Below, one piece after another: positions 1 to 64,000 of a stretch of DNA of 64,000 nt (the first letter of the stretch is position 1; each line of letters starts with the position of its first letter). Under the pieces are notes generated by a model. The model was not told the origin of the DNA, ran no database searches, and worked only from the letters and a program-made list of their open reading frames with translations. Both the position numbers and the translations under genes were made by a program. The stretch is from Cylindrospermum stagnale PCC 7417 (GTDB taxonomy: Bacteria; Cyanobacteriota; Cyanobacteriia; Cyanobacteriales; Nostocaceae): contig NC_019757.1 in NCBI RefSeq assembly GCF_000317535.1, forward strand, positions 4,367,501-4,431,500. The letters are read 5' to 3'.

Positions 1-267
1 TATTCTGGTGTTTATCTGTTGCAATTGGATAGCTACATTTTGCATTTGTGCAGTTGGTTCACCAGTTATCTGCACTCGCAATTCCTCATATTCGCTCTGA
101 TAACGATTAGCAGATCCGCGCAATTGCTCAATTTCTCGCCTGTACCTAGCCTGGCGACGTGGATCATCTTCGTATCGTAAGGAATCTTCATAGTCTTTGA
201 GCAAATCTTTGTCTTGTCTAATGTTGTCTTCTAAGTGTTGGAGTCTCAGGTCGAAGTGTGAAGGCAT
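1..267 (-). CDS. N-terminal part of a coiled-coil protein, cut by window edge
   Basis: An ATG at 267 opens a minus-strand frame that stays open for 89 codons to the left edge, so only the N-terminus is visible. The translation is rich in charged residues and Gln/Leu (it begins MPSHFDLRLQHLE and contains RYEDDPRRQARYRREIEQL), which predicts a long amphipathic helix or coiled coil. From memory, this kind of N-terminal module precedes NTPase, TIR, CHAT or pentapeptide domains in multidomain Nostoc signalling or conflict proteins. The effector part lies outside the window, so its function cannot be named. Confidence 0.7.
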   Translation of the reverse strand, partial: MPSHFDLRLQHLEDNIRQDKDLLKDYEDSLRYEDDPRRQARYRREIEQLRGSANRYQSEYEELRVQITGEPTAQMQNVAIQLQQINTRI

Positions 268-437
268 AATTATATAATTTTACAATTATATTAAGCAGTT
301 TCACTTAAATGTAGCGCTTAATACAGGAATACACAAAACATTAACACATAATAGTATTTTTTTATATCTCAGATATAGTGGAAATAAAAACAGATAAGAG
401 AAAGATATTTATACGACTAAAGAATATTAGAGAGATT

Positions 438-578
438 ATGAAAGAATTGACATTACCAGACCACACCCAGTTACCAGAGTCAGACGGGACATTCGAGAAA
501 AATGGGCAAGAATATCCTCAAAGCATCCTACTCGATGATATTGTAGGGCGCGTTCCCCAACGCACCGATTTTGATTAA
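438..578 (+). pseudogene. Uma2-family N-terminal fragment
   Basis: From the ATG at 438 the frame reads LPDHTQLPESDGTF and then QSILL. This is almost the same as the N-terminus of the full Uma2-family protein encoded at 52070-52855. After about 35 matching residues the frame runs into a GC-rich palindromic repeat (gcgcgttccccaacgc) and stops at 578. The catalytic core is absent, so this is a truncated relic. An upstream in-frame GTG at 378 extends the frame, but those residues do not match the paralogue. Confidence 0.6.
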
Positions 579-627
579 TCATGGAGAAAATTGGTTGAAT
601 GAATATTAATTATATTTGATGGGTTTC

Positions 628-647
628 GATGCGTCCCCTGACGCATC
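628..647. repeat. short palindromic repeat
   Basis: GATGCGTC, loop CCCT, GACGCATC: a perfect 8-bp stem. It lies just downstream of the Uma2 fragment and the SDR gene, so it could act as a weak bidirectional terminator, although there is no clear T run. A related palindrome lies at 545-570. Confidence 0.5.
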
Positions 648-677
648 CTACGGTTTGTAAAGCAACACTATTTATGA

Positions 678-1529
678 TTATTTTGGCAGTAATCCCAGAG
701 TCTTTCCAATCAGTTTGTCTAATAGACGATCAGGTAACATTTTGGGAATTATCCAGTTTATAATTGAATTTGGCACTAGACTATATCGAGTTTTAGGCTT
801 GGGAGTCTCAAAGACTTTTCTGATGAATTTTCCCACCTCTTCAAGAGAGTATCCAGCTTTGCCTAGCTTAAGCATATATTTTTGACCAGCATTTGTTGCT
901 TCTGCATAATCTGTTTCAGCATATCGGCTGAAATCTTGGGCAGATTCTTTATCCCAAATCGGAGTATTGACTGCACCGGGGGCAATGATAATCACATCAA
1001 TTCCATAAAGCTGAAGTTCTCTCCGTAGACTATGAGAAATTCCCTCAATTGCGTGTTTACTTCCTGCATAAGCACCGATGAACGGAAAAGCTATTTTGCC
1101 ACCAACCGAACTGATATTGATGATTCTTCCTGGTTGATGTTTTGCATTTTTTATCGCTCCCAGTAACGGCAAAAAAGCTTGAGTAACCGCAATCTGACCA
1201 AAGACATTCACTTCAAACTGTAACCGAATTTCATCAATAGATTGATGCATTAACGGGCCACTTGTTGCTATTCCCGCATTGTTAATCAGCCCAGTTAAAC
1301 CGCTTTCACCCACAATTGCTTCCACCGATAAAGCTGCCTGTTGGATAGCTTGCTGATTAGTCACGTCAAATATTAACGGTGTAAAATTGCTGCCGAGTTC
1401 AGCCGTGAGTCGTTCAGCATCCTTTTCGTTACGCACACTGCCAAATACCTGATAACCACTGGTTACAAATTCTTTTGCTGCCCCATAACCAATGCCTGAA
1501 GAAGCCCCAGTAATTACAATAGAGTTCAT
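678..1529 (-). CDS. short-chain dehydrogenase/reductase
   Basis: A 283-residue classical SDR with a Rossmann fold that uses NAD(P)H. The cofactor motif TGASSGIG is at residues 7-14, NNAG is near residue 88, the catalytic Ser is in ISSVGG, and the YxxxK motif is YAGSK. Length and motif order fit the family. The residues after the active site (PGAVNTPIW and a basic C-terminus) are typical of soluble SDRs of unknown substrate. The start is the ATG at 1529. The gene stands alone, with a possible MerR-type promoter directly upstream. The substrate is unknown. Confidence 0.88.
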   Translation of the reverse strand: MNSIVITGASSGIGYGAAKEFVTSGYQVFGSVRNEKDAERLTAELGSNFTPLIFDVTNQQAIQQAALSVEAIVGESGLTGLINNAGIATSGPLMHQSIDEIRLQFEVNVFGQIAVTQAFLPLLGAIKNAKHQPGRIINISSVGGKIAFPFIGAYAGSKHAIEGISHSLRRELQLYGIDVIIIAPGAVNTPIWDKESAQDFSRYAETDYAEATNAGQKYMLKLGKAGYSLEEVGKFIRKVFETPKPKTRYSLVPNSIINWIIPKMLPDRLLDKLIGKTLGLLPK

Positions 1530-1546
1530 GTTGAAAGTTTCTCTTT

Positions 1547-1577
1547 ACTTAACTCCTACTGTATACTCCAGAGTCAA
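1547..1577 (-). promoter_or_regulatory. possible long-spacer promoter of the SDR gene
   Basis: On the minus strand TTGACT (1572-1577) is followed by a 19-bp spacer containing CTGGAGTATAC and then TTAAGT (1547-1552), about 18 bases before the SDR start codon. A 19-bp spacer with a CTGGAGTATAC-like core is characteristic of promoters activated by MerR-family regulators. The -10 match is weak and no merR gene lies in the window, so this is tentative. Confidence 0.3.
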
Positions 1578-1679
1578 GCAATAGCCATGTTAATTGGTGA
1601 ACTTGTAGATAAAACTGGTTTTTCAATTCATACAATCCATTTTTATCCTAAATCTAATGACCAACAGCGCCACCAGTTG

Positions 1680-2236
1680 CCTTGACTTTTTTGAAGAGTA
1701 AAAAGAAAAGGAATAATAAACAGTTGGGGAACACCTGCCCAAATTAACACTTCTCATATTTGCAATGCATTATATTTTTGAATTTGGGCGAGATATAGCG
1801 GTAAAATATAAATTGAACCATACAGTCCCACGCCCAGCGAAACATTTACAATACTGGCTAAACCAAAGTTGCGCCGTCCCAAAAGCCGCAAATTAATAAA
1901 TGGTTGCTTGCGAGTTAATTCTATCAAGAAAAATAATCCTATAAAAATCGCCGCAATTATACTCAAGCGAACAATTAAACCTGAACTAAACTAATCTTTG
2001 CGACTACCTTATTCTAATACAACTTGTAGGGAACCTAAGCCAATCGCCATGGCGATAATTCCCCACCAGTCACCCTGTTTAAGCAAATGCTGTTGGGGTT
2101 TTTCTTGCTTAATACCATGCCAAACTCCAGCTAACATTAATAATCCGGGAATGAGATTGATATAAAAATTATACTTCCAACCGAAATTTTCTGTTAACCA
2201 ACCTCCTAATGTTGGCCCAATTGAAGGAGCAAATAT
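1680..2236 (-). pseudogene. EmrB/QacA-type (DHA2) drug transporter remnant
   Basis: One minus-strand frame reads IFAPSIGPTLGGWLTENFGWK at its upstream end and later SIIAAIFIGLFFLIELTRK and GLASIVNVSLGVGLYGSIY, all typical of 14-TM DHA2 efflux pumps. The frame is broken by a TAA after LQVVLE, a TAG seven codons on at the position of an expected Trp, and a TGA after NALQI. It loses similarity after PQLFIIPF near 1690. The first ~150 residues are missing: the frame begins exactly where the stop codon of the intact MFS gene lies. Its normal partner EmrA survives only as a remnant at 3595-4048. Confidence 0.82.
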
Positions 2237-3523
2237 TTATCTAGCAGCTTTCTCGCTTTCTAAAATTCCTTTCTGCTCATAAATTGGACGAATCAATTTC
2301 CTTAGAGCAGGCAATTGCTTGCGAAAAATTATCGACCCTATAATGCAAGCTAAACCATCAATTATTAATGTATTGGAAGTGCCGATATAATTTGCTAAAA
2401 TACCTCCAAATAAATTACCCAATGGTATCATCCCCAAAAACGCCATTCCATATAAGCTCATTACTCGTCCGCGTTTATCATCTTCCACGATGGTTTGTAA
2501 AATTGTATTTGCAGAGGCAATTTGGAGGATTGATCCCAAGCCAACAAACAACATTGCACACAAAGAAACTGGTAAAAACCGGGAGAAAGAAAAAGCAATC
2601 AAACCGATTCCTAAAATTGCTGGAGCCGATGCCAACAATTTGCCTAGCCCGACTACCGTTTGTCGCGTAGTCAGATAAATTCCCCCTCCTAAAGCTCCAA
2701 CTCCTGATGCTGCCATCAAATAACCCTGGGCTTCTGCCCCGCTATGGAGAACTTTGTCAGCAAAAATGGGGATAAAAATCATGTATTGCATACCCATAAA
2801 ACTGACTAAAGCTGATAGCAATAAGATAGAGCGAATGGGTGGAAATCTAAATGAGTAAAGAAATCCCTCTTTAATTTTTTCCCAGACATTACCCCCAGTT
2901 ACTGGGATTTGCTGCGGCTGAATTTTCATTGCTAATAAAGAAGCAATTACAGCGATGTAACTCAGTCCATCCACTAAAAAACAGTAACCTACTCCGATAC
3001 CAGCTATCAGTAACCCCCCAATTGCCGGGCCAATTAACCGCGCACCATTGATCATCGTTGAGTTGATAGCGATCGCATTGGCTAAATCATCTCTGCGCTC
3101 AACCAGTTCTGGGACAAATGCTTGCCGCGCTGGTGCATCAAAGGCGTTAATAAATCCTTGAAACAAGCTTAAGGCGATGATGTGCCACACCTGAATCACC
3201 CCCGTCAACGCTAGGCCAGCCAGGGCTAATGACTGAATCATCGCCAATATTTGTGTACCAATTAAGGTGCGATAGCGAGAAAAACGATCCACAAATACCC
3301 CACCGAAGGGAGCGAGAAAGAAGCTAGGAATTTGACCAGTAAATCCCACAATTCCCAGCATTAATGGGGAGTTTGTTAAGTGATAAACTAGCCAAATTGT
3401 GGCCAGTTGTGTCATCCAAGTGCCAATTAGAGATATACCTTGCCCAGCAAAAAATAGTTGGTAATTTCTTGATCTGAATGCAGGTAGTAGCGGCAGTTTT
3501 TTGGTCGCACCTTTATTAGTCAT
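2237..3523 (-). CDS. MFS efflux transporter (EntS/MFS_3-like)
   Basis: A 428-residue polytopic membrane protein with about 12 hydrophobic segments. It carries signatures of the enterobactin-exporter-like MFS group: FFAGQGISLIGTWM near residue 25, GGVFVDRFSRYR near 74 (the loop 2-3 motif), DAPARQAFVPELV near 128, and NAIAINST near 148. It probably exports a small molecule by proton antiport from the inner membrane. Start is the ATG at 3523. It lies between the remnants of emrA (upstream) and emrB (downstream), all on the same strand, and appears to be the only intact transporter left at this locus. Confidence 0.85.
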   Translation of the reverse strand: MTNKGATKKLPLLPAFRSRNYQLFFAGQGISLIGTWMTQLATIWLVYHLTNSPLMLGIVGFTGQIPSFFLAPFGGVFVDRFSRYRTLIGTQILAMIQSLALAGLALTGVIQVWHIIALSLFQGFINAFDAPARQAFVPELVERRDDLANAIAINSTMINGARLIGPAIGGLLIAGIGVGYCFLVDGLSYIAVIASLLAMKIQPQQIPVTGGNVWEKIKEGFLYSFRFPPIRSILLLSALVSFMGMQYMIFIPIFADKVLHSGAEAQGYLMAASGVGALGGGIYLTTRQTVVGLGKLLASAPAILGIGLIAFSFSRFLPVSLCAMLFVGLGSILQIASANTILQTIVEDDKRGRVMSLYGMAFLGMIPLGNLFGGILANYIGTSNTLIIDGLACIIGSIIFRKQLPALRKLIRPIYEQKGILESEKAAR

Positions 3524-3594
3524 AGGATGATATTATTCTCATTTGAGGAGGCGCTGATGATCTTTGTCCAATGTCTAAAATCAGACAAATGCTT

Positions 3595-4048
3595 TTATTT
3601 CACCTCTACGCTAACTTCCGCAGACATCCCTGGTGTAATTCGCGAGTTATATTTTTGAATGCTCTTTTGGTCAAAAACGATTTTTACTGGGATACGCTGG
3701 ACGATTTTGGTAAAGTTACCTGTGGCGTTATCCGGTGGTAATAAAGCAAACTGAGCGCCTTTTGCTTGCTGTACTTTACTCTGATCATCTTGTAGGTCTA
3801 GCTGCACTAATAACTGTCCTGGTTGTACCAGTTGGTTATCACTCACTAGCACCTGACTGACAGTTCCCGGAATCTTGCTACTCACTTGGTGGATGTGTCC
3901 AGCAACGATGGCGTTGTCTGTTTCCTGGTGGCTAGAGGTGTACTGCCAGTAACGATAACCAAAACTACCTGCGGCGATCGCACCTACACCCAATGCTGCC
4001 AAAATCAAGAAGAGCGGTTTTTTCCCCGACGGTGCCACTTCTTTTGTC
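3595..4048 (-). pseudogene. EmrA/HlyD membrane-fusion protein with internal deletion
   Basis: The frame starts directly after the glycosyltransferase stop codon. It encodes a membrane anchor (PLFLILAALGVGAIAAG), the first half of the biotinyl-lipoyl-like domain (QETDNAIVAGHIHQVSSKI) and LVQLDLQDDQ. It then jumps from VQQAK straight to the conserved C-terminal segment GAQFALLPPDNATGNFTK and IPVKIVFD. The long alpha-helical hairpin and second lipoyl half are missing; about 150 residues remain against roughly 390-480 in the family. The native start is also lost; a GTG at GAAGTGGCACCG is the only plausible one. It should be non-functional as a periplasmic adaptor. Confidence 0.78.
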
Positions 4049-5722
4049 CTAGGGCAGGACTTGAACCAACTGATACTCTTGCACAGTACCAAGAACATGG
4101 TGAGGCAGGGATAATTCAGCAGACTGTTGTGCAGAGATCCAAGCATAGCTAAAAGCTGGCAATTCGGAAATTGAATCTACCTTTTTACCGTGAACGGGAG
4201 TGTAGAAATTGAGCAATACAGCAGTTTTTCCACCTACTTGCACAAAATAGATCGGATGAGTTTGGAGAACTTTAGCGATCGCAGGTTGTTGGATAAAAGT
4301 TCTAAAACTAGGATTATAGTCCCCTAAAACACCAAAACTACCAGCCACAGCCAACGCCAGCCAACAGGGAACTAGCCAACCAGCCACCCAATAATCAGAC
4401 GTCAACCACTTATAACCAAAGTGGTAACGACCAACCCACACCACAGGCAAAATTAACCAACCTAACCCCATAGTTAAGCCAATTGTTGCATACTTGCGAA
4501 TGTCAGCACCACCCCCAGCTAAAGCCACTATACCCCCTAACAAAAGTAAAACTCCTAACACACCACAGGCATAACTGAGGTTACGGGTAATGATCCAGAT
4601 ATACCGAGGAAGTGGATCTTTCCTAATTTCCGGATAGTAGGATTTGCCAGGTTCCCCCATCAGACCATAAACTTGGCCTAGCCAATTTAAACCCACAGCC
4701 GCAAGCATTGCTATAAAGGGATAAAGGGTCAAACTATAGTGAGATAAACGAGTTGAGAAAATACTCAGTTCTGCAAATAGAACCAGGGGAAAACCAACTA
4801 ATATCAACTGATAGCGAGGAATCGGACGACGAATCGTTAAAACCAAGCCTAACAGACCGAATAAAAACCAAGGAAACGATTTTAAAGGGACATTCCAAAA
4901 ATAGAATATAACTCCATTGCGATTACGTTCTTTAGAACCTAGATCCACAACAAAATTGAACAACTGCTCAAAACTTAAATTACCGTAGCGCAGCCAGTCA
5001 AACCACAGCCAGGCGAAAGTAGGAATCAAACCTACTACCAAACCTAAATATAAAATTGGGTTAACAAGATGACGATGACGGCGATGCTCCCAAATTAAAT
5101 AAGGGAATAATGCTATGATAGGTAAAAAAATCATAAAGCTTCTGACTAAGAAGCCCAAACCCAAACTTAACCCAGCCAGAAAACTCCAAAAATAGCCATA
5201 TCGAGGATGTAATTCCGCTTTTAGTAAAGACAAAATAGCTAAAAGTACCAATAAAATCATCGGCACATCAGGCGTACCTAAGCGAGAGTATTGCAACCAG
5301 AGAAATTCCACACTCAAAATTGCACCAGCTAACCATGCAACCTTCTTTCCCAACAGAATTTTGCCAATTTCATAGAGCAGTAATAAGGCAAAAATACTAG
5401 CAGTCATCACAGGCAGTCGCGTACTAAATTCACTAATACCAAGCAGCTTGTATGAACTAGCAATTAACCAATAGGGTCCAGGGGTTTTATGATGGGCATT
5501 GCTCCAAGGCGCGATCCAGTCACCAGAGTCAAACATCTGGCGCGCTCGCCAAGCGTAAAGCCCTTCATCATGTGCCATTAGGCTATTCTCCCCAGAACTG
5601 AATATTAATAAGGGGAGTATCCAACCCAACAAACTAATATACGGTAATGCCACAGCTAGGCGTGTTTGCCACCAAATCGGCTGCAAGAACTTTAGTTTAT
5701 ATAGCATTGAATTTGATTGCAA
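4049..5722 (-). CDS. GT39/ArnT-like membrane glycosyltransferase
   Basis: A 557-residue integral membrane protein of the dolichyl-phosphate mannosyltransferase/ArnT group (PMT_2). The conserved acidic motif after the first TM is AHDEGLYAWRARQMFDSGDW (about residues 50-70), followed by HHKTPGPYWL and then RLPVMTAS. About ten or more hydrophobic segments follow, with a soluble C-terminal domain. Such enzymes transfer a sugar from a polyprenyl-phosphate donor to an envelope acceptor on the outer face of the inner membrane; donor and acceptor are unknown here. It is divergent from the methyltransferase at 5848. Its 3' end abuts the emrA remnant. Confidence 0.85.
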   Translation of the reverse strand: MQSNSMLYKLKFLQPIWWQTRLAVALPYISLLGWILPLLIFSSGENSLMAHDEGLYAWRARQMFDSGDWIAPWSNAHHKTPGPYWLIASSYKLLGISEFSTRLPVMTASIFALLLLYEIGKILLGKKVAWLAGAILSVEFLWLQYSRLGTPDVPMILLVLLAILSLLKAELHPRYGYFWSFLAGLSLGLGFLVRSFMIFLPIIALFPYLIWEHRRHRHLVNPILYLGLVVGLIPTFAWLWFDWLRYGNLSFEQLFNFVVDLGSKERNRNGVIFYFWNVPLKSFPWFLFGLLGLVLTIRRPIPRYQLILVGFPLVLFAELSIFSTRLSHYSLTLYPFIAMLAAVGLNWLGQVYGLMGEPGKSYYPEIRKDPLPRYIWIITRNLSYACGVLGVLLLLGGIVALAGGGADIRKYATIGLTMGLGWLILPVVWVGRYHFGYKWLTSDYWVAGWLVPCWLALAVAGSFGVLGDYNPSFRTFIQQPAIAKVLQTHPIYFVQVGGKTAVLLNFYTPVHGKKVDSISELPAFSYAWISAQQSAELSLPHHVLGTVQEYQLVQVLP

Positions 5723-5847
5723 GCGAATGCTGCCGAGCTGACTCGTTTAAGTATCATAATATTACTAAAATATATTACATAATCCTGATGGAAATAGTAC
5801 CCGGAATTAAGAAAATCTTGGAATAAAGTTGTCTAAAACAAACATTT

Positions 5848-6501
5848 ATGCTGCTAAGACCGAATCAACGCCTGAAGTTAGATGATACAGACGACAAGGT
5901 TTTTTATGCCTATCCCCGCTTTGTCACCCATGTCGATGAAGGTTTTATTCAACAGCTAACGGCATTATATCGTCAGCGACTAAAACCCAACACACGCATC
6001 CTTGATATGATGAGCAGTTGGGTGTCTCATCTGCCAGAAGAATTACAGTTTGATTATATTCAGGGACATGGACTCAACGCTGAGGAACTCACACGTAATC
6101 CTCGGTTAAATCATTACCTTGTGCAAAATCTCAACGAAAATCCCCAGCTACCTTTACCAGATCAAGAGTTTGACGCCGTTCTTAACTGCGTTTCTGTGCA
6201 GTACATGCAATATCCAGAGGCAGTATTTTCGGAAATTCACCGTGTCCTCAAACCTGGTGGCGTCGCCATTATCAGCTTTTCCAACCGGATGTTTTTTCAA
6301 AAGGCGATTCAAGCCTGGCGAGATGGAACAGAGGACTCTAGAGTCGAATTAGTCAAACGCTATTTTACCTCAGTACCGGGATTTAGCGCCCCAGAAGTCA
6401 TTGTCCATAAGTCAACACTACCGAATTTCTTGCAGTGGTTAGGTGCAGCTGGAGGAGATCCGTTCTATGCTGTGATAGCTTACCGCAATGAAGCACAATA
6501 G
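5848..6501 (+). CDS. class I SAM-dependent methyltransferase (type 11-like)
   Basis: A 217-residue soluble protein. The motif I region is atypical (TRILDMMSSWVSHLP, residues ~49-63) and lacks the usual GxGxG. The later motifs are clear: LPDQEFDAVLNCVSVQYM (motif II, ~105-122) and EIHRVLKPGGVAIISFSNRMF (motif III, ~130-150). A short homologous group of this form is widespread in cyanobacteria. The substrate is unknown. The start ATG at 5848 lies in a ~125-bp region shared with the divergent glycosyltransferase. Confidence 0.8.
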   Translation: MLLRPNQRLKLDDTDDKVFYAYPRFVTHVDEGFIQQLTALYRQRLKPNTRILDMMSSWVSHLPEELQFDYIQGHGLNAEELTRNPRLNHYLVQNLNENPQLPLPDQEFDAVLNCVSVQYMQYPEAVFSEIHRVLKPGGVAIISFSNRMFFQKAIQAWRDGTEDSRVELVKRYFTSVPGFSAPEVIVHKSTLPNFLQWLGAAGGDPFYAVIAYRNEAQ

Positions 6502-6639
6502 CCATTTATCGGTTGTTTAAGGCTACTGACAATCAACTGATCAACTAGCAATAATTATCGAAAAGTTAATTTTCTGGGTTAAACACCACACAAGCGCAGA
6601 TAATTGCCTCACACATATAGCATTTAGGAGAATCATTCC

Positions 6640-7152
6640 GTGACTTTACCCCGTGGACGCAGGATTTTAGCTGCTGTGTTGCTCTCAGTTTTATTACTGA
6701 CGACAACAGCTTGTTCTACACCAGAACCCAGCCGTTTTGACCAGGTACAACAGGAAAGCACCAAGAAAAAAAGCGGTCAAGCCGTTTCCAAAGATGCAAC
6801 TCAGGGTAGCAAATTGAACAAGTTCTTCCCACCGGCGGGAGACGGCTACCAGCGCGTTTATACTCAAGAGAAAAAAGGCTTCTCAGAAGCGAACTTGAAA
6901 AAAGGCGGTAAAACCGTTGCTCAACTCGCTATTTCTGACACCAGTAGCACACCGACAGCGGCGGCAAAATTTGCCAATAGCAGCAAAAAAATTGGTGGTT
7001 ATCCAGCCGTAGAACAAGGCAAAACTCAAACTTCGGTTTTGGTGGGTAAGTACCAAGTGAAGGTGATTTCTAAAGATCCAGCGTTTACAACAAGCGATCG
7101 CGCCGATTGGATCGAGAAATTTAATCTTGCAGGTCTGGCGAAGTTGAAATAA
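6640..7152 (+). CDS. putative lipoprotein
   Basis: A 170-residue protein starting at GTG 6640, preceded by the Shine-Dalgarno-like TTAGGAG. The N-terminus is a lipoprotein signal: basic RGRR, hydrophobic ILAAVLLSVLLL, then the lipobox TTAC with Cys25. A charged Gln/Lys/Ser linker follows, then a compact domain (KLNKFFPPAGDGYQRVYTQE and further). It is probably anchored in the plasma or outer membrane. I do not recognise a named family. The next gene starts 48 bases later on the same strand, so the two may be co-transcribed. Confidence 0.75.
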   Translation: MTLPRGRRILAAVLLSVLLLTTTACSTPEPSRFDQVQQESTKKKSGQAVSKDATQGSKLNKFFPPAGDGYQRVYTQEKKGFSEANLKKGGKTVAQLAISDTSSTPTAAAKFANSSKKIGGYPAVEQGKTQTSVLVGKYQVKVISKDPAFTTSDRADWIEKFNLAGLAKLK

Positions 7153-7200
7153 GCCGCACTACAGATATTCTGATAAAAAAACCAAAATAAGGAGATTTTT

Positions 7201-8088
7201 GTGAGCAAATCGATTTTTGAGTTGGTTGATCAATTACCAACCAGTAACTTAACTGTGTCTATGTTGAAAGCTCTAGATTTTGTTGCTCCTGGTGAGTGGC
7301 AAAACCCTGTCGGCTTTGTCAACACTATTAAAATAGTCACTGGTGAAGACGATGAAGACCTAATTCAGCAAATTGGCGAACGAGCGATTTATCTATTTAA
7401 CGACAAATCCCAAGGATACCAACGCGCTTTATGGCTCTATCAAACTGTTGATGGGACAGATAAAGCTTTGGGTGCAGCAGCTTTGGCGAATAAAGTTGGT
7501 GAGAATCTACCCATGCTGGGTTTTTTAAACTCACTCACTCCCAAACCAGACAAAGCCCAAACTATTGACCTGACCTTGAAATTAGTGGTTGAATTAGTAG
7601 CTTTCTGCCAAATTAACGGTATTCCCGGAGACAGCATTGGGGATTTTGTCGCCTCTTTGGGTGAGTATAGTGGTGAGTCCCTAATTCGGATGGTGGCATT
7701 AATTTGCGTTGATGGTTTATTACCCTTAGGCCCAGACTTCATCAACAAAGCATTGTCTAGCATTAATCAGACAAGCCCCCAGGATTTAGCACAAAACTCA
7801 ACTTTCCAAAACATCAAAGATTCAATTCCAGGCAACAATGACGCTGGCAAATTAAACTTTATTGGCGAAAGCTTTGACTCAGTTAAAGGTTGGATGAGTG
7901 GTATCGTCACCGCTAATAATCTAACGCCACAAAAAGTTGTCGGCAACCTGCAAAGTTTTGTCCAACTCGCCGATGATAAGTTAGACTACCTAGCAGCATT
8001 CCTGGATGTATCAACTAATTACTATGAACACACAGGTACGCAGACTTTAGCTCGGCGCTTAATTGAACGCGCAGTAGCTGAGATTTAG
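7201..8088 (+). CDS. conserved hypothetical protein
   Basis: A 295-residue protein beginning MSKSIFELVDQLP, from a GTG at 7201 preceded by AAGGAG at a good distance. No signal peptide or membrane segment is evident. It is mostly predicted helical with acidic and hydrophobic residues (GEDDEDLIQQIGERAIYLF; LSSINQTSPQDLAQN). I believe it belongs to a cyanobacteria-specific family of unknown function. It probably shares a transcript with the upstream lipoprotein. A strong palindrome follows its stop codon. Confidence 0.8.
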   Translation: MSKSIFELVDQLPTSNLTVSMLKALDFVAPGEWQNPVGFVNTIKIVTGEDDEDLIQQIGERAIYLFNDKSQGYQRALWLYQTVDGTDKALGAAALANKVGENLPMLGFLNSLTPKPDKAQTIDLTLKLVVELVAFCQINGIPGDSIGDFVASLGEYSGESLIRMVALICVDGLLPLGPDFINKALSSINQTSPQDLAQNSTFQNIKDSIPGNNDAGKLNFIGESFDSVKGWMSGIVTANNLTPQKVVGNLQSFVQLADDKLDYLAAFLDVSTNYYEHTGTQTLARRLIERAVAEI

Positions 8089-8093
8089 ATTTA

Positions 8094-8130
8094 TTGGTAA
8101 TGGGTAATGCTAGTAATTACCCATTACCAA
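8094..8130. repeat. 15-bp inverted repeat (TTGGTAATGGGTAAT family)
   Basis: TTGGTAATGGGTAAT (8094-8108), a 7-base loop, then its perfect complement ATTACCCATTACCAA (8116-8130). It lies between two convergent genes and could end transcription from both sides. The same heptamer vocabulary (attaccaattacccatt) recurs at 23130-23163 and 43237-43325. Confidence 0.7.
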
Positions 8131-8145
8131 GTATGGGTATGGGGC

Positions 8146-8685
8146 CTAAATATCAGGACAAGTGATAATGCATCCTTGCGGCCATATCGATAGCAGGTCT
8201 TCTCGCACCCAACCAATAACATTATTTGGGAACTTAATGCAATACCAACGATATTGACCTCCCTGTTTGTACGAATTTTCAATCGTCACCAAATCACCTG
8301 ACAGCGCGTTGTGCAGAACCTTGCTTCTTAAGTTAGGAGATGAACGCACGTTAATTTTATCCCCGCGATCCCCCACTATGGTTGCATAACGCTTTTTGTC
8401 AAGCTTAAGGCTGACTAAATCGCTCCGTACCCAACCGCTTAGTGTCCCTTCCACTGTTGGTTGCACATAGTACCAGTTATCGCCATCATTTCCCACCGTA
8501 ATATTCAAAACCTCCACATTACTGCCTGATGGTAAGATTTCCTCTACGGATGCTGTCAAAGATGCATCTGTTCGCAAATTACTTCTACTCGTCACGGTCC
8601 CCGGAAGAGCTATTGCAGGCAATACTCCGGTCATCAATGTTTCAAAAGTCAACAATCCTGCTGTCAACTTTGTCATTAAACCCAT
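8146..8685 (-). CDS. secreted SH3-domain protein
   Basis: I place the start at the ATG at 8685 because GGAG lies five bases upstream; an upstream in-frame ATG at 8742 lacks a ribosome site. The 179-residue product has a signal peptide (MGLMTKLTAGLLTF through AIA) and two bacterial SH3 repeats: residues ~30-85 (SRSNLRTDASLTASVEEI, then GWVRSDLV) and ~95-165 (INVRSSPNLRSKVL, then NVIGWVREDLL). Such domains bind peptidoglycan or other periplasmic ligands. There is no catalytic domain, so a wall-associated binding role is the most that can be said. Confidence 0.8.
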   Translation of the reverse strand: MGLMTKLTAGLLTFETLMTGVLPAIALPGTVTSRSNLRTDASLTASVEEILPSGSNVEVLNITVGNDGDNWYYVQPTVEGTLSGWVRSDLVSLKLDKKRYATIVGDRGDKINVRSSPNLRSKVLHNALSGDLVTIENSYKQGGQYRWYCIKFPNNVIGWVREDLLSIWPQGCIITCPDI

Positions 8686-9171
8686 AAAATCTCCAGAAAA
8701 TAGTTGATATACAAAGAATAAAATTGAACTTGCAAGCCACATTAACTAAATATAAATACAGAAAGAATCAGAGATTTTCCGAAAAAGCGAGTTTTGTTTA
8801 AGATGCGTTTGCCCTGGTTAATAAATAATGGGAAAGATTAGTTTTCTACTTCGGCTGCATCTCTGATGCCTAAAATGAATACACGGTTTATGAAGCGGAT
8901 CTTAAATTAAAAGTTCACTTTATAATTCAAGTCACAATGGTGAATTCAATCTAAGTTTTATTCACGAATGATTTAGGATTGCTCTAGATAAAATTTGTAG
9001 TAGCGCCGACAGGAAAGACAGCGCTACTACTGACAAAATCGTTGATTAGTGTCTGCTCATTATTTATTTGCGGCTGGCTGGATATATCACCACCAAGAAC
9101 AGAATTTATCCGAAATGATGAAGAGATGCTGACTAGATTTTAAGTTGAAGCGGAAATTAACCTGTCCTTGA
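8686..9171. other. 486-bp non-coding stretch with one strong palindrome
   Basis: I see no convincing gene. It contains GTAGTAGCGC (8997-9006), a 14-base loop and the perfect complement GCGCTACTAC (9021-9030), a dispersed palindromic repeat. The part next to 8685 should hold the promoter of the SH3 gene, and the part next to 9171 the 3' end of the S21 transcript. Confidence 0.55.
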
Positions 9172-9366
9172 TTAATTGAAGCGAGAACGTTGTTTACGAC
9201 GTTGCTTGTGTCTAGCAATTGCTTTACGCTTCTCTTTTTCTATCGGCGTTTCAAAGTGACGCTTCTTTCGCATATCTTGGAAAATTCCTGCTTTGGAAAC
9301 TTCCCGCTTAAATCTTCGCAAGGCTGATTCAATACCTTCATTTTCCCCCAAAACTACTTGGGTCAT
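9172..9366 (-). CDS. rpsU: 30S ribosomal protein S21
   Basis: A small, very basic protein beginning [20 protein letters not shown] and ending in a Lys/Arg-rich tail, typical of S21, which helps the 30S subunit engage mRNA start sites. I chose the ATG at 9366 because AGGAGG lies seven bases upstream and because the second S21 at 15069 begins the same way; an in-frame ATG two codons earlier is too close to AGGAGG. It lies downstream of an RRM RNA-binding protein gene on the same strand, the rbp-rpsU pairing known from Anabaena, where it is linked to cold response. Confidence 0.95.
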
Positions 9367-9424
9367 TTTCATTCCTCCTATTGATGTGGATAAATAGTTA
9401 CCAGCTAGAGAGAAAACAAAATAT

Positions 9425-9460
9425 TCCAGCAGAAATGAGCCTTTGGCTTTATCTGCTGGA
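9425..9460 (-). terminator. hairpin between rbp and rpsU
   Basis: On the minus strand TCCAGCAGA pairs with TCTGCTGGA (9-bp perfect stem) and an inner AGCC/GGCT stem extends it. The bases after the hairpin (ATATTTTGTTTT) are T-rich. The form is that of a Rho-independent terminator or attenuator between the two genes, which would allow rbp and rpsU to be expressed at different levels. Confidence 0.55.
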
Positions 9461-9491
9461 GACTCTAAATGTGATATTTTTAGGAAAAGGC

Positions 9492-9803
9492 TTAGTAACG
9501 TCGGTTATTATTGCGGGCATTATTGCCGCCCCAGTTACCACGAGGAGAACTACTTCTTTCCTCACGGGGTTTAGCCTTATTCACCTTCAAGTCACGCCCC
9601 ATCCACTCAGCACCATCAAGTGCGTCAATAGCAGCTTGTTCTTGTACATCTGTTTCCATTTCCACAAAGGCAAACCCACGTGGACGGCCTGTTTCCCGGT
9701 CGGTGGGTAACTGCACACGATTAACTGTTCCGTACTCTTTAAAAGCCAGCTTCAGGTCTTCTTCTGTTACCTGATAGGACAAATTTCCAACGTAAATCGA
9801 CAT
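9492..9803 (-). CDS. RRM-type RNA-binding protein (cyanobacterial Rbp)
   Basis: A 103-residue protein with a single RNA recognition motif: RNP2 is IYVGNLSY (residues 3-10) and RNP1 is RGFAFVEM (~42-49). A short Gly/Asn/Arg-rich tail follows ([14 protein letters not shown]). I chose the ATG at 9803 because the mature family begins MSIYVGNL; the upstream in-frame start at 9821 adds six unsupported residues. These glycine-tailed Rbp proteins bind RNA and are often cold-induced in cyanobacteria. rpsU follows on the same strand after a hairpin. Confidence 0.93.
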
Positions 9804-10305
9804 AGAAAAAGAGTCTCCCAAATCAGAGAGTGTAGAGAGTTAGATTCGGAGAGACGCATTTAAAAAATTAAAACGACTTACTCAACCGAAAATAATCCTT
9901 ATGTCCATGAGTATAGCACAGCCTCTCAATATGTCTTCATACGGAGTAATATTCCCAGATAAAATTTGTAGGCTTAACTTGGAGAGCTGCCAATTCAAGG
10001 CTTTTGTCGCCGGTACTACAATTTTACTTGTGAAAGCAGAATTGTATAAACTAGCGATCGCCTACTAGTTGCTATCTCGAAACTCAGGCTAAATACTGAG
10101 GAATTTTAAAGATAAGGATCTTCGTTAGTTGTGGGTGTAATTGTACCATAACTAACTGCCTAAAAATTGATTCTTGTACAAATTTCCTAGCCTTTAGCTT
10201 TTTCGCCGTAAGCCTCCCACTGAAACGGTACGACCTTCTGTGGTGAGATATAAGGCGGTTAAAAATAACGCGACCCCTGACCAATTTAAGTCATAGGCTT
10301 GACAG
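9804..10305. other. ~500-bp non-coding stretch: rbp leader and left flank of tnpB relic
   Basis: No credible gene. The part next to 9803 is the upstream region of the RNA-binding protein gene and probably a long leader, as in cold-regulated rbp genes. From about 10080 the sequence leads into the tnpB remnant, whose N-terminal coding part is missing. A small minus-strand frame at 10084-10284 has no recognisable features. A HIP1-like site lies near 10055. Confidence 0.5.
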
Positions 10306-10309
10306 GAAG

Positions 10310-11028
10310 GGGGAAACCGCATCTGTCACCAAGAAAGCTGATGGTTATTATTTGACTCTGAGCCTTGAAGATACCACAGTCCCGGCTATTAAGCCTGATT
10401 TCAATTCAGACTCAATTACAGGTATTGACCTCGGTTTAAAAGCGTTTTTGACAACTTCTGAAGGAGATGCTGTCTCAATCCCTCAACACTATCGTAAATC
10501 TCAGAAGCGATTACTTGTTGTCCAAAAGCGTGTTTCACGTCGGAAAAAAGGAAGTAATCGGCGCAAAAAAGCCATTAAACAAGTCGCCAAACAACATAAG
10601 AAAGTGGCGGATAAGCGCAAAGATTTTCACTTTAAAACAGCCAATAATCTCCTGAAAAAATATGACGTTGTAGTTCACGAAGATTTAAACGTCAAAGGTC
10701 TAACACGATCCATGCTAGCCTTATCTGTCCATGATGCTGGATGGTCAAACTTCCTGTCAATTCTCACCACCAAAGCCGTTCGCGTAGCGTGCCGGAGGCA
10801 TAAATGCTGGGTTGCTGGTAATTGCTGTGAATCCATCGGGTACATCACTTGATTGTTCTAGTTGTGGGGTGAAAGTTCCTAAAGCGCTGCACATCCGTCA
10901 GCACATTTGTACTTGTGGATGTAGTTTGGATCGTGATCATAATGCAGCGCTAAATATAAAGAATAGAGCCGACGGTCACGCGGTTCTTAAAGCTCAACGC
11001 CTCCTAAGCAATAGCCGGATTGGTTGAG
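10310..11028 (+). pseudogene. TnpB (IS605/IS200 family) remnant, truncated and frameshifted
   Basis: The RuvC-like core is recognisable: GIDLGLKAF (first catalytic Asp), [11 protein letters not shown] (Glu), then in another frame CSSCG and CTCGCSLDRDH (zinc ribbon and last Asp) with HNAALNIKNRA. The N-terminal ~120-150 residues are absent; similarity starts near [16 protein letters not shown]. The frame shifts inside KAENAGL-like sequence at ~10779-10803, where about 22 extra bases related to a dispersed repeat (GTTCGCGTAGCGTGCCGGAG) are inserted. The nuclease cannot be made intact. No tnpA is present. Confidence 0.88.
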
Positions 11029-11072
11029 AGAGCCACCACTGTACCTGTACTCAGGTCAGTGTGTGGAGTGTG

Positions 11073-11927
11073 TCACCTAGAAGTGAACTGTGTTAATATC
11101 TTTTCTGCTTGCTTACAGAGTACCTCTTGATACTGACCGTTGCTGGCTAGCAAACCCCCCCACTGATTGATATCTCCAGTGTTGTATCGTAAGGGAGTGC
11201 CATCGAAGTGCGTAAACTTACCTCCAGCTTCTGTCAAAATTAGTTCGGGAGCGGCGAGATCCCAATCTTTGGGGGCAGACTTGCCGGAAAGGGAAATGTA
11301 AATATCTGCCTGTTGTTCGACAATGGCGGCGATTTTACAACCCACACTGCCGATCGCTTTTTGATTTTGACAGGGTAGATTTTGCAGTAAATAATCTAAC
11401 TGTTCATAGCGGTGAGAACTACTCACAACTAGGGTTAAATCTTCAATTCGTTTACCGGCAGAGACTTGCAAGGGAATAGAACCATCGCTGGTTTCCAAAA
11501 AAGTACCTCCGCCCTTGGTGGCATAATATAACTTTTCTGCCTCTGGCACCGCTACCACGGCTAAGACTGGGCGATTTTCATGCACCAAAGCAATGTGAAC
11601 CGCATAGTTCCCAGTTTTTTTGATAAAGTCTCGCGTCCCGTCCAAAGGATCAATGATCCATACCCACTGAGAGCTATCCTGACTCAGTGGAGATTTATAG
11701 GTTTCTTCGCTGATATAGGCAAAGTCTTCATTACCCAAAGTTGCTTGTAGCCTGTCCAAAATATATTTACTGACAACTACATCTGCAACAGTAACAGGCT
11801 CATTTTGTTTATATTGGATGTCGAGGTTTGGGTCTTTTGCCGTTCCGTTGTAGTAAGACCGCAGTATATTTGCTGCCCCCCAACCCATATCACGAGCAAT
11901 TTCTAATATTTCTTGTAGGTCTTTCAT
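11073..11927 (-). CDS. inositol monophosphatase/CysQ-family phosphatase
   Basis: A 284-residue member of the Mg-dependent, Li-sensitive phosphatase family. Metal-binding motifs are in order: SEET (~residue 73), WIIDPLDGTRDF (~90-101), and WDLAAPELILTEAGG (~222-236). This family hydrolyses inositol phosphates, 3'-phosphoadenosine 5'-phosphate or fructose bisphosphate; the DPLDGTRDFI form and length suggest the CysQ/PAP phosphatase side, used in sulfate assimilation, but this is not certain. It lies 65 bases downstream of a PfkB kinase on the same strand, so they may be co-transcribed. Confidence 0.85.
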   Translation of the reverse strand: MKDLQEILEIARDMGWGAANILRSYYNGTAKDPNLDIQYKQNEPVTVADVVVSKYILDRLQATLGNEDFAYISEETYKSPLSQDSSQWVWIIDPLDGTRDFIKKTGNYAVHIALVHENRPVLAVVAVPEAEKLYYATKGGGTFLETSDGSIPLQVSAGKRIEDLTLVVSSSHRYEQLDYLLQNLPCQNQKAIGSVGCKIAAIVEQQADIYISLSGKSAPKDWDLAAPELILTEAGGKFTHFDGTPLRYNTGDINQWGGLLASNGQYQEVLCKQAEKILTQFTSR

Positions 11928-11992
11928 TTCAAAAAGTGGCTTTAAATTATTTTGTTTACTGAGATAGGTAAGATGCTTGTCTTAGGCTCAGT

Positions 11993-12853
11993 CTACTTTG
12001 AATTCATCCAACGGCGCGTGCCAAAAAATTGACAAGAAGTAGCAGCAATATTAGCCGCATTAGCCAAGGCATCGGGAAAATTTTCCCGTAGGATGTAATG
12101 GCAGAAGGCACCGTGGAAAATATCTCCCGCCCCCAGTGTATCAACAGGCTGAATTATAGGCACATTGACAACACCAGTTTTATCGCTACTTAAGTATTGA
12201 ATCGGTTTTTCTCCGTGGGTGATAGCGATGTGGGGAATACTCAAGGCGTTGAGATAGGTAAAAACTTCTTCTTCAGTGTGGCAGTTGGGGGGAAAAAAAT
12301 TAGCTGAACAAACAGCGTAATCCACAAAAGGCAAAATTTGTGCAAATCCTGGCTTCCAGCTACCGCCATCAATCACAACTGGGATATTCTGGTTTTTAGC
12401 GATTTGGGCGATCGCATAGCCAACAGCCATCTGATGCCCATCAATTAGGACAATATCAATATTTTGCCAAATATTTGGCGGGATAGATTCGCTTGTTGAC
12501 TGAGTTTTGACAGCATTAATCGAAACTACAGCCCGTTCACCGGTAGTTTGGGTAACAATGATAGAAGAGACAGGCGGGGCTGTATTGGTGCTGGGGTGAA
12601 GATCGGCGATCGCTACTTTGTAGTTTGCCAAATCTGTTTTAATTAACTGCGTCATTGGGTGAGAACCCACCACACCCAAGACTGTAGCTTGATTACCCAA
12701 ATGGCTGAAAGTTACAGCCGCATTTGTTGCCGGGCCTCCTGCTGCCACAGTATAGTCAGTAGCAACCAGCTTCTGATTGTTTTTGGGGGCAGATTCAGCA
12801 AGGTAAATTAAATCTAAGGTTACTAACCCCACAAATAAGCCAAAATTAGTCAT
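11993..12853 (-). CDS. PfkB-family sugar kinase
   Basis: A 286-residue ribokinase-like protein. It has the N-terminal AAGGPATNAAVTFSHLG (~residues 37-53, substrate-side glycine motif) and the C-terminal DTLGAGDIFHGAF (~238-250), which holds the catalytic Asp and anion hole. It phosphorylates a sugar or nucleoside with ATP; the substrate is not evident. The family is usually 290-330 residues, so this is slightly short. Divergent from the DUF29 gene at 12904. Confidence 0.87.
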   Translation of the reverse strand: MTNFGLFVGLVTLDLIYLAESAPKNNQKLVATDYTVAAGGPATNAAVTFSHLGNQATVLGVVGSHPMTQLIKTDLANYKVAIADLHPSTNTAPPVSSIIVTQTTGERAVVSINAVKTQSTSESIPPNIWQNIDIVLIDGHQMAVGYAIAQIAKNQNIPVVIDGGSWKPGFAQILPFVDYAVCSANFFPPNCHTEEEVFTYLNALSIPHIAITHGEKPIQYLSSDKTGVVNVPIIQPVDTLGAGDIFHGAFCHYILRENFPDALANAANIAATSCQFFGTRRWMNSK

Positions 12854-12903
12854 TGGGAAAAAGGTAACTTTATCAAATTATTAAGTGACTTACAGGATAA
12901 TTG

Positions 12904-13338
12904 ATGAATTCAGCTACCCACAACAATGATTTTTATGCCTGGACGCAAGAACAAGCGCACTTGTTGAGAACAAAACAATTTAATCAAATTGATTTTCATC
13001 ATCTGGCTGAAGAAATTGAAGACATGGGACGTTCTGAAAAACGGGAATTAGAAAGCCGATTAGAACTACTACTTATGCATCTACTTAAATGGCAATTTCA
13101 GCCTAACTTACGCTCTCGGAGTTGGCAATTAACCATCAAAGAGCAACGCTTACGCTTGGAGAAACTGCTTCAAGAAAACCCCAGCCTTAGCTGCTTTTTA
13201 GCCGACTCCCTCGATAAAACTTATCAACTTGCAACTATTAGCGCCGAACGAGAAACAGGATTATCTTCATTTCCTGAAACTTGTCCTTATAACTTAACAG
13301 AAATTTTTGCGCCTGATTTTTTACCTCTTGAAAACTAA
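12904..13338 (+). CDS. DUF29 family protein
   Basis: A 144-residue protein with the DUF29 signature: FYAWTQEQAHLLRTKQF near the N-terminus, HLAEEIEDMGRSEKRELESRL, and HLLKWQFQP in the middle. It is predicted to be all-helical and cytoplasmic. The family is expanded in cyanobacteria and its function is unknown. I use the ATG at 12904 rather than the adjacent TTG. The gene ends 21 bases before rsmI on the same strand and may be co-transcribed with it. Confidence 0.88.
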   Translation: MNSATHNNDFYAWTQEQAHLLRTKQFNQIDFHHLAEEIEDMGRSEKRELESRLELLLMHLLKWQFQPNLRSRSWQLTIKEQRLRLEKLLQENPSLSCFLADSLDKTYQLATISAERETGLSSFPETCPYNLTEIFAPDFLPLEN

Positions 13339-13359
13339 AATTTGTAAAATATAACAATT

Positions 13360-14217
13360 ATGCAAACTGATCCAAAACCAGGAACACTTTACGTTGTCGG
13401 CACACCAATTGGCAATCTGGAAGATATGACCTTTCGGGCGGTGCGAATTTTGCAAACGGTGGATTTAATTGCAGCAGAAGACACGCGCCACACGGGGAAA
13501 CTGCTACAACATTTTCAAGTTAAAACTCCCCAGATGAGTTACCACGAGCATAACCGACACAGCCGCGTCCCGGAACTAATAGAGCTTTTAGTAGATAATA
13601 AGGCGATCGCACTGGTGAGTGATGCGGGGATGCCAGGAATTTCTGATCCAGGGTATGAACTGGTGATCGCTTGTATTGAGGCGGGAATCAGAGTAGTTCC
13701 CATTCCTGGCGCTAGTGCGGCAATTACAGCTTTAAGTGCATCTGGACTACCGACAGATCGGTTTAGCTTTGAAGGCTTTTTACCGGCGAAAGGTCAACAA
13801 CGACGAGAACATTTAGAATCTCTGCAAGCAGAATCCCGGACATTGATTTTTTACGAGTCACCCCACCGCTTGCGAGAAACCTTGCAAGACTTAGGAGAAG
13901 TTTGGGGAAGCGATCGCCAAATTGTGCTAGCGCGGGAGTTAACTAAATTGTATGAGGAATTTTGGCGGGGGACAATTGCTGAGGCGATCGCCCTCTACAG
14001 CCAACGGGAACCCCAAGGCGAATATACTCTCCTGGTGGCAGGAAATCCACCCAGTCAACTCCAACTCACAGAAGCACAACTCAAAGCCGAACTACAACAG
14101 ATTATGAAACAGGGAATTTCGCGATCGCAAGCTAGTCGTCAGTTAGCAAAAAGCACCTCCATATCCCGTCGCCATCTCTATCAACTAGCCCTTTCTATAG
14201 TTATGAGTCCTGAGTAA
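13360..14217 (+). CDS. rsmI: 16S rRNA (cytidine-1402-2'-O)-methyltransferase
   Basis: A 285-residue tetrapyrrole-methylase-fold protein that methylates the ribose of C1402 in the 16S rRNA decoding centre using SAM. Signatures: GTLYVVGTPIGNLEDMT (residues 8-24), AAEDTRHTGKLL (~38-49), SDAGMPGISDPGYEL (~87-101), VPIPGASAAITALSASGLP (~111-129), and FYESPHRL (~165). Full length compared with the family, with the C-terminal HTH-like tail (QGISRSQASRQLAKSTSISR). Confidence 0.96.
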   Translation: MQTDPKPGTLYVVGTPIGNLEDMTFRAVRILQTVDLIAAEDTRHTGKLLQHFQVKTPQMSYHEHNRHSRVPELIELLVDNKAIALVSDAGMPGISDPGYELVIACIEAGIRVVPIPGASAAITALSASGLPTDRFSFEGFLPAKGQQRREHLESLQAESRTLIFYESPHRLRETLQDLGEVWGSDRQIVLARELTKLYEEFWRGTIAEAIALYSQREPQGEYTLLVAGNPPSQLQLTEAQLKAELQQIMKQGISRSQASRQLAKSTSISRRHLYQLALSIVMSPE

Positions 14218-14416
14218 ATCAGTGCATTTATCGCTCTGCAAGTCAAGCATTTTAGTCTGGTTGCTCCCAATATTCATAGACCGAAGTACTTTAAGTATAT
14301 TCACGGTTATTTTGCTCTAATCTTTAATGACAATTTACACAAAATTACGTAATTATTTTAAATATCAAGTTACATAATAGTTTAAATTTAAGTTAACGCA
14401 TGAAAAATATAAAAAA

Positions 14417-14761
14417 ATGGGTCGAGCATTAATCAAGCTTATAGGATTATTTTTACTTCTTATAGGCATATACTTCTTTGGTCAAAACATCATATTTGTT
14501 AGCAGTTACTATAGATTTTCCTTCCGCACATTACCTGCGACTGCCTCAGTTTTAACAATTATGGCAGGTATCTTAGCCTTAGTCTTTTTTGGGAGAGAAA
14601 CTCGTAACCTTGGCTGGATTTTGCTAGGCATTGGTATAGTGCTAGTTTTCTTGAGCGGTGGAGTGATTTTAAAATCCACCAGCTTATGGAATTTCTGCGT
14701 GGCTTTTACCGCCTTAGCCGCTGGATATAAATTACTCAACGAGGGTAGAATCAATTTTTAA
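14417..14761 (+). CDS. small membrane protein, unknown function
   Basis: A 114-residue protein with four hydrophobic segments (about residues 4-24, 36-57, 64-82 and 88-107) separated by short basic loops (FGRETRN). This predicts a small four-helix inner-membrane protein. I do not recognise the family. It is flanked by AT-rich intergenic sequence and its own promoter probably lies at 14218-14416, where I see no other feature. Confidence 0.65.
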   Translation: MGRALIKLIGLFLLLIGIYFFGQNIIFVSSYYRFSFRTLPATASVLTIMAGILALVFFGRETRNLGWILLGIGIVLVFLSGGVILKSTSLWNFCVAFTALAAGYKLLNEGRINF

Positions 14762-14845
14762 AATATTTATAAATGACAGGATATTATCATTTTTATTAGT
14801 AGTATAGATTACAGTTTTGGCTAAACTGTGGTACATTCCCAAAAA

Positions 14846-14964
14846 TTAGGCGGTATAATTTACCCAGTTTCTCGACTCTCGCTCTTGAGTGTGTTGTCGG
14901 CACTCAGAATAATTTATCGCTGAGTGCCAATTTCATCGTCGAGGAGCAAACATCACCCGCCTAA
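14846..14964 (+). ncRNA. candidate structured RNA upstream of the second rpsU
   Basis: Three nested perfect stems can be drawn: TTAGGCGG (14846-14853) with CCGCCTAA (14957-14964); CTCGAC (14871-14876) with GTCGAG (14938-14943); and GGCACTCAG (14899-14907) with CTGAGTGCC (14920-14928) around a 12-base loop. A terminator follows at 14985-15009, so a transcript of about 130-170 bases is possible. A TATAAT at 14854-14859 could instead be the -10 of a shorter RNA that excludes the outer stem. The long rod with internal bulges resembles 6S RNA, but I cannot confirm this; a leader regulating rpsU is the alternative. Confidence 0.42.
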
Positions 14965-14984
14965 ACCCGATGAATCGCCTCTTA

Positions 14985-15009
14985 TCCCCTCCCTAGTTCA
15001 GGGGGTTTT
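14985..15009 (+). terminator. Rho-independent terminator before rpsU
   Basis: CCCCT, a nine-base loop, AGGGGG, then TTTTG. This short GC stem followed by T residues lies 60 bases before the second S21 gene. It closes the candidate RNA unit at 14846-14964 or may act as an attenuator for rpsU. Confidence 0.6.
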
Positions 15010-15068
15010 GCTAACTCCGAGGCTAATATTAAAATGGAAATTATCGACAAATTGAGGACAAGCTAAGA

Positions 15069-15248
15069 ATGACCCAAGTGCTTCTAGGCGAAAATGAAGG
15101 AATAGACTCAGCGCTGCGTCGGTTTAAACGCCAGGTTTCCAAAGCTGGTATATTGGCTGACGTCAAATATCATCGGCACTTTGAAACCCCGCAGGAAAAG
15201 CGTAAACGTAAGGCAGTGTCAGCTAGACGAAAACGTCGTTTTAATTAA
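15069..15248 (+). CDS. rpsU: 30S ribosomal protein S21, second copy
   Basis: A 59-residue basic protein starting [20 protein letters not shown] and ending ARRKRRFN. It matches the S21 at 9172-9366 over its whole length but has a shorter tail and diverges after AGI ([13 protein letters not shown] versus [13 protein letters not shown]). ATG at 15069 is preceded by GAGGACAAG. Two S21 paralogues are common in heterocystous cyanobacteria. This copy stands alone and is preceded by a structured region and terminator, so its control probably differs from the rbp-linked copy. Confidence 0.95.
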
Positions 15249-15427
15249 CCCTGTGTACTTTGTTTGGTACTGTCGTTGCTTGAGGATATAGTCTGAAACA
15301 AGTAACAGCGGGTTACCATGATTTTTACAAAAATTTCCGCAAGATTTACCGTACCCTTAAATGCAGTGTGAGTGAATTATTTTTGCCCATGCATGGGGTG
15401 CGTCAAGGGTTTTACTCTGGTTGGATA

Positions 15428-15449
15428 GGGCAAGCTAAAAAAGCTGCCC
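15428..15449. terminator. hairpin between convergent rpsU and pth
   Basis: GGGCAAGCT and AGCTGCCC flank a short A-rich loop, forming an imperfect 8-bp stem. It lies 16 bases beyond the pth stop codon and could end pth transcription; the rpsU transcript meets it from the other side. There is no long T run. Confidence 0.4.
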
Positions 15450-15464
15450 ATCAACCAAAATAAT

Positions 15465-16106
15465 TTAAGCCTCAGAAGTATCAACAGTCCGACTATTACA
15501 ACGATTCATCGCCTTTTCGACTCCCTGTTTGAGGCTGAGTTCTACACACTCAACTACGAACTGAAGCACAAGAGACATTAATTTAGTTTCAGCGCCAGAA
15601 AATCGCCCCAGTACATGAGAGACAGTTTCAGAATCATCACTATTAGCTGCACCTTTTGGTTTACCAATACCGATGCGTAAACGAGGGAAGTCTTGGGAAC
15701 TCAGATGTGCAATTGTACTTTTCATGCCATTGTGTCCCCCAGCAGAACCAGACAAGCGCAGGCGAGTTTTACCCAAAGGTAAATCCATATCGTCATAAAT
15801 CACTAGCACCGACTCTGCCGGCAATTTATACCAACTTGTCACCGCTTGGATTGACTGTCCTGAACGATTCATATAAGTCAACGGCTTTAACAGGCGAACT
15901 TTACCACCACCGGGTGCCATTCCTTCGCCATACTCCCCTTGAAACTTGCGATTTTCCGCAAGAGGCATTTTCCAAGAACGAGAGAGAGCATCTAGAGCAG
16001 CAAAGCCGATATTATGGCGAGTTTGGTCATACTTAGGCTCTGGATTCCCCAACCCGACAATTAGCTGGGGAATCACCAAAGCTGGTTGTGTAACAGCTTC
16101 TGTCAT
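15465..16106 (-). CDS. pth: peptidyl-tRNA hydrolase
   Basis: A 213-residue Pth that frees tRNA from prematurely released peptidyl-tRNA. Signatures: IVGLGNPEPKYDQTRHNIGF (~residues 16-35, with the catalytic His), KPLTYMNRSG (~74-83), VIYDDMDLPLGK (~102-113), and GSAGGHNGMKS (~119-129, with the second active His region). The length is usual. tatA starts upstream on the same strand, 16 bases away, so pth and tatA are probably co-transcribed. Confidence 0.96.
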   Translation of the reverse strand: MTEAVTQPALVIPQLIVGLGNPEPKYDQTRHNIGFAALDALSRSWKMPLAENRKFQGEYGEGMAPGGGKVRLLKPLTYMNRSGQSIQAVTSWYKLPAESVLVIYDDMDLPLGKTRLRLSGSAGGHNGMKSTIAHLSSQDFPRLRIGIGKPKGAANSDDSETVSHVLGRFSGAETKLMSLVLQFVVECVELSLKQGVEKAMNRCNSRTVDTSEA

Positions 16107-16122
16107 TGGGAGCAGTACTTTC

Positions 16123-16395
16123 CTAGCTAGTTGGGGAAGAACTAGGAGTTTCTTGCTGGGATGTAACAGCCTCGATTTGCTTGGGTTCCAGTTCAGCAGT
16201 AGTCTTCACCGCTTGTTCTATATTTTCAGCTTCCCGCTTAAACTCAGATTGAAATTCATTAGAAGCTTCTTGGAAACCGCGAATGGTTTTACCCAAACTC
16301 CGCCCAATTTCTGGTAGCTTTTTCGGGCCGAAGATTAACAGCGCCACTATCATAATTAGACCCATTTCCGGCAGACCAATCCCAAAAATATTCAT
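16123..16395 (-). CDS. tatA: twin-arginine translocase subunit TatA/E
   Basis: A 90-residue Sec-independent translocase component: a short N-terminal membrane helix (GLPEMGLIMIVALLIFG), the hinge FGPKKLPEIGRSLG, an amphipathic helix (KTIRGFQEASNEF), and a charged, disordered tail. It oligomerises to form the Tat protein-conducting patch in the plasma or thylakoid membrane. The FGPKKLPE hinge places it in TatA rather than TatB. It lies upstream of pth and downstream of the psbH terminator. Confidence 0.93.
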   Translation of the reverse strand: MNIFGIGLPEMGLIMIVALLIFGPKKLPEIGRSLGKTIRGFQEASNEFQSEFKREAENIEQAVKTTAELEPKQIEAVTSQQETPSSSPTS

Positions 16396-16494
16396 TTTTT
16401 AGCTCCTGTAAACTTTAAAATCACCGCTGCAACTTACATCTGTAGTCTACTCAATAGTTAAGCAGTCAGCGAGAAATCACAACCGACAACCAAC

Positions 16495-16517
16495 AAAAAA
16501 ACCCGGACGAGCCGGGT
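16495..16517 (-). terminator. Rho-independent terminator of psbH
   Basis: Read on the minus strand: ACCCGG, loop CTCGT, CCGGGT followed by a run of seven T. It lies 41 bases beyond the psbH stop codon and separates psbH from tatA-pth. Confidence 0.85.
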
Positions 16518-16558
16518 GTAGGTTAACTTGCTAACCAAGTTTGGTAGCTGTATATCAG

Positions 16559-16762
16559 TTAGCCGCCTAAGCTCCGCCAATCAACCAGTACATCCTGAAC
16601 CAACAGTGATTTATTGTAAAGTTGCAGAATAATTAGCAGAAACACCAAAAATAGCAGCATAAAAACACCCATTACTGGGGTAGTACCCCAACCCGGAGCC
16701 ACCTTACCATACTCAGCGTTTAAGGGTCTGAGGATATCTCCCAACCTAGTCCGTTGTGCCAT
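16559..16762 (-). CDS. psbH: photosystem II reaction centre protein H
   Basis: A 67-residue single-pass thylakoid protein. It starts [20 protein letters not shown], has [12 protein letters not shown] leading into one TM helix (~residues 31-50), and ends LVDWRSLGG. It stabilises PSII assembly and the QB site. The cyanobacterial form lacks the N-terminal phosphorylated segment of plants. psbN lies divergently 290 bases away, the conserved psbH/psbN arrangement. Confidence 0.97.
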
Positions 16763-17052
16763 AGTTCACCTAAGATTTGTTGCCAAAGCTTTTTTTAATT
16801 TTTTTAGACATTCCCAGCCCTAGAGGGGTTGAGATTCTTGGGCTGAACTCGCCTCTTTCAGGTTGCCCTGATTATAGGTCAGTTCATAAAACTTCGTGGA
16901 TCGTTAACGATTATCCGAGCCATAGTTTTTAACCATGACTATGATACCAAGGAAAGTGTTACCTCAACTAAGCTTAATTAACAGTTGTGGGTTTTTGCTT
17001 CAAATTTTGTAATACTCTATTAATAATAGCAATCATAATTTATCCCTAATTT
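16763..17052. promoter_or_regulatory. psbH-psbN divergent intergenic region
   Basis: This 290-bp region separates two photosynthetic genes transcribed away from each other and must hold both promoters. It contains small inverted repeats such as AGCCC...GGGCT (about 16818-16846) and CATAGT...ACTATG (about 16920-16942), compatible with leader structure. I recall an RNA motif described between psbN and psbH in some cyanobacteria, but I cannot show it is present here. Confidence 0.45.
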
Positions 17053-17184
17053 ATGGAACCCGCAATATTTCTTAGCATTTCCTTTGGCGCTGCGCTGGTA
17101 GCGATAACAGGCTGGGCAATTTATACCTCATTTGGCCCACCAGCCCAAGAACTAGATGACCCGTTTGACGACCACGAAGACTAG
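17053..17184 (+). CDS. psbN: photosystem II protein PsbN
   Basis: A 43-residue single-TM protein beginning MEPAIFLSISFG, with TM AALVAITGWAIYTSFGPP and the acidic end DDPFDDHED. It matches PsbN in length, helix position and C-terminal acidic motif. PsbN is an assembly factor for PSII rather than a stable subunit. The gene is short and easily missed. It is preceded by an AT-rich stretch with no strong Shine-Dalgarno. Confidence 0.95.
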   Translation: MEPAIFLSISFGAALVAITGWAIYTSFGPPAQELDDPFDDHED

Positions 17185-17248
17185 AAAAGTTGTCTATTTC
17201 CCTTTAACCGCTTTTGTCAAACCAGGAAGAAATCATCTTAACCAGTAG

Positions 17249-17267
17249 GGTGCGTTCCTAACGCACC
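17249..17267. repeat. GGTGCGTT palindrome
   Basis: GGTGCGTT, CCT, AACGCACC: a perfect 8-bp stem with a three-base loop, 65 bases downstream of psbN. It belongs to the GGTGCGTTA-type palindromes dispersed in Nostoc-like genomes and may serve as the psbN 3' hairpin. Confidence 0.6.
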
Positions 17268-17320
17268 GTTTCTGAGATGTTGTTGCATTAAGAATAGTTT
17301 TTGAGTTTTCTCTATTCTCT

Positions 17321-17448
17321 AAGGGACTTCCAAATAATAAAACATCGCAAATCTTCTTGTGGGGTGGGCTTCTAGCCCGCCCAGTTTATTGGACGGGCAG
17401 GATGCCCATCCCACTTTCATTGGATAATTTAGTTGTTGGAGTTCCCTA
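17321..17448. mobile_element. MITE flanked by TA dinucleotides
   Basis: A 128-bp non-coding unit bounded by TA on each side. Its ends are inverted: AGGGACTTCCAA on the left and TTGGAGTTCCC on the right. Inside is a strong palindromic segment around GGTGGGCTTCTAGCCCGCCC and GACGGGCAGGATGCCCATCC. TA duplication with AGGGACTT-type ends suggests mobilisation by an IS630/Tc1-mariner-like transposase supplied elsewhere. A related left part occurs at 59205-59275. Confidence 0.6.
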
Positions 17449-17462
17449 ATTCCAAATTATGT

Positions 17463-17694
17463 CTTTCCATCCCCGTTAGGGGAAGTGGTGTTGTAAAGTT
17501 TTCCACATTGTCTACTCTTGTTTTGGCAGTAGAACGTTTCCATCCCCGTTAGGGGAAGTGGTGATGTAAAGGCTGGTTTCGGGAAGGTTGTTGTAAGAAC
17601 ACTAACGACACAAGTTTCCATCCCCGTTAGGGGAAGTGGTGATGTAAAGGCTTTCCATACTTCCATTTTTGGTATACCTTATTTTTGTTTCCAT
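17463..17694 (-). CRISPR. short orphan CRISPR array, leader missing
   Basis: Three 36-bp repeats lie at 17463-17498, 17536-17571 and 17614-17649, plus a truncated fourth at 17687-17694. On the minus strand the repeat begins CTTTACATCACC, has the palindrome CCCCTAACGGGG, and ends GATGGAAAC, a typical crRNA handle end. Spacers are 37, 42 and 37 bp and unrelated to one another. The leftmost repeat differs at three positions, as expected for the trailer end of a minus-strand array. On the leader side the fourth repeat is cut after 8 bases by a MITE-like element. No cas genes are in the window. Confidence 0.85.
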
Positions 17695-17772
17695 CACCCT
17701 GTCCTGACGGACATCCCTCTCTATGCGTTGGAGAGGGACAGGTTGTGCGTAGCAAAACCAGGGTGAGGTTTT
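17695..17772. repeat. MITE-like palindromic element, copy A
   Basis: It begins CACCCTGTCCTGACGGACAT and ends AGGGTGAGGTTTT, so its ends are inverted. Internal CCCTCTC pairs with GAGAGGG. It starts within the fourth CRISPR repeat, replacing the rest of that repeat and the leader. A second copy lies at 17836-17897. Confidence 0.6.
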
Positions 17773-17835
17773 GAATAGGCGTGTTAGCACAACCATAAAT
17801 TGCATCGAAAGAGACTTGTGTGTACAAAGTCTGGA

Positions 17836-17897
17836 AAAACCTCACCCTGTCCTGACGGACATCCCTCTCCTTCGCAAGGAGAGGGACAAGAGGTGCC
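17836..17897. repeat. MITE-like palindromic element, copy B
   Basis: Starts AAAACCTCACCCTGTCCTGA, shares the first ~40 bases with copy A, and has a perfect hairpin CCCTCTCCTT-CG-CAAGGAGAGGG-like core (17863-17885). Its right end differs from copy A (AGAGGTGCC), so it is either incomplete or a variant. It lies just before the relE relic. Confidence 0.55.
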
Positions 17898-17904
17898 AAG
17901 AGGT

Positions 17905-18118
17905 GCATTAAAGCAGTTAAAAAAATTTATCAGCAGACATTCGAGAAAAGATAGAAGTAAAAATCCAAGCATTAGCAGACGAACCACATCACGATGGTGC
18001 TGTCAAGCTAAAAGATACAGAAAACGGTTATCGAATTTTCTATCAAATTTAAGATGATGGATTAGTGGTAACTGTTGTCAAAATTGGACATCGGAGAGAA
18101 GTTTATCGCCAAGTCTGA
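17905..18118 (+). pseudogene. RelE/ParE-type toxin relic
   Basis: From ~17939 one frame reads IREKIEVKIQALADEP, then AVKLKDTENGYRI, and ends TVVKIGHRREVYRQV, the order found in RelE toxins. The segment between NGYR and IFYQI is shortened (RVGDYR-like residues missing), an in-frame TAA follows FYQI where Gln is expected, and the N-terminal part is in a different frame after a run of seven A. No antitoxin gene precedes it. The 3' end overlaps the last codons of the alpha-mannosidase gene on the other strand. Confidence 0.72.
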
Positions 18119-21100
18119 CTTGGAAGGTGGCGATTTTCCAAGGCTGTATCGTTGAGGGTACAAGTTGATTGGTGAGGGGACGTTCTAATAAATCTACAGC
18201 ACGGTCTAAAGTTAAACCCAGGTCACTCTGCAATGATAACTCGGCTGTTTCTCCGTGAGCTTCATAACAACGGAGAATATATGTTTGTGGGTTATCCTCT
18301 GATGGTTTCAGTGCCATTAAAATTAAATTTTCTGCTGATAAATCTAAGAAACTCGCTCTTGTAAGAGTTCTGGGTGGGGAGTTGTGAGTGCTGGGTGGAT
18401 TTACTATTACTTGTAAAGGGATATTTAATTCATATCCTCGGTGTACTGTGTGGGCTGATTCCCAGCTATTAGCGTGGGGATACAAGCAATAGGTAAATTC
18501 ATGATAGCCTCTGTCAGCTTGTGGGTCTGGCCAGTTGGGACTGCGGAGTAATGTTAGGCGTAGTTGGTTGGGTTGAGAGTCGTAACCATATTTACAATCA
18601 TTTAGTAAACTGACTCCGTAAATACCGCTGGCTGTCTCTTCAGTCAAATCAGCCCAACGTAAGGCGGGGACTTCCCATTTTGCTTTTTCTGCGGGGGTTT
18701 GGGGATTTGTGGGGCGACGAATAACACCGCAGGGAATTTCGTAGGTAGCGAAGTCTGCTGTGACGTTGAGAGGAAAAGCTGCTTTTACCAATACCTGATT
18801 TTCTTGCCAATTAACAGTGGTGGCGATTTTTAATAAAGGTACACCAGCTTGTAAGATATAATCTTGGCAAAATTCCGATGCACCCAATTGACGCACCACA
18901 CGCACACGAGTTTGCACTCTTCCTGTTTCTAGCCATTGAATAGATTTAAGGTGGGTTGGTGGTAGGGGATGTTGGGCATAATTGGGGTCAATATTCCAAG
19001 CATCCCAATATTGACCACTGTCTTTAAAGGCTTGGAGTTGATTTCCCGCACCAGATAAAATTTCTCGTTGTTGATTTTTGTCAAAGACACTTGCTAAATC
19101 GCCTGTTTCGTTATTTACGACAACTCGCAAAAATTCATTTTCTAGTACCCATTCTGAGGGTTGGGGTGTTGGGGTGTTGGGGTGAGTGGGGGAAAGCCAA
19201 AATGTGGTGTAACCGACGGGTGGAATATCGCTAGCGAGAAATAGTAGGGTGGATGGTTCAGATAATTGAGAGTCAAGCTGATTTCCATCAATATCGTAAA
19301 CCTGATATGGTTGGTTAGGTGTGGGTAAGGTGACAGAAACGACTTCAGAACGCGACCAATTGAGAGAGTTAAAAACTATAACAGATAGACTATTGGGTTG
19401 CGGGGGTTCTGGTAAAGTGATGTGAGATGCGACGATCGCACCCAACGACGCTTTTAATATCTTCGTTCCCACTTTTTCCACTTGCTGCCACTCGGTTAAG
19501 GCATCATCATAAACTTGGGTAATGGAAGAACCGGGTAAAATATCGTGAAACTGTTGAAATAACACTTGTTTCCAAGCTGCTTCGATTTCCGCTTTGGGAT
19601 ATGTCACACCACAGGTAATATTTGCCAAAGTCGCAAAGAGTTCTGCTTCATACAACAAATTTTCGCAACGACGATTCCAACGTTTTTGGTCTGCGTGGCT
19701 AGTATAGCAACCGCGATGGAATTCTAAATAGAGTTCATCTTCCCAAACCGGGAGATTTTGAACTTGAGATTTGATGTGCTGTAAATACTTTTCTGCTGTG
19801 ATAAATTCTAGCTCAGGGAAAAAAGGCGACTGTTGCCAACGTTGAGCGACTTCTAACATATCACGGGTGGGGCCGCCGCCGTGGTCGCCAACACCGGGAA
19901 GCCAGAGGGCATCTTCTAAACCGGTTTGGGTTTGCCATTCACAGACGTATTCTGCCATTTTAACCGGGTCGATGGTTTGACCGATGAGTGCAGACATCAA
20001 ACTAAATACTTCAGACCCATCAGGCGATCGCCACCAAAAAGCGCCATAATCAAACTGAGTAGTATCATTCCAGCGCAGCTTTTGGGTAACAAAAAACTCA
20101 ATACCCGCATTAACAAAAAACTGCGGTAAAGTTGCACAGAAACCAAAAGAATCAGGAACCCAGACCACAGACGAAAGCTTGCCAAACTTCTCTTGAGTAT
20201 AACGCTGACCATACAATAGCTGACGGACAATAGATTCACCAGCGATCAAATTAAGTTCCGGTTCCACCCAAAAACCGCCGATAACCTCCCAACATCCAGC
20301 AGCCACCCGTCCTTGAATAGCTGCAAACAAATCTGGACGATGTTCCTCAATCCAAGCATAAAGCGCCGGCGTCGAATGACAAAAAATCAACTCCGGGAAA
20401 TCTGCCTGTAACCGTAAAACCGACTCAAAAGTGCGTTGTGCAGCATTCCAAGTTTCACTAACAGGCCATAACCAAGCCAAATCCAAATGAGCATGACCCA
20501 ACAAATATATTTTAGATTTTAGATCCCCCCAACCCACGCCAGTTCGCACAAAGGGGGGAACCCCCGCAAGCGACTGGCTCCCCTTAAAAAAGGGGGCTAA
20601 TATATTAGATTGAATAAGATTTTGGCGTAGAGACGAAAACGATTTTACCAACTCTTCCCTCTCTTCCTTGGCGTCCTTGGCGTCTTGGCGGTTCGTTACT
20701 TCCCTCACCCCCTCAGCCAAAACAGCCAACTTTTCAGGAGCAAACCGTTCCAAATAAAGCTGAACCACAGCCAACTCATCAGCCACAAAACCCGGATCAG
20801 GGACATTATAATCCATTGACTCATAAACGAGGAGCGATCGCACCAACGCACCATCATCATGTCCCGGACTCACCAACCGCAAAGCCACAATTAACTCTTC
20901 CCCAGGAGTCACCCCTTGACTAACAAGCACCCGCGGCGAACAATCAAATAAATCTCCCTCCAGCACCAACTCCCCATTCAGATAAATTTCCGCCGACTCA
21001 GCCCACCAAACCAGCGCCAACCGCAAACATAACCCAGCCAAAGGATAACCGTGTAAATCATGAGGAACCACCAATCTTTGCACCAACCACAGCACCTTTT

Positions 21101-21305
21101 TTCCACCAGTCCAAGCAATATGTTCTTTAGCATTTAGCTGAACCGATTGCCAATTAGACAAATCAGAGGCAGCAATATCAGTAATTACCGAATCAAATTC
21201 TCGACATAGCCAGGTAGACTGAATATTAACTTGACAGCAAGAGCGCAACTGCTCAATTGCTTCCGAGATAAATTTTGACTGAGATGGAGATACAGCAAAA
21301 GTCAT
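18078..21305 (-). CDS. alpha-mannosidase, glycoside hydrolase family 38
   Basis: A 1075-residue GH38 enzyme. An N-terminal beta domain (~1-200) is followed by the catalytic domain: LLGHAHLDLAWLWP with the zinc HxHxD (~269-273), GGFWVEPELNL (~347), VVWVPDSFGF with the catalytic Asp (~383), and GVGDHGGGPTRDM with a zinc-binding His (~490). C-terminal beta domains follow. No signal peptide is visible, so it should be cytoplasmic and trim alpha-mannosides. Two dispersed repeats inserted in frame form a linker at ~203-262. The last codons overlap a relE relic. It is divergent from the gene at 21411. Confidence 0.92.
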   Translation of the reverse strand: MTFAVSPSQSKFISEAIEQLRSCCQVNIQSTWLCREFDSVITDIAASDLSNWQSVQLNAKEHIAWTGGKKVLWLVQRLVVPHDLHGYPLAGLCLRLALVWWAESAEIYLNGELVLEGDLFDCSPRVLVSQGVTPGEELIVALRLVSPGHDDGALVRSLLVYESMDYNVPDPGFVADELAVVQLYLERFAPEKLAVLAEGVREVTNRQDAKDAKEEREELVKSFSSLRQNLIQSNILAPFFKGSQSLAGVPPFVRTGVGWGDLKSKIYLLGHAHLDLAWLWPVSETWNAAQRTFESVLRLQADFPELIFCHSTPALYAWIEEHRPDLFAAIQGRVAAGCWEVIGGFWVEPELNLIAGESIVRQLLYGQRYTQEKFGKLSSVVWVPDSFGFCATLPQFFVNAGIEFFVTQKLRWNDTTQFDYGAFWWRSPDGSEVFSLMSALIGQTIDPVKMAEYVCEWQTQTGLEDALWLPGVGDHGGGPTRDMLEVAQRWQQSPFFPELEFITAEKYLQHIKSQVQNLPVWEDELYLEFHRGCYTSHADQKRWNRRCENLLYEAELFATLANITCGVTYPKAEIEAAWKQVLFQQFHDILPGSSITQVYDDALTEWQQVEKVGTKILKASLGAIVASHITLPEPPQPNSLSVIVFNSLNWSRSEVVSVTLPTPNQPYQVYDIDGNQLDSQLSEPSTLLFLASDIPPVGYTTFWLSPTHPNTPTPQPSEWVLENEFLRVVVNNETGDLASVFDKNQQREILSGAGNQLQAFKDSGQYWDAWNIDPNYAQHPLPPTHLKSIQWLETGRVQTRVRVVRQLGASEFCQDYILQAGVPLLKIATTVNWQENQVLVKAAFPLNVTADFATYEIPCGVIRRPTNPQTPAEKAKWEVPALRWADLTEETASGIYGVSLLNDCKYGYDSQPNQLRLTLLRSPNWPDPQADRGYHEFTYCLYPHANSWESAHTVHRGYELNIPLQVIVNPPSTHNSPPRTLTRASFLDLSAENLILMALKPSEDNPQTYILRCYEAHGETAELSLQSDLGLTLDRAVDLLERPLTNQLVPSTIQPWKIATFQVRLGDKLLSDVQF
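20521..20606. repeat. dispersed repeat inserted in frame in the mannosidase gene
   Basis: Contains gatccccccaacccacgcc and ccccccttaaaaaaggggg-like complementary tracts typical of a common Nostoc intergenic repeat. Here it is read through as ILAPFFKG, SLAGVPPF and GVGWGDLKSK (mannosidase residues ~234-262) without breaking the frame. Confidence 0.7.
20656..20700. repeat. CCTTGGCGT tandem repeat inside the mannosidase gene
   Basis: The stretch reads cttccttggcgtccttggcg then tcttggcggtt, a repeat usually found between genes in these genomes. In the mannosidase frame it encodes NRQDAKDAKEERE at residues ~203-216. It stays in frame with the host gene. Confidence 0.7.
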
Positions 21306-21410
21306 ATTTTCGCTAAGATGAGGACACTGACGATAATTAACAGTTTGGCGTTTTTATTGTTTGGTGGGGGTCTCACGACTAAACAAAGCTACAACTAACA
21401 AATCATAATC

Positions 21411-23060
21411 ATGTCTTCTGGTTCCTCTGGTCGTTATCAAAGCAAACTATTTAACTTTGTCCACCAGCAATCTCGGCGGTTGACAGAACAGTGGGAAAAC
21501 ACCTTCCGGCAATTGCAACTTGCCACTAAACTGGGTGTGGATGCACTACTTTACCAGGTGTACCAGATATTTCAGTCAGACGAATTAGCTGGGAAACGAC
21601 TGCACACCACAGAACCACAACCCAGACGACAGTTACAAGCTGAAACTCCCCCACCTGCGGACACACCGATTCAGCACATACTAGAGATTGTCCAAAATTT
21701 ATCATCTGAGGAACCTACAGCCACTGCTGCCACAACATCTCAAACTTTTAACCTCTTGGCGTTCTTGGGGTCTTTTTGGGAGAAAGTTGTTCCCAATCAT
21801 CAGCCTCAACCCTTAGCGATTCTAGACAAACCAGTGGTAGCCTCAGATAATGCCCTCAAGCGCCATCTGCCAGTAATGCGGGGAATTGCCACACATTTGG
21901 CAAATCGTAATTTGGTACTTGTTACCGCCGATAATCAAATTCTAGACATTTTAACGCCCCAGCAGCAAGCAAAATTAGCAGACCGAATTATTGGCGAAGT
22001 GGCTGACTACTGGCATTTTTGGCAATTAGCTGAAGCTAAAAAAGAAACAGCGCTATTACCGGAAATTGACCGCATATTAGCAAGGCTGACTGGTGGAAGT
22101 CCTGAAAGTACGTTATTATTAGCTGCGGGAAAAATTGCAGCAGATGGTAGAGAGGATAAATATTTACTGAATCCTGGCAAAGTTTTGGCATTGCTAGACG
22201 CAGCATTTGCTCAGGTGGAATCAAATGCTTTAGTACCTGTTGTGCAACAACGCAGCCGAGAAATTATTCAAGCTGCCCAAACTCAATTAAAGATATTTAT
22301 TTACGGCAAAGAGCAACTCAAAGCTAGGGGAGAAATCGCTGTTGGCGCTGATGATTTGGAAACCCAAAACCTGAATATTCAGGCTTTGATTGAGGCGGCG
22401 GTAAATTACTTTTTTGGGGATAGAACTGGTAATAAACTTGAGCCTACAGCAACCGGCGAAAAACCACAAGGTAAGGCTTTACGCTACAGTTCTAGAAAGG
22501 TATTGCCCAAAAGCGACCAAGTACAGCAAGCGGATTTAATTGCAGATCCTTGGCTGACTTTGAATGATTTGTTTGGTGATCATAAAGCGAGCTTTGTTCA
22601 GCCAACTATACCATCTCCAAGAATCAATCAGGCGATCGCTTCTAGTCAATCAGCAGAAAATTCTCCGCCAGATGATTTAAATAATAGCGCCCAAGACTTG
22701 CTACAAAATCCAAAATCAGGTTTGGGGTTGTTTGGAGGTAAAAAATTAACCCATAATCGCGCTTCTAACTCCAAAAAATCGGCAACGGTACCCGCTAACA
22801 AACGAACTACATCCCGTATTTCTCAAGCTGGGAGTGAGAAGGGCAAACTTTACGAAATGGAAGTTCGCCAAAATAGTCAAGTTGAGGCTCAACCAGACTG
22901 GATAGAAACTACAGCAACATTATTGGGTTATGAGAAACACCCTTTAGAGGTACTTCTGGCATGGCTGGATGGGGCTATGCTTTGGCTAGAACAATTATTT
23001 GTGAATATTTTTCAGTTTATGCAGGGTCTGTTGCGGGTTAAGAAAGTGCCGAACGACTAG
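21411..23060 (+). CDS. conserved hypothetical protein (cyanobacterial)
   Basis: A 549-residue protein without a signal peptide. An N-terminal helical part (SKLFNFVHQQSRRLTEQWENTFRQL) is followed by a low-complexity Pro/Gln region, a helical middle part, a Ser/Asn-rich disordered stretch (~400-490), and a C-terminal hydrophobic amphipathic end (LLGYEKHPLEVLLAWLDGAM and beyond), which may associate with membrane. I believe homologues occur across filamentous cyanobacteria, but no function is known to me. The start ATG at 21411 lies ~105 bases from the divergent mannosidase. Confidence 0.75.
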   Translation: MSSGSSGRYQSKLFNFVHQQSRRLTEQWENTFRQLQLATKLGVDALLYQVYQIFQSDELAGKRLHTTEPQPRRQLQAETPPPADTPIQHILEIVQNLSSEEPTATAATTSQTFNLLAFLGSFWEKVVPNHQPQPLAILDKPVVASDNALKRHLPVMRGIATHLANRNLVLVTADNQILDILTPQQQAKLADRIIGEVADYWHFWQLAEAKKETALLPEIDRILARLTGGSPESTLLLAAGKIAADGREDKYLLNPGKVLALLDAAFAQVESNALVPVVQQRSREIIQAAQTQLKIFIYGKEQLKARGEIAVGADDLETQNLNIQALIEAAVNYFFGDRTGNKLEPTATGEKPQGKALRYSSRKVLPKSDQVQQADLIADPWLTLNDLFGDHKASFVQPTIPSPRINQAIASSQSAENSPPDDLNNSAQDLLQNPKSGLGLFGGKKLTHNRASNSKKSATVPANKRTTSRISQAGSEKGKLYEMEVRQNSQVEAQPDWIETTATLLGYEKHPLEVLLAWLDGAMLWLEQLFVNIFQFMQGLLRVKKVPND

Positions 23061-23079
23061 AAGTCGCGGCTACAAGAAC

Positions 23080-23163
23080 GTTCGCGTAGCGTCCCGTAGG
23101 GATAGTCTGCGGAGGCAGACTAAAATAATTACCAATTATCCATTACCCATTACCAATTACCCA
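23080..23163. repeat. composite of two dispersed repeats
   Basis: The first part (23080-23121) is GTTCGCGTAGCGTCCCGTAG followed by the small palindrome AGTCTGCGGAGGCAGACT. The second (23130-23163) is a tract of ATTACCAATTA/CCATTACCC heptamer-like units. The first is related to the sequence inserted in tnpB near 10785. The repeats fill the gap between two convergent genes. Confidence 0.65.
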
Positions 23164-24228
23164 TTAAGCAATGCAAATTCCATATCTAGGTAGTAGGTCA
23201 TGGGTAATATAGAACTGATGAGCCTGCAAAGCGTCGTGAAACAGTTTCCAATTGCTGACTAAAAAGCTGGGATGATAGGTAAAAATTTCGTTTCCTCGAT
23301 CAACTTCGTTTTCAGTGCCTAGAGCTAGATATTTCCAGGAATCTTTGCCTTTGGGGATATAGGTAACGCTTGCTTTGCCAAAACTGAACTTACCATTTGC
23401 GATCGCATTTAACCACTTCTGATGCCGAAGGCTACCGCTATTATCCCGAATATTATTCAGCATGAAACTAATTGCAATCTTATCTGCTTCTGGCAGTCCT
23501 GGTACAGTGGCATCCGCATCACCTAGCAAATACCGCTGCATAGCTTTGCACATCTGGTCAGCAGCTTCTAGAAAGTCTTGAGGATTGTTTCTCATGATTT
23601 TTTCGCCGCGTCCGTTGATGTAACCCCAGCGCAAAAACGGCTTGTCAGGATGACTGAGAACAGCACCATGTCCTAAAGGTAAAGCCTCGCTAACGAAGTA
23701 ATTTTGGAGACGATCCATCAAATTGCGATCGGGTTGATCATTCTCATCCAGCAGATTTTTCGCTTCATTTACCCGATGGTTAACTCCAGCAAATCCCTGA
23801 TGTGCCCAAGTATCAACATAGACATGCATTGTAATTCCCAGGCGATACAGTCCGTAAGGAGTTTCACGGCGCTGGATACACTCCCTCACCATTTGCTGCG
23901 CTACATCACTGTTAGGACGACAAATCAGCTTCTCAATAAATTTCCCCTCTGGATCTTCGCCTACTTTCAGTCCGCCGTTCCCTGGGAGAAAATGAAACGG
24001 AATCCAAACGCGGTGAATTGCCAGTTCCTGAAAGTTGCGATAGTCCAGCATCTTGTGGGCGGAACTAATGCGGTTAAATAATGCGCCGTTATCGAACTGG
24101 ATTAATCCAGAATTAGTACTATCGTCTACATATTGGGCACAGTAGGCGATGATACTAGCATCTTGATGCTCAAACCCAGCTAGTCGCGCGACAACGTAGG
24201 TGACACCATGATGAAAATCAATTTGCAT
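23164..24228 (-). CDS. DUF6765-like protein
   Basis: A 354-residue soluble protein beginning MQIDFHHGVTYVVARLAGF. It has AYCAQYVDDSTNSG (~residues 28-41) and GITMHVYVDTWAHQGFAG (~130-147). The spaced His/Asp residues (HH near the N-terminus, YVDD, H..VDTWAHQ) look like a metal-binding site of the zinc-phospholipase C/S1 nuclease helical type, but this is inference. I recall the family as DUF6765; the function is unknown. Confidence 0.7.
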   Translation of the reverse strand: MQIDFHHGVTYVVARLAGFEHQDASIIAYCAQYVDDSTNSGLIQFDNGALFNRISSAHKMLDYRNFQELAIHRVWIPFHFLPGNGGLKVGEDPEGKFIEKLICRPNSDVAQQMVRECIQRRETPYGLYRLGITMHVYVDTWAHQGFAGVNHRVNEAKNLLDENDQPDRNLMDRLQNYFVSEALPLGHGAVLSHPDKPFLRWGYINGRGEKIMRNNPQDFLEAADQMCKAMQRYLLGDADATVPGLPEADKIAISFMLNNIRDNSGSLRHQKWLNAIANGKFSFGKASVTYIPKGKDSWKYLALGTENEVDRGNEIFTYHPSFLVSNWKLFHDALQAHQFYITHDLLPRYGICIA

Positions 24229-24444
24229 ATTCAGTTAGTGGTTAGGGTTCTGTGGCGAAAACTATTTTGTAAAAAAAGTATTGTATTAAATAATAAATAC
24301 TTAGCCTAACACCCGAATGGCCCTAAGTACAACTTTCCATAAAAACGTGTCTGAATCAGGATGGACAGGATTATGGGATTAATAGGACGGCGTTATTGTC
24401 TGAGTCTGCCAATCTTCCAATCCTGATTCTGACATTAAATATTT

Positions 24445-25344
24445 TCACCAAAACATGTGGTTGAGGAAATGGCGAAACAGCTTTGTCCCGGTTGGTTCTT
24501 GATAGTCTGTGGGTAATAGATCCAGCATTGCCTGCTGCAACTTTTCTAAAGCTGCGTCTACTGCCTGCCGCTTCGGTCTGGAATCAGGGGTAAAGTATAA
24601 CGGTTCCCCAACCCGAATAGTTAACTCTTTTCGCAAATAGAGGTCATGAGTACCAATCAGCGCTATGGGTACTATCGGCACTCCAGCCCGTAAAGCGTAA
24701 ATCACAGTTCCTCGTTTCAGGGGGAGATGTAATTGACCCTCAGTAGTTCCCAGTCTGCCTTCAGGAAAGAGAATCATCCCATCCCCACGGGCTAAAATTG
24801 CCAGCACAATCCGGTCTATCTGGCGCAATGTCTGGATATCTCCGCCTGTGTGTACGGTCTTTTCAATGGCTGTAGCCAGTTCCAGCAGGTTTTGTTGTCC
24901 AGCTTTAGCGGCGGCGATGACAGCGAGTTCTTCTTTCCAAATTCGTTCTAAGGGAATGACACCCCCAGCAAAAGCCAAGATGAAGCGCTTCCACCACTTG
25001 TTATAGAGGGTACGGGCATCGCCCAGAATATAGTAATGGGGTTGGGTGGGTATTTCTGCCAGCAAGAGTAAGGGGTCGATGTGGTGGAGATGGTTGGCAG
25101 ATAAGATGGCGGGTTCTGGTGGTATTCTTTCTAGATGTTCGACGCGGACGCGAAATAGAGAATGAATTAGCGATCGCAATACCCAACGCCGTAATCTAGA
25201 ATCAGCCCTAGGTTCTGTCTGTTGCTCATTAATCGTTGACAGCCGTCTTATATTGGACTCGATAGCATGGCGAACTGCGCTGCTGCCTGCCGCCGCTACA
25301 CCTTCCCACACCCGCTTGATAGCTGCGTCAGTCAAGGGTGGCAA
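24445..25344 (-). CDS. 1-acyl-glycerol-3-phosphate acyltransferase-like (PlsC)
   Basis: A 299-residue acyltransferase with motif I NHLHHIDPL (~residues 84-92, catalytic His/Asp), motif II near PLERIW, and motif III FPEGRLGTTEGQ (~194-205) followed by VPIVPIALIGTH. It should transfer acyl groups to lysophosphatidate or a related acceptor at the membrane. The start is uncertain: I use the TTG at 25344, but the frame is open upstream for about 50 more codons (EFKEGVIETSSSES onward) to a TAG near 25497 with no ATG, GTG or TTG. Confidence 0.83.
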   Translation of the reverse strand: MPPLTDAAIKRVWEGVAAAGSSAVRHAIESNIRRLSTINEQQTEPRADSRLRRWVLRSLIHSLFRVRVEHLERIPPEPAILSANHLHHIDPLLLLAEIPTQPHYYILGDARTLYNKWWKRFILAFAGGVIPLERIWKEELAVIAAAKAGQQNLLELATAIEKTVHTGGDIQTLRQIDRIVLAILARGDGMILFPEGRLGTTEGQLHLPLKRGTVIYALRAGVPIVPIALIGTHDLYLRKELTIRVGEPLYFTPDSRPKRQAVDAALEKLQQAMLDLLPTDYQEPTGTKLFRHFLNHMFW

Positions 25345-25706
25345 GGTTTCTGATTGTGTTTTATTTGACCGCTGATGGCTCGATGTCTTGTCTGCTGTTT
25401 TCCCATCCGGGTGAACTTGGGAAGTTAACCCATCAGTTTTGCTTTCAGCAACAGATTCACTCGAAGAAGTTTCGATAACACCCTCTTTGAATTCCTAACC
25501 AAAATAATAATCCTTGACGGCATAATCTCAACCACTCTACAGTCAGAAGCTTTAGTTGCATATTCCCAAAAAAAGGCAATTTTTGGTTAAATTATGTGAA
25601 AGCAACTCAATTTGTCTGTATTTCTTCCCACGGTTAGCAGCTATTATTCCTACAATGTACGTTACTAGGCTAGTAGCTTGCTGGGAAAGAACGTAAAAAA
25701 TTAACC

Positions 25707-26594
25707 ATGATGATTTACCACAGCGAAGGCAATTTTAAAGGTGTTGGGGGGCTTGACCTGTATTACCAAAGCTGGATTCCAGATCTGAAGGTACGGGGGG
25801 TATTAGCTGTTGTGCATGGGCTTGGAGGACACAGCGGACGCTTCAGTAATATAGTTGAGCATTTGCTACCCAAGCAATATGCCATCTATGGCGTGGATAT
25901 GCGCGGTCATGGACGTTCACCTGGTCAGCGGGGCTATATTAATGCTTGGGCTGAGTTTCGAGAAGATGTGCGATCGCTCCTCAAGTTAATTCAGCAGCAA
26001 CAGCCAGGAGTGCCAATTTTTCTGTTAGGTCATAGCTTAGGCGGGGTAATTGTCTTTGATTACGCTTTGCACTATGCCAAAGATGCACCCCTATTGCAGG
26101 GTGTAATTGCCCTAGCGCCAAGCATCGGGGAAGTTGGGGTGTCACCTCTGCGCCTGTTATTAGGAAAGATGCTCTCACGGGTGTGGCCACAGTTCACGAT
26201 GCATACAGGTCTTGATCCGACTGCCGGTTCACGGGATGAGCAGGTGGTAGCCGCCATGAACCAGGATGAACTGCGGCATACCCTCGGAACTGCCCGTCTG
26301 TCTACAGAATTCTTTGCTACACGCGCTTGGATTCATGCCCATGCGGCTGATTGGCAAGTGCCTTTGTTGATTCTCCACGGTGGAGATGATCGAGTGGCAA
26401 AACTAGCGGGAAGCCAAAACTTTTACGATCAAGTAACCTACCCAGATAAGCTACTAATCGATTATCCAGAAGCCTATCACGAGATTCATGCCGACCTCAA
26501 TTACCAAGAGGTGATGGCTGATTTAGGGAATTGGCTAGATCGGCACCTACCCTCTGAGGTGGCGCAGTTAGAGTCGGTGATGAGTAATGAGTAG
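25707..26594 (+). CDS. alpha/beta hydrolase, monoacylglycerol lipase/lysophospholipase-like
   Basis: A 295-residue serine hydrolase. HGLGGHSGRF (~residues 38-47) is the oxyanion region, GVDMRGHGRSPGQRG (~63-77) is family-typical, GHSLGG (~108-113) holds the nucleophile Ser, the catalytic Asp is in LHGGDDRV (~226-233), and the His is in YHEIH (~255). It probably releases fatty acids from lysophospholipids or monoacylglycerols. It is adjacent but divergent to plsC, so both may concern acyl-lipid turnover. Confidence 0.9.
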   Translation: MMIYHSEGNFKGVGGLDLYYQSWIPDLKVRGVLAVVHGLGGHSGRFSNIVEHLLPKQYAIYGVDMRGHGRSPGQRGYINAWAEFREDVRSLLKLIQQQQPGVPIFLLGHSLGGVIVFDYALHYAKDAPLLQGVIALAPSIGEVGVSPLRLLLGKMLSRVWPQFTMHTGLDPTAGSRDEQVVAAMNQDELRHTLGTARLSTEFFATRAWIHAHAADWQVPLLILHGGDDRVAKLAGSQNFYDQVTYPDKLLIDYPEAYHEIHADLNYQEVMADLGNWLDRHLPSEVAQLESVMSNE

Positions 26595-26604
26595 GGGGTA
26601 ATAT

Positions 26605-26639
26605 TTAGTGGTCAGTTGTTTTCAGATGCTGACCATTAA
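26605..26639. terminator. bidirectional hairpin between convergent genes
   Basis: TTAGTGGTCAG (26605-26615) pairs with CTGACCATTAA (26629-26639) as an 11-bp stem with one G-U pair around a 13-base loop. It is flanked by A/T-rich bases on both sides and sits between the lysophospholipase and the response regulator genes. Confidence 0.6.
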
Positions 26640-26687
26640 GTTAAATAAATATAGTTGTCAAAAACTGCTTTTGCTGTATGAGTATCA

Positions 26688-27065
26688 TCAAAAGCCCAAT
26701 ACCTGCATTGATTTTTCCAGGACTTCTTTGGGGCGAAATGGTTTGGTCAAATATAAGTCTGCACCAACCTCAATTCCTTTTTGTTTATCAAATTCCTGTC
26801 CCTTAGCTGTCAAGATCACGATGTAGATGTCAGTCATTTGCCAGTCATATTTAACAATATGGCAGACTTGCAAACCATTCATTTTCGGCATCATCACATC
26901 GAGAAAAACCAGGTTTGGTTTTTCGGTTTTGATAGTTTCGAGAGCTTCTTCGCCATTTCTGGCAGTTAGGAGTTCAACCCCCTCATCTTCCAATGCTTCT
27001 AGGGCTTGTTCCATCAAAATCAAGATATTGGGTTCATCGTCAACAATCAGAATTTTCTGGGTCAT
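26688..27065 (-). CDS. single-domain response regulator
   Basis: A 125-residue CheY-like receiver. The acidic pocket is DDE at residues 9-11, the phospho-acceptor Asp is in FLDVMMP (~55), the Thr is in LTAKG (~87), and the Lys is in TKPF (~109). It has no output domain. It is the last gene of a minus-strand signalling cluster, 91 bases after the hybrid kinase, and is probably phosphorylated by one of the two kinases upstream. Confidence 0.93.
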   Translation of the reverse strand: MTQKILIVDDEPNILILMEQALEALEDEGVELLTARNGEEALETIKTEKPNLVFLDVMMPKMNGLQVCHIVKYDWQMTDIYIVILTAKGQEFDKQKGIEVGADLYLTKPFRPKEVLEKSMQVLGF

Positions 27066-27156
27066 ACAATTTTGGATTTTAGATTTTAGATTGGCAAGAA
27101 GAAAGTATCAACTAGGAAATGTAGTATTTTATCATTCTGCCTGCTGGCGAATTGCA

Positions 27157-30147
27157 TTAGCGATCAGACAAGATAATGAAGAATAGATTCTCCAACTCTT
27201 TCTCAAACCGTAGGGCTTTCACCATGTCGGCTTCTTGAGAGAAGAGAGAATCGATGATGATCATGTCAGGTTTGGCTGACCGAGCTTTATTGATGCATTC
27301 TTGGGGATTAGAGGCTTCAATCACGCTGTATCCCTGAGTTTGTAGGACATCAGATATGGTTTTTAAGGTTGAGGCATTTTTATCAACAACCAATACCTTT
27401 TTACTAGAAGTACCTTGGGAAAGCAGGGAACCAATTTCGTTGAGGAGTTTCTCTGTGTTAATCGGCTTGGTAAGATAGCGATCAATACCAATGTGGTAGC
27501 CTCGTTCCTTATTTTCAATAATTGATAGAATGATGATTGGAATATCTGCGGTTTGGGGATCATTTTTGAGGACGGCTGCCACGTCGAAGCCATTGATTTG
27601 AGGCATCATTACGTCCAGAAGAATCAGGTCGGGACGGGCTGTTTTGATTTGATGAATTGCATCCACGCCGTCTTTTGCTTCCCGAACATTGTAACCTTCG
27701 GTTTCTAGTTGTTGACGGAGCAATTCCCGAATATTGACATCATCATCCACCACCAAAATGGTTTTGCGGTTTTCGTTTTGGACAGCGCTGGTGGTGATGA
27801 CGTGTTCTTTGAGTTGTTTGACTAGGGCATCTAGATTTAGACTGGTGCTGGTTTTGCACTCGCTGGTGGAAGTGGGAATGATGAACGAGAATCTGCTGCC
27901 GTTGCCTGGTTCACTCTCCACCCAGATTCTACCACCGTGATGATCGATGATTTGTTTGCAGATGGGCAGTCCCAGTCCTGTGCCTTTGGGTTTGTCGGTG
28001 AGGGTGTCGCCAACTTGGCGAAATTTCTCAAACACTTTCGGCTGGTCTTCAGGTGAAATGCCAACGCCTGTGTCGATGACGCTGATGCAAACACCCTCGT
28101 TTTCTTGTTTGACGCGGCAGGTGACAGCACCAGATTCGGTAAACTTAACGGCATTAGAAATCAGGTTGATCAATACTTGCAGCAGCCGATTGCGATCGCC
28201 GATTATCTGAGGCAGTCCGGGGTCAATCTCTCTCACCAACTGCAATCCATTGGTTTCAAACAACCCTGCGGTGGAATTGGTTGCCCAATCTACTAACTCC
28301 CTTGGGTCGAGGGGCTGCATCTGCCATTCCACCTTACCTGCTTCCATCTTGGCGATGTCCAGAACATCGTTAATCAAAGATGTGAGCCTTTCTGCTTCCG
28401 ACACAATAATGTTGAGATTATCACCCACCCGCTTCATCGTTTTCTGAAGCTTGCGGTCTTCGACCGAAAGTTTTGGAAAGACATCAATTTCCAGCTTTTC
28501 TTTAATGATCGACGCAAAACCGAGAACAGAAGTTAGTGGTGTCCGCAACTCGTGGGAAACCGTGGAGATGAAATCTGTCTTCATTTGATCAATCTCTTTT
28601 TCCGCCGTCACATCCCGAATTAACAGCGCCGAACCAAAGCAAGCAGCAGGTTCTTTGGTTGCCGTCTTTTTAAAGATGGCGGTCGCTACTGCCTGACCGA
28701 TGCGTTCCTTTGCCAGTGCAACTTCAGCCGCAAACACCTCTCCAGGATGAGACTGTGTTCGTTCAATCAGGTCTGCTAAACCGGATACCGGCAGTTCTCG
28801 GTAGTGACCGTTGAGGGCGGTGGCTGTCAATCCGTGCATAGCTAAAAAGGCAGGATTGAAGTGAGTGATCAGTCCGGTTGTATCTACAACCAATAAACCA
28901 TCTGCTAAGTTATCCAAAATGGCATTTAAACCCTGGGCTTCTGCTAAAGTATTTTGCAGGGCAGATGTCCGCTCGGCAACTCTGGCTTCCAGTTCTTGAT
29001 TTAGTTGCCGCAGACCGATTTCTGCTTGTTTGCGGGCAGTAATATCGGTATTAATTTCTAGCATGGCGCAGGGTTGACCGGATAAATCTCGTTGCAAAGT
29101 CCAGCGGCTTTGAACGGTGATCGATTTACCGTTGCGAGTAGTGTGTTCTAGTTCTCCTTCCCAACTACCTTGCTGTAGAAACTCCCTGAGAAGAACTTCT
29201 AAAGGTTTTGGAAAGGTTGAGTTCAGCAGTGTGTGGATGTATTGGTCTTTCACAAACTCACGAGTCCAGCCATAGAGCCTTTCTGCGCCTTGATTCCAGT
29301 ATAAAATTTTGTCGCTCATGTCGCGGACAATGATCGCATCGCTGGAATGATTTAACATATCCATGAGACGCTGATTTTCGGCTTCTGCTAGCTTGCGGTC
29401 GTGAATATCGGTGCAGGTGCCAATCCACTCGCGGATGCTGCCGTCTTCTGCTAAGACAGGGGCACCACAAACAAAAAAGTGGCGGTAGGTGCCATCTTTG
29501 CCACGAATCCGGTATTCAATTTCATAGAGGCTGCGGTTGGCCACAGCTTCACCCCAAACTGCTGCTGTGCGATCGCGATCGTCAAGATGAACGGCATCAA
29601 TCCAGCCCCCGTTCTCAGCTTCAGCTAAACTTTGACCTGTATAAGCTATCCAGCTTGCCAGTTCAAAGCAAATTCCTTCTGGTGTGCTTACCCAAACAAT
29701 TTGTGTAGTTGCTGTCACCAGAGAGCGGTATCGTGCTTCGCTCTGTTTCAAAATTTGTTCGGCGTGTTGGCGTTCCTGCTGGGCGCGTCGGAGGTCGCTG
29801 ATATCCTCCACACTTGACCAGACTAGGCACTCTCCATCCTCTTCAATCAGCTGCCCAGAAAGCCTAGCAGGAACTAGATGCCCGTCTTTGTGGATATACT
29901 CTTTCTCATAGGGGCCATAACGACCAGTCTCTAACAGGGTCTCTAATATAGCTTGATCGGCAACGGCATACTTTTCAGGGGTCACCTGCTGGTTGGCGAG
30001 GCTCAGGGTTTCCGAAACAGTGCGACCCAAAATAGCCCCATAGGCGGGATTGATATCAATCAAAGTTCCATCCATTCGGCAGAGTACCAACCCAACGGGA
30101 CATTGTTCAAATAGCTGACGGTTGTATTCATCAAGTTGGCTAGACAT
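27157..30147 (-). CDS. hybrid sensor histidine kinase, PAS-rich
   Basis: A 996-residue cytoplasmic sensor with no TM segments. Order: PAS (~8-110), PAS with PAC (~135-250), PAS (~262-375), a coiled coil, PAS (~405-505), HisKA with VSHELRTPL (His ~531), HATPase (NLISNAVKFTESG; DTGVGISPED; GTGLGLPICKQI), REC1 (VVDDDVN; LLDVMMPQ; TKPI; ~795-910), and a final REC (~918-996) that has VVDKNAS and IIIDS but stops at IILSDR without the conserved Lys. It begins 13 bases after the upstream kinase and is surely co-transcribed with it. The signal is unknown. Confidence 0.93.
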   Translation of the reverse strand: MSSQLDEYNRQLFEQCPVGLVLCRMDGTLIDINPAYGAILGRTVSETLSLANQQVTPEKYAVADQAILETLLETGRYGPYEKEYIHKDGHLVPARLSGQLIEEDGECLVWSSVEDISDLRRAQQERQHAEQILKQSEARYRSLVTATTQIVWVSTPEGICFELASWIAYTGQSLAEAENGGWIDAVHLDDRDRTAAVWGEAVANRSLYEIEYRIRGKDGTYRHFFVCGAPVLAEDGSIREWIGTCTDIHDRKLAEAENQRLMDMLNHSSDAIIVRDMSDKILYWNQGAERLYGWTREFVKDQYIHTLLNSTFPKPLEVLLREFLQQGSWEGELEHTTRNGKSITVQSRWTLQRDLSGQPCAMLEINTDITARKQAEIGLRQLNQELEARVAERTSALQNTLAEAQGLNAILDNLADGLLVVDTTGLITHFNPAFLAMHGLTATALNGHYRELPVSGLADLIERTQSHPGEVFAAEVALAKERIGQAVATAIFKKTATKEPAACFGSALLIRDVTAEKEIDQMKTDFISTVSHELRTPLTSVLGFASIIKEKLEIDVFPKLSVEDRKLQKTMKRVGDNLNIIVSEAERLTSLINDVLDIAKMEAGKVEWQMQPLDPRELVDWATNSTAGLFETNGLQLVREIDPGLPQIIGDRNRLLQVLINLISNAVKFTESGAVTCRVKQENEGVCISVIDTGVGISPEDQPKVFEKFRQVGDTLTDKPKGTGLGLPICKQIIDHHGGRIWVESEPGNGSRFSFIIPTSTSECKTSTSLNLDALVKQLKEHVITTSAVQNENRKTILVVDDDVNIRELLRQQLETEGYNVREAKDGVDAIHQIKTARPDLILLDVMMPQINGFDVAAVLKNDPQTADIPIIILSIIENKERGYHIGIDRYLTKPINTEKLLNEIGSLLSQGTSSKKVLVVDKNASTLKTISDVLQTQGYSVIEASNPQECINKARSAKPDMIIIDSLFSQEADMVKALRFEKELENLFFIILSDR

Positions 30148-30160
30148 GATTAAAGTTTCC

Positions 30161-32137
30161 TTAGTGGTCGATGTGGGTAGGGTTAGGACAATAAAACCAA
30201 GACAACAAGGTGGCGTAAAGCTTTAACGAAATTGGGCTACGTTGAAACATCTGGTAAATTTGCTCAGGTGATGCAGCGCCAATGTTTGGACTCTGGGCTG
30301 AAAGTCGCTGAATCAGTTGATGATGGCGGTGAAGCAGCTCCGTCGGTTTGAGCATTGGAGTTGTTGAGGGAATGAAGCCGTCGGCATCGGGACTGGGGGC
30401 TGATTCGGTTGTGGAAGCGGCGATCGCCATCTTCGGGTCAGAGAAGCTGAAATTGTGATTTTCAACAGCGTCCACCACTGAACAAGTCACTGGAATCTGA
30501 ATCCAAAATTCTGTCCCTTCACCTGGTTGGGAACGACATTTGAGAATTCCCTGGTGTCTGTTCACAATAATTTGGTAGCTAATAGCCATGCCCAACCCGG
30601 TGCCTTTGCCAACATCTTTCGTAGTGAAGAAGGGATCGTAAATGTGTCGGATTACTTCCTCTTTCATACCCGGCCCGTTGTCGGCAATGCGAATCACTAC
30701 CCACTGGTTGTCGAGGACTTCGGTGCGAATAGTGATTTGCGCCGGAGGGGGGGATATTTCTTCATTGCCGATTCTCTCCTCTAGGGCATCAATGGCATTT
30801 GCCAGGATGTTCATAAACACCTGATTCAACTGTCCGGGGTAGCATTCAATCAGGGGAAGCTTTGCATAGTCTTTAACGATTTCAATTTCCGGTCTGTGAA
30901 TAGCCGCTTTCAGGCGATGTTGAAGAATCATCAGCGTCCCGTCGATGCCATCGTGAATTTTGACGGCTTTCATTTGGGCTTCGTCATGGCGGGAGAAGTT
31001 TTTCAGCGATTGGACAATTTCCACAATCCGATCAGTGCCTACCTTCATCGAATTCAGCAGTTTGGGTAGATCTTGGATGATAAATTCCAGATCGATATTG
31101 TCTAGCTCTAATTGCAGATCTGGCGGAGCAACAGGTAAGAATTTTTGATAGTGTTGCAGTAGGTGCAACAAGTCTTTGGCGTACTCGGCAACATACCGCA
31201 AATTTCCGCAAATAAAGTTAATTGGGTTGTTGATTTCGTGGGCTACTCCGGCGATGAGTTGCCCCAAACTCGACATTTTCTCGCTTTGGATTAATTGGGT
31301 TTGTGCCAGTTGCAACTCATGGAGAGCTTGTTGAAGCTTTTCTGTCTGAGCTTTTGCCTGGGTGGCTGCATGAGTGCTTTGCTCGTAAAGTAAAGCTTTT
31401 TCAATAGCGATCGCACTTTGAGAGGCAAAGATACCCACGAGCTTGAGGTGTTCAGCTTTGTAGGCGTCGGTTTTGGACGAGCCAATAGCGATCGCTCCTA
31501 AAACCCGTTCTTTTGCTTTCAACGGTACACAAATCAAAGATTTGACGTTTTTCTCTCCCCATAATCGAGAATCGGCTTGCACATCATTGATCAATTCTGC
31601 CCGACCGGATTGCACAATGTTGCCAATGATTCCCCTACACGGTTCCGGCTGATTTTGGTCACAAAACATCCCAAATTCGGCAATGATTTCAAATGCAGTT
31701 GCATCTGGACTCAGGAGCAAAATCATCCCCGCTGATGATTCAATCGATTGACTCATTTCCTGAAGCACGAGTTGGGCAATCTGTCGCGTATCCAAACTTG
31801 TTGTCAGTTGAGTTGAGATATCCTCAAACAAATCAATTTCCTGGTATCGTTCCAGCAATTCTTTCGCGAGTTCTCTCTTCTCAGCTTCCTGTTTTGCCAA
31901 AAACGAAAGCAAAGTCGCTATTAGCGTTGCCTTTTCTCCCCCAACAACCCAACCGATTATTTCTTCTGACACCTCAATTGGATATCTGTTTGGTGAAGTT
32001 TGCTCCCCAATGCTCATCAGTTTTGTGCCGTCTACCAGTTCAACATCAATCGCCATATTTAAATGCTGTACTAAGTCCTGAAGCAGAGACGGCAACTCTT
32101 TTTTGTGAAGAATCTTTCTCAGGCTAACTGCGGACAT
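30161..32137 (-). CDS. GAF-domain sensor histidine kinase
   Basis: I use the ATG at 32137 (MSAVSLRKILHK); the longer frame has no better start. The 658-residue product has an N-terminal region (~1-90), a GAF domain (~105-250, with GIIGNIVQSGRAELINDV and SLICVPLKAKERVLGAIAIG), a coiled coil (~255-285), HisKA with GVAHEINNPINF (His ~298), and HATPase (NILANAIDAL; DNGPGM; GTGLGMAISYQI). A ~90-residue tail without domain similarity follows. It overlaps the upstream small gene by 14 bases and precedes the hybrid kinase by 13. Confidence 0.93.
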   Translation of the reverse strand: MSAVSLRKILHKKELPSLLQDLVQHLNMAIDVELVDGTKLMSIGEQTSPNRYPIEVSEEIIGWVVGGEKATLIATLLSFLAKQEAEKRELAKELLERYQEIDLFEDISTQLTTSLDTRQIAQLVLQEMSQSIESSAGMILLLSPDATAFEIIAEFGMFCDQNQPEPCRGIIGNIVQSGRAELINDVQADSRLWGEKNVKSLICVPLKAKERVLGAIAIGSSKTDAYKAEHLKLVGIFASQSAIAIEKALLYEQSTHAATQAKAQTEKLQQALHELQLAQTQLIQSEKMSSLGQLIAGVAHEINNPINFICGNLRYVAEYAKDLLHLLQHYQKFLPVAPPDLQLELDNIDLEFIIQDLPKLLNSMKVGTDRIVEIVQSLKNFSRHDEAQMKAVKIHDGIDGTLMILQHRLKAAIHRPEIEIVKDYAKLPLIECYPGQLNQVFMNILANAIDALEERIGNEEISPPPAQITIRTEVLDNQWVVIRIADNGPGMKEEVIRHIYDPFFTTKDVGKGTGLGMAISYQIIVNRHQGILKCRSQPGEGTEFWIQIPVTCSVVDAVENHNFSFSDPKMAIAASTTESAPSPDADGFIPSTTPMLKPTELLHRHHQLIQRLSAQSPNIGAASPEQIYQMFQRSPISLKLYATLLSWFYCPNPTHIDH

Positions 32138-32474
32138 GAAACACCTCATCCAGAGCAGGTAGCAAATTAACCGCATTCAAACCAATCGGCTGATTAATCT
32201 TTTGCATTCCTTGCAGTCGTATCTGTTGATCAAGCTTTGTATTTTCTAGAGATGCGGCTTGAGTGCAGAACAGGTTGAGGATTTCGACGCCTAGGCTTTG
32301 CCCGTTGCAGACATCCCGGATAAATGCTTGTGTAGACTGTTGGATGTCAACGGGTAATTGGTCAGCATAGCTAACTGCTAAATAGACCAAGGTTCGACTT
32401 TCAGAGTAAAACTCTTCGATGATCAGATAGCTATCTATTCGCCTAGCATCTCTGGAAAAAATAGAAATTATCAT
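32124..32474 (-). CDS. small protein of a kinase operon, unknown function
   Basis: A 116-residue protein beginning MIISIFSRDARRIDSY. It has no signal peptide or recognised domain and is probably helical. Its stop codon overlaps the start of the GAF kinase gene by 14 bases, so translation is likely coupled, and it is the first gene of the four-gene signalling unit. A role in sensing or in regulating the kinases is inferred from position only. Confidence 0.65.
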   Translation of the reverse strand: MIISIFSRDARRIDSYLIIEEFYSESRTLVYLAVSYADQLPVDIQQSTQAFIRDVCNGQSLGVEILNLFCTQAASLENTKLDQQIRLQGMQKINQPIGLNAVNLLPALDEVFHVRS

Positions 32475-32921
32475 AAAAAGCTAGTAATAAAATAATTTAC
32501 TAATAAGATTAATATTCCCAGAAAGCTTGGCGCTCTCTATTAGTTGCATATTTCGTAATAAAAACCAGAGTAAGCGGATCTATGCTTGCTGTGTTTGCAC
32601 TGAATATACTTACAACAAACGGCACTATTGAGCCAAATTACACTGAAGTTAAGGAAATTAAGCTTTATCCAGATAATTAAAGAGCGATCGCGCTTTATAT
32701 ATTAAGTAAAAAGGCATAAATAAAAATAACCGTGTAAAGAAATTTGAAATAGTCTAAAACCCTTTTAATTTATGTCTTTTGCAATAGTGCAAGACAGCCT
32801 AATCTCAACGACAAATATTTACGCCTACCTATTTACACAGCCTATCCTGCGGCGATCGCTATCGGTGGACGTTCCGCGTCATCGCCTAAACTTGCATGAA
32901 AATTTACCACCTGAAAACCCG
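32475..32921. other. 447-bp AT-rich stretch without a convincing gene
   Basis: It should carry the promoter of the signalling operon near 32475. A plus-strand frame at 32772-32990 lacks family features and overlaps the end of the CadD-like gene. HIP1 sites occur near 32685 and 32855, the latter next to a small repeat (GGTGGACGTTCCGCGTCATC). Confidence 0.5.
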
Positions 32922-33593
32922 TCAAGTTTTGGGGAGAAAAATCCGATAAGATTCGCTGTCTACCAGAATTCTGAAACCCAGCCACATTAGAACGAAGGGG
33001 AAAATCTTGCTAGCATAACGGCTGAGTATCAAAGCGATACCAGGTAAACGAGTCAGATTATAGGACATAAACAGCCAGCAAAAAACAATGAAATAGCAAA
33101 CTGGTACGATCACAGCGAGATTTTGGATTGAGCTAGTGGCAAACAGGGGGATATAGATGCCAAGATTGTTGCCGCCGTTGGCAATTGTGACCGAGGAGAC
33201 GCGATAGGTCTGGGGATCGCGGATTACGTCCCAGAGCGATCGCTTTCTGGAATCAAATCCTCGAAATTTAGAGTTTCTTTTCAGATTGGCTGATTTATCT
33301 TCGGCTGAGTCATCCTTATTCAGGTTGAGCAAATTGTTCAAGCCAATGAGTATCGGCAGAATCCCCAGTAAACCAGTCCAAGTTGATGGAATTGCTAGAC
33401 CCAGTAAGAAACCAAGTAAGCTTACTATTACTAATGCTGTGAACCCTAGAATCTCACCAACTACAACATGTTGAGGACGAAAAGTCCGATTGACCTCACT
33501 GAAGAAGGCAGTCAAATAAATATTGTCATCAAATGTTGTTGCCACAGCCGCAGCTAGCCCAATCTTAATTGTTGCAATTAACCAATCCATCAC
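32922..33593 (-). CDS. CadD-like cadmium resistance transporter
   Basis: A 223-residue membrane protein with about six hydrophobic segments. Family traits are AAAVATTFDDNIYLTAFF near the N-terminus, HVVVGEILGFTALVIVSLLGF (~residues 41-61), GLLGILPILIGLNNL (~76-90), and SSVTIANGGNNLGIYIPLFA (~135-154). The TFDDN and NGGNN motifs are the likely cation-handling residues. It probably exports or sequesters a divalent cation such as Cd. The charged 30-residue loop between TM halves is typical. Confidence 0.85.
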   Translation of the reverse strand: MMDWLIATIKIGLAAAVATTFDDNIYLTAFFSEVNRTFRPQHVVVGEILGFTALVIVSLLGFLLGLAIPSTWTGLLGILPILIGLNNLLNLNKDDSAEDKSANLKRNSKFRGFDSRKRSLWDVIRDPQTYRVSSVTIANGGNNLGIYIPLFATSSIQNLAVIVPVCYFIVFCWLFMSYNLTRLPGIALILSRYASKIFPFVLMWLGFRILVDSESYRIFLPKT

Positions 33594-33834
33594 TATTCCT
33601 CACTCAACACCTATCTGATGACCAAAACTAGCGATCGCGTAGCGGTGCGGATGCACTATCGCTCAACCTTTGTAGAAAATCCGCACAATATCGATATGAT
33701 AATGTGAGTATCGCATATTGGGTGTAACAACGGAGCAAGTTTGGTAGTTTATATATCAAGTGGTGCTTTGACTTTATCCCCCATCTTCAATTCATCCGGC
33801 AATTTGCATCACCTAATTTATCAAAGGAGTCATT

Positions 33835-35091
33835 ATGATTAGCCGTTTGATTGACCTTCTGCCTAGATGCACAGGTCAAAATATCTTACGGTCGCTCAGA
33901 TCAGCGACTTGTAGATCGGCTACCTACAGGTTTGCAGTTCGATTTTGCATCGGACTTGTCTCGGTTTTGGTCTTGCCTCTAGTTTTTGACGGTCATGCTA
34001 TTGCTGCTTCTAAATCTGGTAATCAGTTCCAACTATCCAAAAGCTCCACAATCCAGTTACTGGAAACCGTGGGATTGTTTATGGGGGGGATAATTTTCTG
34101 TGTAATTTTGGATCGCTGGTTTTCTCAGCGTTCTGCTCAATCTAGCAACACGCCTTTAGCAGAGCAAGCGCGGCGGCTCAAGCAACTCAAAATTGGATAT
34201 CCAGAGGGGATGACAAATCTGGAAGTTCTCCGGACTCAAGGCTTGCTGGAAACGCGTTTGCGACCTTATGGGCTGATTGTCACCTGGACAAGCTTTTTAT
34301 CAGCCTCTTCTCTGATAGAAGCACTTAGCAACGGGACGATTGACTTCTGCGGCGGTGGTGGCACAGCCAGCATCTTCTCTCAAGCGGCGGATCATGTATT
34401 TGTCCGGGTGGCGAAAGAAAAATATACCGCTCCCAAAGGTCAAGCGATTCTGGTGCCAGAAGATTCGCCGATTCAGACACTAGCAGACCTGAAGGGCAAA
34501 AAGATCGCTTTTGACAAAGGCTCAAGCGCACATTATATACTTGTGCGATCGCTGGCAAAAGTCGGTCTAGATTTTAGTGACATCGAGCCAGTTTATCTGA
34601 CACAACCGGAGGCGCTGCCCCAATTCCGCCGAGGTGAAATCGATGCTTGGGTGATTTGGGTTCCCTACACAGCAACTCTTGCCCGAAGCGCTTACCCTGG
34701 GCGATCAATTACAGACCTAGAGAGCATATTTGGTGACAAAACCTCCGTGGAAGTTCCCACTTATTACTACGCGATTCCAGAACTGGTACGCGACTATCCC
34801 GACTTGCTTAAGGTGATTTTAGAAGAGGTAAACGAAGCTGGAACTTGGGCTAAGAAACAGGAATTAGAAGCCGTTCAACGATTGGCTAAACACCATGAAA
34901 TTGATCCATCCATCGTAGAAGTTTTACAGAAACATAGCGGCGAACGCGCCATCATTCCGATTGACGACCAATCGCTCGATGCTCTACAGCATCAGGCAAA
35001 TATATTTAGAGATTTAAATCTGATTCCTGAGTGGGTGAATGTGAAAGATGGAACCTATAGTTTGCAGACCAAGCAAAACTGGACTTATTAG
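33835..35091 (+). CDS. SsuA/TauA-like substrate-binding protein, orphan
   Basis: A 418-residue protein. The N-terminus holds two hydrophobic stretches (~31-57, signal-like, ending AIAAS; and ~74-92, VGLFMGGIIFCVILDRW). A periplasmic binding domain of the aliphatic-sulfonate type follows: LKIGYPEGMTNLEVLRTQGL (~113), GTIDFCGGGGTASIF (~168), LADLKGKKIAFDKGSSAHYIL (~215), and FRRGEIDAWVIWVPY (~263). No permease or ATPase gene is nearby. The second hydrophobic segment suggests it stays membrane-anchored. Substrate unknown. The 241-bp gap before it holds no gene. Confidence 0.85.
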   Translation: MISRLIDLLPRCTGQNILRSLRSATCRSATYRFAVRFCIGLVSVLVLPLVFDGHAIAASKSGNQFQLSKSSTIQLLETVGLFMGGIIFCVILDRWFSQRSAQSSNTPLAEQARRLKQLKIGYPEGMTNLEVLRTQGLLETRLRPYGLIVTWTSFLSASSLIEALSNGTIDFCGGGGTASIFSQAADHVFVRVAKEKYTAPKGQAILVPEDSPIQTLADLKGKKIAFDKGSSAHYILVRSLAKVGLDFSDIEPVYLTQPEALPQFRRGEIDAWVIWVPYTATLARSAYPGRSITDLESIFGDKTSVEVPTYYYAIPELVRDYPDLLKVILEEVNEAGTWAKKQELEAVQRLAKHHEIDPSIVEVLQKHSGERAIIPIDDQSLDALQHQANIFRDLNLIPEWVNVKDGTYSLQTKQNWTY

Positions 35092-35386
35092 CCCTCTTCT
35101 GTTACTTTCCGGGAGGGCAATCTCTGAAAGCCTGATCAACCAATCAATCCAACCTATCCTATTAGAAAAAAATGGGTGTTGTATTTGTTATTAGAAAGAA
35201 ATTGTGCAATCGCTTGGTAGATAAAAGCTCTAGAATTCAGAAATGGCAAATGTTTTCGGAGAGTGACAGCAGAGGGCTAATATGCTCTCCCAAAAGCCGA
35301 AAATTACCAATTATCGTTGATTCATATCGTGTCAAATTTGTATACTGCGTAAGTCCTAATATAGTAAAATGTTGTATTAATCTGGG

Positions 35387-36778
35387 CTATTTACCAATAC
35401 AGAACCTACTGAAAATCCGATCCAAAACAGATTCTGTCACTTCTTCTCCGGTGATTTCTCCTAGTGACTGAATCGCACCTCGTAAGTCAATCGTCCAAAA
35501 GTCTAATGGTAACTGATCGGTAATTGTCGCTTGCACTTGCTCTAAAGAAATCTTCGCTTTTGTTAACGCTGCGGCTTGCCTTTGGTTAATCGCTAAATCC
35601 ATATCAGCAGCTTGAACTTTTCCAGTTTGTACTATTTCTAAAATAGCCGTTTCTAAGCCATCAATTCCTTGATTTTGTGACGCTGATGTGGTAACAATTT
35701 GGTTAATTGTTTTGGGATATTCCCAGGATGTAATCAAAGCTGTTTGCACAAGATCAATTTTGTTAATAACTAAAATTAACGGACGGTGTTGCACCTGTGT
35801 ATAAATCTCTTCATCGCCTTGAGTCCAACCATCTGCGGCGTCGATGGTGAGCAAGACTAAATCAGCTGCATTAGCTGCACGGCGCGATCGCTCAACGCCG
35901 ATTTTTTCTACTTGATCTACAGTTTCCCGAATCCCCGCTGTATCTAGTACCTGCACGGGAATTCCCGCCACAACTAGCTGAGATTCCACCACATCGCGGG
36001 TTGTACCGGGTAAGTCTGTAACGATCGCGCGATCGCTCTGACTCCAAGCATTCAACAAGCTGGATTTCCCCACATTCGGACGCCCGACAATCGCCACTTT
36101 TAACCCTGTGCGGAGCAGTTCGCCTTTGTCTTTAGTTGCCAATAACTTGGTAATATCTGCGGCAATTTTGTCGATTTCTGATATGATGGAATTGATATGC
36201 AATGGTGGCAAATCTTCTTCAAAGTCTATCCGAGCTTCAATTTCTGCCAAGATATCCAAACAGTTAGCGCGTAACTGACGGATCGGATGAGCTAACTTCC
36301 CCTGCAACCCAGCTAAAGCAGTTTGAGCCGCTTGAGGCGATCGCGCTCCCACTAAATCGGCAATACTTTCGGCTTGAGTTAAATCCAATCGCCCATTCAA
36401 AAACGCCCGCAGGGTAAACTCTCCCGGTTGGGCTAATCGCGCACCACCTTCTAAACACAGTTGCAACACCTGTTGCACCGCCATAATTCCCCCGTGACAA
36501 TGGAACTCCACCACATCTTCACGGGTGTAAGAGCGGGGAGCTTTCATAATCAGCAACAAAGCTTCATCTACGATTTCTTGTGTTTGGGGATGGCGGATAT
36601 AACCGTAAAGAATCCGGTGACTTTCCCAAACTTGACGCCCTGGTGCGTCAAACAGAGTTTGAGCGATCGCCATTGCATGGAACCCAGAAACCCGCACAAT
36701 CCCCACGCTACCTTGTTGAGGGACAATAGCAGTTGCGATCGCCGCGATAGTTCCAGTATTAGCCAACAGTTCCGACAT
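35387..36778 (-). CDS. mnmE: tRNA-modifying GTPase MnmE
   Basis: A 463-residue protein from the ATG at 36778 ([17 protein letters not shown]); an upstream in-frame TTG is less likely. It has a folate-binding N-domain ([31 protein letters not shown]), a G domain ([30 protein letters not shown]) and the C-terminal FCIGK motif whose Cys serves catalysis. With MnmG it forms 5-carboxymethylaminomethyl-uridine at tRNA position 34. Standard length. Confidence 0.97.
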
Positions 36779-36921
36779 GAGCGCCCTTTTCAACAAGACA
36801 TTGCATCGATAATGCCTAGCTTAACTAAATGGTAGGTATTTGGACTAATAGGAGGGCAATTCACAAGGTAAAATTTACTTGGAGGGTAAAAGCGCCCTAA
36901 GTAGAAAGAGAGGAATTTACT

Positions 36922-37122
36922 GTGGAGCAGAAGATTGACTGCGCTGTAGCCTGTGTCAATGGCTGCGTTTTAGGGGATAAATGCCCTAATACCGAGTTTA
37001 GAACGGAAGCCTCAAAGTTTATTGAAGAGACTTCCTTAGACAAAATGCTGGAGTTAGCAGAAGAACGACTGCGGAAAAGAATGACGGAACCACCAAAATG
37101 GATTCTTCCTGAAGATTCCTAA
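36922..37122 (+). CDS. small Cys-containing protein, unknown function
   Basis: A 66-residue protein from a GTG at 36922, preceded by GAGAGGAA. The N-terminal part has four Cys (CAVACVNGCVLGDKC), possibly a metal or redox site; the rest is a charged helix (LDKMLELAEERLRKRM). I believe similar small proteins occur in other cyanobacteria but cannot name a family. Its last bases overlap the end of the convergent Uma2 gene. Confidence 0.65.
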   Translation: MEQKIDCAVACVNGCVLGDKCPNTEFRTEASKFIEETSLDKMLELAEERLRKRMTEPPKWILPEDS

Positions 37123-37829
37123 ATAGCATCTGGATCAATATTTAATTCTCGCAATTTTGCCGCCAAGCGTTCAGCGCGTTGCTTTTCCTGTTCAGCGCGT
37201 TGCTTTTCCTGTTCAGCACGTTGCTTTTCCTGTTCAGCCACTTCTTTCGGTGTCGGAACTAACTCTCCAACAGCCGTGAAAAAGCGTAAACTATCTTGAT
37301 CAACACCCAAAAATAACTCTAGCTGCTGACTCCATAACCAGCCTTGGGGATTAGGTTCTAAAGGTTGATACTTACCAGCTACCAAGACAAACCCAGCAAA
37401 TTCTAAGTTATTTGGCTCAAACCAAAAGTATTCTGGTGTGCGAAACGTATCTTGGTAAATTTGCTTTTTCAAATTCCTGTCTGTTGCGGCTGTGGAATCT
37501 GATAGCACTTCAATAATCACATTCGGATACTTACCATCTTCTTCCCAGACAGCCCAACTTTTACGCGGTTTGCGTTCAGTCCCCAGCACCACGAAAAAAT
37601 CAGGCCCCCTAAAATATTCTGATTTTAGCTGGCGTGGACTGTAGTAAATTGTAATATTGCCAGACGCATAGAAATCATGACGATTTTGCCACAACCACTC
37701 AAGGCATTGGATGAGGAGCGTCATTTGTAACCGATGCAAATCACTTTCCAAAGGCGGTTCGTCACTATATAAATCCCCTGGGGGAAATATAACATCTTTT
37801 GGGATTGGTAAATCTTGGGCGACAGTCAT
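37119..37829 (-). CDS. Uma2-family (DUF820) nuclease-fold protein
   Basis: A 236-residue protein of the large cyanobacterial Uma2 family, which has a restriction-endonuclease-like fold. The core includes GPDFFVVLG (~residues 94-102), PNVIIEVLSDSTAATDR (~121-137, with the acidic/Glu active-site pattern) and KKQIYQD. The C-terminus carries three copies of a heptad (EQEKQRA) encoded by near-identical 21-bp repeats, predicted to form a coiled coil. The cellular role of Uma2 proteins is unproven. Confidence 0.88.
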   Translation of the reverse strand: MTVAQDLPIPKDVIFPPGDLYSDEPPLESDLHRLQMTLLIQCLEWLWQNRHDFYASGNITIYYSPRQLKSEYFRGPDFFVVLGTERKPRKSWAVWEEDGKYPNVIIEVLSDSTAATDRNLKKQIYQDTFRTPEYFWFEPNNLEFAGFVLVAGKYQPLEPNPQGWLWSQQLELFLGVDQDSLRFFTAVGELVPTPKEVAEQEKQRAEQEKQRAEQEKQRAERLAAKLRELNIDPDAI

Positions 37830-37883
37830 GGCAGCAAGTGTCTCAGTCCTATAAGTTTAGCCTAGCAGTTTGCTATGGCAAAC

Positions 37884-38702
37884 TCATTTGTGAGCTAGCA
37901 CAAAGAAGGCTGCAATCTCATACCAAACTCCTTGATCAGTCACTAAACGCTCCATTTCTGCTGTGTATTCAGCTTGTAATAGCTCTAATTGCGTCTGTGA
38001 TAGCAGCTGGAGCGAATTTCCTCTAGGATAGAAACCACCTCCATTCCACAACATTCTGCGATCGCTAAGGCTAAGATACTCACCGAATTGTTCTGTCTTC
38101 ACCTCAATGTGATCAAACCCTGCTTGTTGTAAAAGCTGATAACACTTGGAAGGAGTACCTAGCGGTTCGTTAATATGTTGCAACGAAATACCAAATAATT
38201 TTGAGCAGACTTTTTTTTGAATATCTGCCATAAAAGATGTTTCAGAAAAGCAAGAAAAGGCAACGATTCCACCTTTCTTCAGAAACCGATACCAATTTTG
38301 TAAAGCATTAGAAATATCAGTCAGATATACGAGTGCTGAAGAACAAAAAATTATATCAAAACTTTCGTCTTGGAAATCTAGAAAATCTGCATCTGCCTCC
38401 ATGAGTTCAATATTCTGTAATCCTGCTGTTTCAATCTTTTGTCTAGCTTGGTTGAGCATTCCCGCAGAAATATCCACACCCAAGACATAACCTTCTGAAC
38501 CAACTTGCTGTGCCGCAGCAATCGCAATCAAACCAGTTCCAGTAGCAACATCAAGAATTCTCTGTCCCGAATGAAGTGATAAGCATTCGAGTAGACGATT
38601 AGCGAGACGTGGATGAAATTTACCTTCTTGATCGTAGGCAGTTCTGAGATTGAAAAATTTAGTTACTTGCTGCTTGTAATTATTCATCACTGGAATTGAC
38701 AT
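37884..38702 (-). CDS. class I SAM-dependent methyltransferase
   Basis: A 272-residue protein with LDVATGTGLIAIAAA (~residues 50-64, motif I), VLGVDISAGMLNQAR (~73-87, acidic loop), ESFDIIFCSSALVYL (~112-126) and RFLKKGGIVAFSCFS (~139-153). UbiE-like architecture. Its start codon directly follows the MuiA-like stop codon (positions 38703 and 38702), so the two genes are co-transcribed. The substrate is unknown. Confidence 0.88.
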   Translation of the reverse strand: MSIPVMNNYKQQVTKFFNLRTAYDQEGKFHPRLANRLLECLSLHSGQRILDVATGTGLIAIAAAQQVGSEGYVLGVDISAGMLNQARQKIETAGLQNIELMEADADFLDFQDESFDIIFCSSALVYLTDISNALQNWYRFLKKGGIVAFSCFSETSFMADIQKKVCSKLFGISLQHINEPLGTPSKCYQLLQQAGFDHIEVKTEQFGEYLSLSDRRMLWNGGGFYPRGNSLQLLSQTQLELLQAEYTAEMERLVTDQGVWYEIAAFFVLAHK

Positions 38703-40349
38703 CTAAATATCTAATCCTACCACCGTTAACTCAGGCGGATGCTCAACAGTAAACTGGTAATATATCTCTCGTTTTTCCTGCGGTGGCAGAGTTAACCCCC
38801 ATGCCAAAATACCCATTTCACCCAGTTGAATTTGTGGGTTGCCTTGGGTGAGACGCACCTTAATTTCTTCGTTGCGGCTAACTGGCAATTGTTCAGTTAA
38901 TTTCAGATGAGTTTCTAAATTGAGCAAATTAGTAATTACCAACCGATAACCATAAGTAATGCGGCGTTGTTTGCTCATCAGTTTTTTGTCAACCTGACGC
39001 TCAACTAAGTTACGCTCAATTTTCAAACCTTCGTCAATTCCTAAGTTAAGTTTGAATTCTTGTCCTGGTGCAATATTCTCTAGTTCAGTTGTACCGACAA
39101 ATGTATTGTCCCGAAAAATATTCGCCTTACCTGGTAATAAAGTCGCACCATCGGGACTATTTTTTACCTTAGCTTGTAAATAAGCAAAGCTTACCAAGCG
39201 TGGCATTGCTACATACTCAAATTTACAAGGATAATCATCATTAAATATTGTCGTTTTATGGGGTGTACCATCACTCTTGATGTTACCGCCGCTATTTAAT
39301 TTAAAGGTGACTACACCCCCTTCCTTGGATACTTCAGCAACAACAGTTTCCGCTGCGATGAAATTTTCCTCTGCTACTTCGTCTTCTGCTTCCCAGCTTC
39401 CTTCACCACCAGGCGCAGACTTAGCCATCATCGCAGGCGCAGGTGGAAGCATCACTTCTCGACGTCGTCCTATTAATGGCTGTGGAGTGCTGATATACCA
39501 AGGTTGAAGTTTTGGCGGGATTGTACCTAATCCTGGTTTGGCTGTAGAAAGAGTAAGCGCTACACCCAACCAATCTTCGCCGGTACTTTGGGTAACTTCT
39601 GCGAGGTAGCTCAGATGCACGATATCTCTGATGCTATCAACCCGCAAGTCATAAAGCGGACTCCAACTAGCGCGGTTAACCACATAAGAAACCTCTAGCT
39701 CAAACTCACCTGCATCTGCGACTTCAACTGCCACAATTAAGCTGAGGCTTTCTTGGAGATGGGGTGTTTGGATATTTTGCAATGCAATGCGGAGTGCTTG
39801 TAACTGCTTATCTAGTTCTTGCTGTTGGGTTTTACACTCCCCAGAAGCGATCGCATATTCACTATATTGGCTACCGAGAAAATTGAGGAAATCCAACGTT
39901 TCACTCAGGCTGATATTTTTCCGCGCTAGACTCTGAGAAAAGGTCTGCTCTGTCTTTTCCCGTAAGCCGACGATAAAACTAGATTGCAATGCCAAAGCTT
40001 CTACTTGAGCTTGCAGGTGGCGAATTTCTGCTTCTAGTTGCTGAATTTGCCGCGTCAACTGTGCTACTCTCTCGGCAATGGGTTCGGTAAAATAAGTGCG
40101 TAGGCGTAGCCCGTCGGAGACATCGCAACTCACCCCCAGCAAGCGCACCCCTACCGTACCCGTACCGCTTACCCTCACAGACTCAGTTTCTACAGTCATC
40201 GGCAGCGGTGTAATCACTAACTCCCGTTCGAGTCCTGTTAAAGACACTACACCCCGCCGTGTAACTAAGGCTTTGTCAGCATATACTGTCACAGCGACAA
40301 TCTGACTTTCTACTGTTTTGCACCAAGATGATTTTTCCGGGTTAACCAC
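38703..40349 (-). CDS. MuiA-family (DUF4139/DUF4140) protein
   Basis: A 548-residue protein. It has an N-terminal DUF4140 domain (VAVTVYADKALVTRRG, ~residues 18-33), a coiled-coil segment (~90-125), and a C-terminal DUF4139 domain starting at VSYVVNRASWSPLYDLRV (~223) with the typical TGEDWLGVALTLSTA (~255). A Gly/Ala/Glu-rich linker lies at ~300-350. The family name comes from a mucoidy inhibitor, but its biochemistry is unknown. A short dispersed repeat is inserted in frame near residues 75-85. Confidence 0.85.
   Translation of the reverse strand: MVNPEKSSWCKTVESQIVAVTVYADKALVTRRGVVSLTGLERELVITPLPMTVETESVRVSGTGTVGVRLLGVSCDVSDGLRLRTYFTEPIAERVAQLTRQIQQLEAEIRHLQAQVEALALQSSFIVGLREKTEQTFSQSLARKNISLSETLDFLNFLGSQYSEYAIASGECKTQQQELDKQLQALRIALQNIQTPHLQESLSLIVAVEVADAGEFELEVSYVVNRASWSPLYDLRVDSIRDIVHLSYLAEVTQSTGEDWLGVALTLSTAKPGLGTIPPKLQPWYISTPQPLIGRRREVMLPPAPAMMAKSAPGGEGSWEAEDEVAEENFIAAETVVAEVSKEGGVVTFKLNSGGNIKSDGTPHKTTIFNDDYPCKFEYVAMPRLVSFAYLQAKVKNSPDGATLLPGKANIFRDNTFVGTTELENIAPGQEFKLNLGIDEGLKIERNLVERQVDKKLMSKQRRITYGYRLVITNLLNLETHLKLTEQLPVSRNEEIKVRLTQGNPQIQLGEMGILAWGLTLPPQEKREIYYQFTVEHPPELTVVGLDI
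40098..40126. repeat. short dispersed repeat inside the MuiA-like gene
   Basis: The core GCGTAGGCGTAGCCCGTCGG followed by AGACATCGC is a repeat frequent between genes in Nostoc-like genomes. In the minus frame it gives CDVSDGLRLRT and does not break the gene. Confidence 0.6.
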
Positions 40350-40477
40350 TTCCCGTCTTCCCCCATTTTTATTTAATGGTTCCGCTGGTTAATTTTTAAT
40401 GGTTCCTGGTTCAGCCGTCAAGCTACTGGCTATTTTGTATCCAAAAAAGGAGGCAATAGGCAATAGCCTCTTCCTCA

Positions 40478-41404
40478 CTAACGATTTACCTTAGAAATAA
40501 CGGTGTCTAGCGCCGCAATGTCCTTTACCGCCTCTAGTAGATATTCGTAATAGGCACGAGCAACAATAGATAACTGTTTGCCAGATGGATAAACCATGTA
40601 CCAATTTCGCGGAATGGGGAAGTGTTGGACATCCAAAATGCTGAACTCTAACGTATCTGTCAATAAGGTATGACGAGATAAAACAGAAATTCCTAAACCG
40701 CCGACGATTGCCTGTTTAATTGCCTCGTTACTCCCCAATTCCAGCTTAACTTTTACCTTCACTCCATGTTCATCGAAGAGACTTTGGGTAGCACGACGTG
40801 TGCCTGAACCAGGTTCTCGCATAATAAAAGGTTCATCGGTTAGGCGTTGTATGGGGATATTTTTTTCCTGGGACAGCGGATGATTAATAGGTGCAAAAAC
40901 TACCAAGGGATTTTCTAAAAATGGCTCAAAAGTGACATCAGTATTTTCTGGAACTTGACTCATAACATACAAGTCATCCATATTACTGGCCATTCTCTCC
41001 AAAATCCCTTCATGGTTAGTTACTTGCAGCGAAATATCAATTCCTGGGTAAAGTTGGCAAAACCGCCCTAACAAGCGCGGTATAAAATATTTTGCTGTTG
41101 TAATTACTGCCAAGCGTAATTGTCCCTGTTTTAGCCCTTTTAATTCTGCTACCTTCATTTCAAATTGGGCTATAGTTTCAAAAATCTGGCGGCAAGTTAC
41201 AGATAATTCGCGCCCAGCCTCCGTCAGATACAAGCGCTTCCCCACCTGCTCAAATAATGGCAACCCTACCGATTTTGTGAGTTGCTTGATTTGCATCGAT
41301 ACGGTTGGTTGGGTGAGAAACAATTCCTCAGCGGCGCGAGTAAAGCTGCTGTGCCGTGCCGCCGCCTCGAAAACCTTCAATTGGTGCAGCGTCGCTTGGT
41401 TCAA
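40478..41404 (-). CDS. rbcR: LysR-type regulator RbcR
   Basis: A 308-residue LTTR. The N-terminal winged HTH is LHQLKVFEAAARHSSFTRAA with LTQPTVSMQIKQL (~residues 6-45), and the effector domain follows from ~93. It resembles RbcR/CmpR/NdhR regulators, which sense carbon metabolites and control Rubisco, carboxysome or CO2-uptake genes. Its position directly beyond ccmO on the same strand is the conserved cyanobacterial arrangement. It has its own ~175-bp upstream region. Confidence 0.9.
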   Translation of the reverse strand: MNQATLHQLKVFEAAARHSSFTRAAEELFLTQPTVSMQIKQLTKSVGLPLFEQVGKRLYLTEAGRELSVTCRQIFETIAQFEMKVAELKGLKQGQLRLAVITTAKYFIPRLLGRFCQLYPGIDISLQVTNHEGILERMASNMDDLYVMSQVPENTDVTFEPFLENPLVVFAPINHPLSQEKNIPIQRLTDEPFIMREPGSGTRRATQSLFDEHGVKVKVKLELGSNEAIKQAIVGGLGISVLSRHTLLTDTLEFSILDVQHFPIPRNWYMVYPSGKQLSIVARAYYEYLLEAVKDIAALDTVISKVNR

Positions 41405-41580
41405 GAGTGATACTCCTCTAATAGCTAAAACGATTCATAGATATATATTTAGTATCACTGAACACTAGGAAATCTTAGGGAATTACTCATTAAAAATTTA
41501 GAGTTTTAGTATAGATAAAACTCTATGACCGCTATTAGAAGATGGGTATTGGACTTATGGAGAAGATTCACTGCAATCGA

Positions 41581-42387
41581 TCATTGATCATTCCATAATT
41601 CTTCCGGAACTTTTACAGGTAAGGTAGCTAAATCTGGCAGCTTTAGCACCTCTAGTTCGGCAACTTGCTCCTTAATATTGACTGGCAAGTTTAATGGTTG
41701 ACGTTCTTCTATCCAGCAACTTGCTAGGGGTAAGGTTTGCTCCAAATCCTCCAGTGGTCGAGGAATTACCATAACGGCATTCAACTCCCCAATGCGTTCT
41801 GCTTCAAACATCCCCGCTTCTACTGCTACGGCAACATTTGCGACAGAGCCACGAATGATGGCTGTACACAAACCCGCCCCAATCTTTTCATAAGCGGCTA
41901 AATGGACATTAGCGGATTTGAGCATCGCATCACAGGCGCCAACCATCGCCGGAAATCCCCGCGTTTCCACTAGACCAATTGCTTGATTACTCAGGCGGCT
42001 GTAATTACCTTCCTGCATGATTTGATTGAGGCGGTTGGTAATTGGCAGCACCACCTCAAGATTGGGATAAGGCCGGGGAATCACCAAGCTAGAAACCAAC
42101 TGACCAAACTGTTCAGCAGTTTGCACACCAGCTTCTACAGCCAGACGCACATCAGCAATTCCACCTCGAACGATAGCAGTACAGTGACCGCCACCAATTT
42201 TTTCATACCCAACCAAGTGAACACCAGCCGATTTCAGCATCATGTCCGCTGTGCCAACTATTGCTGGAAAGCTGCGGGTGGACACTAAACCCAAGGCAGT
42301 ATCCTTGTAGTCGTCTCGAAGACGGGATGCCTGGATGGTACTAATAGACCGTTGATTATATGTCTCCATACTATCCAGGATACTCAC
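41581..42387 (-). CDS. ccmO: carboxysome shell protein CcmO (tandem BMC)
   Basis: A 268-residue protein with two BMC domains: ALGLVSTRSFPAIVGTADMM with YEKIGGGHCTAIVRGG (~residues 30-115), and AIGLVETRGFPAMVGACDAM with YEKIGAGLCTAIIRGS (~135-220). A trimer of this tandem protein makes a pseudohexameric facet or edge tile needed for shell assembly. The C-terminal ~45 residues are an extension. It is the last ccm gene of the operon before rbcR. Confidence 0.96.
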   Translation of the reverse strand: MSILDSMETYNQRSISTIQASRLRDDYKDTALGLVSTRSFPAIVGTADMMLKSAGVHLVGYEKIGGGHCTAIVRGGIADVRLAVEAGVQTAEQFGQLVSSLVIPRPYPNLEVVLPITNRLNQIMQEGNYSRLSNQAIGLVETRGFPAMVGACDAMLKSANVHLAAYEKIGAGLCTAIIRGSVANVAVAVEAGMFEAERIGELNAVMVIPRPLEDLEQTLPLASCWIEERQPLNLPVNIKEQVAELEVLKLPDLATLPVKVPEELWNDQ

Positions 42388-42441
42388 AAAACTGGCAACT
42401 TACCAAAAAGTGCAGTTTCTGTACAAGCCCCTCTAATAGAT

Positions 42442-43218
42442 TTAGCTTGGATTGTTGTGAGAGTTTGAGTCGTTCAAGGGTTGCCTATGGGGAAACAATG
42501 TGGACAACAACCTTTCTATGCTTCCTTGCCCATAAATTTGCGCCCCGAAAATATTAGGTTCAGCATCAGACTGATTGGGTTCTGAGTCCTGAATACTGAC
42601 TAATGTAGACCCTTTCTGGGTATCTTCCCTGAGGCTGGAGTCAGCAGTCTTGGTATCTACCCCATCAGGAGCAGATTGGCTCCCAGTGACGGGATTCGAC
42701 TTGGAGGAGAAAGTAGACTGGTATTTTAATTCCACAAAGGCTGACGCCGAGATATTAGTTGAGGAAATCACCTGGGGATTTTCCTCCGGCTCCTCAGTAT
42801 TTGTAGAAGTGGAGTTAGTGGCGGATGGTTCTAGTTGTTTTGGTTCACCAATCTGCCGACTGGTGTCACCCAAAATTGAACCAGGTGGAACTACTTGGCC
42901 TGCTTCAACAGAACAGTGGAAAACTGTTGTCGCTGAACCGATGCAAGCATTTGTACCGATTTTGCCGTTACCAACCATCAAAAAACCGGCTCCCAGGTTT
43001 GCTCCTGCTTCTACTTCGAGGATGCCTTCATGGACTTGGAGAATTGTTCCCATGCCAATACAGACCCCTGGGCCGATAATAATTTTGCTGTTTACAGCCG
43101 CTTGGAGAATCACCCCTGGTGCAAGTACTGCACTCTCGTGAATAGTCACCTCGCCACTAATATAAGAATTAAAGTTGTTGCTGAGGCGCAGTGGCGGCAC
43201 AGGCATGAGATTTGTCAC
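42442..43218 (-). CDS. ccmN: carboxysome assembly protein CcmN
   Basis: A 258-residue protein. The N-terminal half is a left-handed beta-helix of hexapeptide repeats (VTIHESAVLAPGVILQAAV through GPGVCIGMGTIL). A Ser/Glu/Pro-rich linker (~135-215) leads to a C-terminal encapsulation peptide (IYGQGSIERLLSTLFPHR). The beta-helix binds CcmM and the peptide binds CcmK/CcmO shell tiles, bridging the Rubisco core to the shell. The repeat-rich 108-bp gap to ccmM is non-coding. Confidence 0.95.
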   Translation of the reverse strand: MTNLMPVPPLRLSNNFNSYISGEVTIHESAVLAPGVILQAAVNSKIIIGPGVCIGMGTILQVHEGILEVEAGANLGAGFLMVGNGKIGTNACIGSATTVFHCSVEAGQVVPPGSILGDTSRQIGEPKQLEPSATNSTSTNTEEPEENPQVISSTNISASAFVELKYQSTFSSKSNPVTGSQSAPDGVDTKTADSSLREDTQKGSTLVSIQDSEPNQSDAEPNIFGAQIYGQGSIERLLSTLFPHRQPLNDSNSHNNPS

Positions 43219-43236
43219 CTCGGAAGCCGGAAAAAA

Positions 43237-43325
43237 TTTGATTGGTAATTGGTAATTGATAGTTCTTGGTGATTAGGTTTCTCATTGCCCATTACCAATT
43301 ACCCATTCATTACCCATTACCTATT
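43237..43325. repeat. ATTGGTA/ATTACCC heptamer tract between ccmN and ccmM
   Basis: Left part ATTGGTAATTGGTAATTG and right part CCATTACCAATTACCCATTC with more units are mutually complementary, so the transcript can fold into a long imperfect hairpin. It fills nearly the whole gap between ccmM and ccmN. Confidence 0.7.
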
Positions 43326-43326
43326 A

Positions 43327-44964
43327 CTATGGGCGTTGGATAATTGTTTCCAATACCCGGCGCTTCGCTTTGGGGTCAACACCAATTAGCCGCACATATT
43401 CCCCTTGATATTCAGCGAGGTACGATTCTAAAATGGCGATCGCTTCTCTGTCAGATGTGGTTTGAATTTGACCACAGCTAGCCCAAGAACCCATCCGGAA
43501 CCGCCGCTGGTCTACGTGTTCGGCACTAATTTTATTCCCACTAGCTAATAGTTGCCGCAGCTGATCCACTACTTCAGAACTTAATTTGGTACTACCAACT
43601 GATGCCCTTTCAGATGATTTACTAGCAACTGCTTTGGGACTACCAGATGAAGCTACCTGACCATTGGGTCGTTGGATAATGCTTTCTAATACCCGCCGCT
43701 TGGCTTTGGTATCAATGCCAATTAACCGCACATACTCGCCTTGATGGCTTTCTATACAATTTTCTAAAGCAGAAATAACTTCATTGATCGAAGTTCCTTC
43801 AACTGGCTGGCAACTAGTCCAAGAACCCGTGCGGAAACGCCGCTCATCTACGTGTTCCATGCCTATTTTGTAGCCACCTGCCAAGAGTTGGCGGATTTGG
43901 TCTACAGTTTCAGTACTGATTTTGGCGCTACTAGCGCCGTTGCCGCTGCCGTTACCGTTATAACTGCCATTGGACTGACTCCCAGGAGCTTTAAAGCTGG
44001 CTGTTGTTGCCACCACACCATCGGGACGTTGGACGATGGTTTCTAACACCCGCCGTCTACCGTTGTCAATGCCAAACAAACGGACATACTCGCCACTATG
44101 GTCTGCTAAACAACTTTCTAAAGCTGCGACCGCCTCCCTGACTGATCTCGGTTCAATCGGCTGACAACTAGTCCAAGAACCTGTCCGAAACCGTCTTTGG
44201 TCTACGTGTTCTGTACCAATTTTATACCCTTGCTCTAATAAATAGCGCAACTGCTCTACCGTTTCTGCACCCAAACTCTTGCTCGCCACTTCACTACTCC
44301 TTTCCAATTCTTCAACCGTAATACTTGTATAAGATTTAGCTATTTCATCCCGAATGGGTGCAATACACTTGCTATCCGCAGCACAGCGATAACCAGATCG
44401 CAATGCCTGATTAATTCCAACCACATGATGAGCAAATGCTCCATCCTGCTCTTGGACATCTGACAAGCGGTCTGCTTGCTGCTGATTAGTAATGATCGCT
44501 CCCGAAGGCACATACTTACCTGGGGGAATTTCTACATCTTGAATTAAGGCGTGCATCATCACGATGCAACCTGCACCCACCCTGGCATTAAATACCGTAG
44601 AGCGAAAGCCAATAAAAGAATCATCCCCTACATAAGCTGGCCCATGAATGAGAGCCATGTGGGTAATTGAAGCATTCTTACCAACCCATACCGAGTAGAG
44701 ATTTTCATCATCCCCAATTACTCGGCCTTGCTCCAACCCATGAATGACCACACCATCTTGAATATTGGTGTTTTCACCGATATAAAAAGGCGTACCTTCA
44801 TCCGCTCTAATCGAAGTCCCTGGAGCAACGATTACATTCGCACCTATCAGCACATCCCCGATAATGTTGGCCGAAGAGTGTACAAAAGCGGTTGGTTGGA
44901 TCTGGGGTTCAGCTAAACTCCTTGACCAAGGGGTTGGGGGTGCCGCCGTGCTGCGGACTACCAT
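43327..44964 (-). CDS. ccmM: carboxysome scaffold/gamma-carbonic anhydrase CcmM
   Basis: A 545-residue protein. Residues ~1-209 are a gamma-carbonic-anhydrase beta-helix with zinc ligands at His75 (VVIHG), His102 (ITHM) and His107 (LIHG), and the pair Cys194/Cys200 (RCAADSKC) that in active homologues forms a regulatory disulfide. Three Rubisco-small-subunit-like modules follow (~228-312, ~350-435, ~460-545), each with YKIG or NKIS, then EHVD.RRFR.GSW.SC, then EYVRL.GID. These glue Rubisco into the carboxysome core. The start ATG has AGGAGG upstream. An internal GTG start for a short form is listed separately. Confidence 0.97.
44287..44302 (-). promoter_or_regulatory. internal ribosome site and GTG for short CcmM
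   Basis: On the minus strand AAGGAG (44297-44302) is followed after seven bases by GTG (44287-44289), in frame at Val226, just before the first Rubisco-small-subunit-like module. The predicted product, 320 residues with all three modules and no carbonic anhydrase domain, corresponds to the M35-type isoform known from Synechococcus elongatus. Confidence 0.75.
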
Positions 44965-44991
44965 CGCGAGATTCCTCCTGAAATAAGCTTT

Positions 44992-45083
44992 TTGTCAGAT
45001 GTTCAGTTGTCATTTGTCAGTCGTCATTTGTCAGTTGACAACTAGTGACCAATGACTAATGACTAATGACTAATGACCATTGA
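44992..45083. repeat. GACTAAT/GTCATTTGTCA tandem repeats between ccmL and ccmM
   Basis: The tract has GTCATTTGTCAGT units on the left and ATGACTAATGACTAATGACT heptamers on the right. It fills the gap between the ccmL stop and the ccmM ribosome site. The two halves are partly complementary. Confidence 0.7.
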
Positions 45084-45386
45084 CTATCGATACTGGTCTT
45101 TTTTGCTGTAAATGACGCGATCTTCGACGTGAATGGTATCTATGATCGCCACTACTGCTGCATCCAACGGCCGTTGTTCATTGCCCAGCACTTGACGAGC
45201 GGCACTACCACGACTGACAAGTACCCACTCATCCACTCCCGCACCAACAATATCTGCTGCTACTTCATACTCTGGCAGGATGTTTCCGTTTTCATCTACT
45301 AATTGCAACAGCAGTAGTTTGACACCTCTAAGACTGGGATCTTTTTGGGTGCTGACTACTGTGCCACGAACTTTGGCGACTTGCAT
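45084..45386 (-). CDS. ccmL: carboxysome vertex protein CcmL
   Basis: A 100-residue EutN/CcmL-fold protein: MQVAKVRGTVVSTQKDPSL at the start, LLLLQLVDENGN (~residues 25-36), ADIVGAGVDEWVLVSRGSAAR (~44-64) and VVAIIDTI near the end. It forms the pentamers that cap icosahedral vertices of the shell. It lies six bases after ccmK1, so the genes are co-transcribed. Confidence 0.96.
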   Translation of the reverse strand: MQVAKVRGTVVSTQKDPSLRGVKLLLLQLVDENGNILPEYEVAADIVGAGVDEWVLVSRGSAARQVLGNEQRPLDAAVVAIIDTIHVEDRVIYSKKDQYR

Positions 45387-45392
45387 TAATCT

Positions 45393-45737
45393 TTACGGTC
45401 TTCTACCGAAAGGACGAATCGCGTTCACATTTTCCCGGAATTGTTCTACATCTTCTGTATAACGAATTGGTAGGACGTATTCCAAGTTTTCGTGAGGACG
45501 AGCAATGATATGGGTAGACAACACCTGTCCACCGTTGACTCGCTTCACTGATTCCACACCTGCGGCCACGGAAGCTTGTACTTCCGAAACGTCACCTCGA
45601 ACGATGACTGTAACCCGACCGCTACCGATTTTTTCGTAGCCTACCAAGGTAACGCGAGCAGCTTTCACCATCGCATCAGCGGCTTCCACCACTGCTGGAA
45701 AGCCTAACGTTTCAAGCATTCCGACTGCAATTGACAT
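45393..45737 (-). CDS. ccmK1: carboxysome shell hexamer protein CcmK1
   Basis: A 114-residue single BMC-domain protein: [40 protein letters not shown] (pore loop KIGSG at ~36-40), and [18 protein letters not shown]. The C-terminal tail ([14 protein letters not shown]) makes it longer than the neighbour and like CcmK1 of other species. Hexamers tile the shell facets. It is 92 bases downstream of ccmK2. Confidence 0.95.
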
Positions 45738-45829
45738 TAGTTCTCATCCTTAAATTAAGTTTCTAGACAAGCGACGAAACTCAGGCTTCAATTAGCCAAA
45801 GAGTGTTAATTACTTCGTTTAAACTACTT

Positions 45830-46138
45830 TTAGGTGCGGAACTGTTCCACAGCTTCTGTATAACGAATCGGCAAGACGTATTCGAGGTTTTCGTGAGGAC
45901 GGGCAATGATGTGAGTGGATAACACTTCACCACCATTTACTCTTCTGGCCGCTTCAACGCCAGCTGCTACTGAGGCTTGCACCTCAGATACATCTCCCCG
46001 GACAATCACGGTAACGCGAGCGCTACCGATTTTTTCGTAGCCTACCAAGGTAACGCGAGCAGCTTTCACCATCGCATCAGCAGCTTCTACAACTGCTGGA
46101 AAGCCCTTTGTTTCAATCATACCAACTGCAATTGGCAT
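45830..46138 (-). CDS. ccmK2: carboxysome shell hexamer protein CcmK2
   Basis: A 102-residue single BMC-domain protein beginning [20 protein letters not shown]. It is nearly identical to CcmK1 through the core and ends at EAVEQFRT. The pore loop reads KIGSA instead of the more usual KIGSG. It is the first gene of the ccmK2-K1-L-M-N-O operon and should form the main facet tiles. Confidence 0.95.
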
Positions 46139-46789
46139 CGCAGAACTCCTAAAGTTGAATCCGATCAGTACTGTGGGTCGGAAATTTTGACGGGGAGAGC
46201 TTTATCTTATGAGCTAAGAAAACACTTCCAAATTAAGCATAGGAAAGCTTTGCATCCCTGGCAATATAAATTACTATAGTTTGTAATAAGAAAGTTTTAA
46301 GAAAGTTAACAATTTTTAATACGACCTGCTACGCGATCAAAGTTTACGGATTCCTAGAGTGGCCGCTTATGCTTTATAATTTCTTTATTACATTTAAAAA
46401 ACGAGATTCATAACCAAGGGTAATCCTGTCTAGCAAGGGATGAGCGGGGGCTGTATAGGCTGCTGTCTCTGTCTTTCCTGAAGTTTTGCCGTTTGCACAA
46501 GGACTAGATGAAAAATATATAATTTTTCCAAATATATCGTATAAAGTTCTTTGCTAAAGTGTAGAAATACAAATCTCTAACCAAAGATGATATAAGAGAA
46601 GTAAATGCCTTTAAGTATGTAACGTTATATTTTTTTTTAAATTTAATAGGGTAAGCTAAAGTAAAAATGCTTATTCAATTTTAGTGTCAAAATAGTTAAA
46701 AAAACCTAGTTTCCGGGAATTTTTTTTTAGTAGATGCTTTTTTTAGGCTATTTAAAAAAAATCAGGCTGAGTTGTCAAGGGAATTTTAA
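46139..46789. promoter_or_regulatory. 651-bp divergent control region between ccmK2 and ndhF4
   Basis: No gene is visible. It is AT-rich, with long T/A tracts at 46625-46760, and must hold the promoters of both the ccm operon (left) and ndhF4 (right). Regulators of the LysR type (RbcR, CcmR) bind T-N11-A boxes in such regions; many A/T matches exist here, so I do not assign one. AAGGGAATTTTAA before 46790 is the ndhF4 ribosome site. Confidence 0.5.
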
Positions 46790-48646
46790 ATGAATCAGTT
46801 TCTATTTTTAACAAGTTGGTTTGTGCCTTTTTATAGCTTATTAGGCGCAGTTTTAACCTTGCCGTGGGGAATGGGAATAATTCAACGTACAGGGCCAAGA
46901 CCTGCGGCATACTTCAATTTGTTGACGACTATCTTAGCTTTTTTCCATAGCCTGTTTGTATTTAAAGATATCTGGGACAAAGATCCAGAAAGCTTGGTGA
47001 TTACCTGGTTCCAAGCTGCGGATTTTAAATTATCTTTTGCTCTAGAACTTTCGCCAGTGAGTATTGGGGCAATAGTTTTAATTACGGGATTAAGTCTGTT
47101 GGCCCAAATTTATGCCCTGGGCTATATGGAAAAGGACTGGTCGTTGGCACGGTTTTTCGCGCTGATCGGATTTTTTGAAGCGGCGCTGAGTGGTTTAGCT
47201 ATGAGTGACTCCTTGTTTCTCAGTTACGCTTTATTGGAAGTCTTGACCCTTTCCACTTACTTGCTGGTGGGATTTTGGTATGCTCAACCGCTAGTGGTGA
47301 CGGCGGCGCGGGATGCTTTTTGGACTAAGCGGGTGGGAGATTTGTTACTTTTAATGGGTGTGGTGGCTCTCTCTAACTTAGCCGGCAGTCTGGATTTTTC
47401 CGATTTATCTGAGTGGGCGCAAACGGCTAACTTAAGTCCTGTGACATCAACGTTATTATGTTTGGCTTTGATTGCTGGGCCTGCTGGTAAATGCGCCCAA
47501 TTTCCTTTGCATCTGTGGTTAGATGAGGCGATGGAAGGGCCTAACCCGGCGTCGGTGATGCGGAATTCCCTGGTGGTAGCTGGTGGTGCTTACATACTGT
47601 ATAAAATTCAGCCATTGTTAGCGTTGTCGCCGATAGCGTTGAATGCTTTGGTAGTTATGGGTACGGTGACGGCGGTGGGTGCAACATTAGTATCAATCGC
47701 CCAAATTGATATTAAGCGATCGCTATCTCATTCCACCAGTGCCTACATGGGATTAGTCTTTTTGGCAATGGGATTGCAGCAAGGCGGTGTGGCCTTGATG
47801 TTATTGTTAACCCATGCGATCGCTAAAGCACTGTTATTTATGAGTTCTGGGTCGATTATCTACACTACCCAAAGTCAAGATTTAACAGAAATGGGCGGTC
47901 TGTGGTCACGGATGCCAGCCACCACCACCGCCTTTATTGTCGGTTCGGCGGGGATGGTGACACTGTTACCACTAGGAAGCTTTTGGGCAATGTTGGCATG
48001 GGCTGATGGCTTGGTGAGGATTAGCCCTTGGGTAATCGTGGTTTTAATATTAGTCAATGGCTTAACAGCACTGAATTTGACCAGAGTATTTCGATTAGTC
48101 TTTTGGGGTAAACCGCAACCGAAGACCCGCCGCGCCCCAGAAGTTGGTTGGCAAATGGCATTTCCAATGGTGGCTCTGACTGTGCTGACGCTGCTATTAC
48201 CCCTAATGCTACAACAATGGTACTTGCTACCCGGTTGGGAAAGCATTGATTGGTATGTGCTGATATCGTTGCTGGCTTCTACTATTCTGGGGGTTGGTAT
48301 TGGTTCAACAATTTATCTGCACAAAGCTTGGTCAAGATCCAGAATCCTTTCCTGGAGATTTATTCAGGACTTGTTAGGTTATGATTTTTACATTGACCGA
48401 GTTTATCGCCTAACGGTTGTGAGTGCTGTAGCACTGCTGTCTAAGATTTCTGCTTGGAGCGATCGCTATTTGGTTGATGGTCTAGTAAACTTGGTAGGAT
48501 TTGCCGCTATTTTCAGTGGGCAAACTTTAAAATACAGCATTTCTGGTCAATCCCAAGGCTATATGTTAACCATCCTCGTGGTAATTAGCGTCCTGGGTTT
48601 TTTCATTAGCTGGTCATTGGGACTCCTAGATAAATTGCCTTTCTAG
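46790..48646 (+). CDS. ndhF4: NDH-1 subunit NdhF4 (CO2-uptake form)
   Basis: A 618-residue proton-pumping-type membrane subunit with about 15 TM segments. It has the antiporter-like core (LLEVLTLSTYLLVGFWY, the conserved Glu; GPAGKCAQFPLHLWLDEAM, the conserved Lys; LSHSTSAYMG; LLTHAIAKALLFMSSG) and the long amphipathic C-terminal region. The divergent sequence and the pairing with ndhD4 and cupB mark it as the NdhF4 of the constitutive CO2-hydrating NDH-1MS' complex in thylakoids. It heads a three-gene operon divergent from ccmK2. Confidence 0.93.
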   Translation: MNQFLFLTSWFVPFYSLLGAVLTLPWGMGIIQRTGPRPAAYFNLLTTILAFFHSLFVFKDIWDKDPESLVITWFQAADFKLSFALELSPVSIGAIVLITGLSLLAQIYALGYMEKDWSLARFFALIGFFEAALSGLAMSDSLFLSYALLEVLTLSTYLLVGFWYAQPLVVTAARDAFWTKRVGDLLLLMGVVALSNLAGSLDFSDLSEWAQTANLSPVTSTLLCLALIAGPAGKCAQFPLHLWLDEAMEGPNPASVMRNSLVVAGGAYILYKIQPLLALSPIALNALVVMGTVTAVGATLVSIAQIDIKRSLSHSTSAYMGLVFLAMGLQQGGVALMLLLTHAIAKALLFMSSGSIIYTTQSQDLTEMGGLWSRMPATTTAFIVGSAGMVTLLPLGSFWAMLAWADGLVRISPWVIVVLILVNGLTALNLTRVFRLVFWGKPQPKTRRAPEVGWQMAFPMVALTVLTLLLPLMLQQWYLLPGWESIDWYVLISLLASTILGVGIGSTIYLHKAWSRSRILSWRFIQDLLGYDFYIDRVYRLTVVSAVALLSKISAWSDRYLVDGLVNLVGFAAIFSGQTLKYSISGQSQGYMLTILVVISVLGFFISWSLGLLDKLPF

Positions 48647-48717
48647 TAGTGCTGAAGTAGTCGCTGCACTTCAATGCAAAAATCAAAGTGAAAAATTTAA
48701 AGTAAAAATCTAGTTTT

Positions 48718-48748
48718 TTTTGAATTTTGAATTTTGAATTTTGAATTC
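48718..48748. repeat. TTTTGAA heptamer repeat between ndhF4 and ndhD4
   Basis: Four consecutive TTTTGAA units (GAATTTTGAATTTTGAATTT and on). It lies in the 137-bp gap between the two ndh genes, 36 bases before the ndhD4 start. Confidence 0.75.
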
Positions 48749-48783
48749 ATTTTTCTCCTCTTGCCCCTTCACGATTTGTGCTT

Positions 48784-50286
48784 ATGCTGAGTACGTTGAT
48801 TTTGCTGCCATTAATTGGTGCGGCGTTAATCGGTTTCTGGCCTTCTGAGATCAATGGGAAACTCTCTCGTGGGATAGCTTTGGTCTTTGCCAGTGTCAAT
48901 TTTTTGTTGACAATTGTCCTAGCAATTCAGTTCAATCCAGCGTCCATCAGTCAACAGTTCGCCGAGTCCCTCCCCTGGATCGATGCCCTAGGCTTAAATT
49001 ATAATCTAGGGGTAGATGGCTTATCTTTGCCATTATTGCTTTTGAATGGACTGTTGACTTGCATCGCCATTTATAGCAGCGACCAAGCTCTTCAACGTCC
49101 TAGATTTTATTACTCTTTAATCCTACTTTTAAGTGCTGGGGTGACAGGAGCTTTTCTGGCACAGGACTTACTGCTATTTTTCCTATTTTACGAATTGGAA
49201 TTGATTCCCCTGTATTTGTTAATAGCTATCTGGGGTGGTGCAAAGCGGGGTTATGCCGCGACAAAATTTCTCATTTATACTGCTGTTTCCGGAATCCTGC
49301 TTTTAGCCAGTTTCTTGGGGATGGTTTGGCTGAGTGGTTCTCATAGCTTTGCGATCGCCACTTTGAATGCCACGACTTTACCTTTAGCGACACAAATTTT
49401 ACTCCTAGGGGGGCTGTTGGTGGGTTTTGGGATCAAAATTCCCTTGGTTCCCTTCCATACTTGGTTACCAGATGCTCACGTAGAAGCTTCTACACCGATT
49501 TCTGTGCTGTTGGCTGGGGTATTGTTGAAATTGGGGACTTACGGCTTACTGCGGTTTGGGATGAACTTGTTGCCCGAAGCTTGGGCATATCTAGCACCGT
49601 GGTTGGCAACTTGGGCTGTAGTTAGCGTATTGTATGGTGCATCTTGCGCGATCGCCCAAACCGATATGAAGAAAATGGTAGCTTACAGTTCCATTGGGCA
49701 CATGGGCTATGTACTGTTAGCAGCAGCAGCAGCTACACCTTTAAGCGTTTTGGGTGCTGTGATGCAGATGATTAGCCATGGCTTGATTTCTGCAATGCTG
49801 TTTTTGTTAGTTGGGGTTGTGTATAAAAAAGCTGGTAGCCGCGATTTAAATGTTATTCAAGGACTACTGAATCCAGAACGGGGTTTACCTGTAATTGGCA
49901 GCTTGATGGTTATGGGAGTCATGGCCAGCGCTGGCATACCGGGAATGGTAGGATTTATTTCCGAATTCATTGTTTTTCGGGGCAGTTTTGCCGTATTTCC
50001 GGTGCAAACCTTGCTATCGATGATTGGTACAGGCTTAACTGCGGTTTACTTCTTAATTCTCCTCAACCGTGCCTTTTTTGGGCGTTTGTCGACACAAGTC
50101 ACCAACTTGCCACGGGTATATTGGAGCGATCGCGCCCCAGCAATGATTTTAGCAGTGCTGATTGTCATTTTCGGCATCCAACCCGCTTGGTTAGTTTACT
50201 GGACTGAACCAACCATCACAGCAATGGTTAATGTCCAAAATGTAGTAGCAACAGTATCTTTAGATAAGCCAAAAAGCAAAATCTAA
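48784..50286 (+). CDS. ndhD4: NDH-1 subunit NdhD4
   Basis: About 500 residues and 14 TM segments. I prefer the ATG at 48784 (MLSTLILLPLIGAALIGF) to the GTG two codons upstream. Conserved features: FFLFYELELIPLYLLIAIWG with the key Glu, GFGIKIPLVPFHTWLPDAHVEA with the Lys and the NuoM/NdhD signature, KKMVAYSSIGHMG, and QMISHGLISAMLF. It partners NdhF4 and CupB in CO2 conversion to bicarbonate driven by electron transport. Confidence 0.94.
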   Translation: MLSTLILLPLIGAALIGFWPSEINGKLSRGIALVFASVNFLLTIVLAIQFNPASISQQFAESLPWIDALGLNYNLGVDGLSLPLLLLNGLLTCIAIYSSDQALQRPRFYYSLILLLSAGVTGAFLAQDLLLFFLFYELELIPLYLLIAIWGGAKRGYAATKFLIYTAVSGILLLASFLGMVWLSGSHSFAIATLNATTLPLATQILLLGGLLVGFGIKIPLVPFHTWLPDAHVEASTPISVLLAGVLLKLGTYGLLRFGMNLLPEAWAYLAPWLATWAVVSVLYGASCAIAQTDMKKMVAYSSIGHMGYVLLAAAAATPLSVLGAVMQMISHGLISAMLFLLVGVVYKKAGSRDLNVIQGLLNPERGLPVIGSLMVMGVMASAGIPGMVGFISEFIVFRGSFAVFPVQTLLSMIGTGLTAVYFLILLNRAFFGRLSTQVTNLPRVYWSDRAPAMILAVLIVIFGIQPAWLVYWTEPTITAMVNVQNVVATVSLDKPKSKI

Positions 50287-50292
50287 ATGATA

Positions 50293-50362
50293 GGTAATTG
50301 GTAATTGGTAATTGGTAATTGGTAATTGGTAATTGGTAATTGGTAATTGGTAATTGGTAATC
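50293..50362. repeat. GGTAATT heptamer array, ten units
   Basis: Nine perfect GGTAATT units followed by a tenth with one change (GGTAATC), directly downstream of the ndhD4 stop. The unit is one of the short tandem repeats typical of Nostocales. A partial complement (CAATCACCAATTACCA) follows at ~50383-50398. Confidence 0.95.
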
Positions 50363-50450
50363 ATAACTTTCATAACCTGCTTCAATCACCAATTACCAAG
50401 CCCTAATAGCCAATCAAAAATTCCTAGAATAAATATTTGGAGAATTGGTA

Positions 50451-51581
50451 ATGGCAACCACTAAAAAAAAGCGAGTTAATAATACTTTATCTGAATATAT
50501 TCAACGCCTGCAAACTGGAGAGGCATTACTCTCTGATACACCGCAAAATGTGTTGGAAGTAGTAGGAATTCTCAAAAGCTATGGCGTAGTTTTAGATGCT
50601 TATTCAAAAAATCTCAACTATATTGCTGAAAAACAATTTTTAGTATTTTTCCCCTTCTTTAAATACTTCAATGGCGAAATCTCTTTCCAAAAATTACTAC
50701 GTCATTGGTGGCATGACAGAATTAATTTTGAATATGCCGAATATTGCATGAAAAGCATGATGTGGCATGGTGGTGGCGGACTAGATGCATATTTGGACAC
50801 AAAGGAATTTCAAGAAAGAGCGCAAGCCGTTATTGCTGCTAAATTTAAAAATAATCCCTTAGTTCTGGGACTGAATCAACTATTTCCAGACTTTTTAATT
50901 GAATTTGTGCGCGTCTCTGCTTACTACACAGGATTAGGTCAATTTTGGCGGGTAATGGCTGATATGTTTCTCAGCTTATCAGACCGTTATGATCAAGGCG
51001 AAATCAAATCGATTCCCCAAGTTGTAGAACATATTAAAACGGGTTTAGTAGCAAATGCTGTCAATCCAATTACCTACGAGGTCAAAATTGCCGATAAGGT
51101 CTATGAAATTATTCCTAAATCAGTTGGTTTAACCTTTTTAGCAGATACAGCAATTCCTTATGTAGAGGCGGTATTTTTTCGGGGAACTCCTTTTTTGGGA
51201 ACAGTTTCTCTCAACGCCCAAGCTTATCAAGTTTCCCCAGATCAATCTCGCTTTCAATATGGTGCATTATATGCTGACCCTTTACCCATTGGTAGCGCCG
51301 GCATTCCTCCCACTTTGTTAATGCAGGATATGCGCCATTATCTACCAGAGTATCTGCATGAAATCTATCGTCGCAGTCCTCGGGGTGAAGATGATTTGCG
51401 GGTACAGATTTGTATGAGTTTCCAAAAATCGATGTTTTGCGTTACAACAGCGACGATTTTGGGACTGATGCCTTATGCGTTGGATACCCAAGATATAGAT
51501 GAGCAAACAACTAATCTAGTCTATTTACAAAAATGGATGGAACGGTTAAAAACTTCGCGGATATTGGATGTAAATAAATAG
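50451..51581 (+). CDS. cupB: CO2 hydration protein CupB
   Basis: A 376-residue soluble protein from the ATG at 50451 (MATTKKKRVNNTLSEYIQRL). It belongs to the CupA/CupB (ChpY/ChpX) family: FFPFFKYFNGEISFQKLLRHWWHDRINFEYAEYC-like segment near residues 65-100, HGGGGLDAYLDTKEF, and a C-terminal QDMRHYLPEYLHEIYRRS. The position after ndhF4-ndhD4 makes it CupB, the carbonic-anhydrase-like module of the constitutive complex. His and Cys residues that could bind zinc are present (HWWHD; EYCMKSMMWHGGG). Confidence 0.94.
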   Translation: MATTKKKRVNNTLSEYIQRLQTGEALLSDTPQNVLEVVGILKSYGVVLDAYSKNLNYIAEKQFLVFFPFFKYFNGEISFQKLLRHWWHDRINFEYAEYCMKSMMWHGGGGLDAYLDTKEFQERAQAVIAAKFKNNPLVLGLNQLFPDFLIEFVRVSAYYTGLGQFWRVMADMFLSLSDRYDQGEIKSIPQVVEHIKTGLVANAVNPITYEVKIADKVYEIIPKSVGLTFLADTAIPYVEAVFFRGTPFLGTVSLNAQAYQVSPDQSRFQYGALYADPLPIGSAGIPPTLLMQDMRHYLPEYLHEIYRRSPRGEDDLRVQICMSFQKSMFCVTTATILGLMPYALDTQDIDEQTTNLVYLQKWMERLKTSRILDVNK

Positions 51582-51601
51582 CTGACTTGTCTCCTGCAAA
51601 T

Positions 51602-51629
51602 GTAGAGACGTTGCATACAACGTCTCTAC
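51602..51629. repeat. GTAGAGACGTTG palindrome
   Basis: GTAGAGACGTTG (51602-51613), loop CATA, CAACGTCTCTAC (51618-51629): a perfect 12-bp stem. It is a common dispersed palindrome of these genomes, located just downstream of cupB and convergent with the UPF0175 gene; a terminator role is possible. Confidence 0.75.
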
Positions 51630-51710
51630 TCTCCTGGGTTTCCGAGGTTTTGATGTTAATAAGGATACTTTTAAAATATCCTCTAAGCAGAAGCATTAAT
51701 TACAGGTGAT

Positions 51711-51962
51711 TCAGCCTCTTTCTAATTGCAGTCGTAAGTCAGCAAAGTCAACATTAAAGGTATTGACTTGTTCACTCTTCAGGGCGAGGAGAAAATCTTT
51801 TTGGTCTAAATCTGCGAGACTAGCTGCTTTCTCTTGGGAAATTTCACCACGTTTATACCAGTGAATAGCCCCAGCAAGCCGCAACTCACGGACAAACTCA
51901 TCAGGTGACAGGTGCAAGGCAGAAAAAGTTTCTGCGGGTAGCTCTAAGCTAAAAGTTGCCAT
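51711..51962 (-). CDS. UPF0175 family protein (antitoxin-like)
   Basis: An 83-residue protein with the UPF0175 pattern: a short strand (MATFSLELP), HLSPDEFVRELRLAGAIHWYKRGEISQEKAASLADL, a helix-turn-helix like that of antitoxins paired with PIN or DUF3368 toxins. No toxin gene lies downstream or upstream, so it is solitary here. It would bind DNA as a small regulator. Confidence 0.85.
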   Translation of the reverse strand: MATFSLELPAETFSALHLSPDEFVRELRLAGAIHWYKRGEISQEKAASLADLDQKDFLLALKSEQVNTFNVDFADLRLQLERG

Positions 51963-52069
51963 AAACTATATCCAATGTGAAAGCCGATCATAGACCTCAC
52001 TCTTTCAATTGTAGCGTTTAGCGAAAGGGTGGGGAGACGCATCTTTTAGCCAAAATCCAAACAAAAATA

Positions 52070-52855
52070 TTACGCCTCTGGTTCAATGCCAAGTGCCTTC
52101 AACTGTGCAGTTAGGCGATCGCTTTTTTGGCGTTCCATTTCCGCTCTTTGGCGTTCCATTTCCGCTCTTTGGCGTTCCATTTCCGCCCTTTGTCTTTCCT
52201 GTTCGGCTCTTTCGTCACCTGTCAACAACAAATTGCCTTGCAAATCCCACCACCGCAACCACGGTAATTCTGCATTCTGATATTCTCCCTGCCATAAACC
52301 TAACTCAACTCCCAAGGGATTAATGGGATAATGTCCCCGTTCATTTGCTGGTAATAACTGATATTGTCCTTCTATCAGGTGATAGACTTCTACGCTGGCT
52401 TTATTCACTTCATAAATGCCATAAAAAGCTGGATGAATCACCTGCTCATAAATCCAAAATTTACCCGTCCAAGGAGTTTTATCTCTCTCTTCGCTGCCAT
52501 TTCCAGAAACAAATTCTAAGACAATTAATGGAGCGATGTATTCTTGCCAAAGCACATAAGAGCGGCGCATTTGCCCATTTAAGGTAGGTGGTACATTGGG
52601 TACATAGAACCAGTCAGGAGCTTCTGCACCGCGTTCTGGGGGGTCGGTAATGCGCCAGTAGATACCGCTATCTTGACCTATGCAATATTGCCCGTCAGGG
52701 TGGCGTTTTTGCAATACTGGTTTAATGGAATCGGTTAGGAGGATGCTTTGGGGATGTTCTTGGAAGTTTTTCACGAAAGTTCCGTCAGACTCTGGAAGTT
52801 GCGTATGGTCTGGGAGGGTGGTTCCAGAGGTGGGGGGATTGCTGGTAAAGGTCAT
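52070..52855 (-). CDS. Uma2-family (DUF820) protein with coiled-coil tail
   Basis: A 261-residue protein. Its N-terminus (LPDHTQLPESDGTF) is duplicated in the relic at 438-578. The core has APDWFYVPNV (~residues 78-87) and APLIVLEFVSGNGSEERD (~108-125), the acid/acid active-site pattern of this restriction-endonuclease-like fold, then FWIYEQVIHPAFYGIYE. The C-terminal ~45 residues hold repeated AEMERQR heptads encoded by near-identical 21-bp repeats and end LKALGIEPEA. The biological role is unproven. Confidence 0.88.
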   Translation of the reverse strand: MTFTSNPPTSGTTLPDHTQLPESDGTFVKNFQEHPQSILLTDSIKPVLQKRHPDGQYCIGQDSGIYWRITDPPERGAEAPDWFYVPNVPPTLNGQMRRSYVLWQEYIAPLIVLEFVSGNGSEERDKTPWTGKFWIYEQVIHPAFYGIYEVNKASVEVYHLIEGQYQLLPANERGHYPINPLGVELGLWQGEYQNAELPWLRWWDLQGNLLLTGDERAEQERQRAEMERQRAEMERQRAEMERQKSDRLTAQLKALGIEPEA

Positions 52856-52941
52856 ATACCCTCGCGCTAGATGAGGTTTGTCTTAGTTTAGCAAGCGATC
52901 GCTTGTGGTTGAAAGTTGATGAATAGTGAATTATCTTGAAA

Positions 52942-52968
52942 ATAATGCAATGTATTATTGTGCATTAT
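52942..52968 (+). promoter_or_regulatory. operator dyad before the ParD/ParE pair
   Basis: ATAATGCA (52942-52949) and its perfect complement TGCATTAT (52961-52968) flank 11 bases and end ten bases before the antitoxin start codon. A dyad at this place is what a ribbon-helix-helix antitoxin would bind for autoregulation. Confidence 0.6.
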
Positions 52969-52978
52969 AGGTGATTTC

Positions 52979-53239
52979 ATGAGTACCACGAGTTTTCGGC
53001 TTGATGATGACTTGCAAGAGAAACTTGATACCACTGCTAACCGTCTCAAGCGTTCTAAGGGTTGGATAATCAATGACGCTTTACGTCAGTATATTGAGCA
53101 GGAAGAGCGTAAACAGCAGATGTTAGAAGAGACTCAAGATGCGCTCGCGGATATTGAAGCGGGTCGTGTAGTATCAGGAGAAGATGTGATGAAGTGGCTA
53201 GAGACTTGGGGAACTGCTGCTGAAACCAAGGCTCCTTAA
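52979..53239 (+). CDS. ribbon-helix-helix antitoxin (ParD/CopG type)
   Basis: An 86-residue protein from the ATG at 52979. The N-terminal RHH domain is TTSFRLDDDLQEKLDTTANR then SKGWIINDALRQYI (~residues 3-43): the strand TSFRLDD contacts DNA and the two helices dimerise. The C-terminal part (EETQDALADIEAGRVVSGED) is the acidic toxin-binding segment. The in-frame ATG seven codons upstream lies inside the dyad and is unlikely. The toxin starts two bases after its stop. Confidence 0.92.
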   Translation: MSTTSFRLDDDLQEKLDTTANRLKRSKGWIINDALRQYIEQEERKQQMLEETQDALADIEAGRVVSGEDVMKWLETWGTAAETKAP

Positions 53240-53241
53240 TT

Positions 53242-53520
53242 ATGAGGCTGGAGTTTTCAGAAAGCGCGATTCAATATTTGATTCGGCTGCGGGAGTTTAT
53301 CGCGGTTCATAACCCAAAAGCAGCAGAACGCGTATCTCTGCGGCTACGACAAGCAATTGGCAAAATTGTACTGCATCCCGACATAGGGCGTTCTGTACCG
53401 GAGTTTGAGAATGTGCGTGAACTTGTAGCGGGTAATTATGTTGTGCGATATTTACGGCTTGAAGATGTAATTTTTATATTAAGAATATGGCACGGTAAGG
53501 AGTTCCGTGATTTTGGGTAA
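53242..53520 (+). CDS. ParE/RelE-superfamily toxin
   Basis: A 92-residue protein: MRLEFSESAIQYLIRLREFI, then NPKAAERVSLRLRQAIGKI, HPDIGRSVPEFENVRELVAGNYVV, and ILRIWHGKEFRDFG. The central PDIGR and C-terminal IWHG pattern fit ParE/RelE toxins of type II systems, which attack gyrase or mRNA. It is two bases downstream of its antitoxin, the usual operon order. It seems intact, unlike the relE relic at 17905. Confidence 0.92.
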   Translation: MRLEFSESAIQYLIRLREFIAVHNPKAAERVSLRLRQAIGKIVLHPDIGRSVPEFENVRELVAGNYVVRYLRLEDVIFILRIWHGKEFRDFG

Positions 53521-53562
53521 GAGGGGAAATAAGCGATCGCACAATTTAATTAAATCTAAAAA

Positions 53563-54528
53563 TTACTGTATTTTTTTACCAATATACCCAATAATAATTT
53601 TGCCTGTCCCTAATTCTGGACAGATCCCTAATTCTGAAGAGAAATGAAGCCGCCAAGCGCCTGCACCAGTCATTCTGAGATGCAAACTAAAAATACGCTT
53701 CTTACCATCAGGACATTTAAAGGTTAGTTTTTCTTCTAAGTCTTTAAGCCTAGACTCACTTTCTGGAGTAGCTTTGCTAGGAAGAAGGTCTAAATCAAAA
53801 GCTCCGTCTTTCCAAGATTTACAGTAATTTTCTAATTCAAATAACTTCTTTTCAACCTGTCTTAACATTGGAGTTCCATAATAAAGGCTTTGGATCTGTT
53901 TGCTGACATTTTCGCAAAACTCCAGACTGGGAAATAATTCTTTTCTACGCTCCCAAATATCCTCACCATCATTAACTCCAGTGCGAATTCGCTCCTGTAT
54001 CCATTCAGAGTGGTCTTGAATATGAATATTACGACTAGCGTGACGAATTTCTACAGCTTGATTAATTATCTCGTCATTATCATTCAGTTGAATCAAATCT
54101 AATTCCAGACAGCTTAAATCCCAAGACTGATCAGATATAAAACTAATTGCTACTGTATCGAGTAAATAAGCAACACCCAGGCCAATTGCTGACTTCCCTT
54201 GATGATAAGCGTCAGACAAGCCAGCATTATTTTCAATATCTTGAATCTTTGGATTTAATAAATCCTGTGATAAAGGTGTCTTAGTTGCTAAATTTTTAAT
54301 AAAACGTCGCTCTTTTTCATTAGCTTCTTTACACCATTGACTTATAGAATAATTAGGTGCAAGCATGATAGTATAAAAATATTCGTTAGAGCGAATACTT
54401 ACCTTAACACCTTGGGCTGTAAATGCTCTAATAGTTTCAATAAAATCAGACATCCATTGTCTTGCTATTTCTACATTAGAATCAATATTTTGTACAGAAA
54501 GTTCATTAAATACTAGATCAAACTCCAC
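53563..54528 (-). CDS. third protein of the DUF262/ATPase operon, unknown family
   Basis: A 321-residue protein from a GTG three bases after the ATPase stop, preceded by GAGGGAGAT. The first ~100 residues include an SIRSNEYFYTIMLAPNYSI strand-rich part and a SQWCKEANEKERRFIKNLAT helix; a helical centre follows; the end is beta-rich (RIFSLHLRMTGAGAWRLHFS, then KIIIGYIGKKIQ). The last pattern recalls the C-terminus of HigB/RelE-like domains (R.HF, IGYIGKH), which is only an inference. It may be the effector of the triad. The region is visibly AT-rich. Confidence 0.72.
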   Translation of the reverse strand: MEFDLVFNELSVQNIDSNVEIARQWMSDFIETIRAFTAQGVKVSIRSNEYFYTIMLAPNYSISQWCKEANEKERRFIKNLATKTPLSQDLLNPKIQDIENNAGLSDAYHQGKSAIGLGVAYLLDTVAISFISDQSWDLSCLELDLIQLNDNDEIINQAVEIRHASRNIHIQDHSEWIQERIRTGVNDGEDIWERRKELFPSLEFCENVSKQIQSLYYGTPMLRQVEKKLFELENYCKSWKDGAFDLDLLPSKATPESESRLKDLEEKLTFKCPDGKKRIFSLHLRMTGAGAWRLHFSSELGICPELGTGKIIIGYIGKKIQ

Positions 54529-54531
54529 ATC

Positions 54532-55737
54532 CTAATCTCCCTCGACAGGTTCTAATAAAGCATCTAAGCTTTTTTCCCACTCATCAAAAAATCCATCAGG
54601 CCAGCGGTCAATTCTACCATCGCGATAAATCCGTGGGGAAATTACTTTTGTAAAAGCTTGTCCTTGTTTTTCTTGACGTTGAAAATAATGTAATTGCACA
54701 TCTTCCGGCTTAAGTTTGCCACCATGAACAGCAAGACGAATACCATTTAAAACATGATCGCTATGAGTTTCTATCACTACTTGAATACCACAACTAGCTG
54801 CTAGTGCTAACAATTCTCCCATTTTTGCTTGTCCTCTAGGATGAAGATGAGCTTCAGGATTTTCAACTAGAATTAGTGTACCAGGAGGAGATGCAAGTAC
54901 AGCTACAATAATTGGTAAAGTGTAGGTAATTCCAAATCCTACATTAGTGGCACGGTAAGGATTACTAAATTCTTTTCCCATATCAAATGAGTATTGTAAA
55001 CTCATCAAATCAACTGATGTAATTGCATTGAGATGAATTATTGTGCCAGGGCTAATTTCTTCCATCCATGCCTTAACTTGATACTGCAACTTTTCCGAAT
55101 CCGAATCTGATTTTGGATGACTCAATTTGCTTCGTTCACCTTGTTTGGGACGTTCAAAAGCTTTAGGAACTTTCTGTGAAACTCCATGATCAAGTCCAAC
55201 AGTATTTATTCTCGAATTACCAAAAACGTTAAGAAAATGTGCTGTATATTCACCTCTCGTACCAATTTGAAAATGTTGACGTACTAAATAATCTGACATT
55301 TCAAAGACATTACGAGGGCCAAGTCGTTCTGCTTGTAGATAGTGAAAGAAATCTCCAAAAAGGCTAAATTCATGTAGTTCTTTAGTTATCGGTGCAGTAT
55401 CACTGCGTAGAACATCTGCTTGTTCATCATATCTAAAGCGCCACATCCATGTTTTTCTTTCTTGACGATCTACTAAAAGTTCAAAACTAATTATTTCCTC
55501 TTTTGCCCACTCAAATAAAGCATCTTTAGCAGTACCAATACGAACCAAATCACCATTTAAAGCTAGGCGTTTTGTTTGTAAAAGTCTTTGTTGATAAGAT
55601 TGGCGTAATAAGAGAAGTGATTGTAATACTGAAGATTTACCCATGCCATTAAGACCAGATAATAGAGTTAATGGTCTAAACTCTAATAACTGATCTTCAA
55701 ATGGTTTGAAATTTTTTAAATGTAGTGAATGTATCAT
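54532..55737 (-). CDS. AAA ATPase, DUF3696 type (OLD/RecF-like)
   Basis: A 401-residue protein with an ABC/SMC-like split ATPase. It starts SLHLKNFKPFEDQ, has Walker A GLNGMGKSSVLQSL (~residues 28-41), and a C-terminal GFGITYTLPIIVAVL and PGTLILVENPEAHLHPRGQ (signature and Walker B with Glu, ~275-310), then VVIETHSDHVLNGIR (switch/H-loop). A basic C-terminal tail of the DUF3696 kind follows. Such ATPases occur in phage-defence operons with nuclease or toxin partners. Its ATG overlaps the DUF262 stop by four bases (ATGA). Confidence 0.9.
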   Translation of the reverse strand: MIHSLHLKNFKPFEDQLLEFRPLTLLSGLNGMGKSSVLQSLLLLRQSYQQRLLQTKRLALNGDLVRIGTAKDALFEWAKEEIISFELLVDRQERKTWMWRFRYDEQADVLRSDTAPITKELHEFSLFGDFFHYLQAERLGPRNVFEMSDYLVRQHFQIGTRGEYTAHFLNVFGNSRINTVGLDHGVSQKVPKAFERPKQGERSKLSHPKSDSDSEKLQYQVKAWMEEISPGTIIHLNAITSVDLMSLQYSFDMGKEFSNPYRATNVGFGITYTLPIIVAVLASPPGTLILVENPEAHLHPRGQAKMGELLALAASCGIQVVIETHSDHVLNGIRLAVHGGKLKPEDVQLHYFQRQEKQGQAFTKVISPRIYRDGRIDRWPDGFFDEWEKSLDALLEPVEGD

Positions 55738-56864
55738 AATAATACTTCTTTAAGAATTGCTTTAATTTCATTCAATCGATCTAATACAGTCTTAAGAGTT
55801 CCTGTACTCCTATAGATAGGAGTATCAAATTTACCATCATTAGTCAAATATATTATTTTTTGTTTTAAATTTTCTTTCCTTTCTTTAATCATCTTAACCT
55901 CTTGATCGTTAAGTTTATATAAATTAACAGACCAAGCCTCAAATAAGGCTTTATTGATGGGATAGCGTTTTGTTCCTTTTATTTTCCGAAAACCATCTTT
56001 ACCAAATATGTCAAAAGCTAAATTCATTAAATTTAGAAATTTATTAGTTATTGATTTTATTTCCTCTTCTGGCATGAGATTTATATGTGCCATTGATTGA
56101 TCCAATAGCTTTTTAAAGCTTTTGTTATTCTCAAATAATTCTTGATTATTTATCATAAATACTAAAACTCTAAGAATGCACTCACGATCCGCCATTCGCT
56201 CTGACTTTATTCCTTTTCCAGTAGCTTTTTTAAATTCATCTGATGCAGCTAATTTTTCTAATAATTTTGTCGCTTTACCTTGATTCAAGCCATGACGAAT
56301 TTCCTGTGTTGAGAGAGATAACGCACTGGTATTAATACGTTCAAATATAGCTTGCTTAAATTCTTTAGCTGTACCTGGCTCAAGCAAAATAACTGTAAGG
56401 AGTGTTTCTTCTATACGACGTTGATAATTACGTGGGATTTCATCATATATCTTGCCGTTAAACTCAGTGAATGATTCTAGTCCAGTTAGCTTAAGTTGTT
56501 TATCTATTACAAACTCTTTTAAAGTAGTTAGCCTTTGTGATCCATCTATCATTAACCATTTTTCTTCATTAGTTGCATCAATATAAAATACTGGTATAGG
56601 AATACGAAGCAAAATAGACTCAATAAGTCTACTTTGAGCTATTTTATTCCAAACGAATTTGCGCTGGAATTCAGGATATAATTCAATTTCATTGTTTCTA
56701 ATCTTTTTAAGTAAGTAGTCAATATTAAATTGTCTAGTTTCAACCCTAATTTTAGTTGGATCAAACGGTTCACTTATTTCCTCTTCTTCTGGTGCAGTTT
56801 CCTCTTCTTCTATTTCTGCATCTTCTTCAATTAACTCTGAATTAACGGTATTCATCTCTGTCAT
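55734..56864 (-). CDS. DUF262 domain protein
   Basis: A 376-residue protein. A strongly acidic N-terminal tail (~1-38, EEDAEIEEEE) is followed by the DUF262 ParB/Srx-like fold: LYPEFQRKFVWNKIAQSRLIESI (~62-84), PVFYIDATNEEKWLMIDGSQRLTTL (~90-115, with the DGxQR.T catalytic motif), and FERINTSALSLSTQEIRH (~170-187). There is no DUF1524 HNH nuclease domain as in GmrSD, so this is the stand-alone type. It is the first gene of a three-gene operon and visibly AT-rich compared with its neighbours. Confidence 0.9.
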   Translation of the reverse strand: MTEMNTVNSELIEEDAEIEEEETAPEEEEISEPFDPTKIRVETRQFNIDYLLKKIRNNEIELYPEFQRKFVWNKIAQSRLIESILLRIPIPVFYIDATNEEKWLMIDGSQRLTTLKEFVIDKQLKLTGLESFTEFNGKIYDEIPRNYQRRIEETLLTVILLEPGTAKEFKQAIFERINTSALSLSTQEIRHGLNQGKATKLLEKLAASDEFKKATGKGIKSERMADRECILRVLVFMINNQELFENNKSFKKLLDQSMAHINLMPEEEIKSITNKFLNLMNLAFDIFGKDGFRKIKGTKRYPINKALFEAWSVNLYKLNDQEVKMIKERKENLKQKIIYLTNDGKFDTPIYRSTGTLKTVLDRLNEIKAILKEVLL

Positions 56865-57037
56865 ATCACTTACTCCTTGGCATTAATTGCTATTCAGTCC
56901 CTTCTTAGTAATCCTTGGTAATACTACCTGAGTAAATAGCAGTTTTCTTAAATAACTTACTTTGATCGTACTATCTTCCATAGTTGGCAGTTGTAATCAA
57001 CATAAATTGATCGCATCCCCAGCACTCCGCAACTAAT

Positions 57038-57065
57038 AAAGCAGCCGGAGCACACCAGCTGCTTT
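57038..57065 (-). terminator. terminator of the metF-like gene
   Basis: AAAGCAGC pairs with GCTGCTTT (8-bp perfect stem, 12-base loop). On the minus strand it is followed by TTTATTAGTT. It lies 37 bases after the stop codon of the metF-like gene. Confidence 0.65.
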
Positions 57066-57102
57066 GGTAAAAAATCCGTCACTCTATCTACTCAGATAGC
57101 AT

Positions 57103-58020
57103 CTAACTAATCTTCTCTACTCCTGCTAAATCTAAGATGGGTGCGATCAAATCTTCTCGCTTCACGGCCATCATGTGGACACCTTGGCACAATTGTCGCG
57201 CTATCTGCACTTGCTCTGCGGCAATCTGCATTCCTTCCTCTAGAGGATCTTTGGCTTTTGCTAATCGATCAATAATGTGTTGGGGAATATTCACGCCGGG
57301 AACGGCTTTATTAATAAATTGGGCATTCTTTGCAGATTTCAACAGAAAAATTCCTGCCAAAATCGGTTTTTTATAACCTGCGGCGATCGCATCCATAAAC
57401 TTCTCTAACCGCTCAAAGTCTGTAATCAACTGGCTTTGGAAGAATTGCGCCCCTGCTTCTATCTTACGTTCAAAGCGACTTTGCAAACCTGACCAACTCT
57501 TAGATTGCGGATCTACCGCTGCACCTGCAAATAAGTCCAGTGTCCCATCTGTTAGGGATTTATCATTACAATCAACTCCCTGATTCATCTTCCTAATCAG
57601 TTGCAGCAGACGCACCGCTTCTAAGTCAAATACAGCTTTGGCTTCTGGGTGATCGCCTGCTTTTACTGGGTCGCCTGTTAAGGCTAAAATGTTCCGGATA
57701 CCCAAGGCATGAGCACCCATTAAGTCAGCTTGTAAACCAATCCGGTTGCGATCGCGGCAAGCCATCTGACAAACCGGCTCAATTCCATTCTGCAACAAAA
57801 TCGCCGACGCTACCAACGAAGACATCCGCAACACCGCACGGCTACCATCGGTAATATTGACAGCATGAACCCTTCCCTTAAGAGTCGCTGCCATTTTAAT
57901 CATCTGCGTTGGATCTCCCCCCTTGGGTGGTGCAACCTCGGCGGTAACTAAAAATTCACCTGCTAGGGCAGCACTACGGAAGGTATTCAAGACTGGGATA
58001 CTGTGGGTATCAGGAGGCAT
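57103..58020 (-). CDS. methylenetetrahydrofolate reductase-like protein
   Basis: A 305-residue TIM-barrel flavoprotein of the MetF family. It has FLVTAEVAPPKGGDP (~residues 23-37, with the catalytic Glu), AVNITDGSRAVLRMSS (~53-68), PVCQMACRDRNRIGLQ (~82-97), and ALGIRNILALTGDPVKAGDH (~105-124, FAD-binding). The C-terminal part ends QGVHMMAVKREDLI. It should reduce methylene-THF or bind a related folate in one-carbon metabolism. It is 60 bases downstream of trpS on the same strand. Confidence 0.9.
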   Translation of the reverse strand: MPPDTHSIPVLNTFRSAALAGEFLVTAEVAPPKGGDPTQMIKMAATLKGRVHAVNITDGSRAVLRMSSLVASAILLQNGIEPVCQMACRDRNRIGLQADLMGAHALGIRNILALTGDPVKAGDHPEAKAVFDLEAVRLLQLIRKMNQGVDCNDKSLTDGTLDLFAGAAVDPQSKSWSGLQSRFERKIEAGAQFFQSQLITDFERLEKFMDAIAAGYKKPILAGIFLLKSAKNAQFINKAVPGVNIPQHIIDRLAKAKDPLEEGMQIAAEQVQIARQLCQGVHMMAVKREDLIAPILDLAGVEKIS

Positions 58021-58080
58021 AACATTAACGTTTTCGGTTTTCTAATAGGGTAAAACATATTACACCTAAAAGCGAAAACC

Positions 58081-59088
58081 TTAGACAGGTACAGAGAAAC
58101 CCAAGGCGGCTTTGACATCTGCTAGGGTAGAAGATGCGATCGCCTGGGCTTTCTCCCTTCCATCCCGCAACACAGAGTCTAGATAGCCTTTATCCTCCAT
58201 TACCTCTTGATATTTTTCTTGAATTGGCTTTAGCGCATTAATTGCAGTTTCTGTCAACAAAGGTTTAAATTGTCCCCAGCCCATATCTTGACACTCAACC
58301 GCGACCTCTGCTTTAGTTTTCCCAGCCAGCAGGGTATACAGCGTTAACAAGTTATGACACTCTGGACGTTCTGGATCATCAAAAGTTAAACCACGAACTA
58401 AATCAGTTTTACAGCGTTTAATCTTCTTAGTAATCTGATCTGCTGGATCTAAAACATTAATTCGGCTTAACTCTGAGGGATCAGACTTCGACATTTTCCG
58501 TGTTCCGTCGGTCAAACTCATCACCCTTGCACCTTCTTTGCGAATCAAGGGGTCTGGTAACTTCAGCACCGGTGCATCTTTAGCAAATTGGTGATTAAAC
58601 CTGTTAACAATATCCCGCGTCAATTCCAAATGTTGCTTTTGGTCTTCACCCACGGGCACTTTATCCGCTTGGTAAAGCAAAATATCTGCCGCCATCAACA
58701 CCGGGTAGTCTAACAAACCGACACCGACATTTTCGCCTTGCTTGACGGCTTTTTCTTTAAACTGGATCATGTCTTGCAGCCAGTTTAGCGGTGTGATGCA
58801 GTTGAGTAACCAAGTGAGTTCGCTGTGGGCTGAAACGTGGGATTGCACAAAGATACTAGAGTGGGTTAAATCAATGCCGCACGCTAGATAAAGAGCAGCG
58901 ATTTTGTAAGTATCTGCCGCTAGGGTTGCGGGATTGTGCGGTACAGTGATGGCGTGTAAATCTACCACACAAAAGAAATTATCGTACTGGTCTTGGATTT
59001 CTACCCAGTTCCGAATTGCTCCTAAGTAATTGCCCAAGTGCAGATTACCAGTTGGTTGAACTCCTGACAGAACGCGCTGCTTTCCCAT
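58081..59088 (-). CDS. trpS: tryptophanyl-tRNA synthetase
   Basis: A 335-residue class I synthetase. I use the ATG at 59088 (MGKQRVLSGVQPTGNLHLGN); an in-frame ATG eight codons earlier is less likely. The HIGH-like motif is PTGNLHLGNYLGA (~residues 11-23) and the KMSKS motif is RKMSKSDPSE (~200). The Trp pocket segment GLLDYPVLMAADILLY (~125-140) is present. Standard length. Followed by the metF-like gene. Confidence 0.97.
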   Translation of the reverse strand: MGKQRVLSGVQPTGNLHLGNYLGAIRNWVEIQDQYDNFFCVVDLHAITVPHNPATLAADTYKIAALYLACGIDLTHSSIFVQSHVSAHSELTWLLNCITPLNWLQDMIQFKEKAVKQGENVGVGLLDYPVLMAADILLYQADKVPVGEDQKQHLELTRDIVNRFNHQFAKDAPVLKLPDPLIRKEGARVMSLTDGTRKMSKSDPSELSRINVLDPADQITKKIKRCKTDLVRGLTFDDPERPECHNLLTLYTLLAGKTKAEVAVECQDMGWGQFKPLLTETAINALKPIQEKYQEVMEDKGYLDSVLRDGREKAQAIASSTLADVKAALGFSVPV

Positions 59089-59204
59089 AATTTTCTGTTT
59101 TGCTGATCTCAATTCCCGCGTCCGGTGGCGGTGTTAAAACTCATTCAATTTTGGCACTTTATATGGTGGTTGGCTGTTGAGGGTGCGATCGCGCAATTTA
59201 GAGA

Positions 59205-59275
59205 CTTCCAAATAAAACATCCCAAATTTTATTGTAGGGTAGGCTTCTAGCCTGCCCAGTTTATTAGACGTTAAG
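59205..59275. repeat. partial copy of the AGGGACTTCCAA MITE
   Basis: ACTTCCAAATAAAACATCCC, then TAGGGTAGGCTTCTAGCCTG and CCCAGTTTATTAGACG match the left two thirds of the element at 17321-17448. The right inverted end is not seen, so the copy is truncated or diverged. Confidence 0.6.
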
Positions 59276-59306
59276 TCTAATGTAATTCGCCGTAATACCC
59301 CAACCC

Positions 59307-59915
59307 TTATGGTTGCAGCACATTAGCAGGAAACTGCCCTTGCATATTACCAGCGGGAGCATACTGGCAAACCACATAGAAAGCCTTATAAGTTGTGCCG
59401 TTAATAGTTTTAGTACCCTGTGCAGCACCGCAGCCTAATTGGGTACTGCTCTTCCAGACTACCTGAGTAAAATGCCCAGTTTGGGAAGAAAACCCTGGAT
59501 TGGCGTAGTTATAGGCTGAAACCTCGTCGTACCATTTTTTAACTGCTGTATCGGCCAGGGTGCTTGCAGCTATCGAGGACGCCGTAGTGTAGGAAACATA
59601 CAAATTTTCTCCAGCATTATTTCGTTGGCTGGCAGTACTGTGTTGTAACACTGCATTGGTTGCTAGGTATTCTGCCCAAGCTTGAGCGGTGTTGTTCACA
59701 GAATCACTGATGGTCATGTTAGGGCTAGAATGTGTAACTCGATAGCCGTTGTGCTTAGACAGAGCGCTGTTACGGAAGGTCGCTAGGTCGATAGATGTCT
59801 GCCCCATTACTGGGCCACTGCTGATTCCTGCCAATTGAGAGGGAGCTATTGCCGTTAGTATCAGGGTTAAAGCTGTACCTGCTGTTAGGCTGAGAGTTGA
59901 AAATAATTTATTCAT
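59307..59915 (-). CDS. secreted CAP-domain (SCP/PR-1) protein
   Basis: A 202-residue protein with a signal peptide (MNKLFSTLSLTAGTALTLIL to about residue 40), then a CAP domain: ALSKHNGYRVTH (~51-62), AQAWAEYLATNAVLQHS (~77-93), AGENLY (~101), GHFTQVVWKSSTQLGCG (~146-162) and VVCQYAPAGNMQGQFPANV at the end. The His and Glu residues of the CAP cavity are present. Such proteins are extracytoplasmic; their activity is not settled. Intergenic sequence on both sides suggests a single-gene unit. Confidence 0.92.
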   Translation of the reverse strand: MNKLFSTLSLTAGTALTLILTAIAPSQLAGISSGPVMGQTSIDLATFRNSALSKHNGYRVTHSSPNMTISDSVNNTAQAWAEYLATNAVLQHSTASQRNNAGENLYVSYTTASSIAASTLADTAVKKWYDEVSAYNYANPGFSSQTGHFTQVVWKSSTQLGCGAAQGTKTINGTTYKAFYVVCQYAPAGNMQGQFPANVLQP

Positions 59916-60127
59916 GTTTTTGTTTCGCTTGGTACTAGGACAAATTTTTGTCTTAGAGCAAGTTTATTTTGTATCCGTCTTTAATAAAAGTAGGCAGGGT
60001 AATTACTGATCTAAAAATTAACTATAAAATGCGGTTATGGGGGTTTTTGGATGAATGAAGATATGCCCTGAACTAAAGTTTGGGCTAAAAGCTAAAGTTA
60101 GCTAAAGCTAACTAGAATCGGTTTCTT

Positions 60128-60145
60128 AACCCGTTTTAACGGGTT
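60128..60145. repeat. AACCCGTT palindrome
   Basis: AACCCGTT, TT, AACGGGTT: a perfect stem, followed by TGAGCTTTAAGCC. Part of a 90-bp stretch of AAAGTTAGCTAAAGCTAACT-like repeated words. It sits between the CAP gene and the heptad-repeat ORF; it may end transcription of the STAND operon. Confidence 0.6.
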
Positions 60146-60164
60146 TGAGCTTTAAGCCGGAAAT

Positions 60165-60392
60165 TTATTTCACGGCTTTAATCTTTGTTAGTCCGCGAAA
60201 GTAGACTTTGTTCTGGTAGCCGCGACTTTTAGCCGTTAGGGCTTTGTTGAGGCTCTGCATTACAATCTTGAAGCTTTGCATTGCCATCTTAAAGCTACGC
60301 ATCACCATCTTAAGCTTCTGTATTACAATCTTGAACTTCTGCATCACAATCTTGAGCTTTTGCATTGCCATCTTAAACTTCTGCATCGCCAT
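60165..60392 (-). CDS. 75-residue heptad-repeat ORF downstream of the STAND gene
   Basis: The frame starts 21 bases after the STAND NTPase stop. It holds seven consecutive heptads of the form M-A-M-Q-K-F-K (variants IVMQKLK, MVMRSFK), encoded by imperfect 21-bp tandem repeats; a further degenerate unit (LQKLK) precedes the ATG. A ~26-residue basic tail follows (NKVYFRGLTKIKAVK). The repeat has hydrophobic residues on one face and Lys on the other, so a cationic amphipathic helix is predicted. Whether it is translated is unknown; a non-coding minisatellite is possible. Confidence 0.45.
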   Translation of the reverse strand: MAMQKFKMAMQKLKIVMQKFKIVIQKLKMVMRSFKMAMQSFKIVMQSLNKALTAKSRGYQNKVYFRGLTKIKAVK

Positions 60393-60413
60393 CTTGAGCT
60401 TCTGAAGGAAAAA

Positions 60414-62822
60414 TTATGGCATATCTACCGCTGCATCAACTGTCAGCATGGCTTGAAGTTCTTCACACTCTTTGAGTAGGGGAATACCCAGGATTGAGGC
60501 AAGGGAATGAGCTTGAGCGCAAAACTCGCGCGATCGGTCAAGCTGTCCTGTTTTGTGGTGGAGTTGTCCCAGTCTCAGGAGGGCTTCCGCTTCACCTTCA
60601 CGATCACCCAGTTCTTTGAAAATTTCTAGGGATGTCTGTAATTGTTGTTGAGCTTCTGGATACTGTTCAAGCTTGAGCAGTGTTGCACCCCAATTGCCCA
60701 GTGCATTCCCTTCTCCGTTGCGATCGCCAATTTCACGGGCAATAGTCAAACTTTGCTGAAGATAGTCAATCGCTTGAGGATATTTGCCCAGACAATAGTA
60801 AACAAGACCCAGATTGCCCAGTGCATTCCCTTCTCCGTTGCGATCGCCAATTTCACGGGCACGGGCAATAGTCAAACTTTGCTGAAGATAGTCAATCGCT
60901 TGAGGATATTTACCCAGACAATAGTAAACAAGACCGAGATTGCCCAGTGTTTGCCCTTCTCCGTTGCGATCGCCAATTTCACGGGCAATGTTCAACTGTT
61001 GCTGAAGATAGTCAATCGCTTGAGGATATTTGCCCAGAACCCGGTAAACAATACCCAGACCGCCCAGCGCGTTGCCTTCCCCGTTGCGATCGCCAATTTC
61101 ATAAGCAGTTGTTAAACTCTGCTGATAATGCTCAATCGCTTGAGGATAGTTACCCAAAAACACATAAGCATTCCCGATACCCCTCTCACAAACCACATCT
61201 AACGCAGCATCTAACTTACCAAGAAGTCGCTCATAAAGTGGCAACATTTCCTGAAAGTAACTCCACGTATGAAGTTGAGCGCTTACTCCCTGATCAATCA
61301 GAATTGCTTTAGCTTCCTCCCAGTCCTCCACTTCACAATAATGGTGAAAGGCTTCCAGAGAACCCCGCATCTTTTCCAAATTAGCTGCATCCGGTTCTGG
61401 TTCATATTCATTCAGCCACACCCTCGCAGCTTTGCGTTCTGCCTCTTGCCACAATGCCGCATCCGTTCTCAACAAACTACGCGCAACCTCCCTAACTAGG
61501 TTATGCTGCCGCAACAACAGCACCGCATCCCCTCTCAACTCTTCCTCTGCCAAGTTGTGAGACTTCAGCAACTCCAACGCTTTATCCTGCTTATCTTCTG
61601 CCAACATTGCCAGCCAAAATCCTTCCGGGACAGGACGACGATACACGGAACTGCAACACAGCATTTGATAAGCATCTGGTGGTAAGCGTTTCAACGACTT
61701 CTCAACCCGTTCTTTTACCAGCAATTGCAACTTACGGGATGATGTACTCTTCTTTTTGCGACGTTCATCTTCATCAAATTCTGTCTGGTATCTCTGCCAA
61801 TATTGCTGCACATTTCCATAAAAAGGCTTATCGAGAATATCCCTCGCAATCACCTGAATTAACAGGGGATGACCTTCATACAGCTTACCAATGCGCTTTA
61901 AAATCTTTGTCCCCAACTCATCAGGCTTTAACCCGTTCTTCTCAAACAACTGCAACCGTTCTGCTTCTGACAAACCACCCAAATCCCGACGATACCAACA
62001 ACGGGGATAACGCGACCCCTCTATCTCCAATTCTTCTGATAACGCTTGTGAGGTGAGCAAAATTTGACTTTGACATTCTCCCCCAGCTAGCAGTTGTTGA
62101 AAGAATTCCACCCACAGGTTATCTACAAAGGCATTCCATCCAATCTCATCATCACCCTGCAAAAGCATCTCCACCGAATCAATCTGCACCAGAAATTTAT
62201 TATTTCTCAGAGTTTGCAGCAGGTGTTTAAGTGCGTTTTGTGGGTCTTTCTGGTCTTCTAATGTCACCGTTTCACCCAACTTCGGTAACAGAGAAAGCGC
62301 CCCACTAATGAAATCTGTTCCCTGTCCCCTATCATCAAAGTTGAGACGATGGAACTGTAAACCATTGCGGTGAATTTCTACCACTAACCGCTCTGCGAGT
62401 GCTGTTTTACCGATGCCTGTGATGCCCGTCAGCGCTAATATTCGGCATTTTTCCTCAAGTTTTTCGGTAAGTTCTGTAATCAGTGCGTCACGACCTACCC
62501 AGGTTTTTGAATTATAAGCAGAAAGCGATAAAGTGTTAGATGTTGCTGGAACAGGGAGAGGATTTTTTGAGCTAGCGACAACTTCCTGATTTAACTTTTG
62601 TTCAATTTCATCTAGTTCTACTTCTAACTGTTTTTGTTGCGCTTCCTCTCCCTGAAGTTGCTGTTTCAACTGAAACTTTACCGTCGTCCCTGCCTCAATT
62701 GCCAAATCTAGCCGGATGTCTTTTATCTTCTGACTACGAAGCTCCCACTCCTTCAAAAGTGTGTTTTGTCGATCCTCCAATTGTCGTCGCTGACTGGGCG
62801 TTAAGGATTTTGGGTTATTCAT
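60414..62822 (-). CDS. STAND NTPase with C-terminal TPRs
   Basis: An 802-residue protein. Residues ~5-80 form a coiled-coil N-terminal module (SLTPSQRRQLEDRQNTLL onward). An NB-ARC-like NTPase follows: WVGRDALITELTEKL, Walker A TGITGIGKTALAERL (~135-150), Walker B-like FLVQIDSVEMLL (~213) and ILLTSQALS. A winged-helix/linker part precedes at least six TPRs (~545-790), four of them nearly identical (YPQAIDYLQQSLTIAREIGD). STAND NTPases oligomerise on sensing a trigger; here the N-terminal coiled coil would recruit an effector. A small heptad-repeat ORF follows. Confidence 0.9.
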   Translation of the reverse strand: MNNPKSLTPSQRRQLEDRQNTLLKEWELRSQKIKDIRLDLAIEAGTTVKFQLKQQLQGEEAQQKQLEVELDEIEQKLNQEVVASSKNPLPVPATSNTLSLSAYNSKTWVGRDALITELTEKLEEKCRILALTGITGIGKTALAERLVVEIHRNGLQFHRLNFDDRGQGTDFISGALSLLPKLGETVTLEDQKDPQNALKHLLQTLRNNKFLVQIDSVEMLLQGDDEIGWNAFVDNLWVEFFQQLLAGGECQSQILLTSQALSEELEIEGSRYPRCWYRRDLGGLSEAERLQLFEKNGLKPDELGTKILKRIGKLYEGHPLLIQVIARDILDKPFYGNVQQYWQRYQTEFDEDERRKKKSTSSRKLQLLVKERVEKSLKRLPPDAYQMLCCSSVYRRPVPEGFWLAMLAEDKQDKALELLKSHNLAEEELRGDAVLLLRQHNLVREVARSLLRTDAALWQEAERKAARVWLNEYEPEPDAANLEKMRGSLEAFHHYCEVEDWEEAKAILIDQGVSAQLHTWSYFQEMLPLYERLLGKLDAALDVVCERGIGNAYVFLGNYPQAIEHYQQSLTTAYEIGDRNGEGNALGGLGIVYRVLGKYPQAIDYLQQQLNIAREIGDRNGEGQTLGNLGLVYYCLGKYPQAIDYLQQSLTIARAREIGDRNGEGNALGNLGLVYYCLGKYPQAIDYLQQSLTIAREIGDRNGEGNALGNWGATLLKLEQYPEAQQQLQTSLEIFKELGDREGEAEALLRLGQLHHKTGQLDRSREFCAQAHSLASILGIPLLKECEELQAMLTVDAAVDMP

Positions 62823-62915
62823 TATTTTGAAGGATCAAGCGACAAAATCTGTACCTGAAGGCGGATTGAGAGTTAGTTACTAAACCTTTATAGTTTAAAA
62901 CTAAAAGGGTGTTTT

Positions 62916-64000
62916 ATGCGAGCTTTGTTACTTTGGCCGATAATGCCCAATTCCTTTTGGTCTTACCAAGAAACTCTTGATTTAGCTGGGTTGCGTTCTA
63001 CAAATCCGCCATTGGGTTTAATCACGGTGGCAGCGATGTTGCCGAGTGATTGGGAGATCAGATTTAGCGATCGCAATGTCCGACTAGAGACAGATGCAGA
63101 TTGGGCATGGTGCGACTTGGTAATCATCTCTGCAATGATTATTCAGCAGCAAGATTTAGGGGAATTAATTAAAAAAGCAGTTGCATTGGGTAAAAAAGTG
63201 GCAGTGGGTGGCCCTTTCCCCACATCAGTACCAGAATTTGCTTTGGAAGCTGGCGCTGATTACTTAATTTTAGATGAAGGGGAATGCACCGTCCCCATGT
63301 TCTTAGAAGCTGTGGAACGGGGAGAAGAAAAAGGTGTTTTCCGTTCTTCAGAAAAACCGGATGTTACCCAAACTCCTATTCCCCGGTTTGATTTGTTGGA
63401 CTTAAATGCCTACTATGCAATCACGGTGCAGTTTTCTAGGGGATGTCCTTTTCAGTGCGAGTTTTGCGATATTATCAACTTGTTTGGTCGCAAGCCGCGC
63501 ACTAAAACCCCTGAGCAGATGTTAGCTGAATTAGAAGCTCTCTATCAAATGGGTTGGAATCGTTACATATTTTTGGTTGATGATAATTTTATTGGCAATA
63601 AACGCAATGCTAAGGTATTTTTACGCGCTTTAATTCCCTGGATGGCAGAACGCAAATATCCATTTAATTTCATTACGGAAGCGTCTCTAAATCTAGCAGA
63701 AGATGACGAACTGATAGATTTGATGGTAAAAGCAGGGATCACAATTGTGTTTATGGGGATTGAAACCCCAGATGTTGAGAGCTTGGTGGGGATTAATAAA
63801 GAACAGAATACACGTCAGTCTTTGCAGGAATCATGTGATAAGATTACCCGCGCCGGTTTGCAAATTATGTCTGGCTTTATTATAGGTTTTGATAATGAAC
63901 GTGCTGGTGCAGGTACACGCATTCAGGAGTTTGTTGAAGAAACTGGTATTCCTCAAGCGCATCTCAGTTTGCTGGGTGCATTACCTAATACTGCCATGTG
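62916..64000 (+). CDS. B12-binding-domain radical SAM protein, cut by window edge
   Basis: The frame opens at ATG 62916 and is still open at the right edge after ~361 codons. The N-terminal ~140 residues form a cobalamin-binding-like domain (PPLGLITVAAMLPSDW, RFSDRNV, KKVAVGGPFPTSVPE), followed by the radical SAM core with SRGCPFQCEFCDI (CxxxCxxC for the 4Fe-4S cluster) and IVFMGIETP. It resembles the DUF4070 group, which includes hopanoid C-2 methylase HpnP, but the exact product cannot be assigned from this part. Confidence 0.9.
   Translation, partial: MRALLLWPIMPNSFWSYQETLDLAGLRSTNPPLGLITVAAMLPSDWEIRFSDRNVRLETDADWAWCDLVIISAMIIQQQDLGELIKKAVALGKKVAVGGPFPTSVPEFALEAGADYLILDEGECTVPMFLEAVERGEEKGVFRSSEKPDVTQTPIPRFDLLDLNAYYAITVQFSRGCPFQCEFCDIINLFGRKPRTKTPEQMLAELEALYQMGWNRYIFLVDDNFIGNKRNAKVFLRALIPWMAERKYPFNFITEASLNLAEDDELIDLMVKAGITIVFMGIETPDVESLVGINKEQNTRQSLQESCDKITRAGLQIMSGFIIGFDNERAGAGTRIQEFVEETGIPQAHLSLLGALPNTAM

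Follow-up and report, generated by a model that had tools for sequence, protein, structure and literature searches.

A Menshen operon in Cylindrospermum stagnale with a modular, possibly toxin-bearing third protein

Introduction

Does the AT-rich group of three genes that lies next to a toxin-antitoxin pair in Cylindrospermum stagnale PCC 7417 represent a new defense operon or a further copy of a named one, and which of its products is the likely effector? An earlier, sequence-only reading of this locus had guessed that a DUF262 protein, a DUF3696-type ATPase and an "unrecognised" 321-residue protein correspond to Menshen (NsnA-B-C) or, failing that, to a new system. The paper in which Menshen was discovered is reportedly that of Millman in 2022, and a 2025 article by Li and co-workers in NAR is said, going by its title, to deal with domain polymorphism in Menshen. 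The DUF262 gene of Menshen is described as required for phage resistance (PMC10952713). Throughout, "the window" denotes the whole stretch of 64,000 nt that was analyzed.

Materials and Methods

Menshen models were taken from PADLOC-DB 2.0.0. Among the 50 NsnC loci compared, five (L107, L118, L128, L136, and L145) yielded no NsnC ORF; alignments A3 and A4 comprise the window and 39 of the remaining 45 ORFs, leaving out L103 (same match values as L102), L130 (start shifted), L124 and L127 (short), and L135 and L138 (disrupted). The NsnC module profiles were built from 39 rows, with L142 left out. Alignment A1 combines the window with 15 loci; the stop-bearing L047, truncated loci, and L076, which is the window copy itself, were excluded. 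The sets compared by hhalign held 18 YoeB and 18 ParE sequences, drawn from 30 loci each, after removal of fragments of up to 50 letters; a few of the 18 ParE sequences are still short.

Results

Operon Organization and Identity

In the ORF list of the window, the three genes are adjacent on the minus strand in the order A-B-C (Table 1), with three bases (54529-54531) between the stop of nsnB and the start of nsnC, and with GGAG upstream of the nsnA and nsnC starts. The four-base overlap between the first two genes recurs in 36 of 47 related pairs, as judged from starts projected from the alignment. The operon has a GC content of 0.338, against 0.432 for the window, and only two of 607 sliding 3.3-kb stretches are equally low. 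The ATGA overlap, short gap, and AT-richness claimed by the sequence-only reading are hence borne out by the ORFs and the GC content, and the ParD/ParE pair and Uma2 genes that it had placed alongside were located by Pfam as RHH, ParE, and Uma2 genes.

Table 1. Position of the operon, its motifs and modules, and neighboring genes (window coordinates).
Feature	Position	Strand	Description
nsnA	55734..56864	minus	Gene 1; 376 aa, start ATG; DUF262 (GmrS N-domain, ParB/Srx-like NTPase fold) without DUF1524 nuclease domain
DGSQR motif of NsnA	56532..56546	minus	Residues 107-111; nucleotide-pocket motif (I/V)DGQQR of GmrS
nsnA/nsnB ATGA overlap	55734..55737	minus	Four shared bases
nsnB	54532..55737	minus	401 aa, start ATG; ABC/RecF-like ATPase, C-terminal DUF3696 piece
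Walker A of NsnB	55630..55656	minus	GLNGMGKSS, residues 28-36; sequence pattern
Walker B/D-loop of NsnB	54838..54876	minus	LILVENPEAHLHP, residues 288-300; sequence pattern
nsnC	53563..54528	minus	Gene 3; 321 aa, start GTG
NsnC N-terminal module	54034..54528	minus	Residues ~1-165; constant part, common to NsnC variants with another C-terminal part
NsnC C-terminal module	53566..53967	minus	Residues ~188-321; possible effector domain of RelE/YoeB-like (BECR) fold, from a predicted model
ParE gene	53242..53520		Neighbor; Pfam
RHH gene	52958..53239		Neighbor; Pfam
Uma2 gene	52070..52855		Neighbor; Pfam
UPF0175 gene	51711..51962		Neighbor; Pfam

When the PADLOC comparison proposed by that reading was run, the best matches of the three proteins were the NsnA model PDLC03877 (1.1e-124, residues 9-375), the NsnB model PDLC03878 (8.7e-125, residues 1-396), and the NsnC model PDLC03879 (1.8e-107, residues 1-321); NsnC also matches PDLC03912 (7.6e-68). 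Because all three proteins match these models over nearly their whole length and the gene order is conserved, the operon can be assigned to Menshen (nsnA-nsnB-nsnC) with near certainty from its sequence. The guess of Menshen was therefore sound, the supposedly unrecognised protein is NsnC, and the three PADLOC matches rule out a new system. Menshen itself is already known, and the Cylindrospermum operon, which might have been filed as new, adds another copy of it.

Distribution and Conservation of Gene Order

Among the 50 NsnC loci, of which 41 carry cyanobacterial titles and nine come from other groups, an NsnB match lies directly upstream in 48 and an NsnA match is present in 47, partial matches counted; these loci are not wholly independent, in that L102 and L103 look like a single locus taken twice, and several belong to genomes already included in the 386-genome phylum sample. 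Thirty NsnB matches have E values under 1e-79, and 29 of them lie beside an NsnA match, L085 being the exception. Since the same three-gene order is found again in dozens of genomes, the arrangement is not due to chance.

In the phylum sample, the NsnC model matches 23 of 386 genomes, strongly (E below 1e-80) in 12, and NsnA-like DUF262 proteins occur in 114 genomes at 1e-20 versus 40 for NsnB at 1e-40, with few candidates scored per genome. Independent occurrence of the three genes, which had been named as evidence against the defense-operon reading, applies to NsnA-like DUF262 proteins as a family and hardly to NsnC, which nearly always has NsnB and NsnA alongside. The notion of conserved housekeeping neighbors finds no support and is ruled out by the small number of genomes with NsnC and by the corresponding site of two congeners, which holds other DNA. 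Common phage or plasmid cargo is likewise ruled out: no NsnC relative was found in viral contigs or phages, and 72,556 plasmid records contain a single one, from Methylobacterium (28% identical over 92%). The copy described here is complete and apparently intact, and the place that it occupies in this cyanobacterial chromosome is variable.

NsnA and NsnB

NsnA matches GmrSD_N/DUF262 in Pfam (6.5e-22); no NCBIfam match reached its cut-off, and a sequence search returned no relative among solved structures. Its DGSQR motif corresponds to (I/V)DGQQR, described as the nucleotide-pocket motif of GmrS (PMC10952713), and DGxQR is present in all 43 NsnA relatives whose frame exceeds 300 aa and in two of four shorter ones. 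NsnB matches AAA_15 (1.8e-21), AAA_21 (2.2e-19), and DUF3696 (6e-21). Among its relatives with a frame above 300 aa, the Walker A pattern is found in 45 of 45 (and in two of four shorter ones) and the Walker B/D-loop pattern in 40 of 45. The sole solved relative of NsnB by sequence is an OLD protein, matched at 1e-5 over residues 1-44. At Pfam E values up to 1, DUF1524 is absent from all three proteins and no Toprim model matches NsnB, grounds on which type IV restriction and an OLD nuclease, respectively, were rejected; furthermore, GmrSD_N itself aside, Pfam revealed no nuclease domain in either NsnA or NsnB.

Modular Architecture of NsnC

NsnC comes near the cut-off of no Pfam family, and a sequence search against solved structures gave one match, at E 1.6, for the protein and none for its profile. 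Comparison with its relatives indicates that NsnC is modular, with a constant N-terminal part and an exchangeable C-terminal part. A profile of residues 1-165 matches 11 ORFs missed by the C-terminal profile, PADLOC cross-matches among NsnC variants span residues ~1-160, and the C-terminal part also terminates two non-Menshen proteins (HEC-07-like/HIRAN). The proteins of L072 and L073 match the end of HEC-07 models as well as the end of NsnC models, in loci devoid of NsnA or NsnB matches. Within the C-terminal module, H283 and R293 are invariant across 40 aligned NsnC proteins.

The C-terminal module was also seen at the end of coiled-coil and HIRAN proteins. At a further locus (L093), a gene ends in Ntox17; as it lacks both a match to any PADLOC model and a neighboring NsnA match, it offers weak support for toxin ends of NsnC.

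The AlphaFold2 model of full-length NsnC (pLDDT 90.4) gave no Foldseek match at E 0.001, and no PIN protein appears among the 50 PDB matches listed. When the model of the C-terminal module (pLDDT 88.4) was compared with 350,542 PDB chains, RelE ranked first and YoeB second, third, and fifth, with TM scores by target of 0.54-0.62 and rmsd of 4.5-7.0, none of these matches being significant (best E 0.15, probability 0.80). The best-matching structures include RelE from E. coli and YoeB from S. aureus. Sequence profiles (Pfam on 40 modules; hhalign) gave no match to the RelE, YoeB, or ParE families, and no BECR family of Pfam was found in the 40 modules; hhalign probabilities were 0.4 against YoeB and 0.2 against ParE, with eight controls (0.1-0.6) doing no worse, versus 63 for the positive comparison of YoeB with ParE. 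The predicted fold is consistent with the C-terminal domain of NsnC possibly being a swappable, RelE-like toxin.

Discussion

The operon probably works by abortive infection, with a toxin effector gated by the ATPase, and NsnC is likely to be that effector. In the mechanism that we favor with moderate confidence, the DUF262 NTPase NsnA, which lacks an HNH nuclease domain, and the ABC-type ATPase NsnB, which has no recognizable Toprim domain, would together form a sensor or switch responding to an infection signal. The sharing of modules among variants suggests that NsnC docks on this switch through its constant N-terminal module, and the predicted fold that its C-terminal module acts as effector, most likely as a RelE/YoeB-like RNase. 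Once released or activated, the effector would stop translation and thereby abort the infection. Residues E256, H283, and R293 of NsnC are singled out as candidates.

The activity might instead reside elsewhere in the complex. A nuclease in NsnA or NsnB, with NsnC as a mere specificity or adaptor subunit, would agree with the description of PtuX, the DUF262 protein of ptuXYZ, as a putative nuclease in Gerdes (2025; PMC11980606), with the Menshen ATPase component being given as a predicted OLD nuclease by Mariano and Blower, and with the OLD protein matched by NsnB. That match is nonetheless limited to the Walker A end, Pfam detects neither Toprim in NsnB nor DUF1524 in NsnA, and the exchangeable part sits on NsnC, which makes this arrangement improbable. 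Slightly less improbable, though still unlikely, is a C-terminal module that serves as a variable sensor tip for nucleic-acid binding or protein recognition. The module has no link by sequence to toxin families (Pfam, hhalign), its invariant residues are equally explicable as structural, and its presence at the end of coiled-coil and HIRAN proteins would suit a recognition domain; its best fold matches are nevertheless RelE and YoeB, and a BECR assignment has been published independently for PtuZ (PMC11980606).

Some relatives carry degraded copies (for example L047, L051, L058, L068, L069, L071, L074, L135, L138, and L145), and the C-terminus of the Cylindrospermum NsnC reads KKIQ, in contrast to the RHLPT of many relatives. 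Yet many other relatives also have the shorter ending, and the three full-length frames, the conserved motifs, and the GGAG before genes 1 and 3 make it very improbable that this copy is degenerate or inactive.

Compared with Menshen as modeled in PADLOC-DB 2.0.0, the operon shows all three components in the same order, with an NsnC of the PDLC03879 type, and no defining difference was found. The NTPase domain of NsnA, with its DGxQR motif, is shared with GmrSD, BrxU, and SspE (type IV restriction and relatives), but the DUF1524 HNH nuclease domain of these proteins is missing from the operon. Similarly, NsnB shares the ABC-type ATPase part of OLD nucleases and Gabija GajA, whereas no Toprim domain was found in it and the operon has no counterpart of the helicase partner GajB. 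With HEC-07, a PADLOC candidate defense family, the likeness is confined to the protein ends: the HEC-07-matching proteins of L072 and L073 share theirs with NsnC models and differ in their N-terminal parts, as well as in the absence of NsnA and NsnB matches from their loci, suggesting that the end of NsnC is common to other defense candidates.

A further parallel lies in the ptuXYZ operon, described in Gerdes (2025; PMC11980606) as encoding a DUF262 protein, a P-loop ATPase, and a two-domain third protein, PtuZ, that combines a PIN-like with a BECR fold. The same three parts are present here, and the best, albeit not significant, fold matches of the C-terminal module are likewise RelE and YoeB; the PIN-like N-terminal domain of PtuZ was not recovered for NsnC among the 50 PDB matches listed. 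Neither Menshen nor Nsn is mentioned in the main text of Gerdes (2025), although Millman (2022) is cited there. The descriptions suggest that Menshen and ptuXYZ are one system. A broader synthesis, which we put forward tentatively and at slightly less than even confidence, would see in both an ATPase-gated polymorphic-toxin defense, in which a constant NsnA-NsnB switch is joined by NsnC, its N-terminal module serving as docking adaptor and its C-terminal module as an interchangeable toxin cassette (RelE/YoeB-like in this copy) that also arms unrelated HEC-07-like/HIRAN proteins and is restrained by the complex in place of an antitoxin. The comparison thus suggests that two published names, Menshen and ptuXYZ, may denote a single system.

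Identity and layout of the operon

All three proteins are matched best, and over nearly their whole length, by PADLOC models of Menshen components (NsnA, 1.1e-124, residues 9-375; NsnB, 8.7e-125, residues 1-396; NsnC PDLC03879, 1.8e-107, residues 1-321), in agreement with the guess of Menshen made in the sequence-only reading. The second-best models are much weaker for the first two genes (1.2e-34 and 3.3e-35), and for the third gene 11 of the 11 PADLOC families among the matches listed are NsnC models. In Pfam, NsnA carries GmrSD_N and no other domain, NsnB carries AAA_15, AAA_21 and DUF3696 with no Toprim found, and NsnC comes near the cut-off of no family; no NCBIfam model matched any of the three proteins at or above cut-off. 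On these PADLOC, Pfam and NCBIfam results, the third gene, previously described as unrecognised, is identified as nsnC, and the operon is almost certainly a complete Menshen set.

The three open reading frames were located again on the minus strand, with the positions and sizes first assigned to them, and sequence inspection confirmed that the nsnA end and nsnB start share ATGA and that nsnC starts 3 bases past the nsnB stop. GGAG lies upstream of the nsnA and nsnC starts. The GC content of the operon is 0.338 vs. 0.432 for the window, in which 2 of 607 sliding stretches are as low. An RHH/ParE pair is convergent with the operon, and Uma2 and UPF0175 genes lie beyond that pair.

Coordinates of the operon, neighbouring genes and features in genomic loci of relatives (L-numbers)
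Feature	Coordinates	Strand	Description
nsnA	55734-56864	-	ORF, 376 residues
nsnB	54532-55737	-	ORF, 401 residues
nsnC	53563-54528	-	ORF, 321 residues
UPF0175 gene	51711-51962		beside operon
Uma2 gene	52070-52855		beside operon
L068	4831-6232		Menshen copy
L145	3108-5363		Menshen copy
L085	4397-6145		NsnB and HD-domain gene
L072	6852-7952		coiled-coil protein
L073	7146-8762		HIRAN protein
L121	5619-6535		tandem duplication, Okeania
L124	5526-6381		tandem duplication, Okeania

Conservation, chromosomal site and distribution

Sixteen aligned NsnC proteins served as query for a search of genome contigs that yielded 50 loci, 41 with cyanobacterial labels and the others labelled Herpetosiphonaceae (L131), Thiomargarita (L135), Spirochaetia (L137), Brevibacillus (L140), Saprospiraceae (L141), Bacillota (L142), Leptospirales (L143), Cytophagales (L144) and Lachnospiraceae (L146). 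Partial matches included, NsnB lies directly upstream of NsnC in 48 loci and NsnA is present in 47; NsnA is missing from L111, whose contig starts within NsnB, from L136, where a C-terminal NsnC fragment has NsnB downstream, and from L142, which also lacks NsnB. Disrupted copies among the 50 include L135, L138 and L145. In L145, NsnB is partly missing and a C-terminal NsnC remnant persists; the copy in L068 is without NsnB, and what is left of its NsnC is a C-terminal piece with 85% identity to the window. Median identity of best matches to the window proteins is 60% for NsnB (49 loci), 46% for NsnC (50) and 44% for NsnA (47). Among relatives with frames >300 residues, DGxQR is kept in 43/43 NsnA and Walker A in 45/45 NsnB proteins (Walker B pattern 40/45, H-loop pattern 44/45); among shorter frames, four per protein, each of the two motifs is found in 2/4. 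A second NsnA sequence pattern matched 0 of 47 relatives. In 36 of 47 related pairs, nsnA and nsnB overlap by 4 bases, with starts projected from the alignment.

Congener genome G386 aligns with the window up to 53522 (parE end) and resumes at 57103 (metF-like gene); the stretch between holds one Uma2-like and two kinase-like genes. In congener G030, near a contig end, the metF-like gene has beside it a UPF0175-like gene and an ORF of 186 residues (kinase-like and metF-like labels were read from translations by eye). Because the congeners carry other genes there, and the window NsnC as query found no match in G386 or G030, the operon occupies, by comparison with congener loci L150 and L151, a variable site (window 53522-57103) between parDE and the metF-like gene. 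Two Uma2-like genes are present at the site in G386, and UPF0175 and Uma2 genes lie beside the window operon.

The sequence-only reading had named two alternatives, that the genes occur independently of each other, or that the ATPase and DUF262 genes are conserved housekeeping neighbours in most cyanobacteria. Of 386 sampled genomes from the phylum, 23 have a match to the NsnC model (12 of them strong, E <1e-80), 40 an NsnB match at 1e-40 and 114 an NsnA match at 1e-20, few candidates per genome being scored in the NsnB and NsnA searches. Given these counts, NsnA-family DUF262 proteins are more widespread than Menshen, and independent occurrence stands for this wider family; it fails for strong NsnB, which adjoins an NsnA match in 29 of the 30 loci with E <1e-79, all examined. 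The sole exception, L085, has NsnB without an adjoining NsnA match, followed by an HD-domain gene, an arrangement that is a possible variant or remnant. The housekeeping alternative is contradicted by the patchiness of NsnC across the sample and by the variability of the site in congeners. The homology searches indicate that the Menshen operon is a real, co-inherited unit with a patchy distribution.

Modularity and predicted fold of NsnC

Profiles of NsnC residues 1-165 and 190-321 (39 sequences) were run on 2204 ORFs from 56 loci. The N-terminal profile alone matched 11 ORFs (E 1.4e-17 to 0.0012; L052-L059, L070, L071, L080), nine of which come after an NsnA-NsnB pair; that of L071 follows a partial NsnB, and that of L058 is next to a damaged pair and encoded on the other strand. 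The four run against PADLOC (L052, L059, L070, L080) match a different NsnC model, PDLC03898. The C-terminal profile matched NsnC genes or fragments, the NsnC of L060 and, weakly, the last ~70 residues of two non-Menshen proteins, in L072 (E 2.5e-4, frame residues 297-365) and L073 (E 0.0012, frame residues 474-538), loci with no NsnA or NsnB matches. In PADLOC these two proteins match the candidate defence family HEC-07 (8.3e-14 and 8.7e-14) and NsnC PDLC03912 (3.5e-11 and 3.2e-13). The profile matches indicate that NsnC is built of modules, an N-terminal part and an exchangeable C-terminal part. Neither profile matched a third NsnC type, PDLC03889 (L077), at E <0.01. L093 encodes an NsnB-like ATPase and has no NsnA match; the gene downstream of this ATPase carries Ntox17 at its end (2.7e-6) and matched no PADLOC model. 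A large gene near the HIRAN protein of L073 reads in translation as helicase-like. Two Okeania loci carry 365-bp tandem duplications of the nsnC 3' part (L121, 2.5 copies, 97% matches; L124, 2.3 copies, 95% matches, where the nsnC frame stops early at 283 aa), which leave additional C-terminal-module sequence downstream of nsnC and may stem from turnover of cassettes at the effector end. Domain polymorphism of Menshen is, going by the title, the subject of Li et al. (2025; NAR gkaf357), cited in PMC12704722 and PMC12839542, and the modular build of NsnC may thus have been published before.

AlphaFold2 models of full-length NsnC (pLDDT 90.4, pTM 0.79) and of residues 188-321 (pLDDT 88.4, pTM 0.85) were obtained; the former has no significant match in PDB or BFVD. 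The modelled C-terminal module begins with a pair of short helices and one short strand, continues with helices of 8, 19 and 7 residues and ends in five strands. Its first-ranked PDB match is E. coli RelE (E 0.15, probability 0.80, TM by target 0.54), S. aureus YoeB holds ranks 2, 3 and 5 (TM by target 0.56-0.62), an unrelated carbohydrate-binding module rank 4 and HigB2 rank 50, with 0 PDB matches at E 0.001. Sequence-profile comparison did not support the RelE/YoeB likeness: hhalign, with 18 YoeB and 18 ParE sequences, gave the module probabilities of 0.4 vs. YoeB and 0.2 vs. ParE (eight controls 0.1-0.6; YoeB vs. ParE, 63), and 0 of 40 NsnC members fell in a BECR family of Pfam. H283 and R293 are invariant across 40 aligned NsnC proteins and E256 is nearly so; R293, in a WRLHF stretch, may correspond to the conserved arginine of RelE/YoeB.

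Proposed mechanism and relation to described systems

The architecture and modularity of the Menshen set are matters of observation: Pfam assigns no separate nuclease domain to NsnA or NsnB, both of which keep nucleotide-binding motifs, and the exchangeable part is the NsnC end. The simplest account is a sensor/switch with a docked toxin, in which NsnA and NsnB would control the toxin, the NsnC start would be the docking domain linking it to the switch, and the NsnC end would be the toxin itself, a candidate RNase, with abortive infection as the outcome. We consider this account as a whole, the effector role of NsnC included, somewhat probable; the trigger, the docking, an RNase activity and a defence role of the window copy are presumed. 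According to Mariano and Blower (2023; PMC10952713), Menshen no longer confers phage resistance once its DUF262 gene is mutated or deleted, and the protein associated with this DUF262 is a predicted OLD nuclease. The words "Menshen" and "Nsn" are absent from the main text of Gerdes (2025; PMC11980606); the ptuXYZ operon described there has the same architecture as the window operon. In that paper the DUF262 protein PtuX is given a putative nuclease function, and the third protein a PIN-like domain and a BECR fold. On the likeness of architecture, ptuXYZ and Menshen would be one system.
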